A DNA stretch of 64,000 bases from Cyanobium usitatum str. Tous (GTDB taxonomy: Bacteria; Cyanobacteriota; Cyanobacteriia; PCC-6307; Cyanobiaceae): positions 806,001 to 870,000 of the forward strand of contig NZ_OY986431.1 of assembly GCF_963920485.1 (NCBI RefSeq), read 5' to 3'. The stretch's first letter is position 1. Each line of letters begins with the position of its first letter. The notes under the pieces were generated by a model. It saw only the letters and a program-made list of their open reading frames with translations, was not told where the DNA came from and searched no databases. Positions 1 to 64,000 of the stretch are shown here, piece after piece. A program made the translations under genes and the position numbers.

Positions 1-519
1 GGCGGCATTAATTGCATCGACGCTCACGGCGCCTTGCTCATCGAAAACCAGCTTCCCCTCGCTGTTGAACACCACCACCTGGGGAATCAGGCCTGACCAG
101 TAGTGGGCCGGATCGCTGGGGCCGGTGTCGGCCCGGTTTTGGAGCGGATCGGTAACCAACGGAATCAGCTCGATGTTGTTGAGCCATACCCGCTGCAGCT
201 CCGAGACCACCGCTGAGAATTGCTTGCTGGCTGCGTCGTCGTCGAGGTAGTAGACGACCACGGTGGTGCGGTGGTCGGCGAAGGCCTGGGCGAGGCTGCT
301 GCGCGGCGGTACCAGGGAGCCGTTGCCGGCGTAGAGGGCGTAGATGTTGCCGTCGTAGCTGTTGTTGGTGAGCGAGGCCTGGGCTGGGCGGCTACCTAGG
401 CCCACCAGGCCCGCCGCCAGCAGCAGCCCCAGGGCGGAACTGAGCAGGAGTCGCAGGATGTGCTCAAGGGTTGAGGCCCGTGCCCCGATCCCCTGTTGCC
501 CGTTCTTATTTCGCCCCAT
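1..519 (-). CDS. Thylakoid membrane photosystem I accumulation factor (partial, 3' end outside window)
   Basis: The first 173 codons are visible; the gene runs off the left edge. From the ATG at 519 there is a short basic start, a hydrophobic segment (about residues 20-38) ending in an A-Q-A type cleavage site, then a thioredoxin-fold-like region (VVVYYLDDDAASKQF, then IPQVVVFNSEGKLVF) without a CxxC redox pair. This resembles the cyanobacterial lumen-facing protein annotated as a photosystem I accumulation factor, thought to help PSI build-up at the thylakoid membrane. The family call rests on motif memory, not a search. A start nearer the hydrophobic segment is possible. Confidence 0.65.
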   Translation of the reverse strand, partial: MGRNKNGQQGIGARASTLEHILRLLLSSALGLLLAAGLVGLGSRPAQASLTNNSYDGNIYALYAGNGSLVPPRSSLAQAFADHRTTVVVYYLDDDAASKQFSAVVSELQRVWLNNIELIPLVTDPLQNRADTGPSDPAHYWSGLIPQVVVFNSEGKLVFDEQGAVSVDAINAA

Positions 520-559
520 GCCGGCTTGCAAGCTCGATTAAAGCCATTGTGGCGGGGCG

Positions 560-2179
560 TCAGCTGCGGCCTACCCCTTTGGCGATGCCCCGGCCCATGC
601 CCTGGGCAATACCCCGGCCCACCAGGCCAATGGCCCGGCCCAGCACCCTGGTGAGCAGCACCACCACCAGATCGCCGAGGCCTCGCAGCAGGCCCTGCAC
701 CTGGGGCGCCAGGGCATCGCGGCTTTCCAGCGCCAGGGTCACCAGTTGCTGCAGCCAGCCCAGTTGGCGCAGTTCAGCGTCGCGGGGTTCGGTGAGCTCC
801 TGGCAGCGGATGGCGCCATCGCGCAGGCAGTAGAGCCGGCGGCGGCTTTCGTAGAGGCTGATTGGCCGCTCCACCCAGCTGCTCCAACGCAGTTGGGCGT
901 TGAGTTGGTTGCGCAGCCGCTCCAGGTTGCGGGTGGCGAGCAGCTCGGGCTGGAGCAGGTAGCGACGCAACTCGGGCCAGCCGGCGCAGCTGGCCAGTAG
1001 CTCGGCGCTGACCAGTTCGGCGCTGCGCACCAGCCAGTTGCTCACTAGTAGTTCGAGATAGAGCACGGCCCGTGGTTCGTCGGCGGCCAGCAGCTGGCCA
1101 TCCACCAGCAGGGGCTGGGCCCGCACCAGGGAGGCCAGCATCGGCTGGGCCTCCGGCAGCTCCGGGTCGCGGCCGGTCAGATCGCTGCTGCGAAGCAGGC
1201 TGTCGGCTACCGGCAGCAGGCTGCCTTCGCAGGGCAGCTGCACGTAGGAATTCACCAGGCTGCGCATGGCCTGCTGGCGCAGCTCGGGCTGCCACTGCTC
1301 CCAGCGCTCCTGCAGGGGAGCGGGGTCGGCAAGTAGCCGCTGGCGCAGGCTGTCCAGTTGGCATAGCAGGGCCAGCAGCAGGTCGCGCCGCCGCTCGGGG
1401 CTGAGGCCCTCCAAGGCCAGCAGCTGGCCGCTTTGGTTGCTGAGTTCGGCACCACTGCCGGCCTCGAGCCGCTGACGAATGGCGCGCCAGATGCCATCGG
1501 CACTACGCTGCTGCAGGGTAATCGCCAGCACGGGCTGCGGGTTGCTGGGGCAGGGATCGGGCGCGCCCCAGGCCACACTCAGCGGCCCCCAAAGCAGCAG
1601 CAGCAGCTCCCGGGCTGCCGAGAGTTCGCGCAGGCGCCCCTGCAGCACGAGCAGCTGCACCAGGTTGGTCGGCGGCGGCGTCAGCAGGCGCTTGATGGCA
1701 GCTAGGTCTGCGTCGATCTGCTGCAGGCCGCTGATCAGCAGCCACTGGCCCAGGCCCAGGGCGGGGCTGGCGGCTGGGCGGGGAGAGGCGCTGCCAGCCG
1801 CCGCTGCCAGCACGCGCCCGCCCGCCAGCAGGGTGGCGAGGGCCGCCAGCAACTCCTGGGGTTCGGGCGATTCGAGGATTCCAGCCGCCGGCAGCTGCAG
1901 CAGGGCATCACCGCCCAGACCATGGGCCGCCGGCAGCAGCAGCAGCACAGGCGCTGGCTGCCAGCGCTCCTGCAGGCGCAGCAATTCTTCGGCTAGGCGC
2001 CCGCCCTGGAGGTCGCCGCTGCTGGCTTGCCAGATCACCAGTTGGGGCAGCCCTTGCAGCTGCTCTGGCCGCTCAGCGACGCTGTAAAGCCCAGCTTGAG
2101 CGGTGAGCAGGCGGGTGAGGCCATCGCGCAGCAGCGGTTCGGCAAACAGCAGCAGCTGCGATCTCACGGGTTTGGCCAT
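560..2179 (-). CDS. DUF3685 domain-containing protein
   Basis: A 539-residue protein of a conserved cyanobacterial family without known function. The N-terminal 110 residues (AKPVRSQLLLFAEPLLRDG...) look like a degenerate response-regulator receiver; the middle is Leu/Gln/Ala-rich and probably helical; the C-terminus has a hydrophobic stretch (GDLVVVLLTRVLGRAIGLV) followed by Gly/Arg-rich repeats. I chose the ATG at 2179 because longer in-frame starts (up to 2338) run into the Fur-family gene and encode an untypical Ser/Arg-rich leader. It lies downstream of the Fur gene on the same strand, about 60 bases apart. Family call from general similarity; function unknown. Confidence 0.7.
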   Translation of the reverse strand: MAKPVRSQLLLFAEPLLRDGLTRLLTAQAGLYSVAERPEQLQGLPQLVIWQASSGDLQGGRLAEELLRLQERWQPAPVLLLLPAAHGLGGDALLQLPAAGILESPEPQELLAALATLLAGGRVLAAAAGSASPRPAASPALGLGQWLLISGLQQIDADLAAIKRLLTPPPTNLVQLLVLQGRLRELSAARELLLLLWGPLSVAWGAPDPCPSNPQPVLAITLQQRSADGIWRAIRQRLEAGSGAELSNQSGQLLALEGLSPERRRDLLLALLCQLDSLRQRLLADPAPLQERWEQWQPELRQQAMRSLVNSYVQLPCEGSLLPVADSLLRSSDLTGRDPELPEAQPMLASLVRAQPLLVDGQLLAADEPRAVLYLELLVSNWLVRSAELVSAELLASCAGWPELRRYLLQPELLATRNLERLRNQLNAQLRWSSWVERPISLYESRRRLYCLRDGAIRCQELTEPRDAELRQLGWLQQLVTLALESRDALAPQVQGLLRGLGDLVVVLLTRVLGRAIGLVGRGIAQGMGRGIAKGVGRS

Positions 2180-2240
2180 TCCATGCGCCAAAGGTACCGA
2201 TGCTGGAGCGGAATCTCCAGCCCTGGGTCGGCGCAGGGAT

Positions 2241-2681
2241 TCAGCTGCGGCGCCGGCCCGTGAGATGGAGGGTGTAGGTCTCGATCGCGAAGCCTGTGTG
2301 GCGCTCGATCTGATCGAGCAACTCGCGCGGTAGCTCAACGTCTAGGTCTTGGATAGCGCCTGATTCCGAGCAGGTGAGGTGGCTGTGGGGATCGCTGCGA
2401 TAGCCGTAGAGCCGGCCACTGGCCCGGTCGAGGCACTCGATTACGCCAGCTGTTTGAAGGGCTTCGAGGTTTTGGTAAACAGACGTGTGGCCGATGTTGC
2501 GGCCCAGATTGTTGAGCTTTTCAAAAATGTCGCGGGCGCTGAGATGGCTCTTCTCAACCCAAAGCAAATCGAGCACCATGCGGCGCTGGCGGCTGAGCCT
2601 CATGCCTAGGTCGCGGCAGCGCTGATAGACGTCGTCTACGCAATTAGATGGATTGCTTGGGGGAAGGGCGCCGGCGTTCAC
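2241..2681 (-). CDS. Fur-family transcriptional regulator
   Basis: A 146-residue metalloregulator. The N-terminal winged helix carries the family signature (GMRLSRQRRMVLDLLW, then HTSVYQNLEAL), followed by the dimerisation part with a metal-ligand-like stretch (DPHSHLTCSES). The CxxC pairs that hold the structural zinc in many Fur and Zur proteins are absent; only a single Cys is present in that segment. Iron (Fur), peroxide (PerR) or zinc (Zur) specificity therefore cannot be settled here. The start is a GTG at 2681. It may be cotranscribed with the DUF3685 gene below it. Confidence 0.85.
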   Translation of the reverse strand: MNAGALPPSNPSNCVDDVYQRCRDLGMRLSRQRRMVLDLLWVEKSHLSARDIFEKLNNLGRNIGHTSVYQNLEALQTAGVIECLDRASGRLYGYRSDPHSHLTCSESGAIQDLDVELPRELLDQIERHTGFAIETYTLHLTGRRRS

Positions 2682-2756
2682 GCAATACGCCTCAAATCAG
2701 ACTCAATCCGTTATAGGGCAGGTCGCAAGCGATCAGCTTTTGCCATGGGTGCAGGC

Positions 2757-3485
2757 TCACATCGCTAGCTGCATCAGCTGGCCGTTGCCTGAGCCGAGCT
2801 GGTGGATATTTAATTTTTGCAAGGCGTACCAGTAAGTGGCGGTGTTGACTGCAACCACCGGTTTGCCCAGCTCCTGCTCCAGCTGCTCCACCAGGGAGGT
2901 AGCCACCAAATTGGTGCCCACCTGCAGCAGGCAATCCACGCTGCTGTGGTCCACCGCACGAAAGGCTGCCCGGATCCGCTCGGCGCTGATTCGCGCCGAA
3001 AATACCTTGCCCTTTTGCGCGGAGGCCAGGCACTCCATGGCCTGAACCTCAAAGCCCTCGCTCTGAAAGTGGTTGAGCACCGCAGCGTTGGCCTGCTCGG
3101 GGAAGGGATTGACAATACCTAGTCGGTTGCAGTTGAGGGCCTTCAGGGCGGCGCTGACCGCTTCAGTGGCGGTGCTGACGGCCACACCAGTGGCCTGCTC
3201 CAGGCTGGCTTTCAACTGGCGGGCTACCGCCGCCGCCTGCGGCATGTATTCCGGCGAATAACCAAGCACCAGGTGATCCGGTTCGCAGGCTCCCACCATG
3301 GCGATGGCCGGCTCCATCAAGGCAAGGAGGCGCTCTGGGCTGGCGGGCAGCTCGGGGAAGGGGAAGCGGAAGGTGTGGTTGGTCACCCCCGGGGGCTGAA
3401 GCGAGGCGAGATCCGGTTCCACCATCGTGTTGGTGGAGGGCACCAACACCGCCAGCACGGCGCGCGTTCCCAGGGCGTCGGTCAA
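2757..3485 (-). CDS. Asp/Glu racemase superfamily protein (maleate isomerase/arylmalonate decarboxylase-like)
   Basis: A 242-residue protein. The N-terminal signature VPSTNTMVEPD (residues 15-25) is typical of maleate cis-trans isomerase and arylmalonate decarboxylase relatives. These enzymes use one or two cysteines, but by eye alignment both are absent: the first position reads LGYSPEY (Gly75, as in arylmalonate decarboxylase) and the second reads LLQVGTNL (Val189 where a Cys is expected; Cys185 lies four residues earlier). The C-terminal PVVAVNTATYWYALQ is conserved. The fold is clear; the reaction is not. It sits 18 bases from the hisA stop, same strand. Confidence 0.75.
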   Translation of the reverse strand: MTDALGTRAVLAVLVPSTNTMVEPDLASLQPPGVTNHTFRFPFPELPASPERLLALMEPAIAMVGACEPDHLVLGYSPEYMPQAAAVARQLKASLEQATGVAVSTATEAVSAALKALNCNRLGIVNPFPEQANAAVLNHFQSEGFEVQAMECLASAQKGKVFSARISAERIRAAFRAVDHSSVDCLLQVGTNLVATSLVEQLEQELGKPVVAVNTATYWYALQKLNIHQLGSGNGQLMQLAM

Positions 3486-3503
3486 GGTGAAACAGGCTGA
3501 GAC

Positions 3504-4268
3504 TTAGGCCATCATCGAGGCACTGGTCGGATCCTGCAGGCGGCCCTCGTCGATGGCCTGTAGGGCTTCAGCTAGATCCACCCGGCCGTCGTAGAGGGCC
3601 CGGCCCACGATCACCCCCTCCACCCCTAGGGGCGCCAGGCTCAGCAGGGAGAGCAGGTGCTCCAGGGTGCCGATGCCGCCAGAGGCGATCACCGGCACGG
3701 CACTGGCCTTGGCCATGGCCCGCAGGGCTTCGAGGTTTGGGCCCGCCAGGGTGCCGTCTGTGGCGATGTCGGTGCTGATGATTGCGGCGATGCCGCTGGC
3801 GCAGAAGCGCTGGGCTAGGGCCGTTGCCTCGGTGCTGCTCTCTTCGATCCAGCCGCGGGTGGCCACCTTGCCGTTTTTGGCGTCGATGCCCACCACGATT
3901 CGGCCGGGGTAGCGGGATGCCAGCTCATCGACTAATTCGGGTTGCTCCAGAGCCACGGTGCCGAGAATGACCCGATCCAGCCCGAAGCTCAGCAGCTCCT
4001 CGGCCCGTGCGGCGCTGCGCACCCCACCCCCCAGCTGCACGGGGATGCTCAGGGCAGTGGTGATCGCCTTCACGGCCGCATCGTTGACCGGTTGGCCGCT
4101 GCGGGCACCGTCTAGGTCCACCAGGTGCAGCCGCCTGGCTCCCTGCTGCTGCCAGCTGAGGGCCTGGGCCACTGGGTCATCGGAGAAACGCGTTACCTGG
4201 TCGTAGTCGCCCTGGTGCAGCCGCACGCAGTGGCCATCGAGCAGGTCGATGGCTGGAATTATCTGCAT
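3504..4268 (-). CDS. hisA: Phosphoribosylformimino-5-aminoimidazole carboxamide ribotide isomerase HisA
   Basis: A 254-residue (beta/alpha)8 barrel enzyme of histidine biosynthesis that opens ProFAR to PRFAR. It starts with the canonical MQIIPAIDLLDG and shows catalytic/phosphate motifs: Asp in AIDLLDG, HLVDLDGA, QLGGGVR, STDIATDGTLAGPN and ASGGIG. The length matches the family from the ATG at 4268. The reading frame continues upstream without any stop for another 77 codons to an ATG at 4499, so the translated product could be a fusion (see the entry at 4269-4499). hisZ, another histidine gene, lies far away at 57655. Confidence 0.93.
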   Translation of the reverse strand: MQIIPAIDLLDGHCVRLHQGDYDQVTRFSDDPVAQALSWQQQGARRLHLVDLDGARSGQPVNDAAVKAITTALSIPVQLGGGVRSAARAEELLSFGLDRVILGTVALEQPELVDELASRYPGRIVVGIDAKNGKVATRGWIEESSTEATALAQRFCASGIAAIISTDIATDGTLAGPNLEALRAMAKASAVPVIASGGIGTLEHLLSLLSLAPLGVEGVIVGRALYDGRVDLAEALQAIDEGRLQDPTSASMMA

Positions 4269-4499
4269 GGCTGCTGGAGGCAATTGCTGCCAGCCAGGCT
4301 GCCAGAGCTGCTGGTTGCGCAGCTCAGCTAGCGGCACCACCAGCCGAAAGCCCCGCTCCAGTACAGCCTGGAGTTCCACGGCCCGATCCGCGCCCTGGCC
4401 CCGCTCCCCCAGAAGGGAGAAGTGGCGATAGCCGCGGCTGCCGGCGGGCCACAAATTGATGGCGGCGGGCTGGGCGGTGTAGGCCTTGGCCAGACGCAT
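4269..4499 (-). other. TIGR02450/DUF2389-like domain in frame with hisA, no stop between
   Basis: Seventy-seven codons from ATG 4499 read straight into the HisA methionine (ending QQLPPAA, then MQIIPAID). The peptide has the pattern of the small Trp-rich TIGR02450 (DUF2389) family: an N-terminal Trp segment, YRHFSLLGE, VELQAVLERGF, VPLAELRNQQLWQPGW. Such proteins are normally free-standing, 60-80 residues. Here either a real fusion is made, or HisA initiates internally. The 135-base gap to the divergent epimerase gene at 4635 fits a promoter serving ATG 4499. Family assignment is by eye. Confidence 0.5.
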
Positions 4500-4634
4500 T
4501 ATTGAAAAGGGCAGATAAAGACGCTGGCGGCGCCACCGATCGAGCTGATCGACACGGGCATCACGGTGGTGGAGTAACCGCCAGCTGGCCGGGGGTTTGA
4601 ATGGCGCCCAGTTTCGCGTCCCGTGGGCAGCAGC

Positions 4635-5552
4635 ATGAACATCCTGGTGATGGGCGGCACCCGCTTCGTGGGCAAACCGCTGGTGGAGCGGCTGCAGGCT
4701 GAAGGCCATGCCCTCACCTTGTTTACCCGTGGCAACAAGCCAGCGCCGGCTGGGGTGGAGCACCTGATCGGCGACCGCAGCACTGCTGGGGGGCTGGAGC
4801 CGCTGGTGGGTCGCAGTTTTGATGTGATCGTCGATAGCTCGGGCCGCAGCCTTGAGGATTCCCGCGCTGTGATCGAGCGCACCGGGCCTCCGGCCCATCG
4901 CTTTGTTTATGTGAGCTCAGCCGGCGTTTACGCAGACAGCGAGCTTTGGCCGCTCGATGAAAACAGCCCGGTTGATCCCGCCAGCCGCCACGCTGGCAAG
5001 GCCGAAACCGAAGCCTGGCTGCGCAGCGAGGGCATCGCCTTCACCAGCTTCCGGCCCACTTACATAGTGGGGCCGGGCAACTACAACCCTGTAGAGAGCT
5101 GGTTTTTTGATCGCATCGTGCACGGCCGGCCCGTGCCCCTGCCCGGTGATGGCAGCACGATCACCCAGCTGGGCCATGTGGCAGACCTAGCCGCCGCCAT
5201 GGCTCGCTGCATCGAGGTGGATGCCGCCGCCAACCGCATCTACAACTGCACAGGCAGCCAGGGCGTCACCTTCCGCGGCTTGGTGCAGGCAGCGGCCCGG
5301 GCGGCCGGCAAGGAGCTCGCTTCTGTGGAAATCCGCAGCTTCGATCACGCTGCTCTCGATAAAAAAGCCCGCAAGGCCTTCCCGCTGCGTCTGGCCCACT
5401 TCCTCACCGACACCACCCGGGTGCGGCGCGAACTGGCCTGGGAGCCGGCCTTTGACCTCGAGGCCACCATCGCCGACAGCTACACCAACGACTACGCCCT
5501 GCGGACTCCCACCAGCCCCGATTTCTCCGCAGACGAGGCCTTGATCGGCTGA
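4635..5552 (+). CDS. NAD-dependent epimerase/dehydratase, CSP41-like
   Basis: A 305-residue atypical short-chain dehydrogenase. The N-terminus MNILVMGGTRFVGKPL carries the GGTRFVG nucleotide-binding loop typical of the CSP41/RAP group, whose chloroplast members bind stem-loop RNA and support plastid transcripts and ribosomes. Later come a degenerate active site (VYVSSAGVY) and the substrate-domain motif RPTYIVGPGNYNP. The ATG at 4635 places the Rossmann loop right at the start; a GTG at 4623 adds four residues. The gene diverges from hisA. RNA-binding function is inferred from plant homologues. Confidence 0.8.
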   Translation: MNILVMGGTRFVGKPLVERLQAEGHALTLFTRGNKPAPAGVEHLIGDRSTAGGLEPLVGRSFDVIVDSSGRSLEDSRAVIERTGPPAHRFVYVSSAGVYADSELWPLDENSPVDPASRHAGKAETEAWLRSEGIAFTSFRPTYIVGPGNYNPVESWFFDRIVHGRPVPLPGDGSTITQLGHVADLAAAMARCIEVDAAANRIYNCTGSQGVTFRGLVQAAARAAGKELASVEIRSFDHAALDKKARKAFPLRLAHFLTDTTRVRRELAWEPAFDLEATIADSYTNDYALRTPTSPDFSADEALIG

Positions 5553-5597
5553 GCTCCTTTGCCGCAGCTGGGAGGCCTATTTCCATAAGCTCCTGCC

Positions 5598-6521
5598 ATG
5601 AACTGGACTACCGACTCCATTCCCGATCAGGCCGGACGCTTGGCCTTGATCACCGGCGCCAATAGCGGCCTGGGCCTGGAAACGGCTCGGGCGCTAGTGG
5701 CTAAGGGCGCCACCGTGGTGCTCGGTTGCCGCAGCCTGGCCCGGGCAGAGCTGGCCAAGCAGGAATTGTTGGCAGCGGCCGCTAGCGGGGGTGGTGCCGT
5801 TGAGCTGTTGGAGCTTGATCTGGCCAGCTTGGCCTGCGTGCGCCGGGCCGCTGCGGAATTGGCCGATCGCTACGGCAGGCTGGATCTGCTGGTTAACAAC
5901 GCCGGCCTGATGGCCCTGCCGCGGCAACTTACCCCCGACGGCTTCGAGATGCAGCTGGGAGTGAACCACCTGGGCCATTTCGCCCTCACCCTGGCCCTGC
6001 TGCCGCTGCTATCAGACCGCCCCGATGCGCGGGTGGTGAGCGTGACCTCAGGGGCCCAGTATTTCGGCCGGATTGCTTTCGACGATCTGCAGGGCGAGCG
6101 CCGCTACGACCGCTGGGCTGCCTATGGCCAGAGCAAGCTCGCCAATGTGATGTTTGCCCTAGAGCTGCAGCAGCGGCTGCGGGATCAGGGCCAGGCGGTG
6201 TTGTCGCTGGCGGCCCATCCGGGCTTTGCCCGCACCAATCTTCAGCTGGCCTCTGTTGCTGCCAATGGCTCGTGGTTTGAACCCCTGGCCTACCGGCTGA
6301 TGGGCCCGATGTTGCAGAGCGCGGCCATGGGAGCGCTGCCCCAGTTGTTTGCCGCCACCGCACCAGAAGCCACCCCAGGGGGTCACTACGGACCAAACGA
6401 GTTTGGTGGCATGAGGGGCTGGCCCACCGAGGTGCGCATTGCCCCCGCTGCCCTCGATGTCGATCAGCGCCAGCGGCTCTGGCGGCGCAGCGAGGAGCTC
6501 ACTGCTTTAAGGCTTGCGTAG
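5598..6521 (+). CDS. Short-chain dehydrogenase/reductase (protochlorophyllide reductase/retinol dehydrogenase-like)
   Basis: A 307-residue classical SDR with cofactor loop TGANSGLGLETA, NNAG (LVNNAGLMALP), catalytic Ser in VVSVTSGAQ and YGQSKLAN (the YxxxK pair). The overall pattern, with LGVNHLGHFALT and HPGFARTNL, matches the retinol-dehydrogenase/POR-like branch; it is not recognisable as the true light-dependent POR. Substrate unknown. It follows the epimerase gene with a 45-base gap on the same strand. Its last 15 bases overlap tail-to-tail with pgsA. Confidence 0.85.
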   Translation: MNWTTDSIPDQAGRLALITGANSGLGLETARALVAKGATVVLGCRSLARAELAKQELLAAAASGGGAVELLELDLASLACVRRAAAELADRYGRLDLLVNNAGLMALPRQLTPDGFEMQLGVNHLGHFALTLALLPLLSDRPDARVVSVTSGAQYFGRIAFDDLQGERRYDRWAAYGQSKLANVMFALELQQRLRDQGQAVLSLAAHPGFARTNLQLASVAANGSWFEPLAYRLMGPMLQSAAMGALPQLFAATAPEATPGGHYGPNEFGGMRGWPTEVRIAPAALDVDQRQRLWRRSEELTALRLA

Positions 6522-7034
6522 GTAGCCCCAGGCGGAGCTCAGCGCCAGCAGTAGCGAGGGCCAGAACAGCCACCATCCCGCGCTCTGCAATGCCGCCGCC
6601 AGTCCGAAACCCCAGCCGTTGGGCCAGAGCAGCAGCAGCAGACTGGCGAATTGCAGGATCGTTTTGAGCTTGCCGGCCAAGGAGGCCGGGCCGCCGCTGG
6701 CTTCAGCGGCGCGCCAGCCAGAAATAAGTAGTTCCCGGGCCAGCAGCAGCCAGATCGCCCACAGGGGCAGGATCCCCTCTGCTCCAAGCCACAGCAGCGG
6801 CGCGCTGATCAGGATTTTGTCGGTGAGGGGATCGAGGCGGGCGCCCCACACCGAGCCGCCGCCGGCCCGGCGTGCCAGGGCGCCATCGGCCCAGTCGCTC
6901 AGGCCGCCCATTAACAGCAACCACCAGGCCAGGGCTGGTTGGCCCCCCGCCAGGGCAACGATCAGCGGTAGTCCCAGCACGGCCCGGGCCAAGGTGAGGC
7001 CGTCGGCCAGTTGGCGTATCCGTTGCGTCGCCAT
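6507..7034 (-). CDS. pgsA: CDP-diacylglycerol-glycerol-3-phosphate 3-phosphatidyltransferase
   Basis: A 175-residue integral membrane enzyme that makes phosphatidylglycerophosphate, the precursor of phosphatidylglycerol, an essential thylakoid lipid. The CDP-alcohol phosphatidyltransferase signature is intact: DGALAR, eight residues, G, three residues, D, three residues, D (about residues 47-70). Several hydrophobic segments follow. The ATG at 7034 gives the usual length; the frame extends to 7187, but that part would cover the promoter and start of the divergent CBS gene. Confidence 0.9.
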   Translation of the reverse strand: MATQRIRQLADGLTLARAVLGLPLIVALAGGQPALAWWLLLMGGLSDWADGALARRAGGGSVWGARLDPLTDKILISAPLLWLGAEGILPLWAIWLLLARELLISGWRAAEASGGPASLAGKLKTILQFASLLLLLWPNGWGFGLAAALQSAGWWLFWPSLLLALSSAWGYLRKP

Positions 7035-7085
7035 GGTGTCTGCCGTGCTCGGCCCCAGAATGGCTCCAGTCGTCTTGTTTGGCCC

Positions 7086-7547
7086 GTGGTGCAACAGCTG
7101 GTTTCCGCCGTGATGTCTGCGCCGGTGTTGAGCGTCACGGCAGACAGCCCCCTGCAGGAGGCCGTGAAGCTGATGAGCGAGCACCACATCAGCGGTTTGC
7201 CGGTGGTGGATGGCAGTGGCGCCCTAGTGGGCGAGCTCAGCGAGCAAGACCTGATGGTGCGCGAGAGCGGCTTCCAGCCCGGCCCCTACGTGATGCTGCT
7301 CGATGCGGTGATTTACCTGCGCAATCCACTCAACTGGGACAAGGAGGTGCACCAGGTGCTCGGCAGCACCGTGGGCGAGGTGATGGGCAAGCATCCCCAT
7401 AGCTGCAGCGCCGAGCTGCCCCTGCCGGCAGCCGCGGGCCTGCTGCATGAGCGCAGCACCCAACGGTTGTTTGTGCTCGATCAGGCCGGCCGGCCCGTTG
7501 GCGTATTGACCCGCGGCGATGTGGTGCGGGCCCTGGCGGCAGGCTGA
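7086..7547 (+). CDS. CBS-domain pair protein
   Basis: A 153-residue soluble protein made almost only of two CBS motifs: SVTADSPLQEAVKLM...ISGLPVVDGSGALVGELSEQDL, and a second ending RLFVLDQAGRPVGVLTRGDV. A stretch between them (PLNWDKEVHQVLGSTVGEVM) is a family-typical insert. Such stand-alone pairs bind adenine nucleotides and often modulate partner enzymes or thioredoxins. The start is uncertain: I use GTG 7086 (GTG 7089 follows); no ATG lies near. The intergenic region shared with pgsA is about 50 bases. Confidence 0.8.
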   Translation: MVQQLVSAVMSAPVLSVTADSPLQEAVKLMSEHHISGLPVVDGSGALVGELSEQDLMVRESGFQPGPYVMLLDAVIYLRNPLNWDKEVHQVLGSTVGEVMGKHPHSCSAELPLPAAAGLLHERSTQRLFVLDQAGRPVGVLTRGDVVRALAAG

Positions 7548-7565
7548 AGCAGGAGTGTCAGCTGA

Positions 7566-8249
7566 TTAGGGCCTGGCCAGCTGCCTTGAGCCCTGAGGCC
7601 AAGCAACGATGGCCCCCTCTGCCACCAGCCAGACCCTTTCCCCTGGGGAGCAGGGATGGCCTCCGGTCAAGCGGCCGTAGGCGGGCAGGGCTAGGCGCTC
7701 ACTGGTTTGGCAGTAGCTGAAGCAAGGCAACCGCAGCCGATCGGCACCCCGGCCCACCACCGCCACTGGATGCAGGTGGCCGCAGAGGTTGAGCAGGCCC
7801 GCCCGGGGCTCTGGAATGTGGCTCAGCCACCAGGGGCCTAGGGCTTGGGATGGCTCCTGCGGCAGCCCCTCGATCCAGCTGCCCTGCTCATGGTTGCCGC
7901 CGATCAGGCGCAGCTGGCAGCCCAGCAGCTCCGGTAGAGCCGCCAGCTTGGCCCGGAGTTCGCCGGTGAGTCCAAAGCGGCTGTGGATCAGGTCTCCCAG
8001 CACCACCACCTGCTGGGGCACCAGCTGATGGGCCAACTCCAGCAGCCCATTGAGGGTCTCGCCGTCGCCATCGCTGGGCAGGGGAATGCCGTGGGCTTGG
8101 AAGCTTTCCGCTTTGCCTAGATGCAAATCCGCCACTAATAAGGCCCGGCGCTGGGGGTCCCACGCCGCCTTGGCGCCAAGCAGCTGCAGCGGCTGGCCCC
8201 GCCAGTCAAAGCCGACGCTTGCTGCAGCAGCGCCTCGTGCCGAGTTCAA
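7566..8249 (-). CDS. pdeM: Ligase-associated DNA damage response endonuclease PdeM
   Basis: A 227-residue calcineurin-type phosphoesterase with the metal motifs in order: ADLHLGK (DxH), VVLGDLIHSRFG (GD), IGGNHEQG (GNH) and LCGHLHP (GHxH). This pattern, including the AHGIPLPSDG segment, is that of the PdeM family, a partner of the ligase-associated helicase, ATP-dependent ligase and exonuclease, all of which are present at 11161-16289. The most likely start is TTG 8249, overlapping the GST stop; no ATG is available without running deep into the GST gene. Confidence 0.85.
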   Translation of the reverse strand: MNSARGAAAASVGFDWRGQPLQLLGAKAAWDPQRRALLVADLHLGKAESFQAHGIPLPSDGDGETLNGLLELAHQLVPQQVVVLGDLIHSRFGLTGELRAKLAALPELLGCQLRLIGGNHEQGSWIEGLPQEPSQALGPWWLSHIPEPRAGLLNLCGHLHPVAVVGRGADRLRLPCFSYCQTSERLALPAYGRLTGGHPCSPGERVWLVAEGAIVAWPQGSRQLARP

Positions 8250-8860
8250 GCCCTGCCCATGCCGCGTTGGTAGGCCGGTCGGGCCTGGGTGGCGGCGATC
8301 GTGGCCTGCACGTTGGGGTAGGGGGTTAGATCGATCTGGGGAAAGAAGATCGGCAGATAGGCCAGGTAGGCATTTACGGCGCAGTCGGCAACGCTCCAGG
8401 CCGGATCGCCCCAAGGCCCTGCCAGCAGCGAACGGCCGCCTGCCAGCAGCCCATCAAGCACCCCCAGCAACTGGGGGAATTCCCTCTCCCGGTTGGCAGG
8501 CACAAACAGCGCCACTGCCAGGGTGGCATTGGCAAACAGGATCCACTGGTTTGCCAGGCCTCGCTGGGCCGCCACCTCAGCTGCCGTGCCAGTGAATTCG
8601 TTGGCGTGGTGATCGGCTAGGTGCAGGAGGATGGCTCCGCTTTCAAACAGCTGCAGCGGTTGGCCGCCTGGTGCGCGCAAGGTTTCATCCACCAGGGCTG
8701 GCACCTTGGCGAAGGGGTTGATGACACCAAAGCTCTCCCCCTTGTGTTCGCCTGCCTCCATGTCGAGCTGAATCCAGTCGTAGGCAATCCCCTTCTCCTC
8801 CAGATACCAGCGGGGCATGGAAGCGCGGCTGCGGGCGCCGCCGTAGAGCTTCAGGGTCAT
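8246..8860 (-). CDS. Glutathione S-transferase family protein
   Basis: A 204-residue protein with the N-terminal thioredoxin-like GST domain (MTLKLYGGARSRASMPRWYLEEKG, with the Ser/Arg-rich active-site loop, then VPALVD and the ESGAILLHLAD substrate/glutathione motif) and an all-helical C-terminal domain with the SVADCAVNAYLAYLP stretch. It probably conjugates or reduces glutathione adducts; specific substrate unknown. It overlaps the pdeM start by four bases, so the two are probably cotranscribed although GST is not a known part of the ligase-associated set. Confidence 0.88.
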   Translation of the reverse strand: MTLKLYGGARSRASMPRWYLEEKGIAYDWIQLDMEAGEHKGESFGVINPFAKVPALVDETLRAPGGQPLQLFESGAILLHLADHHANEFTGTAAEVAAQRGLANQWILFANATLAVALFVPANREREFPQLLGVLDGLLAGGRSLLAGPWGDPAWSVADCAVNAYLAYLPIFFPQIDLTPYPNVQATIAATQARPAYQRGMGRA

Positions 8861-9067
8861 GGCTTGGTGCTGAGTTGTTTAGGAGTTGCGGTAGAGCCGT
8901 TGGATGTCGGCGATGCTCGCCTTCTCTGCACCGCGGGCTGAGCCCCATCGGGCGCAAAGCCCCAGGTTGCCAGGTGCCAATGGTGCAACCAGCAAAAATG
9001 ACATCAGAAGGTGGATGGCTTAGACACCTCAGCGGCCATAGTTGACTTTGTAGTAGATGCTTCAGCC
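8861..9067. other. Intergenic region without recognised gene
   Basis: About 207 bases between the GST start and a short membrane peptide. It contains the GST promoter (reading left) and the leader of the small peptide (reading right). I see no convincing hairpin with T-run, tRNA or riboswitch. A TTGACT at about 9043 could be a -35-like element for the peptide, without a clear -10. Confidence 0.4.
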
Positions 9068-9148
9068 ATGACCATCGCCTTGTTGATTGCCCTGGCCGGT
9101 TCCTTGGCCCTGATGGCCGTGATCGTCAAGCGGCTTGAGCAGGCTTGA
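9068..9148 (+). CDS. 26-residue single-pass membrane peptide (hypothetical)
   Basis: A short ATG frame whose product is almost wholly hydrophobic for 19 residues, followed by the basic/acidic tail VKRLEQA and a TGA stop. It sits alone between the GST gene and the converging CHASE-GGDEF gene, which ends one base later. The size resembles the tiny transmembrane subunits of thylakoid complexes, but it matches none I know (PetL, PetM, PsbM, PsaI and Psb30 differ). No strong ribosome binding site precedes it. Could be spurious. Confidence 0.35.
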   Translation: MTIALLIALAGSLALMAVIVKRLEQA

Positions 9149-9149
9149 G

Positions 9150-11141
9150 CTAGCCGTTGCTAGAGGCTAAGACCCGGCTCACCTGCACCGGATTGGATTT
9201 GGCCCGCTTAGCGGTGTACATAGCGTTATCAGCTGCTGCTAGCAGCTGTTCGCAGGTGTTGCCATGCTCCGGAAAGCGGGCGACACCGACGCTGGCGGAA
9301 ATCTCAATGACCTTGTCGAGCTCGAGGAAGGCAGCCCGGCTGGCTTCCACCAGTTTCCAGGCCATGGCCTCAAGTTGCTCGGTGCCACCTGCTTGAGGCA
9401 CCAACACCACGAATTCATCACCCCCTTGGCGGCAGAGCAAGTCGCCTTGGCGGATCACGTTGCGGAAGCGATCGGCAACTATCTGCAGTACCCGATCGCC
9501 GATGCCGTGACCAAAACGGTCATTAACGGGCTTGAAGCCGTCGAGATCGAGGTAAAGCAAGCCGACGGCATGGCCGTGGCGTTTTGCCAGGGCTAGATGG
9601 GACTCAAGCTGCTCCATCAGCATGGAGCGATTGGCCAGGCCCGTCAGGATGTCGTGGTTTGCCGCGTACAGCACCGCTTCTTCTCTTTTACGGCGTTTGG
9701 TTACGTCCTGAAGCATTCCCACGTAGTAGCGGGGCTGGAGGTCGTCATCGCGCACGGTTGAAATGTTTAGGTGGTGATTGCGGATCTCGCCGCTACGCAA
9801 CCGATTCCAGATGTCGCCTTCCCAGAAGCCCTTGTTGGTTAGTTCATTCCACATTTCCGCGTAGTACGCATTGTCGTGACGCCCGGATTTGAGCAGGCTG
9901 GCGCGTTGCCCCTTGATTTCTGAGTTTCGGTAGCCGGTGAGTTGGGTGAAGGCGTTGTTGGCCATCAAGATTCGGCCTTCCGGGTTGCTCACGATGATCC
10001 CCTGACCGCTCTCGTCGAACACGGTGCTGGCTAGGGCCCGCTCCTGGGCTGCGGCCTCGCTGATCAAGAGGGCTTGCTTGGTAGCGAGGTGATTTGCCAC
10101 CAGCATGCGAGTGATCAGTGCTGACACCGTGCTGGCGCTTATCCCCATCAACAAATTGATCCAGTAGGCGCTGCTGATTCCGTTGGGTCCCACCAGCCTG
10201 GGGGCCAGTTGCACCCCTACAAGCCAGGTGCGGCCACCAATATTCAGCTTTTCGTAGGTGGGATGACGCAGCTCATTTCGGTTCAGCAGGTTGAGATTGT
10301 CAAAAAGCAAATCTTTGGCGTTTGGTTTGGTGCCATCGAATACGAGCACTCCAGTGCCCACCAGATCGATATTATTAATTGCACTGATGGCACTATTGAC
10401 TACATCGTTCATGCGCAGTGGTGAATAAGCCCACCCTCTTAAAATGCGTTGACTAGCCCCCGGTTGCTGGCCCTTATCGGTGTAGATCGGCACATAAATA
10501 AGAACTCCCCGCTGCAGATCCTCCTCGGTTTCCTGCAGGAGGCGCACCTTGCCGCTCAGGCTGGCATTGCCGGTTTGGGCAGCCCGTTGCATCGCCTGGC
10601 GGCGCACGGGCTCGGCATACATGTCGTAGCCAAAGGCCCGTTGATTGCGCCAGTCGAAGGGCTCAAGGAATTCGATGGCGCTGTAATTGGCTCGCGGACC
10701 GGGAGGGCGCACAACGAATTTTGGGAATCCTTCCTGGCGTAGGCGCTGTTCAAAGGCTGGTAGCTGGGCGCCTGGTATCCAGCTGCTGAATCCCACCCCC
10801 TGAACTCCATCTAGCTGGCCGGTGTTGAGGGCGAGGGTTTCGTAAAAGTTTCTGAATTCATCACGTTTTACCTCAGTGGATGCATTAAACAAACCCACCA
10901 CTGCGGCCAGCATTGTGATGTCAATTTCCAGCTTGCTGCGCAAGGTATCTATCAGGTTGTCGAGCAATGTGCTTTCGATGCGCTGATGTTCTTGGCTACC
11001 AAATCGTCGGGTCTGCTCGCTGACGCCGGCAGTTGTAATTAGCCCTAGCGCTAGTACCAGCCAGGGCATCATTATTACGGCATCCCTGGTGCCTAGGCGC
11101 CTGCGGAGCCGCTGTATCAGGATCCGGGGCCCTACCGGCAT
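9150..11141 (-). CDS. CHASE-PAS-GGDEF diguanylate cyclase
   Basis: A 663-residue signalling protein. Order: N-terminal membrane helix (about residues 20-40, MMPWLVLALGLITTAGV), periplasmic CHASE sensor (about 50-280), second membrane helix (about 320-340, YWINLLMGISASTVSAL), PAS domain (about 370-480, with SNPEGRILMANNAFTQLTGY) and GGDEF domain with intact GGDEF. An RxxD product-inhibition site (RQGD) lies exactly five residues before it. No EAL or HD-GYP domain follows, so it should make cyclic-di-GMP. ATG 11141 avoids overlap with the helicase gene ending at 11161. Ligand unknown. Confidence 0.9.
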   Translation of the reverse strand: MPVGPRILIQRLRRRLGTRDAVIMMPWLVLALGLITTAGVSEQTRRFGSQEHQRIESTLLDNLIDTLRSKLEIDITMLAAVVGLFNASTEVKRDEFRNFYETLALNTGQLDGVQGVGFSSWIPGAQLPAFEQRLRQEGFPKFVVRPPGPRANYSAIEFLEPFDWRNQRAFGYDMYAEPVRRQAMQRAAQTGNASLSGKVRLLQETEEDLQRGVLIYVPIYTDKGQQPGASQRILRGWAYSPLRMNDVVNSAISAINNIDLVGTGVLVFDGTKPNAKDLLFDNLNLLNRNELRHPTYEKLNIGGRTWLVGVQLAPRLVGPNGISSAYWINLLMGISASTVSALITRMLVANHLATKQALLISEAAAQERALASTVFDESGQGIIVSNPEGRILMANNAFTQLTGYRNSEIKGQRASLLKSGRHDNAYYAEMWNELTNKGFWEGDIWNRLRSGEIRNHHLNISTVRDDDLQPRYYVGMLQDVTKRRKREEAVLYAANHDILTGLANRSMLMEQLESHLALAKRHGHAVGLLYLDLDGFKPVNDRFGHGIGDRVLQIVADRFRNVIRQGDLLCRQGGDEFVVLVPQAGGTEQLEAMAWKLVEASRAAFLELDKVIEISASVGVARFPEHGNTCEQLLAAADNAMYTAKRAKSNPVQVSRVLASSNG

Positions 11142-11160
11142 TGCTGCAATTTTTGCGTAT

Positions 11161-13656
11161 CTACACCCTAGGCCCACCTTCTTCGGCCCGCTCTGCATCC
11201 TGGCGCACCCGTTCCAGACGCTGAAGTAGCGACTCATTACTCATCCGGTTGCTTAGGCGCTCGGCTAGCAAGGGGAAGGCCAGGGGGCCTGGCCGGGCGG
11301 TGCGCTCCAGCTGCAACCTGCATTGCTGCAGCCGCTGCAAGGCCCCGGTGATCCGGGGCAGATCAAGCTGTTCGCTGAGCACTTCGGATCTGGCCTGGGC
11401 TAATAGGCGGTTGGCGGGTTCGTGGCGGCTGAATACGTCGTAGAGCAGGGCGGCACTGATCTGCAGTTGACCGCCTGATTTGGACTGGCCGGGGTAGCCG
11501 TTCAGCACCAAGCCACTGATCTGGGCAATGGCGCGAAAACGCCTCCGGCATAGCTCTGAGAGGTTGATTGCCTGCTCCAGGTCGTCCTTGAGATCGCTGT
11601 CATCGAGCAGTTCTTCGGCATGTAGCTCAAACAGCTCTTCAAATGGATAGTTTTTCGGCGCCAGCAGTTCAAAGCCGTAGTCGTTTACCGACACCGTGAT
11701 CGTGCTGGCTTGGTGGCGGGCCAGGCGCCAGGCCCAGAGAAAGCCCAGGCCCTCATGCACAAAGCGCCCTTCAAATGGATAGACATAGAGGTGGCTGCCC
11801 TCGCGGCTGTTGCACACCTCCACCAGCAATTCGTGCTGCCTTGGTAGCCGGGAGAGCTGCACCTGGCGCTGCAGCAGGGGCTCGAGGGCCACAAGTTCGG
11901 GGCTATCGAGCTTGGCTTCCCCGGCTAGGGCGCGGGCGCAACGATCCACCTCGGCGCGCAGGTGGCGGCTGAGCAGGTCGGAGAGGGCCATCTGGCCGCC
12001 TGCCCAGGCGGGCACGGTGTTGCTTTTTTTGGAGCTGGCCTTCACCTGGGCCGTCATCTCCCGCAGCCGCACAAACTCCAGCTGCCGGCCCGCGAAGAAA
12101 AACACATCGCCGGCCTTGAGCCGGCCGATGAAGGCCTCTTCCACATGGCCGAGCACGGCACCGCGCACAAAGCGCACGGTTACGGCCCGGTCGGCGGTGA
12201 TGGTGCCGATGTGCAGGCGATGCATCCGGGCGATCGCCTTTTCCTTCACCAGAAAGAGCTCGCCTTCGCGCTCGAGCTTGCGGTAGCGCGGATAGGCGCT
12301 AAGGCAGTCGCCGCCGTGCTCAAGGAAGCGCAGACACCACTGCCAGTCGCTATCGCTGAGCTGGCGGTAGCTCCAGGCGCTGCGCACCGCCGCCAGGGCC
12401 TGGGCCGGTTCGAAGCCCGGGCCGCAGGCCAGGCTGGTGAGGTGCTGGAGCAGCACGTCGATCGGGGCGTTTGGCTGGCGCCTTTCCTCCACCAAACCCG
12501 CGGCCAGGCCGCGCCGCAGGGCGCTGAGCTCAAGCAATTCCAGGGCATGGGTGGGCATGAACAGCACCTGGGAGGTGCCGCCGGGGAGGTGGGCGCTGCG
12601 GCCAGCTCGCTGCAGCAGCCGGGCCACATTTTTGGCAGAGCCGATCTGCACTACCCGCTCCACCGGCTGGAAATCCACGCCCAGATCAAGGGAGCTGGTG
12701 CACACCACCCAACGCAGAGAGCCTGCTTTAACCCCGGCTTCGATCGCTTCGCGCTCAGCCCGGTCGATGGCGCTGTGGTGGAGCGCTAACGCGTGTTCCA
12801 TTTCCGGGCAGGCGTAGCGGAGGCATTGGTGCCAACGCTCTGCCTGGTTGCGAGTGTTGGTGAACAGCAGGGTGGAGACGCCGGGCTCCAGGGCCGCCAC
12901 CAGATCCTCATAGCGGCGCAAACCCAGGTGGCCGGCCCAGGGAAAGCCATCGATCGACTCGGGCAGCAGGCTACGGATCTCCGTGGCCCTGGCAATCGCT
13001 GCTGTGATCAGGCGGGGTTCGCTGCCGGTACCGACGGCGCTGCGGGCCGCCTCATCGAGATTGCCGATCGTGGCGCTGATCGCCCAGGTGCGCAGGCCGG
13101 GCCGCTGGCTGCGCAGCCAGCTCAGGCAGAGCTCGGTTTGGCTGCCCCGCTTGCTGCCCATCAACTCGTGCCACTCATCGAGCACCACCGCCTGCAGGCC
13201 GGCAAACAGGGCAAGGGCCTTGGGGTTGGCCAGCAGCAGGCTGAGCGATTCCGGCGTGGTGATCAGGATTTCGGGTGGGCTGCGCAGCTGCTTGCCGCGC
13301 TCGTAGCTGGAGGTGTCGCCATTGCGGATACCCACCCGCAGCGGCCAGCCCATCGCCGCGACCGGCTGCTGGATCGCCAGGGCCAGATCGCGGCTCAGGG
13401 CCCGCAGGGGGGTGAGATAGAGCAGGCGCAGGCCGGGTCTGGGCTCGGCCAGGAGCTCGGCAATCGGAGCCATCACGGCGGCATAGGTCTTGCCCGAGCC
13501 GGTGGGCACCTGGATCAGGCCGCTCTCGCCGGCCAGGTAGGCCTGCCAGCACTGGCGTTGGAACGGCAGGGGCGTCCAGCCCTGAAGCTCAAACCAGGCT
13601 TCGATCGGGGCCAGGAGATCGCAGGTCTTTGCTTGGCTCCGGGGCTTGCGGCTCAT
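11161..13656 (-). CDS. Ligase-associated DNA damage response DEXH-box helicase (Lhr-like)
   Basis: An 831-residue superfamily 2 helicase. Walker A PTGSGKT at residues 51-57, a DEWH box at 160-163, SATIGNLDEA (motif III), and GRSAHLPGGTSQV (motif VI region) are visible, followed by the Lhr winged-helix/C-terminal region (LVEVCNSREGSHLYVYPFEG). This is the short, ligase-associated Lhr-Core form, which unwinds DNA or RNA-DNA hybrids 3'-5'. It overlaps the DNA ligase stop by four bases, showing translational coupling: exonuclease, ligase, helicase in one operon. Confidence 0.92.
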   Translation of the reverse strand: MSRKPRSQAKTCDLLAPIEAWFELQGWTPLPFQRQCWQAYLAGESGLIQVPTGSGKTYAAVMAPIAELLAEPRPGLRLLYLTPLRALSRDLALAIQQPVAAMGWPLRVGIRNGDTSSYERGKQLRSPPEILITTPESLSLLLANPKALALFAGLQAVVLDEWHELMGSKRGSQTELCLSWLRSQRPGLRTWAISATIGNLDEAARSAVGTGSEPRLITAAIARATEIRSLLPESIDGFPWAGHLGLRRYEDLVAALEPGVSTLLFTNTRNQAERWHQCLRYACPEMEHALALHHSAIDRAEREAIEAGVKAGSLRWVVCTSSLDLGVDFQPVERVVQIGSAKNVARLLQRAGRSAHLPGGTSQVLFMPTHALELLELSALRRGLAAGLVEERRQPNAPIDVLLQHLTSLACGPGFEPAQALAAVRSAWSYRQLSDSDWQWCLRFLEHGGDCLSAYPRYRKLEREGELFLVKEKAIARMHRLHIGTITADRAVTVRFVRGAVLGHVEEAFIGRLKAGDVFFFAGRQLEFVRLREMTAQVKASSKKSNTVPAWAGGQMALSDLLSRHLRAEVDRCARALAGEAKLDSPELVALEPLLQRQVQLSRLPRQHELLVEVCNSREGSHLYVYPFEGRFVHEGLGFLWAWRLARHQASTITVSVNDYGFELLAPKNYPFEELFELHAEELLDDSDLKDDLEQAINLSELCRRRFRAIAQISGLVLNGYPGQSKSGGQLQISAALLYDVFSRHEPANRLLAQARSEVLSEQLDLPRITGALQRLQQCRLQLERTARPGPLAFPLLAERLSNRMSNESLLQRLERVRQDAERAEEGGPRV

Positions 13657-15296
13657 GGCGGGGCTGCCAGCAGGGCTAGAGCCGTGGCCAGGCTGTCGGC
13701 CTCGTGGGCGGGTTTGTCTTGGCGCCAGCGGGCGATGCGGGGGAAGCGCACTGCGATGCCGCTTTTATGGCGGCTGGAGCGCTGCAGCCCCTCAAAGGCC
13801 AGCTCAAAAACCTGCAGGGGCTGCACGGCCCGCACCGGCCCGAAGCGTTCAGTGGTGTGGCTGCGGATCCAGCGATCCAGCGCCGTGATCTCGCCATCGT
13901 TGAGGCCGGAGTAGGCCTTGGCGAAACTCACCAACTCGCCCTCGGCCCCGGGTTGGCGATCCCAGAGCCCAAAGGTGTAATCGGTGAATAGGTTGGCGCG
14001 GCGGCCACTGCCGGCCTGGGCGTAGAGCAGCACCGCATCGAGGGTGTATGGGTCGCGCTTGTGCTTCCACCACTGGCCCCGTTTGCGGCCGGCCAGGTAG
14101 GGCGAGGCGAGGCCCTTGAGCATCAGCCCTTCGGCGGCTGCGCTTGCGGCCTGCTGGCGCAGCGGCTCCAGCTGCTCCCAGGCCGTTAGGGCTAGGCGGG
14201 GGGATAGGCGCAGGAGCCCGGCTGCCGGGGTGGGTGTCGTTTCAGGCAGCTCTTGGAGCAGGTCTTCCAGGGCTGAACGGCGCTGGCTCAGGGGCCGCTG
14301 GCGCTGGTCGTCGCCCCCCAGCTCCAGCAGGTCGTAGGCCACGAAGGCTGCCGGACACTCAGCCAACAGCTTGCGGCCTGGTGCCTTGCGGCCCAGGCGG
14401 CGCTGCAGCTGGGCGAAGGGTGCCGGCTGGTCGGAGCCGGCGTGCCAAACCAGGATCTCGCCGTCGAGCACGGTGCCGTTGGCCAGGCAGCCTGCCGCTG
14501 CGAGCAATTCGGGGAAGGCAGCACCTATTAATTCTTCGCCGCGGCTCCACAAAAAAACCTCGTTGGCGCGGCGGATCAGCTGGCCGCGGATGCCGTCGAA
14601 CTTCCACTCCACCAGCCATTCGCTGGCGGGGCCGGCCGGCTGCTGCTCTAAAGGCGATGCCAGGTAAAAGGGGTAGGGGCGGCTGGGCACAGCTTCGGCT
14701 ACATCGGCTGGGGCCAGCAGGGCGGTGAGGGCGGCAGCACTGGGCTTGAAGCCGCCCATCAGCCGGTGCTGCAGCTGCGCTTCCTCCAGCCCGCTGAGGC
14801 GTGCCAGGGCACGCACCACCAGCCCCTGGGCCACGCCCACCCGCAGGCCGCCGGTGAGCAATTTGTTGGCTACCAGGAGTTCGGCCGGGCTCAGGCCCCG
14901 CCAGAGGTGGCGCACCGCCTCGGCCTGCTCGGCGCCATCAAGGGCGGCGGCGGCGGGCAGCAGCTGCTCCATCCAGGTGTGTAGGGAGTGGTGCAGGGGT
15001 TCGCTCGCCCCAGCTCCCACCTGGGCCCAAAGCAGGGCGATGGTTTCGGCCGAATCGCCCACCTGGGCGTAGCAGTCGTCGAACAACCACTCCGGCAGGG
15101 GGGAGCCCTCCAGGCAGATTTGGCGCAGCCGCCGTCCGGTGATTAGGCGCTTGCCCTGCTTGCCGAGCAGCACGTGCAGGGCCCAGGCGCCATCGGCTGC
15201 ATCAACACCACTGAAGTAGGCGACGAGGGCATCCACCCGGGCCTGGGTGCCGCTGCTGGCGTCAAGGGCTCTGTAGAGATCGGCGAAGCGACGCAT
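13653..15296 (-). CDS. ATP-dependent DNA ligase (repair-associated)
   Basis: A 547-residue ligase. After an N-terminal DNA-binding domain (residues 1-200) comes the adenylation motif VEWKFDGIRGQ with the nucleotidyl Lys at residue 232, then motif III-like VAYDLLELGGDD, motif IV region GLMLKGLASPY and motif V KHKRDPYTLDAVL. The C-terminal OB fold follows. This is the bacterial LigB/LigC-like enzyme of the ligase-associated repair set, distinct from the NAD-dependent replicative LigA. It lies between the exonuclease (six bases upstream) and the helicase (four-base overlap). Confidence 0.93.
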   Translation of the reverse strand: MRRFADLYRALDASSGTQARVDALVAYFSGVDAADGAWALHVLLGKQGKRLITGRRLRQICLEGSPLPEWLFDDCYAQVGDSAETIALLWAQVGAGASEPLHHSLHTWMEQLLPAAAALDGAEQAEAVRHLWRGLSPAELLVANKLLTGGLRVGVAQGLVVRALARLSGLEEAQLQHRLMGGFKPSAAALTALLAPADVAEAVPSRPYPFYLASPLEQQPAGPASEWLVEWKFDGIRGQLIRRANEVFLWSRGEELIGAAFPELLAAAGCLANGTVLDGEILVWHAGSDQPAPFAQLQRRLGRKAPGRKLLAECPAAFVAYDLLELGGDDQRQRPLSQRRSALEDLLQELPETTPTPAAGLLRLSPRLALTAWEQLEPLRQQAASAAAEGLMLKGLASPYLAGRKRGQWWKHKRDPYTLDAVLLYAQAGSGRRANLFTDYTFGLWDRQPGAEGELVSFAKAYSGLNDGEITALDRWIRSHTTERFGPVRAVQPLQVFELAFEGLQRSSRHKSGIAVRFPRIARWRQDKPAHEADSLATALALLAAPP

Positions 15297-15302
15297 GCCC
15301 GC

Positions 15303-16289
15303 TCAGGCCCCTAGCGGTTCGGCGCTGATCCCTTCCACCTCGCTCAGGTAGCGGGCCAGGCCGTCGCTGTTGCCGTGGGTCACGTACACCTGCCGGGCGC
15401 CGCTCTGCTTGACGCTCTGGATCAGGCCAGGCCAGTCGGCGTGGTCTGAGATTACGAAGCCGCGCTCATAGCCGCGGCGGCGACGAGCGCCGCGCACGGC
15501 CATCCAGCCGCTCACAAAGGCCGTTTGCGGCAGCTTGAAGCGCTTCATCCACAGCGAGCGGTGGGCTGAGGGCGGCGCGATCACGAGGCGGCCCGCCAGC
15601 GATTCCCCCTTGGCAATTGCGCTCACCGGCAGGGTGGGCGGCAGCCGCACCCCCGCCTCCCGGTAGGCCGGCATCAGCGCTTCCACGGCACCGTGCAACA
15701 GGATCTCGTCTTTGACACCGATGGCTGCGAGTTCGGCCAGCAGCCGCTGGGCCTTACCGAAGGCATAGGCAAACAGGATCGAGGTCCGCTCCGGCGCCGC
15801 CTGCCACCAGCTCAGGATCTCGCCGGCCACCTCGGCGCCGCTCTGCCAGCGATAGATCGGCAGGCCGAAGGTGGCCTCAGTAATAAATACGTCTGCCTGC
15901 ACCGGCTCGAACGGAGCGCAACTCGGGTCGGCGCAGCGCTTGTAGTCGCCGCTCACAAGCCAGCTCTCACCGCCCGCCTCCAGCCGGATTTGGGCGCTGC
16001 CCAGCACATGCCCGGCGCTGTGAAACGACACCCGGGCCTCACCAATTCGATGGGGGGCGCCGTAGTCGACCGGGATCAGGTTGATCGTGGCCCCCAGGCG
16101 CTGCCGCAGGATCGCTTCGCTGGCGCCCACCGCCCAATATTCGCCGCAGCCGGGCCGGGCGTGGTCGGCGTGGGCGTGGGTGATCAGGGCCCGGGGCACC
16201 GGCCCCACAGGATCGATCCAGGCTGCCGCCGCCGGGCAGTAGAGCCCCTGGGGGGTGTGCTCCAGCAGGCTGCCGGTGGGGAGGGGCAT
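15303..16289 (-). CDS. Ligase-associated DNA damage response exonuclease (metallo-beta-lactamase fold)
   Basis: A 328-residue protein with the beta-lactamase metal motif HAHADH (residues 38-43), a later FHSAGHVLGSAQI and VSGDYK, then a beta-CASP-like region and the C-terminal VYVTHG. It resembles SNM1-type nucleases and is the first gene of the ligase-associated operon, whose other members are the ligase, the helicase and PdeM. Nuclease polarity is not evident from sequence. A perfect TGTACAG/CTGTACA palindrome lies 114 bases upstream of its ATG. Confidence 0.9.
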   Translation of the reverse strand: MPLPTGSLLEHTPQGLYCPAAAAWIDPVGPVPRALITHAHADHARPGCGEYWAVGASEAILRQRLGATINLIPVDYGAPHRIGEARVSFHSAGHVLGSAQIRLEAGGESWLVSGDYKRCADPSCAPFEPVQADVFITEATFGLPIYRWQSGAEVAGEILSWWQAAPERTSILFAYAFGKAQRLLAELAAIGVKDEILLHGAVEALMPAYREAGVRLPPTLPVSAIAKGESLAGRLVIAPPSAHRSLWMKRFKLPQTAFVSGWMAVRGARRRRGYERGFVISDHADWPGLIQSVKQSGARQVYVTHGNSDGLARYLSEVEGISAEPLGA

Positions 16290-16457
16290 GGAATGGGTGA
16301 AATCCCAGTGAAGTCTGGCGCTTTGGTTGAGGGGCCAAGCCCACCTGCCGAGCTCGCGTAGTTAGCGGCTCGGTGGTGATTGTTTAGGAGTGTGCGGGAG
16401 TCTGTACAGCTGTACAAAACCCCGCAGGCGGCAATCAAGGACCAACCCCTAGGGGCC
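16290..16457. other. Intergenic region carrying the repair-operon control site
   Basis: This 168-base gap separates the nadA stop from the exonuclease start on the same strand. Besides the LexA-like palindrome it holds a CCCCTAGGGG inverted repeat (16446-16455) right behind nadA, too short and without a T-run to be called a terminator. Confidence 0.5.
16403..16416. promoter_or_regulatory. Putative LexA/SOS operator, perfect 14-bp palindrome
   Basis: TGTACAGCTGTACA is identical to its reverse complement and contains GTAC-N4-GTAC, the core of the cyanobacterial LexA box described as RGTAC-N3-DGTWC-B; the outermost bases deviate. It stands in the promoter region of the exonuclease-ligase-helicase operon, exactly where an SOS operator would make sense. 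Function is inferred. Confidence 0.6.
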
Positions 16458-17411
16458 TCAGCGGCTCATTGCCAGCATCCGCTCAATCGGTGCCAGGGCC
16501 CTTAGCCGCAGCGCCTCATCCATCACGATCTCTGGCTCCATTAGATCGAGGCACTGCCACACTTTTTCCAGGGTGTTGAGCCGCATGTAGGGGCAGGCGT
16601 TGCAGCTGCAGCCATCGCTGCCGGGCACCTCATAGAAGCTCTTGCCGGGAACCTTCAGCCGCATCTGGTGCAGGATCCCCGGCTCGGTGAGCACGATGAA
16701 GCTGGTGGCGGGGCTGGCTTCGGAGCGGCGCAGCAGGGCGCTGGTGGAGCCAATGAAGTCGGCCAAGTCCAGCAGGTGTTGCTGGCACTCGGGGTGGGCC
16801 AGCACCTCAGCCTCCGAGTGCTCGAGCTTTAGCTGCAGCAGGGCTTGCTCGCTGAAGGTTTCATGCACGATGCAGCTGCCTGGCCAGAGGGTGAGCTGGC
16901 GGCCGCTCTGGCGCTGCACCCAGCGGCCCAGGTTTTGGTCGGGGGCAAACAGGATCGGCCGGTCGGCTGGCAGCTGCTTCACCAGATCCACCGCGTTACT
17001 GCTGGTGCAGATCAGGTCGCTGAGAGCTTTCACCGCCGCCGAGCAGTTGATGTAGCTCACGGCGATGTGGTCGGGGTGCTCGGCGCGGAAGGCGGCAAAC
17101 GCTTTGGCTGGGCAGGCATCCGCCAACGAGCAGCCGGCCTCCAGATCTGGCAGCAGCACGGTTTTAGCCGGGCTGAGGATCTTGGCGGTCTCCGCCATGA
17201 AGTGGACGCCGCAAAAAACGATCACCTCGGCGTCGGTGGCGGCGGCTTTGCGCGAGAGCTCCAGCGAGTCGCCGATGAAGTCGGCGATGTCCTGAACGGC
17301 TGCGTCTTGGTAGTAGTGCGCCAGGATCACGGCCTTGCGCTCCTGCTTCAGGGCGCTGATCGCGGCGGGCAGATCGTGCGGTGCGTGGTTCTGGGTGGCG
17401 GTGAAAACCAA
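16458..17411 (-). CDS. nadA: Quinolinate synthase
   Basis: A 317-residue [4Fe-4S] enzyme that condenses iminoaspartate with dihydroxyacetone phosphate in NAD synthesis. Recognisable are [41 protein letters not shown], the GCSLADACP segment and the C-terminal cysteine motif CSCNACPYM. The cluster cysteines of the family are present. It starts at ATG 17411 and diverges from the phosphoesterase gene at 17459. Confidence 0.96.
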
Positions 17412-17458
17412 CCGGCGGCCTCAGCTGATGCAGGATGGCACGAGCCTAGGCAGCAGTG

Positions 17459-18337
17459 ATGGCGGTATCCGGCGGGGGGAAAACGCTCCGCATTGCCATT
17501 GCCGGAGACCTGCACGGTGCTTGGGACCACAGCGACCACGCCCTGCTGGACTGCCTGGCCCCCGATGCGCTGCTCGTGGTGGGCGACCTCAGTGATGGTC
17601 AGCAGCGAATTCCGGCCCTGCTGCGCCAACTGCCCATGCCGGTGGCCTGCATCCTTGGCAACCACGACACCGGCAAGGACGCATCTGGGCGCACCCTGCA
17701 GCACCAGATCGATCTGCTTGGGGAGGTTCACTGCGGCTGGAAAATGCGAGCTCTTAGCCCGCCGGATCTGGCGGTGGTGGGGGGGCGGCCGGCTACCGCC
17801 GGCGGTGGATTCAAGCTTTCCCGAGCTGTGCAGGCTGCCTTCGGCCCGGTGAGCTTGCAGGAGTCGGCCGATCGGATCACGGCCGCCGCCGCCACCGCAC
17901 CCCCCGACTGGCCCCTGGTGTTGCTGAGCCATAGCGGCCCCTCCGGACTCGGCAGCGATGCCGCCTCCCCCTGCGGCCGCGACTGGAAGCCACCCGCCTG
18001 CGACTGGGGTGATCTCGACCTAGCCCTGGCCATCCGCCAGATCCGCCTCAACCGCCCGGTGCCCTTGGTGGTGTTTGGGCACATGCACCACGCCCTTAGG
18101 CGCGGCCAGGGGGATCGCCAAAGCTTCTGCCGCGACCGGGCCGGCACCTCCTACCTCAACACCGCCTGCGTTCCCCGCCACGGCACCGATGGCGCCGGTC
18201 AGGCCCTGCGCCACTTCAGCTGGGTGGAGCTGGTAGGCCAGGAGGTGGTGAGCGCCAGCCATCGCTGGTTTGGCCTGGGTGGCGAGCTGCTCTACGAAGA
18301 GCGCCTCTGGACCGCTCCCGAACTGGCGCCGTGCTGA
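17459..18337 (+). CDS. TIGR04168-type metallophosphoesterase
   Basis: A 292-residue calcineurin-fold phosphoesterase found mainly in cyanobacteria and plants. Metal motifs: IAGDLHGAWD (DxH), VVGDLSDG (GD), LGNHDTG (GNHD), LLSHSGPSG and FGHMHHAL (GHxH). Substrate unknown. ATG 17459 is preferred over the adjacent GTG 17456. It overlaps the next gene by seven bases, so the two are coupled. Confidence 0.8.
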   Translation: MAVSGGGKTLRIAIAGDLHGAWDHSDHALLDCLAPDALLVVGDLSDGQQRIPALLRQLPMPVACILGNHDTGKDASGRTLQHQIDLLGEVHCGWKMRALSPPDLAVVGGRPATAGGGFKLSRAVQAAFGPVSLQESADRITAAAATAPPDWPLVLLSHSGPSGLGSDAASPCGRDWKPPACDWGDLDLALAIRQIRLNRPVPLVVFGHMHHALRRGQGDRQSFCRDRAGTSYLNTACVPRHGTDGAGQALRHFSWVELVGQEVVSASHRWFGLGGELLYEERLWTAPELAPC

Positions 18338-19398
18338 TTTATGCCTGCGTCAGTGCCCATGGTTTTGGCCATGGCTCCCGCACCGCCTCCGTTTTAATCG
18401 CCCTGCACGGGCTGCGGCCCCACTGGCGCTTGGTGTTGTCCACGGCCCTCCCTGAGGCCTTTCTGCGCTCCGCCCTGGGGCCTGTGCCCTTTGAACACCG
18501 CCCCTGTCGCTGGGATGTGGGCGTGGTGCAGGCTGATGCTCTGGGGGCTGACGCTGGGGCGACCCTGGCCGCCTTATCGGCCCTGGAAGCTGAGCTGCCC
18601 GCCCAGCTGGCGGCTGAGCAGGCCTGGCTGGCCGCCCAAGCGATGCCGCTGCTTGTGCTTGCAGACGTGCCTCCAGCGGCGGCGGCCTTGGCTCGAGGCC
18701 TCGGGGCGCCTTTGATCTGGCTGGCCAGCTTTGGCTGGGAGGCCATCTACGGGGCGATGGGTGCCGCTTTCAGCCCATGGGCCGCTCGCTGCCTGGCGGC
18801 CTACCGCCAGGGTGACCTGCTGCTGCACTGCCCCCTGGCGATGCCGATCGACTGGGGAATCCCTGAGCTGGCGATTGGTCTTACCGCTGGCAGCCCCCGG
18901 CTTGAGCCGGGCAGCCTGGCCCGGCAGCTGCAGTTGCCAGACGAGCGTGATCGCTGTGTCTTAGTCAGTTTTGGGGGACTGGGCTTGGACCTGGATCCGG
19001 GGCTGCTGCAGCGTTGGCCCGATCACGTGTTTATTAGCCCGGATCCCCGCCTGGCCTCAGCTCCCAACTGCCGCCTGCTGCCTGCTGGGGTGAGACCGCT
19101 GGAGGTTTTGGGGTACTGCGCCCGCCTAATTACCAAGCCTGGATACAGCTCCTTTTGCGAGGCCTTGAGCGCCGGAGTGGGGGTGCATTTGGTGCATCGC
19201 GAAGGTTTTGCCGAAGCGCCCGTGCTGGAGGCGGCTTTGCTGCGTCACGGCTGGCACCGGCTGCTCAGTCAGGAGCAGGCCCGCCAGGGGGATTGGCAGC
19301 TCGAGCAGCCCTTGCTGCCCCCCACTGGTGAGCCATTGGCTAGCGATGGCGCGGTCCAGGCGGCCGAGGCGCTGGCAGCTTTTGTAGCTGGCCGTTAG
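18331..19398 (+). CDS. Glycosyltransferase-like protein (MurG/GT-B type)
   Basis: A 355-residue protein beginning ACVSAHGFGHGSRTASVL, the glycine-rich loop of GT-B UDP-sugar transferases, and ending with the donor-site pattern ITKPGYSSFCEALSAGVGVHLVHREGFAE. The middle shows SFGGLGLDL. It may transfer or recognise a sugar nucleotide; acceptor unknown. GTG 18331 overlaps the upstream gene by seven bases. Cyanobacterial homologues are generally unassigned. Confidence 0.7.
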   Translation: MLIYACVSAHGFGHGSRTASVLIALHGLRPHWRLVLSTALPEAFLRSALGPVPFEHRPCRWDVGVVQADALGADAGATLAALSALEAELPAQLAAEQAWLAAQAMPLLVLADVPPAAAALARGLGAPLIWLASFGWEAIYGAMGAAFSPWAARCLAAYRQGDLLLHCPLAMPIDWGIPELAIGLTAGSPRLEPGSLARQLQLPDERDRCVLVSFGGLGLDLDPGLLQRWPDHVFISPDPRLASAPNCRLLPAGVRPLEVLGYCARLITKPGYSSFCEALSAGVGVHLVHREGFAEAPVLEAALLRHGWHRLLSQEQARQGDWQLEQPLLPPTGEPLASDGAVQAAEALAAFVAGR

Positions 19399-19605
19399 TT
19401 TTAGTCAAAAATCAGGCGCAAGTTACCTGGGTCACAGTGATCTGAACTGTTTGCTGTAGTTGTTGACACCGGTAGACACTTGTGTGATTGGCACTAACTC
19501 CATCCAGTCCGGGTGGATTGATAGGCAAATTGGCACGAACAAATTTTTTCTTCGCATTTCAGATTTGGCCGCCTGCAGGCGGTCTGCCGTTTGATTCGCT
19601 CCGGT
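19399..19605. other. Intergenic region with a 14-bp palindrome
   Basis: About 207 bases upstream of the endolysin gene. A TTGACA (19463-19468) resembles a -35 element but has no clear -10 partner. A perfect palindrome CCGCCTGCAGGCGG (19569-19582) lies 24 bases before the ATG and could fold into the leader. No RNA gene recognised. Confidence 0.4.
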
Positions 19606-20391
19606 ATGACCTTGCCCAGCACCTGTTTTCGATCCGCCCTTGCCTTGGCCGTAGGCCTGGGCACCCTTTCCCTGACGGCTCCGGTAGCTCAAGCCTCTGA
19701 GTCGCTCCAAGCCTCTGAGTTGCTCCAAGCCGCTGGGGCCGCTCAGCCCAGCTTCCCCACGGCTCTGGCCCTGCCTCTGCCCCCGCCGCCGGTGCGGATC
19801 TTCGCGATCACGGCTGAGCGCCGCGCCCTTCTCAACACCATTCGCTTTGCCGAAGGCACCTGGGCCGATGGCGACGACATCGGCTACCGGATCATGTTTG
19901 GTGGCGGCCTGATGCCCTCCCTGGAGCGCCATCCCGACCGGGTGGTGCGCACTGCCCGCTACGCCAGTGCCGCGGCAGGTGCTTACCAGTTCATGCCCTT
20001 CACCTGGAACATGGTTTCGCGCTCCTTGGGAATCGCGGCCTTTGGTCCCCAGGTTCAAGACCAGGGCGCCATCTACCTAATCCAGCGTCGTGGTGCCCTG
20101 GCCCTGGCTGACCAAGGCGTGTTCTCGCCGCTGCTGGCGGCCAAATTGGCCCCCGAGTGGGCAAGCTTCCCCACCCTCGCCGGCCGCAGCTTCTACGGCC
20201 AGCCGGTGAAGCGCTTCCACGACCTCAAGCGCTTCTACGACGCCAACCTCAGCCGTCTGCGCGATCAGGAGCTCCAGGTCACCGCCAATGTTGAAACCAA
20301 GCCCGCTTGTGCGCCGGCCGGTTCCCTGCGCTGTCAGCTCGAGGCGCTTGAAAAGCTGGGACCGCGCAGCCGCAGCCAAAACCCCGGCTGA
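19606..20391 (+). CDS. Secreted lambda-type endolysin-like lysozyme (GH104-like)
   Basis: A 261-residue protein with a signal peptide (residues 1-30, ending APVAQA), a linker, and a domain matching phage lambda endolysin: LLNTIRFAEGTW (Glu83 equals the catalytic Glu), YRIMFGG, AGAYQFMPFTW, RRGALALADQGVF and SFYGQPVKRF. Such enzymes cleave peptidoglycan glycan strands as lytic transglycosylases. A signal peptide instead of a holin suggests use on the cell's own wall. The linker contains an 18-bp tandem duplication (19693-19728). No phage genes are nearby. Confidence 0.8.
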   Translation: MTLPSTCFRSALALAVGLGTLSLTAPVAQASESLQASELLQAAGAAQPSFPTALALPLPPPPVRIFAITAERRALLNTIRFAEGTWADGDDIGYRIMFGGGLMPSLERHPDRVVRTARYASAAAGAYQFMPFTWNMVSRSLGIAAFGPQVQDQGAIYLIQRRGALALADQGVFSPLLAAKLAPEWASFPTLAGRSFYGQPVKRFHDLKRFYDANLSRLRDQELQVTANVETKPACAPAGSLRCQLEALEKLGPRSRSQNPG

Positions 20392-20396
20392 ATTTT

Positions 20397-21218
20397 CTAG
20401 CCCTGATCGGCATCTTTGAGCCTGGCCTTACCCACGGTGGCTCCGGCGATTAAGTAGGCGCCGAGAGCGGCGCCGAGGAAGGCCAGGGTGTTGCGGGCAA
20501 CCGGCAGGAGGTCGTTGGTGCGGGTAAGGATTGGGCCCAGCCCTAGGGCGCCAAACAGGATCAGCCACAAAGGTGAGAGCAGCAGCACCCAGGCCCACTC
20601 CACCTTGCGACCTTCTTTGCGCGGATAGGAGGCGAAGCCCGCCACCAGGCCGCCGAGCACGGAAGTGGAGAGGGTGAGCAGCCACTGCTCGCGCGGCAGG
20701 CCCGGTACCACCTGGCAACCACCCCGCTCCAAACAAATTTCAACCGCTGCAAGGGCATCGACAATGGCGGCGTCCTGGCCGTTGTCGCGCACGTAGTACT
20801 GGTTGCCGAAGCGGGTCTGAAGCTCCACCCAGTAGGTGCGGGGCATCAAGGCAAACAGGGCATCGCCCACGTTGAAGTTGAGCAGGTTGCCGCCGCGCTC
20901 ATCTGCCACCAGCAGCAGGCTGCGTTCGTCCAGGTTCCAGAAGTCCTTCACCGCCTGGCCTGGGGTGCGGTCGTACTGGGTGAGCACCCGCAGTTTCCAG
21001 CCGGTATCGGCCTCGAAGCGGGTGAGATTTTCTTCCAGGCTGGTGCGCTGAGCATCGGTGAGGGCCTTGGCCAGGTCGATCACAGGCGTGGGGTGGTCGG
21101 GTAGGAGATCGGGGTTGTCGTAGGCCTGGGCCGGAGCGATGCCCACACCCAGCCAGCAGGTCAACACCAGCAACAGCGACACCAGCGCAGGCAGCACGGC
21201 GTTCCAAGCGCGACCCAT
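20397..21218 (-). CDS. psb32: TPM-domain photosystem II repair protein (Psb32-like)
   Basis: A 273-residue protein with an N-terminal signal/anchor ending APAQAYDNP, a TPM domain (VIDLAKALTDAQRTSLEENL..., KLRVLTQY, ERSLLLVADERGGNLLNF) and two C-terminal membrane helices. This architecture matches Psb32/TLP18.3, a thylakoid lumen protein that helps PSII repair after light damage. It converges with the endolysin gene (five bases apart) and diverges from the methyltransferase gene. Confidence 0.83.
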   Translation of the reverse strand: MGRAWNAVLPALVSLLLVLTCWLGVGIAPAQAYDNPDLLPDHPTPVIDLAKALTDAQRTSLEENLTRFEADTGWKLRVLTQYDRTPGQAVKDFWNLDERSLLLVADERGGNLLNFNVGDALFALMPRTYWVELQTRFGNQYYVRDNGQDAAIVDALAAVEICLERGGCQVVPGLPREQWLLTLSTSVLGGLVAGFASYPRKEGRKVEWAWVLLLSPLWLILFGALGLGPILTRTNDLLPVARNTLAFLGAALGAYLIAGATVGKARLKDADQG

Positions 21219-21265
21219 TCACCAGCCTCAGCGAAGATGCATTCTCCCTGAGCAGACGTCTGAGC

Positions 21266-22444
21266 GTGAGCTTGCCCCCCTGGCTGCTGCAGCGCTTCGA
21301 GGCCGCCGGCGGGGCGCTGCCCTTTCGCACCTACATGGAATGGGTGTTGCACGATCCGTTGCACGGCGCCTATGGGGCGGGCCGGCTGCGCATCGGCCCG
21401 GCGGGGGATTTCGCCACCGCCCCTTCCCTGGGGCCCGATTTCGCCGCCCTGCTGGCTCCCCAGCTGGCCGACTGGCTCACTGCCCTGGCGGCCGGTCCCG
21501 GGCCCCTGGCCCTGGTTGAGGCAGGGCCAGGCGAGGGCAGCTTGGCCCTGCAGCTGGCCGAGGAACTGGTGGCGGGTTGGCCCCAGCTGGCCCAGCGCCT
21601 GGAGCTGGTGCTGGTGGAGCCCAACGAGGGCATGGCGGCCCGTCAGCGAGCCCTGCTGCAGGACTGCCCCTTGCCCTGTCGCTGGGCCAGCTTCGCGGAG
21701 CTGGCGGCCTCACCGCTGCGCGGTGTGGTGCTCGCCCATGAGGTGCTTGATGCCCTGGCGGTGGAGCGAATCGAGTGGGACGGGGCGCTCTGGCGCCAGC
21801 AGCTGGTGGCGCTGCACGAGGGCTCTGGGGCGGAGCTCTCGCTGCGGCTGGAGCCCGGCGCGCCCCTGGAGCTGGCAGCGGCCGCCCAACTCGAGCCCCT
21901 CGGACTCCTGCCCCCCTCGCCCCAGCGTCCGCCCGGCTGGTGCAGCGAGCTGCATCCTGGCCTGGCCCCCTGGCTTGGCGAGTGTGCCGCAGCCGTGGCC
22001 GAGGGCCAGCTGCTGGTGATCGACTACGCCTTAGAGGCCTGGCGCTACTACGCCCCCCAGCGCAGCAGCGGCACCTTGATGGCCTACCGGGGCCAGCAGG
22101 CCAGCGGCGATCCGCTGCTGGAGCCAGGCGCCTGGGATCTCACCGCCCACCTATGTATTGAGAGCGTGGACGCTGCCGCCGCCGCCAGCGGCTGGCAGCC
22201 CCTGGGCCAGTGTCGTCAGGGCCAGGCCCTGCTAGCCCTCGGCCTGGCGGAGCGCCTCCACGGCCTCCAGCAGGAAGCCCCGGCTGCCCTGGCCAGCGTG
22301 CTGGCCCGGCGCGAGGCCCTGCTGCGGCTGGTGGATCCCGTGGCTTTGGGGGATTTCCGCTGGCTGGCCTACGGCCGGGGGGTGACCCCGGAGCTGCCCC
22401 GCTTCAGCCGGGAGCCGGGATCGCTGACTCCAGCCACTGGTTGA
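21266..22444 (+). CDS. Class I SAM-dependent methyltransferase, MidA/NDUFAF7 family
   Basis: A 392-residue protein with the family start FRTYMEWVLHDPLHGAYG, the SAM loop LVEAGPGEGSLALQ, LVEPNEGM and VVLAHEVLDALAVER. Mitochondrial members methylate an arginine of complex I; cyanobacterial ones may act on the NDH complex, which is an inference. Start is GTG 21266. The last 41 bases overlap tail-to-tail with the NAD-binding gene on the other strand. Confidence 0.85.
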   Translation: MSLPPWLLQRFEAAGGALPFRTYMEWVLHDPLHGAYGAGRLRIGPAGDFATAPSLGPDFAALLAPQLADWLTALAAGPGPLALVEAGPGEGSLALQLAEELVAGWPQLAQRLELVLVEPNEGMAARQRALLQDCPLPCRWASFAELAASPLRGVVLAHEVLDALAVERIEWDGALWRQQLVALHEGSGAELSLRLEPGAPLELAAAAQLEPLGLLPPSPQRPPGWCSELHPGLAPWLGECAAAVAEGQLLVIDYALEAWRYYAPQRSSGTLMAYRGQQASGDPLLEPGAWDLTAHLCIESVDAAAAASGWQPLGQCRQGQALLALGLAERLHGLQQEAPAALASVLARREALLRLVDPVALGDFRWLAYGRGVTPELPRFSREPGSLTPATG

Positions 22445-23102
22445 GGGCTTGGGGCTGCTGGGTGGGGCTGCTGGTGATTTCGATGATCCGCCCGCTGGCG
22501 GCCGGGGTTTCCAGGGCCTCTAGGCATACCCGGGCCACCAGGCGGCGCGGCAGGCTGCTGCTCTCCTGCTGGTTGGGGCCGGAATAAACCACCCCCTCCC
22601 TTTCGCTGCGGCTGTCGTCCTCGCTGAGGCCGCCGGGGCGCACCACGGTCCAGTCGAGTCCGCTTTCTTCAAGCCAGCGCTCGCCCAGGCGTTTCCACAC
22701 CAGGATCAAGCCAAACAGGTTCAGGGGGTGCTGCCAGCGACCGGCGCAGAGCGAACTCACCAGCACCACCCGCTTCAGACCCACTGCCTGGCAGGCGCGG
22801 ATCTGGTCGCGCACTCCGAAGGCGTCCACCTTGAGGGGGCCGGCCAGATCCACTGATGGCCGGGCGCCAGTGGCGATCACCAGGGAGTCACAGCCGCTCA
22901 GGGCGGCATGCAGGGCCTCGGTGGCACTGAAGTCCAGTCGCCGCACATCGAGCCGCCCTTGCTGCTCTGCTTCGGCCAGGGCCGCTGGCAGCACGGAGCC
23001 GGGCCGCACGATCGCCCGCACCGCCAGGCCCCGCTTCATGGCTTCATCAACCACCCGCCAACCCGTTTTGCCGGATGCTCCCGTCACTGCCACCATGCTC
23101 AT
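22404..23102 (-). CDS. NAD(P)-binding atypical SDR
   Basis: A 232-residue Rossmann protein (MVAVTGASGKTGWRVV, VIATGARPS, VVLVSSLCA, WTVVRPGGL) of the atypical SDR_a5 kind, similar in layout to Ycf39/Tic62-like proteins but short. Role unknown. I take ATG 23102; the frame extends to 23195 without similarity. Its 3' end overlaps the methyltransferase gene by 41 bases. Confidence 0.78.
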   Translation of the reverse strand: MSMVAVTGASGKTGWRVVDEAMKRGLAVRAIVRPGSVLPAALAEAEQQGRLDVRRLDFSATEALHAALSGCDSLVIATGARPSVDLAGPLKVDAFGVRDQIRACQAVGLKRVVLVSSLCAGRWQHPLNLFGLILVWKRLGERWLEESGLDWTVVRPGGLSEDDSRSEREGVVYSGPNQQESSSLPRRLVARVCLEALETPAASGRIIEITSSPTQQPQALNQWLESAIPAPG

Positions 23103-23266
23103 CGCTGCATCTCCGCCATCGCTCCATGTTGCTCGTTTGGCGGATTGGCTGGCAGCAGGCTGCTCTTCAGCCAGGGCAAGCACACTGATAGTCAACGCTG
23201 GTCATCGTCTTGGTAACCCTAATCAGCCCAGCTGGCTGCCTACGGTGAGCTGGACAGCAAAACGTT

Positions 23267-24271
23267 GTGGCAGGGCCAATCATTCGCGCTAGTGGGTTGA
23301 GCAAGACCTACCGAATCAGCGAGAAGCAGCCTGGCCTGGCCGGCACAATCCAGCATCTGCTGCGGCGTCGCCATCGCGATGTGCTGGCGGTGGATGGAAT
23401 CAGCTTCACGATTGAGCCGGGGGAGATCGTTGGCTTCCTGGGCCCTAACGGCGCCGGCAAGACCACCACCTTGAAGATGCTCACCGGCCTGATCCACCCC
23501 AGCGGCGGCGAGCTGGAGGTGGCAGGCCATCAGCCCTATCGGCGTCAGGCCCGCTTCTTGCGCCAGATCACCCTGGTGATGGGCAACCGCCAGCAGCTGC
23601 TCTGGGACCTGCCCGCCCTCGATTCCCTACGGGTGAATGCCGCGGTCTACGGCATTGCGGAGGCGGAGGCGCAGCGCCGCATTGGCCAACTCGCCGAGAT
23701 GCTGGAGCTGGGCCAGGAGCTGCGGCGCCCGATGCGCAAGCTTTCCCTGGGCCAGCGGATGAAGGCCGAACTGCTGGCGGCCCTGTTGCACGAGCCGGCG
23801 GTTTTGTTTCTCGATGAGCCCACCCTGGGTCTGGATGTAAATGCCCAGGCGCGGGTGCGGGACTTCCTCGCCGACTACAACCGCCGCACCGGCGCCACCG
23901 TGCTGCTCACCAGCCATTACATGGGCGACATCACGGCCCTTTGCCCGCGGGTGCTGCTGATCCACCAGGGCCAGCTCTTCCACGATGGCTCCCTAGCCGA
24001 TCTCACCCAGCGGTTGGCCCCCTGCCGCCAGGTGCGGCTAGAGCTTGCCGACCTCCATCCACCGGAGGCCTTTGCCGGTTTCGGCCAGCTCGAGGCCCAT
24101 CAGGGCCATCTGGTCCGGCTGCTGGTGCCGCGGGCCCAGCTCGCCGAGCAGGTGGCGGCGCTACTGGAGCGCTTTGCGGTGGTGGATCTGGAGGTGAGTG
24201 ATCCGCCGGTCGAGGAGCTGATCGGCGGATTGTTCCGCCAGCGCGATTCAAACGCCGAGGCCTCCCAGTGA
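23267..24271 (+). CDS. ABC-2 exporter ATP-binding protein
   Basis: A 334-residue ATPase with Walker A GPNGAGKTTT, the signature LSLGQRMKAEL (LSxGQ), Walker B VLFLDEPTLGLD and the H-loop SHYMGD. Sequence type is COG4586, which pairs with two DUF990-like permeases; both follow here with four-base overlaps. Substrate unknown, probably export. Start is GTG 23267. Confidence 0.9.
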   Translation: MAGPIIRASGLSKTYRISEKQPGLAGTIQHLLRRRHRDVLAVDGISFTIEPGEIVGFLGPNGAGKTTTLKMLTGLIHPSGGELEVAGHQPYRRQARFLRQITLVMGNRQQLLWDLPALDSLRVNAAVYGIAEAEAQRRIGQLAEMLELGQELRRPMRKLSLGQRMKAELLAALLHEPAVLFLDEPTLGLDVNAQARVRDFLADYNRRTGATVLLTSHYMGDITALCPRVLLIHQGQLFHDGSLADLTQRLAPCRQVRLELADLHPPEAFAGFGQLEAHQGHLVRLLVPRAQLAEQVAALLERFAVVDLEVSDPPVEELIGGLFRQRDSNAEASQ

Positions 24272-25056
24272 GCTGGGCCTGGCGGGTGGCGCGGGCGCTG
24301 CTGGGTAGTCAGTACGCGCTGATGCTCGAATACCGGGCCGAGATCGCCCTCTGGGCCCTATCTGGGGTGTTGCCCTTGATCATGCTCGGCGTCTGGAGCG
24401 GCTCGGGCGCGGCGGCGGCGGCTGGTCTCTCAGCCCAGCAGCTCAGCCACTACTTCCTGGCTGCCTTTGTGGTGCGCCAGTTCACGGTGGTTTGGCTGAT
24501 TCAGGTGTTCGAAGACGACGCCCTGCAGGGCCGCCTCTCGCCCTTCTTGCTGCAGCCACTTTCGCCGCTCTGGCGATACCTGGCGGCCCATTTCAGTGAG
24601 CAGGCTTCGCGAATTCCCTTTGTGGCCGTGATGCTGCTGGTGGTGGGGCTGGCGGCGCCCGGTTTGCTGTGGTTGCCGTCTGCGGGCAATTTGCTGCTGG
24701 GAATTCTGGCGATTGTGGCGGCCTTTCTGCTGCGCTTTTTGCTGCAGGTGCTCGTTACCACCCTCTGTTTTTGGAGTGAGCGGGCAGCGGCCCTCGATCG
24801 GCTGTTGATGATCCCCTACTTGTTTCTATCGGGAATAGTGGCGCCCTTGAATACCTTTCCTCCAGCGGTGCGGCGGCTGGCCCTGGCCACGCCCTTCCCC
24901 TGGATGGTCGACTTTCCCGCTCGGCTGCTGGCCGGCGAACCGGTGAATGTGGCGTTGGGTTTTGGGGCGATCGCCGCCTGGTGCCTGCTGCTGCTGCCGA
25001 TCGGCCACTGGCTGTGGCGGGCCGGCCTGCGCCGCTACTCGGCGATGGGCGCATGA
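24268..25056 (+). CDS. ABC-2 type permease (DUF990-like, first subunit)
   Basis: A 262-residue membrane protein with six probable helices, N-terminal LLGSQYALMLEYRAEIALW typical of COG4587 permeases. It starts with GTG 24268 overlapping the ATPase stop and its own stop overlaps the next permease (ATGA at 25053). Together they form an ATPase plus heterodimeric permease. Confidence 0.85.
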   Translation: MSWAWRVARALLGSQYALMLEYRAEIALWALSGVLPLIMLGVWSGSGAAAAAGLSAQQLSHYFLAAFVVRQFTVVWLIQVFEDDALQGRLSPFLLQPLSPLWRYLAAHFSEQASRIPFVAVMLLVVGLAAPGLLWLPSAGNLLLGILAIVAAFLLRFLLQVLVTTLCFWSERAAALDRLLMIPYLFLSGIVAPLNTFPPAVRRLALATPFPWMVDFPARLLAGEPVNVALGFGAIAAWCLLLLPIGHWLWRAGLRRYSAMGA

Positions 25057-25865
25057 GGGAGTTTGTGCGCTACTGGCGCAGCCTGCGCTGCTTCTGGGGC
25101 ACCTCCCTGGCTGCCGAACTCGAGTACCCGCTCAATGCCTGGATCGAGCTGCTGTCGGTGCTGGGCAACCTGGCCGGCAGCGTCTTTGTGCTGCAGCTGC
25201 TCTTTGGTGGTGGACCCCAGCTGGGGGGCTGGAGCTGGAGTGGCGCTTTGGTGGTGCTGGGCCTCTACACGCTGCTAGATGGGTTCACCACCTGCGTGCT
25301 GCAGCCCAACCTCAGCCGCATCGTTAACCACGTGCAGACCGGCACCCTCGACTACGTGCTGCTCAAGCCAATTGACAGCCAGTTCTGGCTGTCGGCCCGC
25401 ACCGTGTCGCCCTGGGGGCTGCCAGGAATATTGGCTGGCTTTGGCCTGATTGTTTGGGCCCTGCTGAACAGGGGTCCTGGGGCTCCATCTGGCCTGCCGG
25501 CGGCTGGGCCCGTGCTGCTCTCGCTGGCGCTGCTGTTTGCAGCCCTGGTGATTCTCTACAGCCTCTGGTTTGTGTTGGCGGCCCTCAGCATCTGGTTTGT
25601 GAAGGTGTGGAATGCCACCGAGGTGTTGCGCTACACCCTGGTGGCGGGCCGCTACCCGGTGAGTGCCTATCCGCCGGCGCTGCGGTTGCTGTTCACCTTT
25701 GTGCTGCCGGTGGCCTTCCTCACCACCGTGCCAGCCGAGGCGCTGCTGGGTCGGGGGTCAGCCATCTGGGCTTTCGGTTCGCTGCTGGCTGCCGGGCTGT
25801 GCCTGGTAGCCAGTCGCCTGTTGTGGCGCTACGCCCAGCGCTTCTACACCTCTGCTTCTAGTTGA
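25053..25865 (+). CDS. ABC-2 type permease (DUF990-like, second subunit)
   Basis: A 270-residue six-helix membrane protein starting MREFVRYWRSLRCFWGTSLA. It resembles COG3694 permeases: QPNLSRIVNHVQTGTLDYVLLKP is typical. Third gene of the exporter operon. The following Rieske gene begins 64 bases later on the same strand, so cotranscription is possible. Confidence 0.85.
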   Translation: MREFVRYWRSLRCFWGTSLAAELEYPLNAWIELLSVLGNLAGSVFVLQLLFGGGPQLGGWSWSGALVVLGLYTLLDGFTTCVLQPNLSRIVNHVQTGTLDYVLLKPIDSQFWLSARTVSPWGLPGILAGFGLIVWALLNRGPGAPSGLPAAGPVLLSLALLFAALVILYSLWFVLAALSIWFVKVWNATEVLRYTLVAGRYPVSAYPPALRLLFTFVLPVAFLTTVPAEALLGRGSAIWAFGSLLAAGLCLVASRLLWRYAQRFYTSASS

Positions 25866-25929
25866 GCGGAGCTGCGGCTCAGCGCGCCATCATCCATCCA
25901 TAAGTTCTCCTTAGTTGCTGCCGCTGCCC

Positions 25930-27249
25930 ATGCTGATCCCAGCTCCTGTTATGGATTCCGCCAGCGGCGCCAGCATCAGGGATGAGCACTGGTTGCAGCG
26001 TTGGTATCCGGTGGCCTATCTGCAGGATCTCGACTCTCGCCGCCCCACGGCCTTCACCCTGCTGGAGATGGATCTGGTGCTGTGGTGGGACGCTGCAGGC
26101 CAGCAGTGGTGCGCCTTTGCCGACGTCTGCCCCCACCGGCTCGTGCCCTTGAGCGAAGGCCGCCTCAACCAAAGGGGTGAGCTGGAGTGCCCGTATCACG
26201 GTTGGAGTTTCAACGCCCAGGGCAGCTGCACGGCGATCCCCCAGGCCGAAGCCGCAAGCGGCGCCAACCCCCGCAGCTCCTGCCGCCGCTACGCCACAGC
26301 CAGCGCCCAGGGGCTGCTGTTTGTTTTTGCCGGCGACCCGGCGGCGGCGGCGGCGGTGCCCCTGCCGCTGGTGCCCGTGCTCGAGGAACCCGGCTGGCTG
26401 GTGCAGGACACCTTCCGCGACCTGCCGATGGATGCCCTCACCCTGCTGGAGAACGTGCTCGATGTGAGCCATGTGCCCTTCACCCACCACCGCACGGTGG
26501 GTAAGCGCCAGAACGCCGCTCCAGTGGTAGCTGAGCTGACCAGTTTCGGGGCGGAGGGGTTCACTGCTACGTGGCCCGAGGGCCCGCGCCGGGGGCGCCT
26601 GGGCAGCCAGTTCACCACCTTTCAGGCGCCGGGCCTGATGTGGCACGACCTCACGGCGAAGGGATTTGCCCGCTTCCTCACGGTTGTGTACGCAACGCCG
26701 ATCCGGGCTGGGGAATGCCGCTTGTTTGCCCGCTTCCCGTTTCAGTTCCGCTCGCTGTTGCCCCGGCTGCTGCTGCGGGCTCGGCCGGTGTGGTTGCAGC
26801 ACATCGGTAACCACACCGTGCTCGAAGACGACCAGGTGTTTCTGCACTGGCAGGAACGGGTTCAAAACCAGGCGAGCTTCCTGCCCAGCAGCGCCGACAT
26901 CTACGTGCGGGCGTTGCACAAATGGGTCAAAGATTTTGCCGGCCTGCCATGCCCAGGCTCCGCCCTGCCACCCCGGCTGGGACGGGCAGCTTTGATGGAT
27001 CGCTACGACAGCCACACCCGCCACTGCCGTGCCTGCTCCGGTGCCCTGCGGCAGATACGCCGCTGGCGGCCGGTCGTGCTGGTGGCCCTGGGGGTGGAAC
27101 TGCTGCTGGCGGCCTGGCTGCCCGGGCTGTCGGCCCGGTTGACCCTGCTGGTGCTGCTTGGCGGCAGCGCCCTGCTGCTGCGGCAGCTAAACCGCTGGGA
27201 GCGCCAGCTATTGCGCGGCGACGGCCACCCACCCCGCAACGCCCTTTAG
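25930..27249 (+). CDS. Rieske non-haem iron oxygenase, PaO/Tic55/PTC52 family
   Basis: A 439-residue oxygenase. Rieske cluster motif: [11 protein letters not shown] and CPYHGWSF. Mononuclear iron site: [15 protein letters not shown]-terminal region holds the CxxC (HCRACSGAL) seen in plant pheophorbide a oxygenase, Tic55 and PTC52, followed by two membrane helices that would tether it to the thylakoid or plasma membrane. Substrate is probably a chlorophyll or carotenoid-derived compound, by analogy only. ATG 25930 (ATG 25951 is an alternative). It overlaps the aroB end by four bases. Confidence 0.88.
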
Positions 27250-28349
27250 GTGCAGCTGGCGAGCGCGCTGCGGATCGTTGCCTCGCTGACGTCGCTGCGG
27301 ATCTCAACCCTGCCGATGCCGGTGGGCAGCACGAAACGCACCTGACCCTCCCGCACCTTCTTGTCGCCCTGCAGGCAAGCCAGCACGGCGTCGGGATCGA
27401 GGGCTGGCCAGGCCAGTGGCAGACCTGCGGCGGCGATTACGGCCCGCTGGCGCGCCTGGTCGCTGGCGCTCCATAGGCCCATGGCCAGGGAGATTTCGCC
27501 GGCCGCCAGCATGCCCAAACCAACGGCTTCGCCATGGAGGTAGGTGCCATAGCCGCACAGGGTCTCCACCACGTGGCCCAGGGTGTGGCCGTAGTTGAGG
27601 ATCGCCCGCAGGCCCCCTTCGTGTTCGTCGGCGGCCACCACCTTCGCCTTGGCGGCGGCGGAGCGCACCAGGATTCGCTGAAGCAGCTCGGCTGGCAATG
27701 AGGTCAAGCTGGCCAGCTGGGCGCGGCATGCCTCTAGGTCGGCAAGCAGCTCGGGGTCGCCGATCACGCCGTATTTGATCACCTCGGCCATGCCAGCGCG
27801 AAATTCCCGCTCCGGCAGGGTGCCAAGGCTGCTGGGGTCGATCAGCACCAAGCGCGGCTGGTGAAAAGCACCGATTAGGTTTTTGCCGCCGGGGTGATTG
27901 ACGCCGGTCTTGCCGCCGATCGCCGCATCCACCATGGCCAGCAGGGTGGTGGGCACCTGCACCACGGCAATGCCTCGCAGCCAGGTGGCTGCCGCAAATC
28001 CCGCCATGTCGCCCACCACGCCACCGCCAAGGGCAACGATCAGCGAGCCCCGCTCCAGCCGGCGGCCAAAGGCTGCGTCATGGATCAGGCCCACGGTGGC
28101 TGGGGTTTTCTGATCTTCTCCCGCCTCGATCACCAGGGTGCTGGCGTCAAGCCCCGCCTTGCTGAGGCTTTGCAGGGCAGTTGCGCCGTAGTGGGCTTCC
28201 ACCACGGCGTTGGTCACCAGCAGCACCTTGGTGCCTGCTTTAAAGCCAAGGCCCCGAATCTGGTCGCCCAGAGTCAGCAAGGCTGCCGAGCCGATGATCA
28301 CCGGGTAGGGGGCAGCCTGCAGCTCCACCCTGATCGTTTGCAGATCCAT
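27246..28349 (-). CDS. aroB: 3-Dehydroquinate synthase
   Basis: A 367-residue enzyme, second step of the shikimate pathway, NAD and metal dependent. Motifs: [73 protein letters not shown] and [13 protein letters not shown] 28349 gives normal length; the longer open frame to 28757 is antisense to the permease gene. Confidence 0.96.
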
Positions 28350-28386
28350 AGGGCGATCATCCTCTAGCCCAGGTACTTTGCCTTGC

Positions 28387-29277
28387 ATGAGCGAGGCCAA
28401 TCTCCGCAAGCGCACCGCCACGGCCTGGGGCTTCTTGACCCCTGCCCTGGTGCTGATCGGGCTGTCGGTGCTGATTCCGGCAGCGATGGCATTGGTGATG
28501 AGCTTCAGCCAGGCCGGCCTCGATGTCAGCGAGCCGCTGCGCTTCGTTGGGCTGGCCAATATCCGGCGCCTGCTGGCCGACCCGATGTTTTTCCGGGTCA
28601 CCGGCACCACCTTTTTGTATCTGCTGGGAGTGGTGCCCCCGATCGTGGTCGGTGCCTTAGCTCTGGCCGTGCTGGTCAACCGCCAGCTGCCGGCGATCCA
28701 TTGGTTTCGTGCAGCCCTGTACACCCCGGTGCTGGTGTCGATCGTGGTGGCGGCCATTGCCTTTCGCTGGATCTATGCCGAAAACGGCCTGATTAATGGC
28801 TGGCTCACCGCCCTGTTGGGCAGAAGCTTCGACCCCATCGGTTTCCTCACCTCGCCGCTGCTGGCCCTGCCGTCGGTGATGCTCGTGACCCTCTGGAAGG
28901 GCCTCGGCTACTACATGGTGATCTTTCTGGCCGGGCTGCAGGGCATCTCCCCCGATCTCTACGAGGCAGCCGCCCTCGATGGCAGTGAGGGCTTGCGAAA
29001 GCACCTAGATATCACCCTGCCGCTGCTGCGGCCCTACATCACCCTGGTGGCGGTTATTTCCGCAATTGCGGCCACCAAGGTGTTCGAAGAGGTGTATTTA
29101 ATGACTCAAGGTGGCCCTGCCGATTCAACTCGCACCCTCGTTTACTATGTCTACGACCAGGCTTTTGCCGAGCTGGAGATCAGCTACGCCTGCACGATTG
29201 GGTTGGCATTGTTTTTGATCGTGCTGATGCTGAGTTTGGTGCGCTATCTCTTCGCCGGTGATCGCGGCCTCACTTGA
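28387..29277 (+). CDS. Carbohydrate ABC transporter permease (MalF/UgpA type)
   Basis: A 296-residue permease with six helices and the EAA loop [24 protein letters not shown] that contacts the ATPase. The N-terminal [18 protein letters not shown] is typical of binding-protein dependent sugar importers. No partner permease, binding protein or ATPase lies adjacent, so its partners are elsewhere. It diverges from aroB with a 37-base gap. Confidence 0.9.
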
Positions 29278-29340
29278 ACAGCCTGTTACTGGACCAGTCC
29301 CGGAAGCCTGCCTAGGCCGATACCCAGTCCGCTGGCAACG

Positions 29341-29553
29341 ATGGACCAGCAGATTCAGAAGGCCCAGGAAGTGGTGGATCGTTTGGAGCACGGCGCGCCA
29401 GCTTTTGGGGCAGCCACCCCAACAACCGCTACCTGGCGCCGTAACGTGGTGGATTGGCATCCAGATCAGGGTGGTGACTCCAGGCTTTGGCTCCGCCGCA
29501 ATGCTGCCTATCAGCTGCTTGTGGCCTGGTACGAGTTCAACCGGGCGTCCTGA
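29341..29553 (+). CDS. Small hypothetical protein
   Basis: A 70-residue frame starting MDQQIQKAQEVVDRLEHG and ending LLVAWYEFNRAS, soluble, with two predicted helical ends. It occupies most of the gap between the sugar permease and purK and shares their strand. I do not recognise a family; the ordered amino acid pattern (helix, W-rich middle, helix) makes it more likely than not to be real. Confidence 0.5.
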   Translation: MDQQIQKAQEVVDRLEHGAPAFGAATPTTATWRRNVVDWHPDQGGDSRLWLRRNAAYQLLVAWYEFNRAS

Positions 29554-29586
29554 TTCCTACCCTGCACGCGGCGAGTTCCAAGATCC

Positions 29587-30762
29587 GTGGTTGATGCCAG
29601 CCCTGTGACTGAGCCAGTTGCTATCGGTGTAGTTGGTGGCGGCCAATTGGCCTTGATGCTTGCGGCCGCTGCCCGCAAGCTCGATGTGCCCCTGCATGTT
29701 TTGACACCAGGGGCTCAGGATCCCGCCACTGCCCTTGCCAGCAGTGTGGTGCTGGCTGAACTCGACGATGTGGCGGCCACCCGGGAGCTGGCGCGCCGCA
29801 GTGGTGCGATCACCTTCGAAAATGAATGGGTAGACCTGCCGGCCCTGGCGCCGCTCAGTTTTGACGGAGTCGTCTTTCTGCCCAGCCTGGAGGCCCTCGC
29901 TCCCCTAGTCAGTAAACGGGGTCAGCGGCAGTTGCTGCAGGATCTGGGCCTGCCTTGCCCGCGCTGGTGCGATCTGCCCAGCAGCGCCCTGCTGCCTGAA
30001 GGCTTCAACTACCCACTAATGGCCAAGGCCTCCACCGGGGGCTACGACGGCAAGGGGACAGCCGTGTTGCGCTGCCCTGAAGATCTCACGGCCCTGCTGG
30101 CCAGGGTGCCCCTAGGCGACTGGATTCTTGAGGAGTTTGTCAACTTTGAGCAGGAGCTCTCCCAGCTCGCCTGCCGCGACCGGGCTGGCAACGTGCAGTG
30201 CTACCCCTTGGTGCAGACCCACCAGCACCAGCAGGTGTGCGACTGGGTGCTGGCGCCGGCTTCAGTGCCCCATGCGGTGCAGGCCTATGCCCGCAATATC
30301 GCCGCTTCCCTGCTCACCGCGATCAATTACGTGGGCGTGATCTCCATCGAGCTTTTTTATGGCCCGGGCGGTCTGCAGGTTAATGAAATCGCCCCCCGCA
30401 CCCACAATTCCGGCCATTTCACGATCGAGGCAGCCCATACAAGCCAGTTCGAGCAGCAGGTGCGGATCGTCGCTGGCCTGCCGATGGGGTCTGTCGAGCT
30501 GCAGGTGCCGGGGGCACTGATGGTGAATCTGTTGGGCTTTGAAAGTTCTGAAGCCGACTACCAGGCTCAGCGGGACGATCTGGCTGCCATACCGGAGGCC
30601 ACGGTGCACTGGTATGGCAAGCAGGGCTCCAGCCCCGGACGCAAGCTTGGTCACGTCACCCTGCTGCTGCCCGGGGTCACAGCTGAGGAACGGGCTGGCC
30701 AGGCGGAGCAGCTTTTAGAGCGGGTCCGATCCATCTGGCCCCTGCCCCCGCACAACCCGTAA
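29587..30762 (+). CDS. purK: 5-(Carboxyamino)imidazole ribonucleotide synthase
   Basis: A 391-residue ATP-grasp enzyme of purine biosynthesis that carboxylates AIR with bicarbonate and ATP. Motifs: VGGGQLALMLAAAA, ITFENEWVDL, MAKASTGGYDGKGT, EEFVNFEQELS, NEIAPRTHNSGHFTIEA. Start GTG 29587; GTG 29605 is an alternative. It stands directly in front of the 6S RNA gene, the arrangement known from other cyanobacteria. Confidence 0.95.
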   Translation: MVDASPVTEPVAIGVVGGGQLALMLAAAARKLDVPLHVLTPGAQDPATALASSVVLAELDDVAATRELARRSGAITFENEWVDLPALAPLSFDGVVFLPSLEALAPLVSKRGQRQLLQDLGLPCPRWCDLPSSALLPEGFNYPLMAKASTGGYDGKGTAVLRCPEDLTALLARVPLGDWILEEFVNFEQELSQLACRDRAGNVQCYPLVQTHQHQQVCDWVLAPASVPHAVQAYARNIAASLLTAINYVGVISIELFYGPGGLQVNEIAPRTHNSGHFTIEAAHTSQFEQQVRIVAGLPMGSVELQVPGALMVNLLGFESSEADYQAQRDDLAAIPEATVHWYGKQGSSPGRKLGHVTLLLPGVTAEERAGQAEQLLERVRSIWPLPPHNP

Positions 30763-30778
30763 TCGGTCTACACTTCCA

Positions 30779-30957
30779 GCGGACTGCCTTGTTGGTGACT
30801 GCCTTTTACAGTTTTCTGATCTGACTCCCTTTTCGACATGGGGGTCTGCAGCGGAAGCAACGTAAACCGGCCTCGTAGCCGGAAACGGCGCCCCGTCCTT
30901 GACCCTCTTCTGGTTCCACCAGGTCGAACACTGGGGCAAAACGGCACGGCGGTCCAC
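30779..30957 (+). ncRNA. ssaA: 6S RNA (6Sa RNA)
   Basis: The gap behind purK can fold as a 6S RNA: the end helix GGACTGCC (30781-30788) pairs with GGCGGTCC (30948-30955), giving about 175 nt. Internal hairpins include CCGGC/GCCGG (30867-30882) and CTGGT/ACCAG (30910-30922). A -10-like TACACT (30769-30774) places the start near 30781. In Synechococcus the 6Sa gene is likewise found next to purK and may be cotranscribed. 6S RNA mimics an open promoter and binds RNA polymerase. Ends are approximate. Confidence 0.72.
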
Positions 30958-30967
30958 CCCCTTCAAA

Positions 30968-31615
30968 TCAACGCCTCTCGATCAGTTCGGCAGGCGAATA
31001 GCGAACCTTCGCCAGCGAGGCGTATTTATCGCTGCTGTCGCGATAGCCAGCCGCACACACCACACAGCTGCGGTAGGGCGAGTCTTCCAATTTGAGAATG
31101 CGGTCGTAGGCGATGGGATCGAAGCCTTCGATGGCACAGGTGTCCACCTCCAGCAGGGCAGCAGCTGTCATGAAGGTGCCCAGGGCGATGTACACCTGAT
31201 TGCTGGCCCAGCGGTCGATCTGCTGGCTGCGAGGGCCATTGATCAGGTCGACGTCGATCATCTGGCGGTAGGTGGCCAGGGCGGCGGAATCGAGGCCGCG
31301 AACGGCTGCCATCGTTTCGATTAGGCGATCGGCTTCGGCGGCGCCGATCTGGCGTTGCACCAGGAACACCACCAGATGGGAGCAGTCGGTGATCTGGCTC
31401 TGGTTCCACGACTCGGGGCGCAGCTGCTGGCGCAGGGCGGGGTCGTTTATCTCCAGAAATTTCCAGGGCTGCAGGCCATAGCTCGATGGGCTCTGCACTA
31501 GGGCATCCTCCAGGGCCGCCCAGGTGGTGTCGTCAATGCGGCGACTGGGGTCAAACACCTTGGTGGCGTAGCGCCAGGCCATGGCCCCATTGAGCTGCTG
31601 GGGGGAGATCGGCAT
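30968..31615 (-). CDS. Nitroreductase family NAD(P)H-dependent oxidoreductase
   Basis: A 215-residue FMN enzyme. Family marks: AMAWRYATKVFDPSR at the start, SPSSYGLQPWKFLEI, ASNQVYIALGTFMTAAALLEVDTCAIEGFDP and the C-terminal GYRDSSDKYASLAKVR. Reduces nitro compounds, quinones or flavins; substrate not predictable. ATG 31615 gives the usual length. It ends twelve bases from the 6S RNA 3' end, converging with it. Confidence 0.92.
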   Translation of the reverse strand: MPISPQQLNGAMAWRYATKVFDPSRRIDDTTWAALEDALVQSPSSYGLQPWKFLEINDPALRQQLRPESWNQSQITDCSHLVVFLVQRQIGAAEADRLIETMAAVRGLDSAALATYRQMIDVDLINGPRSQQIDRWASNQVYIALGTFMTAAALLEVDTCAIEGFDPIAYDRILKLEDSPYRSCVVCAAGYRDSSDKYASLAKVRYSPAELIERR

Positions 31616-31696
31616 GGTGGGGCGGCGACAACGGTGGGGATCAGGGGCCATTCTGGACCTAGTTACTGCCATGGCCGGGTTCGGCCGCCAGCCTCG

Positions 31697-32095
31697 ATGG
31701 AGTCCTTTCAGCAGGCCTTTGAAGCCCTTCTGGCCCTTGCCCCAGGGCCGGTTTTTCCTCGTGCTCGGGAGCTCTACCTGCGCAAATACTGCCTCGAAGG
31801 ACGCGACGCCCAGGATCGTTTCCGCACCTTCCTGTTTGAAGAAGAGATTCAGGAATCTGAAGGGGGCACCGTGCGGGTAAGCGCCCTTAGCTTCGCGGTG
31901 GTGCATTGGCAGGCCGCCCAGAGCACCACGGAGGAATATGCCGCCTACCTTCAGCAGCGCTGGCAGCTGCAGCCCGATGGGCTCAGCCTTGAAAACGAGG
32001 CCTGGTTTCGAGATGGCGGCGCCTTTGCCCGCTTTCAGGCAGTGGCGTCCTACGAGCGTTCACCCTCCGGTGAGTTGCTGTTGGGTGGTGTCTGA
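31697..32095 (+). CDS. Conserved hypothetical protein
   Basis: A 132-residue soluble protein starting MESFQQAFEALLALAPGP, with LREL/YLRKYCLEGRDAQDRFRTFLFEEE and VVHWQAAQSTTEEYAAYLQQRW. No domain recognised. Regular codon use and helical pattern support coding. The ATG at 31697 is preferred over the upstream start at 31634. Its last 46 bases overlap tail-to-tail with the DUF2103 gene. Confidence 0.65.
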   Translation: MESFQQAFEALLALAPGPVFPRARELYLRKYCLEGRDAQDRFRTFLFEEEIQESEGGTVRVSALSFAVVHWQAAQSTTEEYAAYLQQRWQLQPDGLSLENEAWFRDGGAFARFQAVASYERSPSGELLLGGV

Positions 32096-32367
32096 CCCAG
32101 CAAGCGATCTAGGCACTCCTGCAGTTGCTCCCGGCTCCAGCCGGTGACTACAAACACCTCCTGCACGCTGCTGCCGCGGCGGGCGACGAGTTTGTGCCCC
32201 CCGGTGATGGGAGCTGAAACCCGCAGCCGCATCTGGCTGCTGCGGCCACGCACGCGACTGATCACCGCCGGGGTGACGGTGTCGATGCCGGGGCAGAGCG
32301 CAAGTTGCTTGAGCAGCGGAATCAGCCCCTCCACGTAGGTGCTGTGGGTGATGACCACCCGGCCCAT
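32050..32367 (-). CDS. DUF2103 family protein
   Basis: A 105-residue protein with the family start RVVITHSTYVEGLIPLL and the central VTPAVISRVRGRS plus SAPITGGHKLVARRGSSVQEVFVVT. DUF2103 members are predicted to bind metal; function unknown. It overlaps the clpS stop by one base, so the two are probably one transcript. Confidence 0.8.
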   Translation of the reverse strand: MGRVVITHSTYVEGLIPLLKQLALCPGIDTVTPAVISRVRGRSSQMRLRVSAPITGGHKLVARRGSSVQEVFVVTGWSREQLQECLDRLLGQTPPNSNSPEGERS

Positions 32368-32672
32368 CAGGCCCGCTCCAAAGGAGCCATGGTCAGGCCG
32401 GCTGCGCCCAGCTGCTGGTGGTAGAGCTCAGCCTGTTCCTGGGGGCCGCACCACACCACCGCCGAACCCTCCCCGTCGATGCGGTGGGCCAGCTCCCAGG
32501 CCTTATCAGGGATCATGGCGGGAATGATGCGCACCAGTGTTTCCACCACGTGCTGAAAGGTGTTGAAGTCGTCGTCGAGCACCACCACCTTGAAGTCGGG
32601 GTATGGCTGGCGCAGGCGCAGTCGCTCCTGAACGGGGCTGGCGGAGGAAAGGACCACAACCACGGACTGCAA
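32367..32672 (-). CDS. clpS: Clp protease adaptor ClpS
   Basis: A 101-residue adaptor that hands N-degron substrates to ClpC/ClpA-ClpP. Core motifs: YPDFKVVVLDDDFNTFQHVVETL (the D-x-N substrate pocket), AWELAHRIDGEGSAVVWCG (helix with His of the binding pocket) and the end AELYHQQLGAAGLTMAPLE. Cyanobacteria often hold two forms; which one this is cannot be settled. clpP, its protease partner, is at 36372. Confidence 0.9.
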   Translation of the reverse strand: MQSVVVVLSSASPVQERLRLRQPYPDFKVVVLDDDFNTFQHVVETLVRIIPAMIPDKAWELAHRIDGEGSAVVWCGPQEQAELYHQQLGAAGLTMAPLERA

Positions 32673-32733
32673 CGACGAACACCTTTAGGGCTCCAGCCTA
32701 GGTAAAGTGCCGTCAACGACTGCAAGCTGCACC

Positions 32734-32835
32734 ATGTTGATCTCGGCGGGTTGGGCCTCCTTGGCTGCTCTGTTCAGCTTTTCCATCGCCATGGTGGTCT
32801 GGGGTCGTCACGGCGACAACAGCATCAAGTTCTGA
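32734..32835 (+). CDS. petN: Cytochrome b6-f complex subunit VIII
   Basis: A 33-residue single-helix subunit: [20 protein letters not shown] is the PetN signature, with the membrane helix in residues 6-22 and the VVWGR boundary. It stabilises the cytochrome b6-f complex, which links photosystems II and I. The frame runs from ATG 32734 to TGA 32835. It diverges from clpS with 61 bases between them. Confidence 0.93.
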
Positions 32836-32855
32836 CCTGGCTTTGACGATCCTCT

Positions 32856-33008
32856 GTGCCTGAGCTGAACCTCTCCGCATCCCAGGTGCTTTCCGCTATC
32901 GCGGTGTTGCTGCTGGTGTTTGTCAGCGGAGGCGTGATCTATCTCTCCATCATCGAGTGGAGCGATCGTCGCCGTCGCAACGCCCTTGAAATCAAGCGCC
33001 GCAAGTGA
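32856..33008 (+). CDS. Small single-pass membrane protein (hypothetical)
   Basis: A 50-residue frame starting GTG 32856. Residues 8-30 are hydrophobic (VLSAIAVLLLVFVSGGVIYLSII), then a strongly basic tail WSDRRRRNALEIKRRK. The stop overlaps the cofH GTG by four bases (GTGA), which indicates translational coupling and supports it being real. Position between petN and cofH on the same strand. No family known to me. Confidence 0.6.
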   Translation: MPELNLSASQVLSAIAVLLLVFVSGGVIYLSIIEWSDRRRRNALEIKRRK

Positions 33009-34327
33009 GCGCCGCTGGCTCTTCGCCACCCTCCCCCACTCCCGCTGGCTTAGCCGATTGGGCCTGGCAGAGCGCAGCAGAGCTGCTGGTGCCACCCCCA
33101 GCTGAGCCCTCTAGCCCTTCACCAGCCCTCGACCCAGAAGCCCTCGACCTAGATGACCTGGTTGCGGCCATTGATGCGGCCCAGCCCAAGCTGCCGCTCA
33201 GTAGTGATGCCGATGAGCACGACCAGGTCAGCTGGGATCCGGCCTTGCTTGCCGCCCTCGGTCTTACCTTGCTCAGCCGCAGGGCTGACGCCGAGCAGGA
33301 TGAATTGTTGCGCCGCGCTGCAGACGGCCTGCGTCAACAACTAGCGGGCAACATCGTCACCTACGTGGTGAACCGCAACCTCAACGTTTCAAACCACTGC
33401 ATCAAGCACTGCAGCTTCTGCGCCTTCCGCCGCGATGCTGGCGACCCCGGCGCCTACTGGCTTAGCGAAGCCGACCTGCAGCAAAAAGCCGCCGAGGCAC
33501 TTGAGGCTGGAGCCACCGAGCTCTGCATCCAGGGCGGACTCAACCCCGCCGCCACGGTGGCAGGCAGTCAGCTGGCCTACGCCGAACGGTTGCTTGGTCT
33601 GTTGCAGCAGGCAGCACCGGGGTTGCACCTGCATGCCTTTTCGCCCCAGGAGCTGCTTTATTTCGCCCAGCACGACGGGCTGCCCCTCGATCAGGTGCTG
33701 GTGCGGCTGCAAGCGGCTGGCCTGGGATCGGTGCCGGGTACGGCGGCAGAGGTGCTCAGTGAGCCGGTGCGGCAGGTGCTCTGTCCGGAGAAACTCACGG
33801 CCCGGGAGTGGGTGGCGGTGATGCTTCAGGTGCACCAGCACGGCTTGCCTGCCACCAGCACCCTGATGGCAGGCCACATCGAGTCTCCGGCCGACGTGGT
33901 GGCTCACCTGCTTACCCTGGTGGCGGTGCAGCGCTACGCCTGGCAGCATCAACGCCAGGGTTTCACTGAGTTTGTGCTGCTGCCGTTTGTGGGCGCTTCG
34001 GCGCCAGCTGCCCTGCGCTCCCGGGTGCAACGGGATCAGCCCGACCCTGCAGCGATGTTGCGGCTCACGGCCCAGGCCCGGCTGTTGCTGGGGCCCTGGT
34101 TTCGCTTCCACCAGCCCAGCTGGGTGAAGCTCACCCTCGCAGGCGCCACCGAGGCCCTGCGCTGGGGCTGCAATGACCTGGGCGGCACCTTGATGGAGGA
34201 GCACATCACCACGATGGCGGGTGCCAGCGGCGGTACCCGCCAGTCCCCCCAAGCGCTTGAGGCGGCTGCCCAGCGACTTGGCCGTCCGGTGCGGCGGCGC
34301 ACCACCCTCTACGGAGCTGGGGCGTGA
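33005..34327 (+). CDS. cofH: FO synthase subunit 2 (CofH)
   Basis: A 440-residue radical-SAM enzyme. The cluster motif CIKHCSFC gives Cys132, Cys136 and Cys139 (CxxxCxxC). Further marks: GATELCIQGGLNP, HAFSPQEL, GTAAEVL and GGTLMEEHITTMAGA. With CofG it makes 8-hydroxy-5-deazaflavin (FO), the antenna pigment of cyanobacterial photolyases. CofG is not within the window. The N-terminal 115 residues are a Pro/Ala-rich extension. GTG 33005 is the start. Confidence 0.92.
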   Translation: MSAAGSSPPSPTPAGLADWAWQSAAELLVPPPAEPSSPSPALDPEALDLDDLVAAIDAAQPKLPLSSDADEHDQVSWDPALLAALGLTLLSRRADAEQDELLRRAADGLRQQLAGNIVTYVVNRNLNVSNHCIKHCSFCAFRRDAGDPGAYWLSEADLQQKAAEALEAGATELCIQGGLNPAATVAGSQLAYAERLLGLLQQAAPGLHLHAFSPQELLYFAQHDGLPLDQVLVRLQAAGLGSVPGTAAEVLSEPVRQVLCPEKLTAREWVAVMLQVHQHGLPATSTLMAGHIESPADVVAHLLTLVAVQRYAWQHQRQGFTEFVLLPFVGASAPAALRSRVQRDQPDPAAMLRLTAQARLLLGPWFRFHQPSWVKLTLAGATEALRWGCNDLGGTLMEEHITTMAGASGGTRQSPQALEAAAQRLGRPVRRRTTLYGAGA

Positions 34328-35619
34328 CCCGTTTGCGCTGGACCCTCACCCTGACGGTTCTGTTGCTGCTGCTTCCCGCCGGCTTGCTGCTGCGATCCCC
34401 CCGGCCCCGGGCCGAGGGGCTGGAGCGGCTGCTGGGCCAGGCCGCCCTGCTGCAGAGCTTTCCCGCTGCCCCGGAGCGACCGGTGCCAGCCCTGTGGAGC
34501 CAGCGCCTCGGCGCGGCTCAGGCGCGTCGGATTTGGCGTCAGCAGCGCCGCTTCTGGTGGCAGTTCTGGGGGCGCGATGGCGATGGTGGCGCCTTTCTGG
34601 CCTATCAGTTTCAAGCAACAAGCCCCCTGCCTCCCCATGGAATTCGGGTTGATGACCTCGTGGTCGTGGCAGCCGATCCCCTTGCCAAGCGGCTACTACA
34701 AGACCAGCTCAACTTGGCCCAACGTCAGCGCCGTGGTCTGGAGCAGCGCTGTCTGCAGCGCTTGCAGCAGGAGCAAGCGGTTTTCTGGGCCCCCCTTGGC
34801 CTTGGCTTGATGGCGGGTCCTGCCGCACCTTTGCTGCAACGCTTCCAGGAGGGGTGTTTGAGTCTCGAGCTCGAGGGCGCCAACCTTGGGCTCGCTGGAG
34901 AAGCAGCTGCCGCCAGCGGCCTGCTGGCCGCCCCAGGGCGTGCGGCGCCAGCCGTTTTGCCTCCCCCCCTGCCTGCAGATTTGCTGCTGGAGTGGCGCGG
35001 TCCTGGCCTCGAGGGCTTACTGCAGGGGCTGCTGAGCCGCCAGCTGATCCGGGAACCGCTGGCGGCCCGCTACGGCATCGGTGATGCCCAAACGACCATG
35101 TTGCGTCGAGTGCCCTTTGTCTTGCGACTGCGCCCGCTGGCCCAGGGCCCCTTCCAAACGGGCCTGGAGCTGGAGTTGGCGGTCTCGGGGGATCGGCGCC
35201 CCTGGAACCAGATGCTCGCCGGGCTGGTGGAGCCGCTGGAGACCCAGGGGCTCGAGGCGACGCAAGCTGGCTCCCAGGCCTTAGCCGCAACGCTCTGGCG
35301 CCAGCAGGATGGGCGAGTCGTGGGAGGTTGGCGCTGGGTGCTTGCTGGTTCAAGCAGCCCCCAGCTGCTGCTCTTCCTTGGACCCGAACCACCTGCCGCC
35401 ACCCCTGCAGCAGTCACGCCTGTGCTGAGCCAGCCCAGCCTTGGCGCTGCGATGCAGTTGCGGCTGCGGCCTGCAGCGCTTGCAGCGCGGGGCTTGCTGC
35501 CGCCCGAATTGCCCAAGCCCGTCCAATTGGCCAGCCAGCTCAGCCTGACGGCAGTGCCGGCTGCTCCTGGCTCAGCCCTCAGCCAGCTGACGGGGCGGCT
35601 TCAGCTGCAATCTCGGTAG
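34324..35619 (+). CDS. Conserved hypothetical, membrane-anchored (DUF3352-like)
   Basis: A 431-residue protein beginning with an N-terminal membrane anchor or signal (LTLTVLLLLLPAGLLL), followed by a long Leu/Gln/Ala-rich extracytoplasmic part. The layout resembles cyanobacterial proteins annotated DUF3352, but the match is weak. GTG 34324 overlaps cofH by four bases. Its end overlaps the thf1 gene by 41 bases in the opposite direction. Confidence 0.6.
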   Translation: MTRLRWTLTLTVLLLLLPAGLLLRSPRPRAEGLERLLGQAALLQSFPAAPERPVPALWSQRLGAAQARRIWRQQRRFWWQFWGRDGDGGAFLAYQFQATSPLPPHGIRVDDLVVVAADPLAKRLLQDQLNLAQRQRRGLEQRCLQRLQQEQAVFWAPLGLGLMAGPAAPLLQRFQEGCLSLELEGANLGLAGEAAAASGLLAAPGRAAPAVLPPPLPADLLLEWRGPGLEGLLQGLLSRQLIREPLAARYGIGDAQTTMLRRVPFVLRLRPLAQGPFQTGLELELAVSGDRRPWNQMLAGLVEPLETQGLEATQAGSQALAATLWRQQDGRVVGGWRWVLAGSSSPQLLLFLGPEPPAATPAAVTPVLSQPSLGAAMQLRLRPAALAARGLLPPELPKPVQLASQLSLTAVPAAPGSALSQLTGRLQLQSR

Positions 35620-36295
35620 GGGCCTCTGTGGCTTCCTGTTGCTGCCGCTCCCGTTTACGGCGTTCAGAAGCAACGGTTTCCGCCATTAGCTCCACGGCCT
35701 GGGCCATTTTCTCGAGGTTGGTGGCGTAGAGGCTCAGGTCCTTGTCGAGTCGCTCGCGCAGCAAGCCCATGGCGCCGCCCAAATCGTGGGCATAGCTGCG
35801 CAGGGCGGAGGCGTCTAAGGCGTCTGCGCCCTGGGCCTGCTCAAGCAAGCTCAGCAGGCCTACGGCCATCAACCGGGAATAGTGGAAATCGGGGCGGCGG
35901 ATGCCGGCTAGAGCTGCCGCAAGGGGTTCGGGGGCGCCCGAACCCTCCTGTTCGATCCACTGCTTCACCTGCTCGACGCTGTGGCTGCCCATGGCTGCCA
36001 TGGCGCTGTCACGCTGCTGGCGCAGCTGGTCGGCATCGAAGCCGGAAGCGGAACAAAGGGCCTGGAGCAGGGGTAGGCGCTGGGCGTCAGGGCGATAGCC
36101 CTTAGCAAAACTGTCGAACACCTGGATCAGGCCGCAGGCAAACAGGGCATCACTGCGAAAGCCGGTTTGACGGCTGAGCAGGTGCAGCTCCACCAGCAGC
36201 TCATCCACCATGCGGCGGTAGAGCGGCGCGATCACGTGGGGGAAGGCGCGGTGAAACTCCCGCTTGCTGTCGGCAACGGTGAGGGCTGCACTCAC
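35579..36295 (-). CDS. thf1: Thylakoid formation protein Thf1/Psb29
   Basis: A 238-residue helical protein. Family marks: TVADSKREFHRAFPHVIAPLYRRMVDELLVELHLLS, FACGLIQVFDSFAKGYRP, HYSRLMAVGLLSLLE and YAHDLGGAMGLLRERLDKDLSLYATNLEKM, followed by a charged coiled-coil tail. Thf1/Psb29 supports thylakoid biogenesis and stability of FtsH proteases in PSII repair; ftsH is nearby at 39351. Start is GTG 36295. It diverges from clpP. Confidence 0.94.
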   Translation of the reverse strand: MSAALTVADSKREFHRAFPHVIAPLYRRMVDELLVELHLLSRQTGFRSDALFACGLIQVFDSFAKGYRPDAQRLPLLQALCSASGFDADQLRQQRDSAMAAMGSHSVEQVKQWIEQEGSGAPEPLAAALAGIRRPDFHYSRLMAVGLLSLLEQAQGADALDASALRSYAHDLGGAMGLLRERLDKDLSLYATNLEKMAQAVELMAETVASERRKRERQQQEATEAPTEIAAEAAPSAG

Positions 36296-36371
36296 GCTGG
36301 ATTAGGCCAAGGTTGGTCGACCCTAGCCGCCCAAGCTCAGTAGGATTGGACCTACTCGAGAATTCAGCTCC

Positions 36372-36962
36372 ATGATCCCGATCGTGATTGAAGAGTCGGG
36401 CCGGGGTGAGCGCGCATTTGACATCTATTCCCGCCTACTGCGGGAGCGCATCATCTTTTTGGGCGAACCGGTCACCGCTGAGTCGGCCAACCGGGTTGTG
36501 GCCCAGCTGCTCTTCCTAGAGGCGGAAGATCCTGAGAAGGATATTTTCATGTATATCAATTCTCCGGGTGGATCGGTATACGACGGTCTGGGGATTTTTG
36601 ACACCATGCAACACATCAAGCCAGATGTGCAAACCGTTTGCGTGGGTCTGGCCGCTTCGATGGGTGCCTTTCTGCTCTGCGCTGGCACCAAGGGCAAGCG
36701 CAGCAGCCTCACCCACTCGCGGATCATGATCCACCAGCCCTTGGGCGGCGCCCGCGGACAGGCCAGCGATATCCGCATTCAGGCCAACGAAATCCTCTAC
36801 TTGAAGCAGAAGCTCAACCAGGAGCTCAGCGATCGCACGGGCCAAGCCCTGCCCCGCATCGAGGAAGACACAGACCGCGACTTTTTCATGTCACCTGCGG
36901 AGGCTGTTGAGTACGGCCTAATCGACAAGGTGATCGAAAAGCGGCCCGTGCGTCCCGTTTGA
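36372..36962 (+). CDS. clpP: ATP-dependent Clp protease proteolytic subunit
   Basis: A 196-residue serine peptidase with the catalytic triad Ser96 (GLAASMGAF), His121 (SRIMIHQP) and Asp170 (EDTDRDFF). It begins [23 protein letters not shown], as in other ClpP proteins, and forms tetradecameric barrels with ClpC/ClpX. A weak hairpin and T-tracts follow it at 36965-37047. Confidence 0.97.
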
Positions 36963-36964
36963 GG

Positions 36965-36985
36965 GACTGGCTGGTATTTCCAGTC
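36965..36985 (+). terminator. Possible clpP terminator hairpin
   Basis: GACTGG (36965-36970) and CCAGTC (36980-36985) form a 6-bp stem with a 9-nt loop just after the clpP stop. The first T-run starts only 17 bases later, so it is not a textbook intrinsic terminator. Three T-runs follow (37002-37008, 37017-37022, 37030-37035). Confidence 0.4.
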
Positions 36986-37045
36986 AAGATCTGATTAAAA
37001 GTTTTTTTAAAAGAGGTTTTTTAGAAGGGTTTTTTAGGCGTTTGT

Positions 37046-37792
37046 TTAAAATGAGTAGCGCAGACTCAGCTGCACCCCATGGGCTTGCAGGGCCGCCTGG
37101 GTTCCGCCGATCGGGATCGTTGTTCCTGCTGGCAGCGTCGGTCGCGACAAGCCAGCCTGACCACTGCTGGAGCGCACATCACCAAGGTCGCTAAAGCGAT
37201 AGGCCAGATCGAGATCTAGCCGCTTACTAAGGGGGATGCTGATGCCTGCGGTGAGTAGGTAGGCCAGACCACTGGAGCTGCCATCGGGAGTGATCGTGGC
37301 AGCATTGGCAGCGATGCCAGGGAAGCGATAGGTAACGGAGCTCAGGCTGTTGCGGGCGACACCCAGGCCGGCGCCAAGGAAAGGGCGTACCCGGCCCACT
37401 TTGGGCAGATCCACATAGGCAACCCCAAATCCGGCCACCGAGGAGGCTGAGCCAGTCACAGGCTGGTTGGCGCCGGCAAGCCCCAAGAAGTTGCTTTGGC
37501 CGCTGAAATCCAGCTCTGGCCGCCAGCTGAGCAGGGCTTCGGCCCGCAACCAGCTGTTGAAGCGATATCCCGCCGCTGCATCGATCACTGCTGCCGGCTC
37601 GAAGCTGCCTGAAGCTCCAAGGGTTTGGCCGTTGTTGCCAGTGCCGCAACCAAATAGGGCAGGGGGCTGCAGGCTGGAACAGTTGTTGTCACTGAAACCA
37701 TTGGCCTTTGGCCAATCGCTGCCAGCCCCCAGGCGCAAATAGAAGCTTGGAGCCAGCGGTGGGTTGGCGAGGTTTACATCAATATCAGCCAT
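37046..37792 (-). CDS. Outer-membrane beta-barrel protein (OmpA/opacity-like), no signal peptide
   Basis: A barrel-type protein of 248 residues: alternating hydrophobic strands (SFYLRLGAG, AAVIDAAAGYRF, VRPFLGAGLGVARN, LDLDLAYRFSDLG) and a C-terminal Phe (QLSLRYSF), the mark of outer-membrane barrels. Yet from ATG 37792 (MADIDVNLANPPLAPSF) or the earlier start at 37831 there is no export signal. ATG 37792 lies eight bases inside the upstream kinase gene. Either export uses another route, or the original 5' end was lost. Confidence 0.65.
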   Translation of the reverse strand: MADIDVNLANPPLAPSFYLRLGAGSDWPKANGFSDNNCSSLQPPALFGCGTGNNGQTLGASGSFEPAAVIDAAAGYRFNSWLRAEALLSWRPELDFSGQSNFLGLAGANQPVTGSASSVAGFGVAYVDLPKVGRVRPFLGAGLGVARNSLSSVTYRFPGIAANAATITPDGSSSGLAYLLTAGISIPLSKRLDLDLAYRFSDLGDVRSSSGQAGLSRPTLPAGTTIPIGGTQAALQAHGVQLSLRYSF

Positions 37793-38864
37793 TCCAGGCA
37801 CTCGGATCGGGCAGAGCTTGCCAGGCGTCAATTTCTAGGGCGTAGGCCGCATGACGCTGGATCGCGTCATCCATGAACAGGGCTGCCCGGATGGGAATGT
37901 CTGGGCCGGTGAAGGAATGCATGGCTATGCCGGCAGTGATGCACCGTAGAGCTGCTAATTGCAGGTCGTATCGCGCTTCTTCAAGCGAGTAATCGCAAAC
38001 TCCAAGCTTGAGCAGTTCTTGATGCCAGGCCAGCAGCAGGTCTTCATGTCGTCCCAGTCGCTGCGCCTGGGGGGTGCTGCCGCCAATTAAAAAGGCGATA
38101 TCAATAGCTGCTGAACTTCGGCTGGCCCAGGACCAATCAATTATCACCGACTCCGGATCATCCTGCGTGTGGCCGAACAGCAAATTGTCGGCGCGCAGAT
38201 CACCATGCACGAGGGTCCAAGGCCTGTCAGTGAGAGCCTGATCAATGTCAGAGCTCTGCTCTAGTACCGCGCGATATAGGCGGCAAACATCCGTGCCGAA
38301 GCGCACGCCGTAGGTAGCAAAGAAATCATCAACGATTTCGGCTTTTGGGTCTGCAAACCAAAAGCCATGGTTTGGCAACCAGCTGTGTTGGTTTAGGGAA
38401 GGATCAAGCCAAAATTCGGCGTGGATAGCTGCCATGCGTTGGATCGTGGCCAACGTTTCCTCGTAGCTGAGGCCGATGACTTGATCACCTGAACGTAAGT
38501 GGGTCAGATCCTCGATTAGCAACCAAAAAGGTTCAGATGAATTGGTTGCAAAAACTGAGGGTTTGTGATTTTCTAATCTTGGTGTGCAGTGAGTGTAAAA
38601 CCCCACCTCACGACCAAAGGCGTTATTCAGCCGGCTGAACTCATTGAAGTCCTTATTGGAGGTTTCACTTTTGAGAATTACGCTTGTTGGCCCTTGTTCC
38701 GGTGGATCACAGCTCAGCTCCAAACGCCAAGTGGTCGATTGAAATCCCCTGCCCTCTCCCAGCAGCTTCGCCTCCAGGCTTTTGACATTGGTGCCGAGAG
38801 CCTCGCCGATCCACTGCGGTTCGGGCTGCTTTACCAGCATTTCTGTGGGATCTGTGGCCGCCAT
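37785..38864 (-). CDS. APH/ecdysteroid-kinase-like phosphotransferase
   Basis: A 359-residue protein with the aminoglycoside-phosphotransferase fold: VILKSE (ATP Lys), WLLIEDL, LVHGDLRADNLLF (catalytic HGDxxxxN) and VIIDWSWASRSSAAIDIAFLI (metal-binding IDW). The mix of motifs, including AAIHAEFW, resembles the ecdysteroid 22-kinase/CHK-like branch, which phosphorylates small hydroxyl compounds. Base composition looks lower in GC than its neighbours, a hint of transfer. Substrate unknown. Confidence 0.78.
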   Translation of the reverse strand: MAATDPTEMLVKQPEPQWIGEALGTNVKSLEAKLLGEGRGFQSTTWRLELSCDPPEQGPTSVILKSETSNKDFNEFSRLNNAFGREVGFYTHCTPRLENHKPSVFATNSSEPFWLLIEDLTHLRSGDQVIGLSYEETLATIQRMAAIHAEFWLDPSLNQHSWLPNHGFWFADPKAEIVDDFFATYGVRFGTDVCRLYRAVLEQSSDIDQALTDRPWTLVHGDLRADNLLFGHTQDDPESVIIDWSWASRSSAAIDIAFLIGGSTPQAQRLGRHEDLLLAWHQELLKLGVCDYSLEEARYDLQLAALRCITAGIAMHSFTGPDIPIRAALFMDDAIQRHAAYALEIDAWQALPDPSAWNG

Positions 38865-39044
38865 ACCAAGAAGTCCAATTGAGTGCTTTGGAGTTGGACT
38901 TTAATTGGGTTAGGGCCGCTTCCCGCAAGTGCCTGCCTAAGCATCATGGCTGGCATATCGCTCATCTCGAGCAGCTTCGATCACGGGTTGGTTGACGGAT
39001 GGGACCAGCGCGGCCAAGTTTGGAGCGCACTTCACAACGGCCCT
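38865..39044. other. Intergenic region, no gene recognised
   Basis: A 180-base gap between the kinase start and the ABM-like gene. It includes a possible upstream start (ATG 38946) of that protein. No hairpin or regulatory motif seen. Confidence 0.3.
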
Positions 39045-39350
39045 ATGCACGCCACCCTGCGCGAATACGAGGGAATTAAAGATCCAGCTGAGGCCACCCA
39101 GCCCTTGCTTGATGGGCTGCTAGCTGAAATGCAAGCGCTGCCAGGTTTTATTGCTTATTACTTCGTGGATGTGGGTGAGGCTGGTGACCGGATGATCTCG
39201 CTCAGCGTGTTTGAGAGTAGTGAGGCAGCTGAGGAGTCGAATCGCGTGGCAGCAGGCTGGGTGGCTCGCTGGCTTGCGGAACACCCACAAACGGCACCCA
39301 CGGCGAGTCGCGTGGATGCCGGTCCTGTGATGGCTAGTGCCACTGCTTGA
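39045..39350 (+). CDS. Antibiotic biosynthesis monooxygenase-like (ABM) domain protein
   Basis: A 101-residue protein with the dimeric ferredoxin-like ABM pattern: MHATLREYEGIKDP, LPGFIAYYFVDVG, DRMISLSVFESSEAAEESNRVAAGWV. Such small proteins bind or oxidise aromatic compounds or haem, or have no catalysis. ATG 39045 opens directly on the domain; an earlier ATG (38946) would add 33 untypical residues. It converges with ftsH, whose stop follows at once. Confidence 0.65.
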   Translation: MHATLREYEGIKDPAEATQPLLDGLLAEMQALPGFIAYYFVDVGEAGDRMISLSVFESSEAAEESNRVAAGWVARWLAEHPQTAPTASRVDAGPVMASATA

Positions 39351-41267
39351 TCAGCCGGCCAGCAGGGGCGAGAAGCGCTCCTTCTCAGGAATCTCCGTGA
39401 ATTCGGCCACGATGGCGCGGAACTCTTCGCCATCGAGGCTCTCTTTCTCGATAAGTAGCTCCACCACCTGATCCATGCAGGCGCGGTGCTCTGCCACCAA
39501 CTTGACCGTGTCTGCGTAGCAGCTGTGCACCATCTGGCGCACGGCGTCATCGATCTTGCTGGCAAGGCGATCGGAGCCATCGCTGCGGGTCATCAGGTCG
39601 CGGCCCAGGAAAACCTCCTGGTTGCCAGCCTCAAAGGAGACCTGGCCTAGATCGCTCATGCCAAACCGGGTGACCATTTGGCGGGCAATCGAAGCGACCT
39701 GCTGGATGTCACCACCGGCACCGGTTGTGACTTCTGAATGGCCGAAGACCACATCCTCGGCTGCCCGGCCGCCCAGGGCTCCCATGATGCGAGCACGCAG
39801 CTGGGCCCGGCTCACCAACATCTGCTCTTCGTCTGGAGAGAACCAAGTAAGGCCTTGGGCCTGACCCCGCGGGATCAGGGTGACCTTTTGCACAGGGTCA
39901 TGGGCCTGCACCAGGGTGCCCACCAGGGCATGGCCCACTTCGTGATAAGCGATAAGCCGCTTGCTGCGGCCATCGGTGAGGGGCTTGCCCTCCATGCCGG
40001 CAATGATCCGGTCGACGGCATCATCAATTTCGGCAAGTGAGGTTGCCTCCTTGCGGCGCCGGGCCGTGAGGATTGCCGCTTCGTTGAGCAGGTTGGCGAG
40101 ATCGGCGCCGGAGAAGCCTGGGGTACGGCGAGCAATTACTTCGAGGCTCACATCGTCGGCCAGCTTTTTATCGCGGCTGTGCACCTTGAGCACAGACAGC
40201 CTTCCTTTGATGTCTGGCACATCAACTTGAACCTGGCGATCGAAACGACCCGGGCGCAGCAGGGCTGAATCGAGCACGTCGGCTCGGTTTGTTGCGGCAA
40301 TGATGATGATGCCGCTATTGCCTTCAAAGCCGTCCATCTCGGTGAGCAGCTGGTTGAGGGTTTGCTCCCTCTCGTCGTTACCGCCGCCGACACCGGCACC
40401 ACGCTGACGTCCAACCGCATCGATCTCGTCGATGAAGATCAAACAAGGGCTATTCTCTTTAGCCCGCTTGAACAGGTCGCGAACCCGGCTGGCACCCACG
40501 CCAACAAACATTTCAACGAATTCAGATCCTGAAAGCGAGAAGAAGGGAACTCCAGCTTCACCAGCAATTGCCTTGGCAAGCAGGGTTTTGCCGGTACCGG
40601 GAGGTCCAACAAGCAGCACCCCTTTGGGGATCTTGGCGCCAACTGAAGTGAAGCGCTCGGGAGTTTTTAGGAAGGTGACAACTTCCTGGAGGTCCTGCTT
40701 GGCCTCCTCAACACCAGCCACGTCGTCAAATTTGACGCCAGTTTCAGCTTCCATAGCAAAGCGGGCTTTGGTTTTGCCGAATTGCATCGCCTGACCGGGA
40801 CCTCCGGGCATGCCGCTGCCACGGCGTGACAGGAAGATCAGCGAGCCAATCAGCAGCAGTGGGAAGAGCAGATTGCCGAGCAAGCCAAGCGCTGGTGGAG
40901 CGGTTTTGGGTGGATGAATATCGAAGCTGATGCCCTGCTCCTTGAGCTTGTTGACCAGCTCTGGAGCAACACCGGGCAGGTCTACGCGTAGACGCTGGAC
41001 CCGATTGTCGAGGTCTGGATCCACGGCCTCAATAACTGCACTGCGGCCGCCGTCGAAGATGTCGACCGCCGTTACTCGGCCCGCATCGACGTAATCGAGG
41101 AAGCGGCCGTAGCTCATGCGGGCTACTGCTGCATTGCGGGGAGCAACCGTGGCGCCTTCTGGTTTGAAACGGGCCGTGCCGCCATTACCAAGCAGCTGCC
41201 ATCCGAGGAATGCGACCACTGCGAGGGGCAGCAGCCAGAGGGCAATCAGACGCCAGCGCTGGTTCAT
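39351..41267 (-). CDS. ftsH: ATP-dependent zinc metalloprotease FtsH
   Basis: A 638-residue membrane protease. Two N-terminal helices (about residues 6-25 and 128-146) flank a lumenal domain; then the AAA ATPase with Walker A GPPGTGKT (221-228), Walker [13 protein letters not shown] region RPGRFDRQ, and the zinc site HEVGH (442-446). Degrades damaged membrane proteins, in cyanobacteria notably PSII D1. ATG 41267 gives the standard N-terminus; the frame to 41483 is not needed. Confidence 0.97.
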
Positions 41268-41325
41268 AGCTGAGACACTTTGTTGACAAGTGTAACGGCG
41301 CCGGGGCCCCTTCCTGAGCCCAGCT

Positions 41326-41640
41326 TCAGCTGGCCGTTGCCCAAGGCAGCTCGCCATCCAGCAGACCGGGGGCGTAGCTGCGGGAACTGGCCAGCGCTTC
41401 GAGCTGGGCTGGTTGGGCTGGTTGGGTCGGGGCCTCGTTGAGCAGATCGCCGGCGTTAAAGGTCTCCACCAATTCGGGCCCACCGAGGCCGTGGGTCCAG
41501 ATCTTCACGACGCTGCTCGGTGGGCACTGGAAGCTGAGCAGCTCGAAGGGAAACACCACCCGTTCGAGGAAGAACTGCTCGGCTCCTATGCAGCGCAGGA
41601 TCACCATCCGATCGCTGGTATTACGGTAACTGCACGCCAT
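41326..41640 (-). CDS. DUF1830 domain-containing protein
   Basis: A 104-residue cyanobacterial protein. The DUF1830 core is [37 protein letters not shown], followed by [12 protein letters not shown]. Function unknown. ATG 41640 starts right at the domain; a TTG at 41649 adds three residues. The C-terminal third ([11 protein letters not shown]...) is low complexity. Confidence 0.82.
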
Positions 41641-41781
41641 GTGGGCCAAGACTAAATCCCGAGTTGTCCACCCATAAAGCCATTGGCTTGAGTGTGGGTT
41701 TAGTGACGAACGCCACTGTTTTTGGTTTTTAATGATTTTTTCTGGTTTTGCCCCGTCGCGCTGCCGGCTCTCCAGAGCGTT

Positions 41782-43011
41782 TCAAAGGCTGCGCAAGGCA
41801 ACGATTGGATCAAGGCGCGCAGCCCGGCGGGCGGGCACCACGCCGAAGAAAAGGCCAATCGAACCGGATAGCCCCACCGTGACCAGCACCGTGGCCGCAC
41901 CAATCGATGCCGGAAGGGGGGTCAGAGCGCCGACCACAGCCACCGTGCCAATGCCCACCGCGCTGCCGATGACACCGCCGAGGCTGGCGAGCACCAGCGA
42001 CTCCACCAGAAATTGCAGCAATACATCGCCACTGCGGGCCCCAAGAGCTTTGCGCAGGCCGATCTCCTCGGTGCGCTCACTCACCGACACCAACATGATG
42101 TTCATGATGCCGATGCCGCCGACCAGCAGCGAGACGGCACCAATGGCAGCAAGCATCAAGGTGAGGCCACCGGTGATCGTGCTCACAATCGTGAGGGCAT
42201 CCTTCTGGGAGCGCACGGCAAAATCGTCTTCCCGCAGGATCCGGTGCCGCTGGCGCAGCAGGTTGGTGATTTGAAAGCTCGCAGCCCCTGTGCTCTGCTC
42301 GTCGCGGGCTTCGACGCTGATGAAATTAAGGCTGACCCCGTAGGTGGGGTCGCGTCCCGATAGCTTGCTCACCATGGTGCTGAGAGGCACGTAGGCGTTC
42401 TCGTCTTGGTTTTGACCAAACACGGCTCCCTTGGGTTCAAGAACGCCGATCACTTCGAATAGTTGGTTGCGAATACGCAGCTGGCGCCCCACTGGCGCCT
42501 TGCCTGGAAACATCTTTGTGCCCAGGTCGGGCCCCACCACGGCGACATTGCGAGCGCCGTTGAGATCGCTGGCTGTGAAGAAGCGACCCTGGGCAATTTC
42601 AAATTGACGAACCGGCAGAAACTCCGGTGTAACCCCGGAAATTGACGTGCTGCTGCTCAGGCCGCCCGCCTGAACCACCTCGCTCAGGGTGATCTGGGGG
42701 GCTACCCGCTTGACGCTGGGTACCTGCTCGCCGATGGCAAGCGCATCTTCGAGCACGAGGTTTTTGGGGAAGTCGATGCCCTGGCGCCGGGTGTCGTTGT
42801 TGCCAGGCACTACAAACAGCACGTTGGCGCCGAGATTGCTCAGCTGGCCTTCGGCCAAGTTCTGGGCGCCTCGCCCCACCCCCACCAAGGTGATCACGGA
42901 GGCATTGCCGATGACGATGCCAAGCATGGTCAGCAAACTGCGCAGCCGATTGGAGCGCAGGGTGCTTAGGGCCATGCCCACGGTTTCCCCCATGGGGAGC
43001 TTGGTTGGCAT
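41782..43011 (-). CDS. MacB-like ABC transporter permease (FtsX domain)
   Basis: A 409-residue permease. N-terminal helix RSLLTMLGIVIGNASVITLVGVG, then a large periplasmic MacB domain (about 45-270) and three C-terminal helices in the FtsX arrangement (LMLAAIGAVSLLVGGIGIMNIMLVSVSERTEEIGLRKALGA). Such permeases work with a separate ATPase in efflux or mechanotransmission. No ATPase or adaptor gene is next to it, so the partners are elsewhere. It ends near pyk but is separated by 23 bases. Confidence 0.92.
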   Translation of the reverse strand: MPTKLPMGETVGMALSTLRSNRLRSLLTMLGIVIGNASVITLVGVGRGAQNLAEGQLSNLGANVLFVVPGNNDTRRQGIDFPKNLVLEDALAIGEQVPSVKRVAPQITLSEVVQAGGLSSSTSISGVTPEFLPVRQFEIAQGRFFTASDLNGARNVAVVGPDLGTKMFPGKAPVGRQLRIRNQLFEVIGVLEPKGAVFGQNQDENAYVPLSTMVSKLSGRDPTYGVSLNFISVEARDEQSTGAASFQITNLLRQRHRILREDDFAVRSQKDALTIVSTITGGLTLMLAAIGAVSLLVGGIGIMNIMLVSVSERTEEIGLRKALGARSGDVLLQFLVESLVLASLGGVIGSAVGIGTVAVVGALTPLPASIGAATVLVTVGLSGSIGLFFGVVPARRAARLDPIVALRSL

Positions 43012-43034
43012 GGCTGCGGTGCCGGCGGCTGGCC

Positions 43035-44819
43035 TTAAACGATGGCGGATCTGTCGTTGGCGTCGTGGCTGCGGGCGCCGCGATGCACCTCGCCGCGCTG
43101 CAGGTCCATGGTCACGATCTCCCCCTGCCGCAGGTTGGCGATCGCGTTAGAGACACCAACAATCGTTGGTAAGCCAGTGCGCTGCGCGATCAAGGCTGCA
43201 TGGCTGTCGAGACCGCCGGCTTCTGTAATTACCCCTTTTGCCTTGCGAATCGCCTCGACGTAATCGGCGCCAGTTTCGTGCATCACCAGGATTTCCCCCG
43301 ATTGGATTGCCGCCGCCGCCTCTGGACTGTCGACCAGACGCACCCGACCGCTCACCGATCCAGTGCCTACGCCGGTGCCCTTAGAGAGCACGGCAGAGAC
43401 GATGCCCACCTTGATGAAGTCGGTGGAGCCACTGATGCCCGAAAGGGTGCCGGCGGTTTGAACGACTAGGTCGCCATCGCGTAGAAAGCCCAGCTCGCGA
43501 GCCTTGCCCATGGCCAGGCTGAAGGTGCTGGTGGAGGAGGCCTGCTCTTCCACTACCAGTGGGTTGACGCCCCAGCAAAGCTGCAGCTGCCGGGCCACAC
43601 TCACCTCACTGGTTATCGCCAGAATTGGGGTGCTGGGGCGGAACTTGCTGACGTTGCGAGCCGTAGAGCCCCCCTTGGTGAGCGGCAAAATTGCGGCCGC
43701 ATTCAGCTGGCGCGCAATGCTGCTCACCGCCTGGCAGATGGCATTGGGGATGGTGGTTGCCATGTGGCTATCGAGCACCCGCTGGGGGTAATCCCGCTCG
43801 ATGCGCCGGGCGATTATGGCCATGGTGGCCACCGCTTCTACGGGGAAATCGCCCACAGCGCTCTCATTGGAGAGCATCACGGCATCGGTGCCGTCAAGGA
43901 TGGCGTTGGCTACGTCGCTCACCTCGGCCCGGGTGGGCCTGGGGCAGCTCACCATCGAATCGAGCATCTGGGTGGCAGTGATCACCGGGATGCCGAGACT
44001 GTTGGCCTTGCGAATTAGCTCCTTCTGCAACAGGGGAACTTCTTCGGCGGGCATCTCGACGCCCAGGTCGCCCCGAGCCACCATCACCCCGTCGCAGAGG
44101 GGCAGGATGTCATCGATCTGATCGATGGCCTCAAACTTTTCGATCTTGGCCACCACGGGGGTGTTGTGGCCGTGGCTGCGGATCAGCTCGCGGATCTCGC
44201 GCATGTCCGAGGGGTTGCGCACAAAGCTGAGGGCGACCCAATCAACCCCCTGCTTCAGCCCAAAGGCCAGATCAATGCGGTCTTTCTCGGTGAGGGCACG
44301 GATAGAGAGCTGCACATCAGGGAAATTGACCCCCTTGTTGTTAGAGAGCACTCCACCAACGGTGACGCTGCAGAACAGGGTCTGCTCGGGCTTGTCGACG
44401 CTGTCGACCACCATCTCCACCCGGCCGTCATCCAGCAGGATGCGACTGCCTGGCACCACCTCATCGGCCAAGCCTGCGTAGGTGACGGTGGCAATCTTCT
44501 TATTGCAGGCCACATCCCTGGATGTGAGGGTGAACGGATCGCCCTTGGCCAGGGTGATCGGCCCATCGGCAAAACGGCCCAAACGAATTTTGGGACCCTG
44601 CAGGTCTTGAAGGATGCCGAGCTCAATGCCCAGCTCCGTTGACACCTGGCGAATCGTGGCGATGCGAGCCGCATGCTCACTGTGGTCGCCGTGAGAAAAA
44701 TTGAGCCGGAAAGTAGTGGCGCCGGCGGCCACCAACTCCCGCAGCCGTTCGGCGGATTCCGTGGCAGGCCCGATCGTGGCCACGATCTTGGTGCGACGCA
44801 TGAGATCGGGCTGGGGCAT
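43035..44819 (-). CDS. pyk: Pyruvate kinase
   Basis: A 594-residue enzyme making pyruvate and ATP from PEP and ADP. Motifs: RRTKIVATIGPATES, RLNFSHGDHSEH, ILQDLQGPKIRLG, KIEKFEAIDQID, MVARGDLGVEMP and ATQMLDSM. After the usual C-terminal domain there is an extra PEP-utiliser mobile-domain tail (TEAGGLDSHAALIAQRTGLPTIVGV), the long form common in cyanobacteria. Start is ATG 44819. Confidence 0.96.
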   Translation of the reverse strand: MPQPDLMRRTKIVATIGPATESAERLRELVAAGATTFRLNFSHGDHSEHAARIATIRQVSTELGIELGILQDLQGPKIRLGRFADGPITLAKGDPFTLTSRDVACNKKIATVTYAGLADEVVPGSRILLDDGRVEMVVDSVDKPEQTLFCSVTVGGVLSNNKGVNFPDVQLSIRALTEKDRIDLAFGLKQGVDWVALSFVRNPSDMREIRELIRSHGHNTPVVAKIEKFEAIDQIDDILPLCDGVMVARGDLGVEMPAEEVPLLQKELIRKANSLGIPVITATQMLDSMVSCPRPTRAEVSDVANAILDGTDAVMLSNESAVGDFPVEAVATMAIIARRIERDYPQRVLDSHMATTIPNAICQAVSSIARQLNAAAILPLTKGGSTARNVSKFRPSTPILAITSEVSVARQLQLCWGVNPLVVEEQASSTSTFSLAMGKARELGFLRDGDLVVQTAGTLSGISGSTDFIKVGIVSAVLSKGTGVGTGSVSGRVRLVDSPEAAAAIQSGEILVMHETGADYVEAIRKAKGVITEAGGLDSHAALIAQRTGLPTIVGVSNAIANLRQGEIVTMDLQRGEVHRGARSHDANDRSAIV

Positions 44820-44876
44820 TTAAACGCCAACAGACGACTGGAAACTACCATCCAGGCCTGCAATGGGCAGCCTTAG

Positions 44877-45206
44877 GTGGATTTTCAGTTGTACCAAGAG
44901 CGTTGCCGCGCCACGGCCCTCTACCCCGATGCCGGCGCCAACCCCATCTATCCCACCCTGGGGCTGTGCGGTGAGGCTGGCGAGGTGGCCGACAAGGTCA
45001 AAAAGGTGCTGCGCGACCATCAGGGCAACTTCTCGCCTGAAGTGATTGCAGACCTGAAGCTCGAGCTTGGTGATGTGCTCTGGTACGTGGCCCAGCTTGC
45101 GACCGAACTTGGCCTGGAGCTAGAGCAAATTGCCCAGACCAACATCGACAAACTGGCCAGCCGCGCCGCCCGTAACGTGATTGGAGGCAGTGGTGACAGG
45201 CGGTGA
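44877..45206 (+). CDS. MazG-like nucleotide pyrophosphohydrolase
   Basis: A 109-residue all-helical phosphohydrolase. Metal-binding pattern: GLCGEAGEVADKVKK (ExxE) and LKLELGDVLWYVAQLA (ExxxD). It probably removes pyrophosphate from non-canonical nucleoside triphosphates. GTG 44877 is the start. It overlaps the next gene by four bases. Confidence 0.85.
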   Translation: MDFQLYQERCRATALYPDAGANPIYPTLGLCGEAGEVADKVKKVLRDHQGNFSPEVIADLKLELGDVLWYVAQLATELGLELEQIAQTNIDKLASRAARNVIGGSGDRR

Positions 45207-45715
45207 GCAAGCAAGGTATTGGGCTTGGGCTACGGCATGCGCTAGCCAATTGGCTGGGGCGGCTGCTCGGCCTCCTAGTCATTGGTGCGCTGCTGCTGCC
45301 AGCTCCTGCCTGGGCAGCGGATCTGCAGGTATCTGAGCTGAGCATTGAACCCTGCCCCGCCGAGGACATCGGCGCCCAGCCGGAATTGCGGCGTCCTGCT
45401 GGCGCCAGCTGCTACGCCCTGCGCGGCAGCGTGGTCAATCCAACCCGCAAGCCCGTTGTCGATACCGACGTCTTTGCCCTGATCGTTGATTCAAGTGGCG
45501 AGCCGGTGCTGCAAAACCGCACCCGGGTGGGTTCGATCGGTGATGTGCCCCCTGGCACCTCTGCCTTTGCCCTGCGCCTATCGGTGCCGGCTGGCACCCC
45601 TGGACCGCTCAGCTTCCGCAATGTCAAGGCGAGGGGTTTCAGCGCACCGGTGCGCAGCCGCGCTGGCGTCGATGACGAGTTGCTGCCCCTTGAACAGGCG
45701 TTAGCTGATCAGTAG
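45203..45715 (+). CDS. Conserved hypothetical secreted protein
   Basis: A 170-residue protein with a signal peptide (residues 1-38: LGRLLGLLVIGALLLPAPAWA), then a beta-rich domain (LQVSELSIEPCPAED, CYALRGSVVNPTRKPVVDTDVFALIVDSSG, VGSIGDVPPGTSAFALRL) resembling an extracellular FxLYD-type immunoglobulin-like fold. Function unknown. GTG 45203 overlaps the MazG-like stop by four bases. It overlaps the ycf19 3' end by seven bases. Confidence 0.65.
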   Translation: MSKQGIGLGLRHALANWLGRLLGLLVIGALLLPAPAWAADLQVSELSIEPCPAEDIGAQPELRRPAGASCYALRGSVVNPTRKPVVDTDVFALIVDSSGEPVLQNRTRVGSIGDVPPGTSAFALRLSVPAGTPGPLSFRNVKARGFSAPVRSRAGVDDELLPLEQALADQ

Positions 45716-45996
45716 CCAGCTCCCAGCACCGAAACGCTGGCGCCTTCGAGCAGGCTCTGCACCAGTTGCAAGGCAATGAAGGCCACGATCGCCGAAAGGT
45801 CGAGGCCGCCTAGGGGCGGAATCAGGCCGCGGAAGGCGTTGAGGTAGGGATCGGTGATCGAGCTCACCGTCGAGAGCACCGGATTGCCCCAGTCGAGATT
45901 GGGAAACCAGCTCAGCAACACCCGCACCAGCAACACCAGGGTGTAGATGCTGAGGGTCTGGGCCAGAACCTGCAGCAGGAAACTCAGGGCGTCCAT
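45709..45996 (-). CDS. YggT family protein (Ycf19)
   Basis: A 95-residue membrane protein with two helices and the family pattern LSIYTLVLLVRVLLSWFPNLDWGNPVLSTVSSITDPYLNAFRGLIPPLGGLDLSAIVAF. Cyanobacterial YggT/Ycf19-like proteins are implicated in cell or thylakoid membrane organisation. Start ATG 45996. scpB lies 23 bases upstream on the same strand. Confidence 0.93.
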   Translation of the reverse strand: MDALSFLLQVLAQTLSIYTLVLLVRVLLSWFPNLDWGNPVLSTVSSITDPYLNAFRGLIPPLGGLDLSAIVAFIALQLVQSLLEGASVSVLGAGY

Positions 45997-46019
45997 GGAA
46001 TTTTGTTAGTGGCTTAACT

Positions 46020-46529
46020 CTAGGCAGCTTGCTTCCACAGGTCAGCCTCAGCCTTGATAGCAAAGGTGCGGTGGAACTTCTCGCTGAGGGTGAGCCAGTA
46101 GGAGCGGCCCTCGCTTTGGCGCTTGCGCTCGATGAAATTTTGGGCTAGTAGCTCCTTGATGTGGTCGTAGGCGCCGGAGCCGCGCAGCTCGACTAGATCC
46201 GATTGCAAGATCCGTTTTTTGAGCGCAATCGTGGCCAGGGTGCGCAGGGCGGCAGTGGATAGGTCCACGGGCAGGAGGTTCTGAACCAGGTCGGCCAGCC
46301 CATCGCGCAGCTGCAGGCTGTAGCGGTTGCCCTCCTGGCGCACTTCCAGGGCCGTATCCCGGTGGGCGTAATCGGTGATCAAGGTGATCAAGCCAAGCTC
46401 CGCCTCCTCTCGGCTAACCGCAGCGATCTCAGCCAGCTCTGCCAGGCTGAGGGGCCGGCCTTTCAAGTAGAGGATCGCCTCCATCCGGGCGGGCAGGGAT
46501 AGGCCCTGAATCAGCCCCGTGCTTTGCAT
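46020..46529 (-). CDS. scpB: Segregation and condensation protein B
   Basis: A 169-residue protein with two winged helices: SLPARMEAILYLKGRPLSLAELAEIAAVSREEAE, and LSTAALRTLATIALKKRILQSDLVELRGSGAYDHIKELLAQNFIER. It closes the SMC-ScpA condensin ring. Start ATG 46529. Its partner ScpA is not seen in the window. Confidence 0.95.
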   Translation of the reverse strand: MQSTGLIQGLSLPARMEAILYLKGRPLSLAELAEIAAVSREEAELGLITLITDYAHRDTALEVRQEGNRYSLQLRDGLADLVQNLLPVDLSTAALRTLATIALKKRILQSDLVELRGSGAYDHIKELLAQNFIERKRQSEGRSYWLTLSEKFHRTFAIKAEADLWKQAA

Positions 46530-46557
46530 GACCGCAGGTTACCGCAGCTTTTTTGGC

Positions 46558-48129
46558 TCATGCCAGGGCTGGCAGGGGCGCTGAGCTGGGCCCCAAAAAC
46601 AGCTTGTAGGCGGGGTTGGCCGATTCGTCCCAGTGCTGATAGCCCAGGCCATCGAGAAACTCCTGCCAGGCGGGTCTGTCAGCGCGAGGCACCTGCACCC
46701 CCACCACGATCCGCCCCACGTCGGCGCCGTGGTTGCGGTAGTGAAAGATGCTGATGTTCCAGTTGGCGTGTAGGGCGTTTACGAACGCCATCAGGGCGCC
46801 TGGTTTTTCGGGAAACTCGAAGCGATAGAGCAGCTCTTCGCCCTGCTCAAGAGCCGGCCCGGCGCTGGCGGGCAGGCGGCCGCCCACCATGTGGCGCAGG
46901 TGCAGCTTGGCCAGCTCGTTGTTGGAGAGGTCGAGACAGGGGAAGCCGGCGTTTTGCACGTCGTTGATCAGTTGCTGCTCGTCGGCCGTGCCACTGGTCT
47001 GCACCCCCACAAAAATGTGAGCAACCCTGGGATCGGCCAGCCGGTAGCTGAACTCGCTGAGGCTGCGCTGGCCCAGCACGCCACAGAAGCGCCGCAGGCT
47101 GCCGGTCTGCTCGGGGATCTCCACCGCCAGCATCGCTTCGCGGTCTTCGCCGATCTCAGTGCGCTCGGCCACGAAGCGCAGCCGATCGAAGTTCATGTTG
47201 GCGCCGCAGGCCACCGCCACCAAGGTTTGGCCGTGCAAGCCCTGTTGCACCACATCGCGCTTCATGCCGGCTATGGCCAGGGCTCCGGCTGGCTCCAGGA
47301 TCGAGCGGGTGTCTTCGAACACGTCCTTGATGGCTGCGCAGATGGCGTCGGTGTCGACTGTCACCATGCGATCCACCGTTTGCTGCGCCAATTCAAAAGT
47401 GAGCTCACCGACGCGGCGCACCGCCACGCCATCGGCGAAAAGGCCCACTTGCTCAAGCTGCACCCGCTCCCCGGCGGCTAGGGAGCGGGTCATGGCATCA
47501 GCGTCCACCGGCTCAACGCCAACGATCTGCACCTGGGGCCACAGGGTTTTGACGTAGGCGCCGATGCCGGCGATTAAGCCACCACCACCTACGGCCACGT
47601 AAATAACGTCAGGCGGCGAGGAGCACTGGCGCAGGATCTCCAATCCGATCGTGCCTTGACCGGCGATCACATCGGGATCGTCAAAGGGATGGATGAAGCT
47701 GAGCCCCCGCTCAAGGCCCAGGCGCGTGGCTTCCGTGCAGGCGGCGTCGTAGTTGTCGCCGTGCAGCACCACCTCAGCGCCCCGGGCTGCCACCGCTTTC
47801 ACCTTCATCTCCGGTGTGGTGACAGGCATCACAATCACGGCCCTGCAGCCCAACTTCTGGGCGGCTAGCGCCACTCCCTGGGCATGGTTGCCGGCGCTGG
47901 CGGCGATCACGCCCCGCTCCAGCTCGGCAGGCGAGAGGCCCGCCATTTTGTTGTAGGCGCCGCGCAGCTTGAAGCTGAACACGGGCTGCAGATCCTCACG
48001 CTTCAGCAGCACCCGGTTGTGCAGGCGCGCCGAGAGATTCGGCGCCGGATCCAGTGGCGACTCAATGGCCACGTCGTAGACCCGCGCCCGCAGGATCCGT
48101 TGCAGATAGCTCTCAGGGGCCTCGCTCAT
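46558..48129 (-). CDS. ilvA: Threonine ammonia-lyase, biosynthetic
   Basis: A 523-residue PLP enzyme that turns threonine to 2-oxobutyrate for isoleucine. The cofactor Lys is in [13 protein letters not shown] (Lys54), the phosphate loop in [12 protein letters not shown], and two C-terminal ACT-like domains ([17 protein letters not shown] and [17 protein letters not shown]) bind isoleucine and valine for feedback control. ATG 48129 is the start; the frame to 48204 would overlap the divergent dxs gene. Confidence 0.95.
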
Positions 48130-48202
48130 CGCACCAGTGTCGCAATTCGCACCCCTGGGCGGAAGCCAAGGCCTAGATTGCACCCCACCTCCAGGGTTGT
48201 GC

Positions 48203-50131
48203 ATGCATCTCAGCGAGCTGAGTCACCCGAATCAGCTGCACGGCCTGAGCACGGCAGAGCTTGAAGCCATTGCCCGCCAGATTCGTGAGCGCCATCTGGA
48301 GGTGGTGAGCACTATCGGCGGTCACCTGGGTCCCGGGCTGGGAGTGGTGGAGCTCACCCTCGCCCTCTATCAAACCCTCGATCTCGACCACGACAAAGTG
48401 GTGTGGGATGTGGGTCATCAGGCCTACCCCCACAAATTGATAACTGGCCGCTACAAGGATTTCGACAGCCTGCGCCAGAAGAACGGGGTAGCCGGCTACC
48501 TCAAGCGCAGCGAGAGCCGCTTTGACCATTTCGGTGCCGGTCACGCCAGTACCTCGATTTCTGCGGCCCTAGGCATGGCCCTAGCCCGCGATCGCCGCGG
48601 CGAAGACTTCAAATGTGTGGCGGTGATTGGCGATGGCGCCCTCACCGGTGGCATGGCGTTAGAGGCGATCAACCACGCCGGCCACCTGCCGAAGACCAAG
48701 CTGGTGGTGGTGCTGAACGACAACGACATGTCGATCAGCCCGCCGGTGGGGGCCCTTTCCACCTACCTCAACCGCATGCGGCTGAGCCCACCCTTGCAAT
48801 TTCTGCAGGGCAATGCCGAGGAGGCGATCAAGCACCTGCCCTTCCTGCACGGCGAGCTGCCCAACGAGCTCAAGACTCTTAAAGAGAGCATGAAGCGTTT
48901 GGCGGTGCCCAAGGTGGGTGCGGTGTTTGAGGAACTGGGCTTCACCTACATCGGCCCAATCGATGGCCATGACATCGCCGGCATGGTGCGCACCTTTGAG
49001 CAGGCCCACCGCACCGAGGGGCCTGTGCTGGTGCATGTGGCCACCACCAAGGGCAAGGGCTACGCCTACGCCGAGGCCGATCAGGTGGGCTACCACGCCC
49101 AGAGCGCCTTTGATCTGGCCACTGGCAAGGCCTATCCCTCCAGTAAGCCCAAGCCACCCAGCTACAGCAAGGTGTTTGGCCAAACGCTGGTGAAGCTCTG
49201 CGAACAGGACCCCACCGTGGTGGGTATTACCGCTGCCATGGCCACCGGCACCGGCCTGGATCTGCTGGAGAAGGCTTTTCCGGCCCAGTATTTCGATGTG
49301 GGCATCGCCGAGCAGCACGCCGTGACCATGGCGGCTGGCATGGCCTGCGAAGGCCTCAAGCCGGTGGTAGCGATCTACAGCACCTTTCTGCAGCGCGCCT
49401 TCGACCAGCTGATTCACGACGTGGGCATTCAGAATCTGCCCGTCACCTTCGTGCTCGACCGGGCCGGCATCGTGGGTGCCGACGGCCCCACCCACCAGGG
49501 CCAATACGACATCAGCTACTTACGCGCTGTCCCCAATTTCACGGTGATGGCTCCCAAGGATGAGGCTGAGCTGCAGCGCATGCTCGTGACCTCGATTCAC
49601 CACAGCGGCCCCTGCGCCCTGCGCATTCCCCGCGGCGAAGGCGAGGGGGTGCCCCTTGCAGAGGAGGGCTTTGAACCCCTGGAGATCGGCCGGGGCGAGC
49701 TACTCACCGACGGCGACGACCTGCTGATCGTGGCCTATGGCGCCATGGTGGCCCCGGCGATGGCTACGGCCGGACTACTGCAGGAAAAGGGCATTCGCGC
49801 GGCCGTGATCAACGCCCGCTTCCTGCGGCCCCTAGATGAGGCCCTGATCCTGCCGCTGGCCCAGCGCATCGGCAAGGTGGTGACCATGGAGGAGGGCGCT
49901 CTCGCTGGTGGCTTCGGTGCCGCCGTGGTGGAAACCCTCAGCGACCACGACGTGCTGGTGCCGGTGTTGCGCATTGGCATTCCGGACCAGTTGGTCGACC
50001 ATGCCAGCCCGGAGCAGAGCAAGCAGAGCCTCGGCCTAACCCCGCCCCAGATGGCGGAGCGGATCATCACCCGTTTTGGTGCTCCCCTTCAGAGCAGCCT
50101 CCCTGCTCCGGCTGCGCCTGTTGCTGTTTGA
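48203..50131 (+). CDS. dxs: 1-Deoxy-D-xylulose-5-phosphate synthase
   Basis: A 642-residue thiamine diphosphate enzyme, first and flux-controlling step of the MEP isoprenoid pathway. Motifs: [34 protein letters not shown] (ThDP/Mg site, GDG...N), [33 protein letters not shown] and the transketolase C-domain. ATG 48203 begins [16 protein letters not shown], typical of the family. The next gene starts within its 3' end. Confidence 0.97.
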
Positions 50132-51329
50132 ACCGGAGCCCTACGACTGCGAGGTGCTTGTGGTGGGTGCTGGCCCTTCGGGTGCTGAGCTAGCCCGCCT
50201 ACTTGCCCAGGCTGGGGTTGATGTGCTGCTGGTTGATCGGCTTAGGCATTTGGGCCAGGCGGCTTTCAGTAGTGCGGCCCTGCCGCTTGAGACCCTGGAT
50301 CGTTTTGGCATACCCGCTCAGGTGGTGGCGGCGCGCTGGAGTGGCTGGCAGCTGGTGGGTCCAGGCGAGCAGCGGCGGCTGTGGAGCGCAGGCCAACCCC
50401 TTGGCGCCGTGCTCGATTTTGGCGCCCTGCGCCAGTGGCTAGCTGACCAGGCCCAGTCCTGGGGCGCCCGCCTGCAGCTCGGCGTCACGGCCCTTGGCTG
50501 GCATCAAGATGGCGCTGGCGTTTGCACCGTGGTGCGCGATGGCGCTGCTGGTCGCCGCCTGCTGCGCAGCCGCTGGCTGGTGGATGCCAGCGGCGAGGGC
50601 CGCGCCCTGATTGGCGAGCAGGCATCGCTGGCCGATCCGCTGGTGGCCGGCCTGGGGGTGGAGTGGTTGCTGCAGGTGGATCCCGAGCAGCAGCGGCCCT
50701 GGGCAGACCGGCTCAGCTTTTTCCTTGGCAGCGACTGGGTGCGGCAGGGTTACGGCTGGGTATTTCCGATGGCACAAGGCCAGCTCAAGGTGGGGGTGTG
50801 CCGCTTGGTCGATCCCAGCCGTGCCCAGCCTGCGCTGGCTCTGGAGCTGGGCGCCCTGCTGCGGCGCTGCGGCCTAGGCCAAGCCGAGGTGCTCGATCGC
50901 CATGGGGGGCGCATTCGCAGCACGCTGCGGCGCCAGGACCCCCACCGGCTGGGCCGGCTTATCGGCCTAGGTGACGCGGTGAGCACGGCCAACCTGCTGG
51001 GTGGTGAGGGCATCCGCCACGCCCTGACCAGTGCCCGGGTGCTGGCACCCCTGCTGCTGAAGGCCCTGGCCAAGCCGGCTGACTCTGCGGGCCTAGATCG
51101 ATACCCGAGCCTGTTGAGGCGGGAGCTGGGCTGGCGCTGGAGCCTGAGTGGCCGCCTAGCTAGGCGCACCTGGCTAGGCCTGGCTGATGCCGGGGCCGAT
51201 GCTCGCCTGGAGCGCCTGCTGGCTGGCTTGCAAACCCGGCGGGCGGAGGATCTCTCCGCCCTGTTGTTTGACTACCGCTTTGAGCGCTATGGGCTTAAGG
51301 CGCTGCCCTACTTGCTGGGTTGGCGCTGA
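50121..51329 (+). CDS. NAD(P)/FAD-dependent oxidoreductase, geranylgeranyl reductase-like
   Basis: A flavoprotein of about 402 residues. GxGxxG FAD motif [30 protein letters not shown], then [23 protein letters not shown] and the second FAD loop [25 protein letters not shown]. The pattern is that of the GGR family (double-bond reduction of prenyl chains). Overlap with dxs suggests coupled isoprenoid supply. The start is uncertain: TTG 50121 (11-base overlap) or TTG 50076 (56-base overlap). Distinct from, but related to, ChlP. Confidence 0.8.
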
Positions 51330-51353
51330 GCCCTGAGGGTGGAACCCAGGCTC

Positions 51354-51611
51354 TTAAACCACGCCGCGGGAGGCCAGGCCAAGGATGGCGCCCATGCCGA
51401 GGATATGGCCGAGGCTCAAGGTGCCGAGCATGGCTCCGTGGCTGAAGCCGCCAAATAGGCCGGCGCTTGGCAGCTTCAGACCAACGTTTTGATGTTGGAT
51501 CGTGGCCTTGCCTACGGCGATGGCAATCACGTTGCAGACAATCATCACCAACGCCACTTTGGGTGACCAGCTGATGGTGGCGGGAGCAAGGGCAAGGAGG
51601 GGAGCGATCAT
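51354..51611 (-). CDS. psaK: Photosystem I reaction centre subunit PsaK
   Basis: An 85-residue two-helix subunit: APATISWSPKVALVMIVCNVIAIAVGKATIQHQNVG, then LPSAGLFGGFSHGAMLGTLSLGHILGMGAILGLAS. PsaK sits on the edge of PSI and influences trimer antenna contacts. ATG 51611 gives the usual N-terminus (MIAPLLALAPATI); the GTG at 51647 is unneeded. Confidence 0.95.
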   Translation of the reverse strand: MIAPLLALAPATISWSPKVALVMIVCNVIAIAVGKATIQHQNVGLKLPSAGLFGGFSHGAMLGTLSLGHILGMGAILGLASRGVV

Positions 51612-51718
51612 GGAGCAGGTGCCAACGCCCCATCTTCCGGGCAGCACCGCCCCTGGATCACCCGGCTTAAGACTTGTTCATTGCCTGCTGCCGTAGCCGG
51701 GTGCCAGGAGCCAGAGCA

Positions 51719-52048
51719 TCAGGATCGGGGCGGTTGGGCCGTGATCACGGCGCCGATGCCGCTGAAGCCAAGCACCACCAGCAGGTTGGAGATCGTGAGC
51801 AGCGATTCAGCTCCCCCATGCAGGGGATCCACATTGGCCAGCAGCTCGCCGTAGCGCAGCTGGGCCACGATGGCGGCGGCAATGGTGACGGCCACAAACA
51901 CCAGGGTGAATTGGAAACCCCGCAGGGCCAGCTTGGGGAACCCCTCAATCCGCCCTGCCCACCAAAGGAAGGCCAGATAGGGGAGTAGCGACAGCACAAA
52001 CAAAGGCGTGGGGTCGATGCCGGCAAGCCAGCCGAGGGGACCGCTCAT
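51719..52048 (-). CDS. DUF3593 membrane protein
   Basis: A 109-residue cyanobacterial membrane protein with three or four helices (PTPLFVLSLLPYLAFLWWAGR, FQFTLVFVAVTIAAAIVAQL, NLLVVLGFSGIGAVITA). DUF3593 is found in cyanobacteria and plastids, function unknown. It overlaps the DUF2499 gene by four bases, showing the two are coupled, with psaK downstream. Confidence 0.85.
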   Translation of the reverse strand: MSGPLGWLAGIDPTPLFVLSLLPYLAFLWWAGRIEGFPKLALRGFQFTLVFVAVTIAAAIVAQLRYGELLANVDPLHGGAESLLTISNLLVVLGFSGIGAVITAQPPRS

Positions 52049-52350
52049 GGCGCCGCCTGCCGCTGCTGACGCAGCAGGTTCCAGGCTGCTAGGGCCAGGG
52101 CGGCGTTGCCAATGGTGGTTAGGCCCGCCTGAAACACCACCAGGCCCTGCAGCTTTGGGCTGTTGTCAAATAAATGCCAGGTGCAGGCCGCCATGGCGCT
52201 CACCAGGGCTGGCAACATGGCCAGGCTCAACCAACGCCAACCGCCCTCCCGGCGCACTACACCCAGGCGCTGCACAGCCACCATCGCTACCACCCACTCG
52301 AGCACCGAGGTGACGTGAATCCACCAGGTGGGTAGGGAGAGGGCATGCAT
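52045..52350 (-). CDS. DUF2499 membrane protein
   Basis: A 101-residue protein, HALSLPTWWIHVTSVLEWVVAM at the start, then TWHLFDNSPKLQGLVVFQAGLTTIGNAALALAAW. DUF2499 is restricted to cyanobacteria and chloroplasts and neighbours DUF3593, as here. Three predicted helices. Function unknown; a photosynthesis role is plausible from the distribution and from psaK next door. Confidence 0.87.
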   Translation of the reverse strand: MHALSLPTWWIHVTSVLEWVVAMVAVQRLGVVRREGGWRWLSLAMLPALVSAMAACTWHLFDNSPKLQGLVVFQAGLTTIGNAALALAAWNLLRQQRQAAP

Positions 52351-52399
52351 TCCTTGATCTTGCCAGGGTGAGAAGCTGTGCGTTTGATAACTGGTTTGG

Positions 52400-53482
52400 G
52401 TGCGCGTGATCAGGGCGGCGAAGACGGATCAGTCAGCCCAGCGGCTGTTGCTTTGCGGCTACTACGGCGAGCACAACCTGGGCGATGACGCTCTGCTGGA
52501 GGTGTTGCTGGCCCAGATGCCTGCGGGTTATCAGGCCACGGTTACGGCCCACGACGGTGCCCTGGTGCGGCAGCGCTTCGGGGTTGATACGGTGCCGCGC
52601 CGCAGCCTGCCCCTGGTGCTCAAGGCGCTGCGGCGCTGCCGGGCCCTGGTGCTTGGTGGCGGCAGCCTGCTGCAGGATTCCACCAGTTTCAAGAGCCTGC
52701 TTTATTACGCCGCCCTGATTGGGGCAGCCCGCTTGCAGGACAAGCCTGTGCTGCTTTGGGGCCAGGGGCTAGGGCCCCTGCAGCGGCGGCGCAGCCGCTT
52801 GCTTGTAGGCCGCCTGCTGCGCTTGGCAACGGCTGTGAGCTGGCGCGATCCGGAGTCGGCGGCTCTGGCCAGGAGCCTGGGGCGTGAGGGACCGGTGGGC
52901 AGCGATCCCGTCTGGGCCCTAGCGCCCCAGCAATGGCGAGGTAGGGGAGGCCCCCTGGTGCTTTGCTTTCGCCCCACCCGCCAGTTGCAGGGCTCAGCGT
53001 GGAGGCCCTATTTGGCAGCTCTAGATCAGTTGGCGGCCAGCCACGATCGGGAGGTGATCTGGCTGCCTTTTCACGCCAACCAGGACCGGGGCCTACTGGA
53101 GCAGCTGCGCAGCGAGCAGCTGCTGCCGCCAGGGCTGGCAGCCCGCAGTCGGGAGGTGCTGGCTGAACGGCCCCAGGAGGCGATGGCCATATGCAGCGGC
53201 GCTGGCTTAGTGGTGGCGATGCGGCTGCACGGCTTGATCCTGGCGGCCCTCTCCGGTGCTCCCTGCGCCGCCCTCAGCTACGACCCCAAGGTGGCTGCCG
53301 CCGCCGCCAACCTGGGCTGCCCCTGTCAGAGCCTGGACGCGGCGCCATCGCCAGCAGTGCTGGCCAGCTGGGATGGGGCGCTCGACACACCGCCGCCCGC
53401 TTCCCGGTTGCTGGAGCTGCGTCAGCAGAGCGAAGTACACCAGCAAGTATTTGCATGTCTGGAGCCACGGGCTTGTTTATGA
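52400..53482 (+). CDS. csaB: Polysaccharide pyruvyl transferase CsaB
   Basis: A 360-residue enzyme. Start region LLLCGYYGEHNLGDDALLEVLL, ALVLGGGSLLQDSTSFKSLLYYAALI, PVLLWGQGLGPL, and AMRLHGLILAALSGAPCAALSYDPKV are CsaB hallmarks. It adds pyruvyl ketal to cell wall-linked polysaccharide, which anchors SLH-domain proteins. Start GTG 52400 (GTG 52406 possible). Confidence 0.93.
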   Translation: MRVIRAAKTDQSAQRLLLCGYYGEHNLGDDALLEVLLAQMPAGYQATVTAHDGALVRQRFGVDTVPRRSLPLVLKALRRCRALVLGGGSLLQDSTSFKSLLYYAALIGAARLQDKPVLLWGQGLGPLQRRRSRLLVGRLLRLATAVSWRDPESAALARSLGREGPVGSDPVWALAPQQWRGRGGPLVLCFRPTRQLQGSAWRPYLAALDQLAASHDREVIWLPFHANQDRGLLEQLRSEQLLPPGLAARSREVLAERPQEAMAICSGAGLVVAMRLHGLILAALSGAPCAALSYDPKVAAAAANLGCPCQSLDAAPSPAVLASWDGALDTPPPASRLLELRQQSEVHQQVFACLEPRACL

Positions 53483-53505
53483 CCTCTCGCTGCGTTAGCG
53501 CCTGA

Positions 53506-54084
53506 TCAGCTGGCCTGAAACTGCTGCAAGGCGCTGAGCACTTCGGCGCTGTGGCCGCTAGGACGCACCGCTACCCAAGTGGAGCGCAATATGCCTGAGG
53601 GGTCGATCAGGAAGGTGTGCCGCTGGGAGAAAGGTGCGATCCAGCTGCCGTAGGCGCGGCTCACAGTGCCAGCTGGATCTGACAGCAAGGGAAAGGCCAG
53701 CCCTTCGCTGCTGCAGAAATCGGCGTGGGATTCGGCGTCATCGGCGCTCACCCCCACCACGGCCGCATTGGCGGCACTGAAGCTGGCCAGGTCTTTTTGA
53801 AAACCCCGGGCTTCGATGGTGCAGCCGCCGGTGAAATCCCGGGGATAGAAGTAGAGCACCAACCATCTGCCCTGGAAGTCGGCCAAATTCAACCGGGTTG
53901 GCACTGCTTCACCACCGGCTGCTGGCGCAATGCCGGCTAGGTCGAAGCCAGGGGCGGATTGGTTGAGAGTGGGCAGGGTGCCGCCCAAAGCAAAAGCCTG
54001 CCGGCTGAATGCCAACAGGCTTGAAGCACCCGCTGTTGCGGGCAGAAGAGCAGCTAGGCCTTGGAGCAGTGCCCGACGCCGCAT
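53506..54084 (-). CDS. Peroxiredoxin Q/BCP-like, exported
   Basis: A 192-residue thiol peroxidase. The peroxidatic Cys88 is in FYPRDFTGGCTIEARGF; the resolving Cys usually five residues later is absent, and Cys124 (ADFCSSEG) may serve. An N-terminal leader (MRRRALLQGLAALLPATAGA) with consecutive arginines looks Tat-like and would send it to the thylakoid lumen or periplasm. It converges with csaB. Confidence 0.88.
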   Translation of the reverse strand: MRRRALLQGLAALLPATAGASSLLAFSRQAFALGGTLPTLNQSAPGFDLAGIAPAAGGEAVPTRLNLADFQGRWLVLYFYPRDFTGGCTIEARGFQKDLASFSAANAAVVGVSADDAESHADFCSSEGLAFPLLSDPAGTVSRAYGSWIAPFSQRHTFLIDPSGILRSTWVAVRPSGHSAEVLSALQQFQAS

Positions 54085-54091
54085 CGCTGAC

Positions 54092-54328
54092 TCAGATTTT
54101 GGCCAGGTTGACGCCCAGTTCTTTGGCGTAAGCGCCCAGGCCCTTCTTCTGGATGGTTTTGAGGGCGCGGGTGGAGACGCGCAACTTGATAAAGCGGTTG
54201 CCTTCGGCCCACCACAGACGGCGTTCTTGCAGATTCACCTGCTGGAGCTTCTTGGTGCGCACGTGGGAGTGCGAGACGGCCATGCCGTTGTTGGCGCGCT
54301 TGCCGGTGAGCTGGCAGACCCGAGACAT
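54092..54328 (-). CDS. rpmB: 50S ribosomal protein L28
   Basis: A 78-residue ribosomal protein: [59 protein letters not shown]. It helps subunit assembly. ATG 54328 matches the family exactly. Downstream, prxQ begins eight bases later on the same strand. Confidence 0.97.
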
Positions 54329-54527
54329 GACCGATTTCCGAAACGACTTGCTGGGCAACAGCCCAAGCTCCCACTGTATCAAGCCATCCGTGGGCCTTTC
54401 GGCAGGGCACGATGTGGCACCCAGCAAGGATCCTGCGCTGGCGAGTGCGCACACGGGCCCCCAGGTGTCGGATGTGACTGGCCAATTCGACCAACTCAGA
54501 TATCTTTCGGACAGTTGTTGAACTGCG
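54329..54527. other. Divergent promoter region of rpmB and the ParA-like gene
   Basis: A gap of 199 bases. Both promoters should lie here. I find no clear -10/-35 pairs, hairpins or RNA genes. Open frames crossing it are extensions of rpmB. Confidence 0.4.
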
Positions 54528-55199
54528 GTGTTCATCACCGTTTCCGGCCAGAAGGGTGGGGTTGCCAAGACCTGCACCAGCATCCACCTCGCCAGTGTCT
54601 GGGCGGATCGTGGCCGCTCGGTGTGCGTGGTGGATGCCGACCGCAACCGTTCCGCCCTGGCCTACCGCATCCGCGGTGAATTGCCCTTCCAAGTGGTGCC
54701 GGTGGAGGCCGCCGCTAAGGCCACCCGCTTTGCCGACGTTGTAATCACTGATGGCCAGGCCAGCAGTGACGAGGAGGAGCTGCGTCATCTGGCCGACGGA
54801 TCCGATCTGGTACTACTGCCCACCGCTCCAAAGGCCCGCGCGGTGGAGCTTACCGTGGAGCTCGCCAAGTTGCTGCAGCGGGTGGGGGTGCCCCATGCCG
54901 TGCTGCTGGTGAAGGTGGATCTGCGTCAGCAGCGGGCGGCCCACGAAGCCCGCCAGGCGCTCGAAACCTTTGGGCTGCAGGTGCTCAGGGCCGAAATTCC
55001 CCTGCTGGCAGCCTTCGATAAGGCCGAAACCCAGGGATTGCCCGTGTTTGCCGCTATCGACGATCGCGGCCGGGCCGATCCCCGCCGCATGGCCGGTTGG
55101 TCGGCCTACCAGTCCGTTGCCCAGGAGATTGAATGCCTGATTTCGAAGCCCTCATCCGTCGCCAGCAGGAGCATCAGTCCACTGCCGCTGAGCGCCTGA
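54528..55199 (+). CDS. ParA-family ATPase
   Basis: A 223-residue ATPase with the deviant Walker [10 protein letters not shown] (KGGxxKT), [15 protein letters not shown] (motif A') and [30 protein letters not shown] (Walker B region). No ParB or centromere-like repeats adjoin it, so it is a stand-alone positioning ATPase, not evidently a plasmid or carboxysome McdA type. Start GTG 54528. The C-terminal [15 protein letters not shown] is low complexity. Confidence 0.87.
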
Positions 55200-55339
55200 G
55201 CCTTCTCCAGCCCACCACGACTAGCCAGGCAGTGGGAGCCCCGATCGCCTGGTTGGCCTTTGCCGGTGGTTTGGTGGGCTCCTTGCTTGGCACGGTTGGC
55301 TACCACTGGGCCCTGGCCCAGGGGTGGCTGCGGTTCTAG
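55133..55339 (+). CDS. Small membrane protein (hypothetical)
   Basis: A 68-residue frame overlapping the end of the ParA-like gene by 67 bases. It has an N-terminal charged helix ([16 protein letters not shown]) and a membrane helix (IAWLAFAGGLVGSLLGTVGYHWAL). A plausible ATG start, overlap and membrane helix suggest a true gene translated with the ATPase; its end also overlaps htpG by four bases. Confidence 0.5.
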   Translation: MPDFEALIRRQQEHQSTAAERLSLLQPTTTSQAVGAPIAWLAFAGGLVGSLLGTVGYHWALAQGWLRF

Positions 55340-57261
55340 AGCCCCCGCTCCATAAGCTTGCCCATCAAATCGGAGCTGCGCTGCTGGAAGCCAGCCAGCT
55401 CGTTGGGCTCCAGGCCGCCCACCGCTAGGCGGGCTAATTCATAGACATGGCGGCCAAGATCATCGGCCAGCTGCTGGCTGGGCGAGCTGCCGCCACTGCC
55501 ACCGGTTGTGATCACCGAACCGGCCGAGAGCTTGAGCAGGCCCTCCACCAGAGGGTGCTTGCGGTTTACCAGCAGCACGTGGTGATCGGGCAGGCCCGGC
55601 AGGCGCTGCTCCATCAGGGCGCCCATGTCGTTGATGCGGCGCATCTGCTCCGGCAGCAGGATCAGGGCGGCGGGGGAGTTGTCACCCTTGAGGGCCTGCA
55701 CCTGGATGGTCACCTTGTCGTTGGCCAGAGCTGCTTTGAATAAATCGCGCAGCTTTTCGGAACTGTCCTTGCCGTCTGCGTCGCTGATCTCGCTTTCTTT
55801 CTCCTGCAGCGATTCATCCAGCTCGCTGTCCACCCGCTGGAACTTGAGCTCCTCATGGCGGTATTCCAGCCAGGGGATGAACTGGGTATCGATGAAGGTG
55901 TCGGCCAGCAGCACCTCGGCGCCCTGGCTCTTCCATAGAGCAAGGGCCCCAGCCTGGCCGGCCTCATCGGTGCAGTAGAGGATGCGCTTGTCGTTGGCGG
56001 CATCCAGGCGGGTGCGGTAGCCAGCCAGGGTGGTGTAAGCCTTGCCGCCTTCGCCTGGGATGGGGTCAATGCTCTCGACTTCGCCAGGCTCCTGCTCCGT
56101 GGGCGACGCACTAGTGCCAAACAGCACCAGATCGGCCACCTGGTCTGCGAATTTTTCATCCTCCATGGCGCCGATCTTGATGAAGGGGGCCAGCGACTCC
56201 CAGCTTTCGGCGTAGCGCTTGGGGTCGTCGCGATGGAGCTCCTTAAGCCGGTCGCCCACCTTCTTGGCCACGAAGCCACCGATCGAGCGCACGCGCCGGT
56301 CGGTCTGCAGGGCGGAGCGGCTTACGTTCAGGGGGATGTCGGGCGAATCGATCACGCCGCGCAGGGGCAGCAGGTAGCGGGGCACCACCTCCTTGATCGA
56401 ATCGCTCACGAACACGTTGTTGCAGTAGAGCTTGATCTCGCCCTTCTCCCAGTCGGCCCGGCCAGTGGATTTGGGGAAAAACAGGATGCCCTGCAGGTTG
56501 TAGGGATAGTCGGTGTTGAGGTGCACCCACAGCAGGGGATCGCCCTGGAAGGGATAGAGGTAGCGGTAGAGCTCGATGTAGTCGTTATCGGTGAGATCCC
56601 TGGGGCTCTTGCGCCAAGGGGCTTCGCGCTTATTAACGGTTTCGCCTTCCAGCTGCACTTCCACCGGCAGGAAGTCGCAGTAGGTGGTTATTAAGGTGCG
56701 GATGCGGGCCGGCTCGATGTATTCGAGCTCCTCCTCCATCAGGTGCAGGATGACGTCGGTGCCTGGCTCGCTGCGCTCGGCCTGCTCCAGGCTGAAGTTG
56801 GGGGAGCCATCACAGCTCCAGCGCACCGCCTCCGCGCCAGCACTGGCGGAAAGGCTGACCAGCTCCACCTGCTTAGCCACCATGAAGCTGGAATAGAAGC
56901 CCAGGCCGAAGTGGCCGATGATCGCGTCGTTTTCCTGCTTGTATTTCTCGAGGAAGTCTTCGGCGCTGGAAAAGGCCACCTGGTTGATGTAGCGCTTCAC
57001 CTCATCGACATTCATGCCGATGCCGTTGTCGGAGATGGTGAGGGTTTGGGCTTCGCGGTCGATGCGGATCGAAATCTTGGCTTCAGGCCCTTCGCTGCAG
57101 TCGCCAGCCATCGCCGCCATGCGCCGCTTGCTGATGGCATCCACGCCATTGCTCACCAGCTCCCGTAGAAAGACCTCATGGCCGCTGTAGACGGCCTTTT
57201 TGATGATCGGAAAGATGTTTTCGGTGTGGATCTGAATCTGGCCCTGTTCCAGCACCGTCAT
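55336..57261 (-). CDS. htpG: Molecular chaperone HtpG (Hsp90)
   Basis: A 641-residue chaperone. ATP-site motifs of the GHKL fold: RELVSNGVDAI (usual NASDAI replaced by NGVDAI), SDNGIGMN, GHFGLGFYSSFMV; then the middle domain and C-terminal dimerisation part. In cyanobacteria it supports heat and light stress tolerance and phycobilisome/tetrapyrrole proteins. Start ATG 57261. Confidence 0.96.
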   Translation of the reverse strand: MTVLEQGQIQIHTENIFPIIKKAVYSGHEVFLRELVSNGVDAISKRRMAAMAGDCSEGPEAKISIRIDREAQTLTISDNGIGMNVDEVKRYINQVAFSSAEDFLEKYKQENDAIIGHFGLGFYSSFMVAKQVELVSLSASAGAEAVRWSCDGSPNFSLEQAERSEPGTDVILHLMEEELEYIEPARIRTLITTYCDFLPVEVQLEGETVNKREAPWRKSPRDLTDNDYIELYRYLYPFQGDPLLWVHLNTDYPYNLQGILFFPKSTGRADWEKGEIKLYCNNVFVSDSIKEVVPRYLLPLRGVIDSPDIPLNVSRSALQTDRRVRSIGGFVAKKVGDRLKELHRDDPKRYAESWESLAPFIKIGAMEDEKFADQVADLVLFGTSASPTEQEPGEVESIDPIPGEGGKAYTTLAGYRTRLDAANDKRILYCTDEAGQAGALALWKSQGAEVLLADTFIDTQFIPWLEYRHEELKFQRVDSELDESLQEKESEISDADGKDSSEKLRDLFKAALANDKVTIQVQALKGDNSPAALILLPEQMRRINDMGALMEQRLPGLPDHHVLLVNRKHPLVEGLLKLSAGSVITTGGSGGSSPSQQLADDLGRHVYELARLAVGGLEPNELAGFQQRSSDLMGKLMERGL

Positions 57262-57420
57262 GGCAAGCGTTTTTGTCGTTGGGCCAAACCTTACGGAGCT
57301 TGGGCCTGCCGGCTCAAGGGCTCTGGGGGAGGGGTCTCCGAACTCACGCTTAGCTAAGTCTTAGCTTGGCTAAGTGATGAACCGCACAGCCTTCCTCCTC
57401 TCTCCTCCCTCCTGCCCCGC
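57262..57420. other. Intergenic region with nested inverted repeats
   Basis: Between the ferredoxin stop and the htpG start, same strand. The segment 57349-57374 holds CTTAGCTAAG (a perfect 10-bp palindrome) and, one base on, CTTAGC-TTG-GCTAAG (6-bp arms). They could form alternative hairpins; no T-run follows on either strand. It may be a terminator or regulator site of htpG. Confidence 0.45.
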
Positions 57421-57645
57421 TCAGCCTGCCTGCTGCAGCTCGGGCTTTTCTTCGGCAAGGATGGCCCCCTGCACGGGACACACCTGCAGGCAGATGCCGC
57501 AATCGATGCAGGTGTCAAAGTCGATCCAATAAAAGTTTGTGCCCTTGCTGTTGGCACCTTGGCCGGGGTTGATGCAAGCCACAGGGCAGGCATCCACGCA
57601 ATCGGCTACGCCCTCGCAGACGTTGGTAACGATCGTGTGAGCCAT
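57421..57645 (-). CDS. Dicluster (7Fe/8Fe) ferredoxin
   Basis: A 74-residue ferredoxin. First cluster cysteines in CEGVADCVDACPVAC (Cys10, 16, 20, 24), second in CIDCGICLQVCP. The longer CxxxxxC spacing points to the 7Fe type (one [3Fe-4S], one [4Fe-4S]). It is not PsaC, whose sequence differs. It would act as a low-potential electron carrier. Start ATG 57645. Confidence 0.92.
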   Translation of the reverse strand: MAHTIVTNVCEGVADCVDACPVACINPGQGANSKGTNFYWIDFDTCIDCGICLQVCPVQGAILAEEKPELQQAG

Positions 57646-57654
57646 TGACGAATC

Positions 57655-58824
57655 CTAAACAGCGATCCAAACGGTACGGCCGCAGCCGCGGGCTTCGCCT
57701 AGGGCTTCAGCTTCAGCTTGATTGGCGCAGGCGCCGCTGAGCAGTTCGGCGCAGATGCCCATCTGGTGCAGGGCTTCGAGGTGATCGAGGGCTGCGGCCA
57801 GGTCTTGGTGACAGCCATAGGCCACCAGCACCGGCAGGCGGCTTTCCAGCGCCGGTGCCACCAGCTCCCGCACCGCTCCCACATCGAAGCCAAAGCCCAC
57901 TCCCGCAGCCTCGCTCGGCTCTGGGCAAAAGCGACCCACCAGGGCGTCGTAACGACCGCCGCTGGCAATCTCCACCGGCACCTCCTGGCCCTGGCAGACC
58001 AGCTTCAGCACCAGGCCGTCATAGAGGGCGAAGTGGGGCTGGAAGCTCGGGTCGAGCTGCAATTGCACCCCCAGGCGCTCTGCGGCCGGGGCCACCGCTG
58101 CCAGGGTTTCGCCCAGCTCCGTTAGCAGGGGTATGGGGCCGAGCCATTGCTCCAGTTGATAAAGCACCTTGGCTGGCTCGCCGCGCAGGCGCATCAGGTT
58201 GCCCAGTCGCTGCCGATCAGAATCGGGGAGGGCCAGTTGGGCCAGCGCTAGGGGATCGAAGTTGGTGAGGGCGGCGCGGGCCGCGCCCTGCTGCTGCTCG
58301 GGCAGCTGGCGCAGCAGGGCGCTGAGCACCCCGTGGTGCCCCACCAGCAGCCGGGGTTGGTGATGGGCCTGCAGTCCAAGAGCTCCGGCGGCGGCAAGCA
58401 GCAGCCGCATCAGCTCCACATCGGCGGCGGCGGTTTGGGCCCCAAGCAGCTCCACGCCGCTCTGCAACTGTTCATGCAGACGCTGGGAGCCGCCGTCAGC
58501 CGTGGAGCTCCGGAAGGTGCTGCCCATGGCCCAGAGCCGCAGGGGGCGGGGCCGCTCGGCCAGGCGGGTGCTGGCGGCGCGGGCGATCGAGGCGGTCAGC
58601 TCCGGCCGCAACCCCAGGGGCTCATCACTTGCCAGCCGCACTAGCTCCCGGCCGTCGATGCCACCACCGGCTTCCAGGGTGTCGAGCCGCTCAAAGCTGG
58701 GCGGCGCCACTTCCTGGTAGCCCCAGAGCCGATACACAGCTGCTAGCTGATCGGCGATGCGCCGGTTGCCCTCAACTTCACGGGGGTTGAGATCCCGAAC
58801 GCCAGCGGCAGGTTGCAGGGCCAT
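57655..58824 (-). CDS. hisZ: ATP phosphoribosyltransferase regulatory subunit HisZ
   Basis: A 389-residue protein resembling histidyl-tRNA synthetase catalytic core without tRNA domain: GVRDLNPREVEGNRRIADQLAAVYRLWGY, GLRPELTASIARAASTRL and ASGGRYDALVGRF. Together with short HisG it catalyses the first step of histidine synthesis. ATG 58824 gives normal length. Nine bases downstream is the ferredoxin. Confidence 0.92.
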   Translation of the reverse strand: MALQPAAGVRDLNPREVEGNRRIADQLAAVYRLWGYQEVAPPSFERLDTLEAGGGIDGRELVRLASDEPLGLRPELTASIARAASTRLAERPRPLRLWAMGSTFRSSTADGGSQRLHEQLQSGVELLGAQTAAADVELMRLLLAAAGALGLQAHHQPRLLVGHHGVLSALLRQLPEQQQGAARAALTNFDPLALAQLALPDSDRQRLGNLMRLRGEPAKVLYQLEQWLGPIPLLTELGETLAAVAPAAERLGVQLQLDPSFQPHFALYDGLVLKLVCQGQEVPVEIASGGRYDALVGRFCPEPSEAAGVGFGFDVGAVRELVAPALESRLPVLVAYGCHQDLAAALDHLEALHQMGICAELLSGACANQAEAEALGEARGCGRTVWIAV

Positions 58825-58870
58825 TGCGGCGTTGAAGTTGGGAAGGGGTGGGCTGATCCTATGGATCGAA

Positions 58871-59749
58871 TCAGGGGGAGTCGAGTTCGGGGGCGCCATA
58901 GCTGGCGCCGGCCAGGGGGCGGCAGGACGCCAGGCCTTCGATCAGGGCTGGTTGCAGGGTTGCTCCAGAGGCCAGGATCCGCCCCGAGTCGATCGCGAAT
59001 GCCGAGCCGTCATAGGCGCTCACCACACCGCCGGCTTGCTCCACCAGCACCACACCGGCGGCCAGATCCCAGGGCGATAGGCCCCGCTCCCAAATGCCAT
59101 CGAGCTTGCCGGCGGCCACGAAGGCCAGATCCAGGGCCACCGAGCCGCCGCGGCGCACGCCCTGGCTGCGGTGGGTAAACCAGGCGAATTCGGCGTAGTT
59201 GTTGTCGAGTCGGCTGCGGCGGTCGTAGGCAAAGCCGGTGACCAGCAGGGCCTGATCGAGGCTGGGGCAGCCGCTTACGGCCAACCTGCTGCCATTGCAC
59301 CAGGAGCCCAGGCCGGGGGCGGCCCAGTAGAGCTGCTCCAGGCCCGGAGCAGCTAGGGCGCCGAGCAGGGGCTGGCCGCGCCAGCACAAGCCCACCGAGG
59401 TGCCAAAAAGCGGGTAGCTGTGGGCGTAGTTGGTGGTGCCATCGAGGGGATCGACGCACCACTCCAGCTCGCCGGGCCTGGAGCGGCGTCCGCTCTCCTC
59501 AGCTAGAACGCCAATCTGCGGGGTTTCAGCCTCGAGCAGCGCCAGCACCGCTGCTTCAGCGGCATGGTCTGCTTCGGTGACCAGATCGCCGGAGCGTCCC
59601 TTCTCTCGCACCTGCTCCAAGCGGCCAAAGTGCTGGCGCAGTTGCTCGCCTCCGGCCTCCGCCGCCCGGCGCGCCACCTCCGTCAGCTGTTCGAGCTCGC
59701 CGCTGCTCAGGCCCGATTGCTCGTAGGCCGTGGTGCTGGTTGGGTTCAT
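58871..59749 (-). CDS. Inositol monophosphatase family protein
   Basis: A 292-residue phosphatase with metal motifs VTEADHAAE, EESG, WCVDPLDGTTNYAH (DPxDGT) and SPWDLAAGVVLVEQAGG (WD...G). Hydrolyses inositol phosphates, histidinol phosphate or fructose-1,6-bisphosphate-like sugars; substrate uncertain. Its neighbour is hisZ, and histidinol-phosphatases of this superfamily exist, so that activity deserves a test. Overlaps the ferredoxin stop by four bases. Confidence 0.88.
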   Translation of the reverse strand: MNPTSTTAYEQSGLSSGELEQLTEVARRAAEAGGEQLRQHFGRLEQVREKGRSGDLVTEADHAAEAAVLALLEAETPQIGVLAEESGRRSRPGELEWCVDPLDGTTNYAHSYPLFGTSVGLCWRGQPLLGALAAPGLEQLYWAAPGLGSWCNGSRLAVSGCPSLDQALLVTGFAYDRRSRLDNNYAEFAWFTHRSQGVRRGGSVALDLAFVAAGKLDGIWERGLSPWDLAAGVVLVEQAGGVVSAYDGSAFAIDSGRILASGATLQPALIEGLASCRPLAGASYGAPELDSP

Positions 59750-60114
59750 TCCTCCTCCAAGGGCAGGGCGCTGCGCACCTTGCCGCGGCCAAAGTGCCGG
59801 CCAAACTGCAGTTCGTAGACCTCGTCCTCGTCCTGGGTCTCCACCTCCAAGGGTCCGGTGGCCCGGGCCACACAAAGCAGTCCGTAGCCCCGCCCGCGCA
59901 GCTCCCGCGACAGCCCTAAAGCCTCGCGCTGATCGATTTCTCCGCTGATCACGCGCACGGCGCAGGCGGTGCAGCAGCCATTGCGGCAACTAAAAGGCAG
60001 GGGATCTCCCTGCTGCTCAAAGCTGCGCAGGATGTATTCCCCTTCGGGAACCTCGTGGCGAATCACCTGGCAGGTTTGACGCCAGTGAACCGTGATCGTA
60101 TGGGTGCGAGTCAT
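59746..60114 (-). CDS. 2Fe-2S ferredoxin (plant-type)
   Basis: A 122-residue protein with the cluster loop SCRNGCCTACAVRV (CxxxxCxxC) and the fourth Cys in LLCVARA. The C-terminal extension after it (LEVETQDEDEVYELQFGRHFGRG) is longer than in photosynthetic PetF, suggesting a special donor, not the main one. Start ATG 60114. It stands 39 bases from the divergent tRNA-Ser gene. Confidence 0.92.
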   Translation of the reverse strand: MTRTHTITVHWRQTCQVIRHEVPEGEYILRSFEQQGDPLPFSCRNGCCTACAVRVISGEIDQREALGLSRELRGRGYGLLCVARATGPLEVETQDEDEVYELQFGRHFGRGKVRSALPLEEE

Positions 60115-60152
60115 GCTGCTACATTGCCATCTGGTTGCCCCATTTTGCCCCT

Positions 60153-60239
60153 GGAGAGGTGGCCGAGTGGTCGAAGGCGCAGCACTGGAAATGCTGTATA
60201 GGGGCAACTCTATCGAGGGTTCGAATCCCTCCCTCTCCG
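60153..60239 (+). tRNA. tRNA-Ser (GGA anticodon)
   Basis: An 87-nt class II tRNA. The acceptor GGAGAGG (60153-60159) pairs with CCTCTCC (60232-60238), discriminator G. The D-arm (GGCCGAGTGG), anticodon loop CTGGAAA with anticodon GGA, a long variable arm (ATAGGGGCAACTCTAT) and GGTTCGAATC T-loop are all present. No CCA is encoded. A hairpin terminator follows. Confidence 0.97.
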
Positions 60240-60243
60240 TTAT

Positions 60244-60269
60244 AAAGCCGGCCTTGCGGCCGGCTTTTT
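60244..60269. terminator. Bidirectional intrinsic terminator between tRNA-Ser and pstB
   Basis: AAAGCCGGCC-TTGC-GGCCGGCTTTTT is a perfect 7-bp GC stem (plus flanking A-T pairs) followed by five Ts. Reading the other way it also ends in an A/T run, so it can stop both the tRNA and the pst transcript. Confidence 0.92.
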
Positions 60270-60327
60270 CATGACCTGCCGAGATTGAGAGAATCAATCC
60301 CTGGCTTGCCAAGTTGCTCAATATTTA

Positions 60328-61152
60328 TCAGCCGAAGCGGCCGCTCACGTAGTCCTGGGTGGCCTGCTGGCCGGGGGCATTGAAGATCCGTTCGGTGTCG
60401 TTGAACTCCACCAGGTAGCCCACCTTGCCGGTGCCACCTTCCACGGCTTCGGCATTAAAGAAGGCTGTTTGATCAGCCACTCGCACGGCTTGCTGCATGT
60501 TGTGGGTCACGATGATGATCGTGTAGCTGCGCTTCAGCTCATGCATTGTTTCTTCGATCTTCAGTGTGGAGATCGGATCAAGCGCTGAGCAGGGCTCGTC
60601 CATCAAGATCACCTCAGGTTCGGTGGCGATGGCCCGGGCGATGCAAAGGCGCTGCTGCTGGCCGCCAGAGAGGGCAAAACCGCTCTCCCTAAGTTTGTCC
60701 TTGCATTCATCCCACACCGCAGCCTTACGCAGGGAGCGCTCCACCAGCTCATCCATATCGCCCTTGAAGCCGTTGATCCGGGCACCGAAGGCGATGTTTT
60801 CGTAAATTGTTTTTGGGAAGGGATTGGGCTTCTGGAACACCATGCCAATGCGCCTGCGCACCTCCACTGGATCCACCTTGGGGTCGTAGAGATCGTGGCC
60901 GTCAAAGACAACCCTGCCCTTGAGCTTGCAGCCCGGAATCAGATCGTTCATCCGATTGAGGCCGCGCAACACGGTCGATTTACCACAACCAGAAGGGCCA
61001 ATAAAGGCTGTCACCCGGCCGCGAGGAATGTCCATGAAGACATTCTTCACCGCCTCAAATTTGCCGTAGGAGATGGTGACGTTCTGCAGGGACATGCAGG
61101 CGTCTCCTTTGCTAGAGGCGGCGGACTGGCTGGAGTGGAGGCTGCTGGTCAT
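60328..61152 (-). CDS. pstB: Phosphate ABC transporter ATP-binding protein
   Basis: A 274-residue ATPase with Walker [11 protein letters not shown]-loop [18 protein letters not shown], signature [14 protein letters not shown] and Walker [14 protein letters not shown]. Powers high-affinity phosphate import. Last gene of the pstC-pstA-pstB operon; the terminator 60244-60269 follows. pstS is not in this operon. Confidence 0.97.
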
Positions 61153-61197
61153 GGCTCTGAAAGGAATGGGGAAGGGGAAGGACTGGAGGTTTGGGCT

Positions 61198-62112
61198 TCA
61201 GACTTTGGCCATTCGGCTGATCCAGCGGGCCAGCAGGTTGGCGGCCAGGATCATCATCACCAGCACAAATGAAGCGGCCCAGGCAAGTTCGTTTTGGGCC
61301 TCATAGGGCATGATCGCGAAATTGAAGATCAGCACCGACATGGTGGCGATCGGGTTAAACACGCCCTCAGGCCAGAAGGGTGAGAAGAGTGCCGTGAATA
61401 TCAAGGGAGCCGTTTCGCCGGCGGCTCGGGCGATTGACAGCACAATGCCAGTGGCTATCGGAGTGAAGGCCGACGGCAAGGTGATCCGCGTCACGGTCAC
61501 AAACTTGGAAGCACCCACTCCGTAGGCACCCCAGCGCAGCTCCTGGGGCACCAGCTTGAGACCCTCATCGGTGGTCTTAATCACGGTGGGCAGCATCAAC
61601 ACCGAAAGGGCGATGCCGCCAGCCATGGCGCTGTAGCTCTGGTCGAAAAATATCCGGGTGGCAACGACAATGCCGTATACGAAAACACCACTAATGATCG
61701 ACGGCACGCCGGCTAAAACGTCGTTGCCGAAGCCGACAAACTGGGCAAACCAACCGCGACTGGAGTATTCGCTGAGGTAGATGCCCCCTCCCACCCCCAC
61801 TGGGATCGCAATCAAGGAGGCGATCAGGGTCACCAAGATTGTGCCAAGGATGGCGTTGCCGATACCGCCTCCCTCCAAGCCGGGGGGTGGTGGCAGCTGG
61901 GTGAACAGGCTGGCGCTGATCAGGCGACCGCCCTGCATCAACACGTGGAACAGGACCAGCACCAGCGGCAGCACCGCTATGGCTGCGAATACGCCAGCGA
62001 TACTGGTGAACAGCAGGTTGAGTCGGTTGCGGCGCAGGCCTGGGTCGAATTGCAACGGCCGTCGGTCAAACAGGGCGGTGTTGTCGTAGGTGATCGGAGA
62101 GGGGTTAGCCAT
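61198..62112 (-). CDS. pstA: Phosphate ABC transporter permease PstA
   Basis: A 304-residue six-helix permease: SLIAIPVGVGGGIYLSEYSSRG, AGVPSIISGVFVYGI, DEGLKLVPQELRWGAYGVGASKFVTVTRITLPSA (the EAA-like loop contacting PstB) and AGETAPLIFTALFSPFW. ATG 62112 chosen; 45 bases separate it from pstB. Confidence 0.96.
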   Translation of the reverse strand: MANPSPITYDNTALFDRRPLQFDPGLRRNRLNLLFTSIAGVFAAIAVLPLVLVLFHVLMQGGRLISASLFTQLPPPPGLEGGGIGNAILGTILVTLIASLIAIPVGVGGGIYLSEYSSRGWFAQFVGFGNDVLAGVPSIISGVFVYGIVVATRIFFDQSYSAMAGGIALSVLMLPTVIKTTDEGLKLVPQELRWGAYGVGASKFVTVTRITLPSAFTPIATGIVLSIARAAGETAPLIFTALFSPFWPEGVFNPIATMSVLIFNFAIMPYEAQNELAWAASFVLVMMILAANLLARWISRMAKV

Positions 62113-62122
62113 GGTGGTGTGA

Positions 62123-63118
62123 TCAGTAACGCAGGCTGAGACGACGGACGAGCCATTGAGCCGCCACATTCACCGCAAATGTGAGCAGCATCAGGATCAA
62201 GGCGGCATACATAAGCGCCGATACCTGGATGCCATCGGCTTCACCAAACTGGTTGGCAAGCATCGCTGCGATCGTGTTGCCCGGGGCAAGCAGCGATAGA
62301 TCGAAGTTGAGGGCGTTGCCAACAATCATCGTGACCGCCATGGTTTCCCCCATGGCCCTACCCAGGGCAAGCATCACACCGCCAGTTATGGCCGAAACGG
62401 CGGCTGGCAAGATCACGCTGAAAATGGCTCCCCAGCGGGTGGTGCCTACGCCGTAGGCCCCCTGGCGCAGCTCAATCGGCACCTGGTTGAGGGCATCTCG
62501 TGAGATGGCCGTGATGATCGGCAGCACCATCACCACCAGGATCAAGATGGCCGGGGCCATGCCAGGACCCTGGGGCACGGTGTTGAAGAAAGGAGTCCAA
62601 CCCAAAAGGCTGTGCAGCAGATTGAGGGCTGGGCGGATAGCCGGCTCCATCACAAAGATGGCCCAAAGCCCGAGCACCACCGAAGGGATGGCGGCAAGTA
62701 GTTCCACCATCAAGCCAATCGCCTCCCGCAGGAAGCTGGGGATCAGGTCTTCGGTGATGAAGATCGCCGTGCCCACACCCAAGGGAATGGCTATTGCCAG
62801 CGACAGGATCGAGGTCACCAACGTGCCGTAGATGGCGATGAAGGCCCCGTATTCCTCGTTGACTGGATCCCAGCTGGAGGTAGTGAGGAAGCTGAGTCCA
62901 AAGCTGGAGATCGCCTCCCGGGCCCCTTGGAACACGGTGAGAAATATGCCCAGCAGCACGATTGCTACAAAGGAGGCAAGCACCAGCGTTAACTGCCGAA
63001 AGCCGAGGTCAATCAGCTTTTCCGAGGGTGGGCGGCGACGCAGGGTGAAGGCGTCAGCAGCAGGATTGCGGTTTGGATTCACTGGGCCTGAGCCCGCTGG
63101 GCTGGAGTCCGTCAGCAT
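62123..63118 (-). CDS. pstC: Phosphate ABC transporter permease PstC
   Basis: A 331-residue permease with an N-terminal cytosolic leader, then six helices: IAIPLGVGTAIFITEDLIP, LLAAIPSVVLGLWAIFV, SRDALNQVPIELRQGAYGVGTTRWGAIFSVILPAAVSAI and GRAMGETMAVTMIVGNAL. ATG 63118 is preferred (ATG 63187 also in frame). First gene of the operon, ten bases before pstA. A Pho-box-like repeat lies upstream at 63196-63214. Confidence 0.95.
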   Translation of the reverse strand: MLTDSSPAGSGPVNPNRNPAADAFTLRRRPPSEKLIDLGFRQLTLVLASFVAIVLLGIFLTVFQGAREAISSFGLSFLTTSSWDPVNEEYGAFIAIYGTLVTSILSLAIAIPLGVGTAIFITEDLIPSFLREAIGLMVELLAAIPSVVLGLWAIFVMEPAIRPALNLLHSLLGWTPFFNTVPQGPGMAPAILILVVMVLPIITAISRDALNQVPIELRQGAYGVGTTRWGAIFSVILPAAVSAITGGVMLALGRAMGETMAVTMIVGNALNFDLSLLAPGNTIAAMLANQFGEADGIQVSALMYAALILMLLTFAVNVAAQWLVRRLSLRY

Positions 63119-63195
63119 GGGTAGGGATGGCTTTGCATCGGTCAGCGCTGAGCGGCCGATCCACCCGAAATCTACGAAGCGCTGCACTCCCCGCC

Positions 63196-63214
63196 GTTTA
63201 AGCAGTGATTAACG
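63196..63214 (-). promoter_or_regulatory. Putative Pho box for the pst operon
   Basis: On the minus strand: CGTTAATC-ACT-GCTTAAAC, two 8-bp repeats with TTAA cores exactly 11 bp apart. This matches the cyanobacterial Pho-box format (repeats of a CTTAACCT-like octamer, 3-bp spacers) and lies 78 bases before pstC. Only two repeats are clear; inferred SphR/PhoB binding. Confidence 0.45.
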
Positions 63215-63316
63215 TCTGGGAGCCCGTTAGTTTTGGACTTCCACAGCGCGGGGCTGAGCCGCCGTTTTCATGGGTCGACGGGGTTCCAGCCGCATGCTTT
63301 TACCTAAAGGGGTGCC

Positions 63317-64000
63317 ATGTCCCGCATAGTTGGCATCGACCTAGGCACCACAAACTCAGTGGTGGCGGTACTGGAGGGCGGCCGTCCCCAGGTGATCGCC
63401 AGCGCTGAAGGCGGCCGCACCACCCCCTCGGTGGTGGGCTTCAGTCGCGACCAGGAGTTGCTCGTCGGTCAGCTGGCCCGGCGTCAGCTTGTGCTCAACC
63501 CACGCAATACCTTCGCCAACCTCAAGCGTTTCGTTGGCCGGCAGTGGGACGAGCTCGAGGAGGACAGTCTTTCGGTGCCCTACAGCGTGCGGGCCAACGA
63601 CCAGGGCAACGTGCGGGTGGTGTGCCCAGCCACCGAACGGGAATACGCCCCTGAAGAGCTGGTTGCCAGCGTGCTGCGCAAGCTCTGTGATGACGCCGCC
63701 ACCTACCTCGGCGAACCCGTGGAGGCGGCGGTGATCACCGTGCCGGCCTACTTCAACGACGCCCAGCGCCAGGCCACCCGCGATGCCGGCCGCCTGGCTG
63801 GGATCAGCGTTGAGCGGATCCTCAATGAGCCCACCTCGGCAGCCCTGGCCTACGGCTTCGATCGCAGCACTGTCAAGCGGGTGCTGGTGTTTGACCTGGG
63901 CGGTGGCACCTTTGATGTGTCCGTGCTGCGCATCGCCCAAGGGGTGTTCGATGTGAAGGCCACCAGCGGTGACACCCAGCTGGGCGGCAACGATTGGGAC
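63317..64000 (+). CDS. dnaK: Molecular chaperone DnaK (partial, 3' end outside window)
   Basis: The first 228 codons of an Hsp70: phosphate loop [50 protein letters not shown] and [12 protein letters not shown] are intact. Cyanobacteria have several DnaKs; the [25 protein letters not shown] region is compatible with more than one paralogue. A Shine-Dalgarno-like AAGGGG lies before ATG 63317. The gene diverges from pstC. Confidence 0.95.

Follow-up and report, generated by a model that had tools for sequence, protein, structure and literature searches.

This locus raises the question of whether four genes of a DNA repair set, lying on one strand of a Cyanobium genome and partly separated by genes of other families, belong together as one unit, and, if so, how they came to be arranged as they are. 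The window, meaning the whole stretch of 64,000 nucleotides that was analysed (G000:C1:806001-870000), is part of a 2.66 Mb genome assembled as a single contig. We consider it very probable that the set is a known one, inherited from a compact operon of exonuclease, ligase, helicase and PdeM (EXO-LIG-HEL-PdeM) placed between nadA and CBS/pgsA, and later split by bystander genes.

The four repair genes and their packing

An earlier note on this DNA had claimed a complete ligase-associated set, and this is borne out: the four minus-strand ORFs lie at the coordinates it gave and all exceed the curated NCBIfam cut-offs of the ligase-associated DNA damage response families. The features of the locus are:

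7566..8249, minus strand: PdeM/MPE calcineurin-like nuclease (TIGR04123, 180 bits, cut-off 150), homologue of 6nvp
8246..8860, minus strand: GST-like gene (Pfam GST_N), adjoining PdeM; putative bystander
9150..11141, minus strand: CHASE-PAS-GGDEF protein (Pfam CHASE, PAS, GGDEF), with an ORF that reaches 11237; putative bystander
11161..13656, minus strand: Lhr-Core-type DEXH helicase (HEL), 831 aa (TIGR04121, 1059 bits, cut-off 850)
13653..15296, minus strand: ATP-dependent DNA ligase (LIG), ligase-associated (LigB) class, 547 aa (TIGR04120, 574 bits, cut-off 400), motif KFDG
15303..16289, minus strand: ligase-associated DNA damage response exonuclease (EXO), metallo-beta-lactamase fold, 328 aa (TIGR04122, 456 bits, cut-off 325), motif HAHADH
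16403..16416, no strand assigned: LexA-box-like palindrome TGTACAGCTGTACA, 113 nt upstream of the exonuclease start
16458..17411, minus strand: nadA (NCBIfam NadA), conserved upstream boundary of the locus

The ligase contains the Pfam domains DNA_ligase_A_N, _M and _C, and the helicase DEAD, Helicase_C, WH_Lhr and DEAD_assoc. The latter has the RecA1, RecA2, winged-helix and Domain 4 organization of Lhr-Core (bLhr) proteins, without a long C-terminal extension, and the solved structure nearest to it by sequence is 5v9x. Catalytic motifs, read from the translations, are intact in all four proteins, including PTGSGKT and DEWH in the helicase, and DLHLGK, GDLIHS, GNHE and GHLHP in PdeM, which align with those of the solved Pseudomonas putida nuclease MPE (6nvp, E 5e-28). 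Judged by its gene families, the locus is a member of the known LigB/Lhr-Core/MPE/metallo-beta-lactamase cluster.

The tight three-gene run that had been described is also present. The ligase stop and the helicase start share an ATGA (13653-13656), which gives a 4-nt overlap, and six bases lie between the exonuclease (15303) and the ligase (15296). EXO, LIG and HEL are thus contiguous, and PdeM, also on this strand, follows after about 2.9 kb. The likelier start of PdeM is the TTG at 8249, which would overlap the GST stop as TTGA (8246-8249); the 282-aa ORF extending to 8414 is most likely over-extended, because the family match begins only at residue 70. For the GGDEF gene the likelier start is the ATG at 11141, 19 nt past the helicase end, the longest ORF (to 11237) overlapping the end of the helicase.

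The genome holds 32 instances of GTACN4GTWC, the core of the palindrome upstream of the exonuclease, which corresponds to about 0.002 expected instances in a gap of 168 nt; the site had been noticed before testing. In this genome the same core also precedes recA, an S24 peptidase gene and rmuC, with LexA-box-like sites at G000:C1 1977000-1980000, 1355000-1358500 and 1437206-1440217, respectively (L226, L229, L216). The outer bases of TGTACAGCTGTACA differ from the LexA consensus, and none of the 101 other loci examined has the exact core upstream of EXO. For these reasons, and because the site was singled out beforehand, SOS control of the set would be at most strain-specific; SOS control shared with relatives appears unlikely, as the box is not conserved among them.

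Gene order, loss and the intervening genes

Comparison of neighbourhoods, which the earlier note had proposed as a check, reveals that the order is not scattered: in 80 of the 84 set-bearing family genomes the ligase comes before the helicase, both on one contig and one strand, and in the other four the genes are split over contigs. The four genes follow the order EXO-LIG-HEL-PdeM within 20 kb of each other in 37/84 genomes, and are compact in 8. The usual frame in the family is nadA-EXO-LIG-HEL-...-PdeM-c8-CBS-pgsA, in which nadA precedes EXO throughout the family, and also borders the empty sites; c8 has no Pfam match and is absent from the window itself. In some genera, g3 and g4 among them, PdeM is far from the other three genes. 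The GST-PdeM pair of G127 and G079 is shifted to the opposite end of the locus, abutting EXO. Named genomes from the Proteobacteria, Bdellovibrio, SAR324 and Myxococcota have the compact arrangement, as does Prochlorococcus, and on this comparison we regard compact EXO-LIG-HEL-PdeM as the ancestral order.

In several genera an opposite-strand island of about 3.8 kb recurs between ligase and helicase (L051, L052, L067, L071 and others). It was considered as a fifth repair gene and rejected, since in the loci read it lies on the opposite strand and holds a spermidine-synthase-like ORF (a label given by eye, with no family search) together with others.

EXO, LIG and HEL occur together in the same 84 of 131 family genomes, 83 of which also have PdeM, and the remaining 47 have none of the four. 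The sole exception is G052, where the other three genes and GST are kept with no PdeM detectable after GST, and because of this PdeM may be dispensable at times. Several genera include both states, with set-free G024 in g1, G121 in g4, G019 in g20, and G008 and G114 in g9, which points to repeated loss of the whole set within the family. In one same-genus strain the whole block is gone; the empty sites of G024 and G023 read nadA-c8-CBS-pgsA, with nothing remaining between, and in G019 a PdeM remnant persists beside c8-CBS-pgsA. Genomes with only part of the set are almost absent, which is consistent with one pathway in which no component is of much use without the others.

The genes could instead be co-located without sharing a pathway, for example through common regulation of general repair genes, and the often loose spacing of the loci is in keeping with this. 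We consider it unlikely, since the four genes were lost together from interleaved positions, and all four are kept even where they are unlinked: in the distant cyanobacteria G285, G141 and G184 each exceeds its cut-off and they lie far apart. All four are also present in G324 (L083, L084, L172), with ligase and PdeM each split in two frames, by decay or assembly error, and exonuclease and helicase apparently whole. A further genome, G099, has two PdeM matches above the cut-off, on contigs C22 and C14. That the set should be a surprise here, as one found mostly in proteobacteria, does not hold, given that about two thirds of the sampled family genomes carry it, and that the ligase and its operon had already been reported from Prochlorococcus (PMC10140301).

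The earlier note had left open whether the GST and CHASE-PAS-GGDEF genes are recent insertions or functional partners. GST adjoins PdeM in seven genera (g1, g4, g6, g17, g21, g26 and g31) and is therefore not a recent arrival; the GGDEF gene adjoins HEL in certain strains from six genera, and only fragments of it are left in G068 and G052. Relative to the compact ancestral order, both appear to have been inserted between helicase and PdeM, so that insertion stands, and its recency, as regards GST, does not. As working partners they would tie repair to redox state or c-di-GMP, and their common strand with the repair genes, the probable GGDEF start 19 nt past the helicase stop, the overlap of the GST stop with the likely PdeM start and the recurrent GST-PdeM pairing all speak for this. 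However, G028, which has none of the four repair genes, retains both GGDEF and GST, and G009, equally devoid of the four, retains GST; many genomes carry the four repair genes without GST or GGDEF, and in G068 and G052 the GGDEF gene decays while most or all repair genes persist. A partnership is thus very unlikely, and the retention in G028 and G009 indicates that the two genes are bystanders able to outlive the repair genes.

A 26-codon ORF, MTIALLIALAGSLALMAVIVKRLEQA, lies on the plus strand at 9068-9148 of the window. It is conserved in 27 related loci, occurs also near nadA in set-free genomes, and has no match in NCBIfam, Pfam or solved structures.

Origin of the set and the Prochlorococcus copy

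In single-gene trees, the family without Prochlorococcus forms one clade, with support of 100 for EXO and 97 for HEL, and weaker values for LIG (91) and PdeM (42). The four-protein concatenated tree unites the family and Prochlorococcus (100), and all cyanobacteria including Leptolyngbya-like ones (95). The EXO and LIG trees alone show no single cyanobacterial clade, and such a clade is not rejected (p-AU 0.57 for EXO and 0.11 for LIG). These trees allow the four genes a single common history in cyanobacteria, and identify no donor, nested proteobacterial or other.

The idea that the set was gained as a block is therefore kept as regards the shared history, which the proposed phylogeny of the four proteins allows, and given up as regards its source and date, the set being old and family-wide, with no nested proteobacterial donor. 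A recent gain from a proteobacterium would explain why the compact order is the same as in Proteobacteria, and why the exonuclease exceeds its cut-off in only 4 of about 250 cyanobacteria sampled outside the family, namely G285, G141, G184 and G324. Nevertheless, the set occurs family-wide at one locus, with sequences diverged among genera, and the family proteins form their own clade, not nested in Proteobacteria. We reject such a gain as a recent event on account of the single locus and the separate clade, and consider it extremely improbable; an ancient transfer into the ancestor of the family may still have taken place.

Three other candidates were rejected. As to spread by phage, phage records gave no match and viral contigs a single distant one; as to spread by plasmids, 77 plasmid records hold exonuclease relatives, all below 60% identity. 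An anti-phage role is not indicated by PADLOC, whose only matches are helicase models in the helicase, with none in the other three proteins.

The four-gene set of Prochlorococcus and its near kin (L042, L076-L079, L150, L154, L159, L161, L162, L164) is compact and divergent, with a GC content of 28-29% in the five loci measured. The genes are the same four, in compact EXO-LIG-HEL-PdeM order, but the proteins are about 33-52% identical, nadA was not found beside the operon, and its position in the tree is outside the Synechococcus/Cyanobium clade. Marine Synechococcus are the expected kin of Prochlorococcus. Forcing the two together is rejected (p-AU 1.75e-7, and 0.004 with four-state recoding), a placement to be read with long branches and base composition in mind. 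Prochlorococcus seems to have acquired its set separately. The ligase of marine Synechococcus WH8102 is listed as an early loss in Prochlorococcus (PMC3940434), and we give an even chance to an early loss of the family set there, followed by uptake of all four genes as a compact copy from a lineage outside the sample. If this is true, the block moves and functions as a unit even in streamlined genomes.

A possible pathway and its meaning

The literature on the set (PMC7437997, PMC8301817, PMC10140301) describes Lhr-Core homologues as 3'-to-5' single-stranded DNA translocases and helicases, and an MPE homologue as a Mn-dependent single-stranded DNA endonuclease; MPE is near bLhr in 276 of 319 genomes (PMC8301817). 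By analogy with these homologues, Lhr would open damaged or stalled DNA, PdeM would then cut the exposed single strand, the exonuclease would trim the ends, a polymerase would fill in, and the ligase would seal last. The P. putida Lhr-Core/MPE cluster of Ejaz and Shuman (2018, 2019), as cited in these three articles, resembles the present locus in its four families, conserved MPE motifs and operon-like packing. In contrast, here GGDEF and GST part PdeM from the other three genes.

The set itself is not new, being of an already known kind, including from Prochlorococcus. What is new is the comparative evidence for the four genes as one unit with bystanders. The family provides natural experiments, in which the whole set has been lost repeatedly with its neighbours kept, and the order varies while the set persists. 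These patterns of loss and order mark the genes that belong together, and give set-bearing and set-free relatives for comparison.
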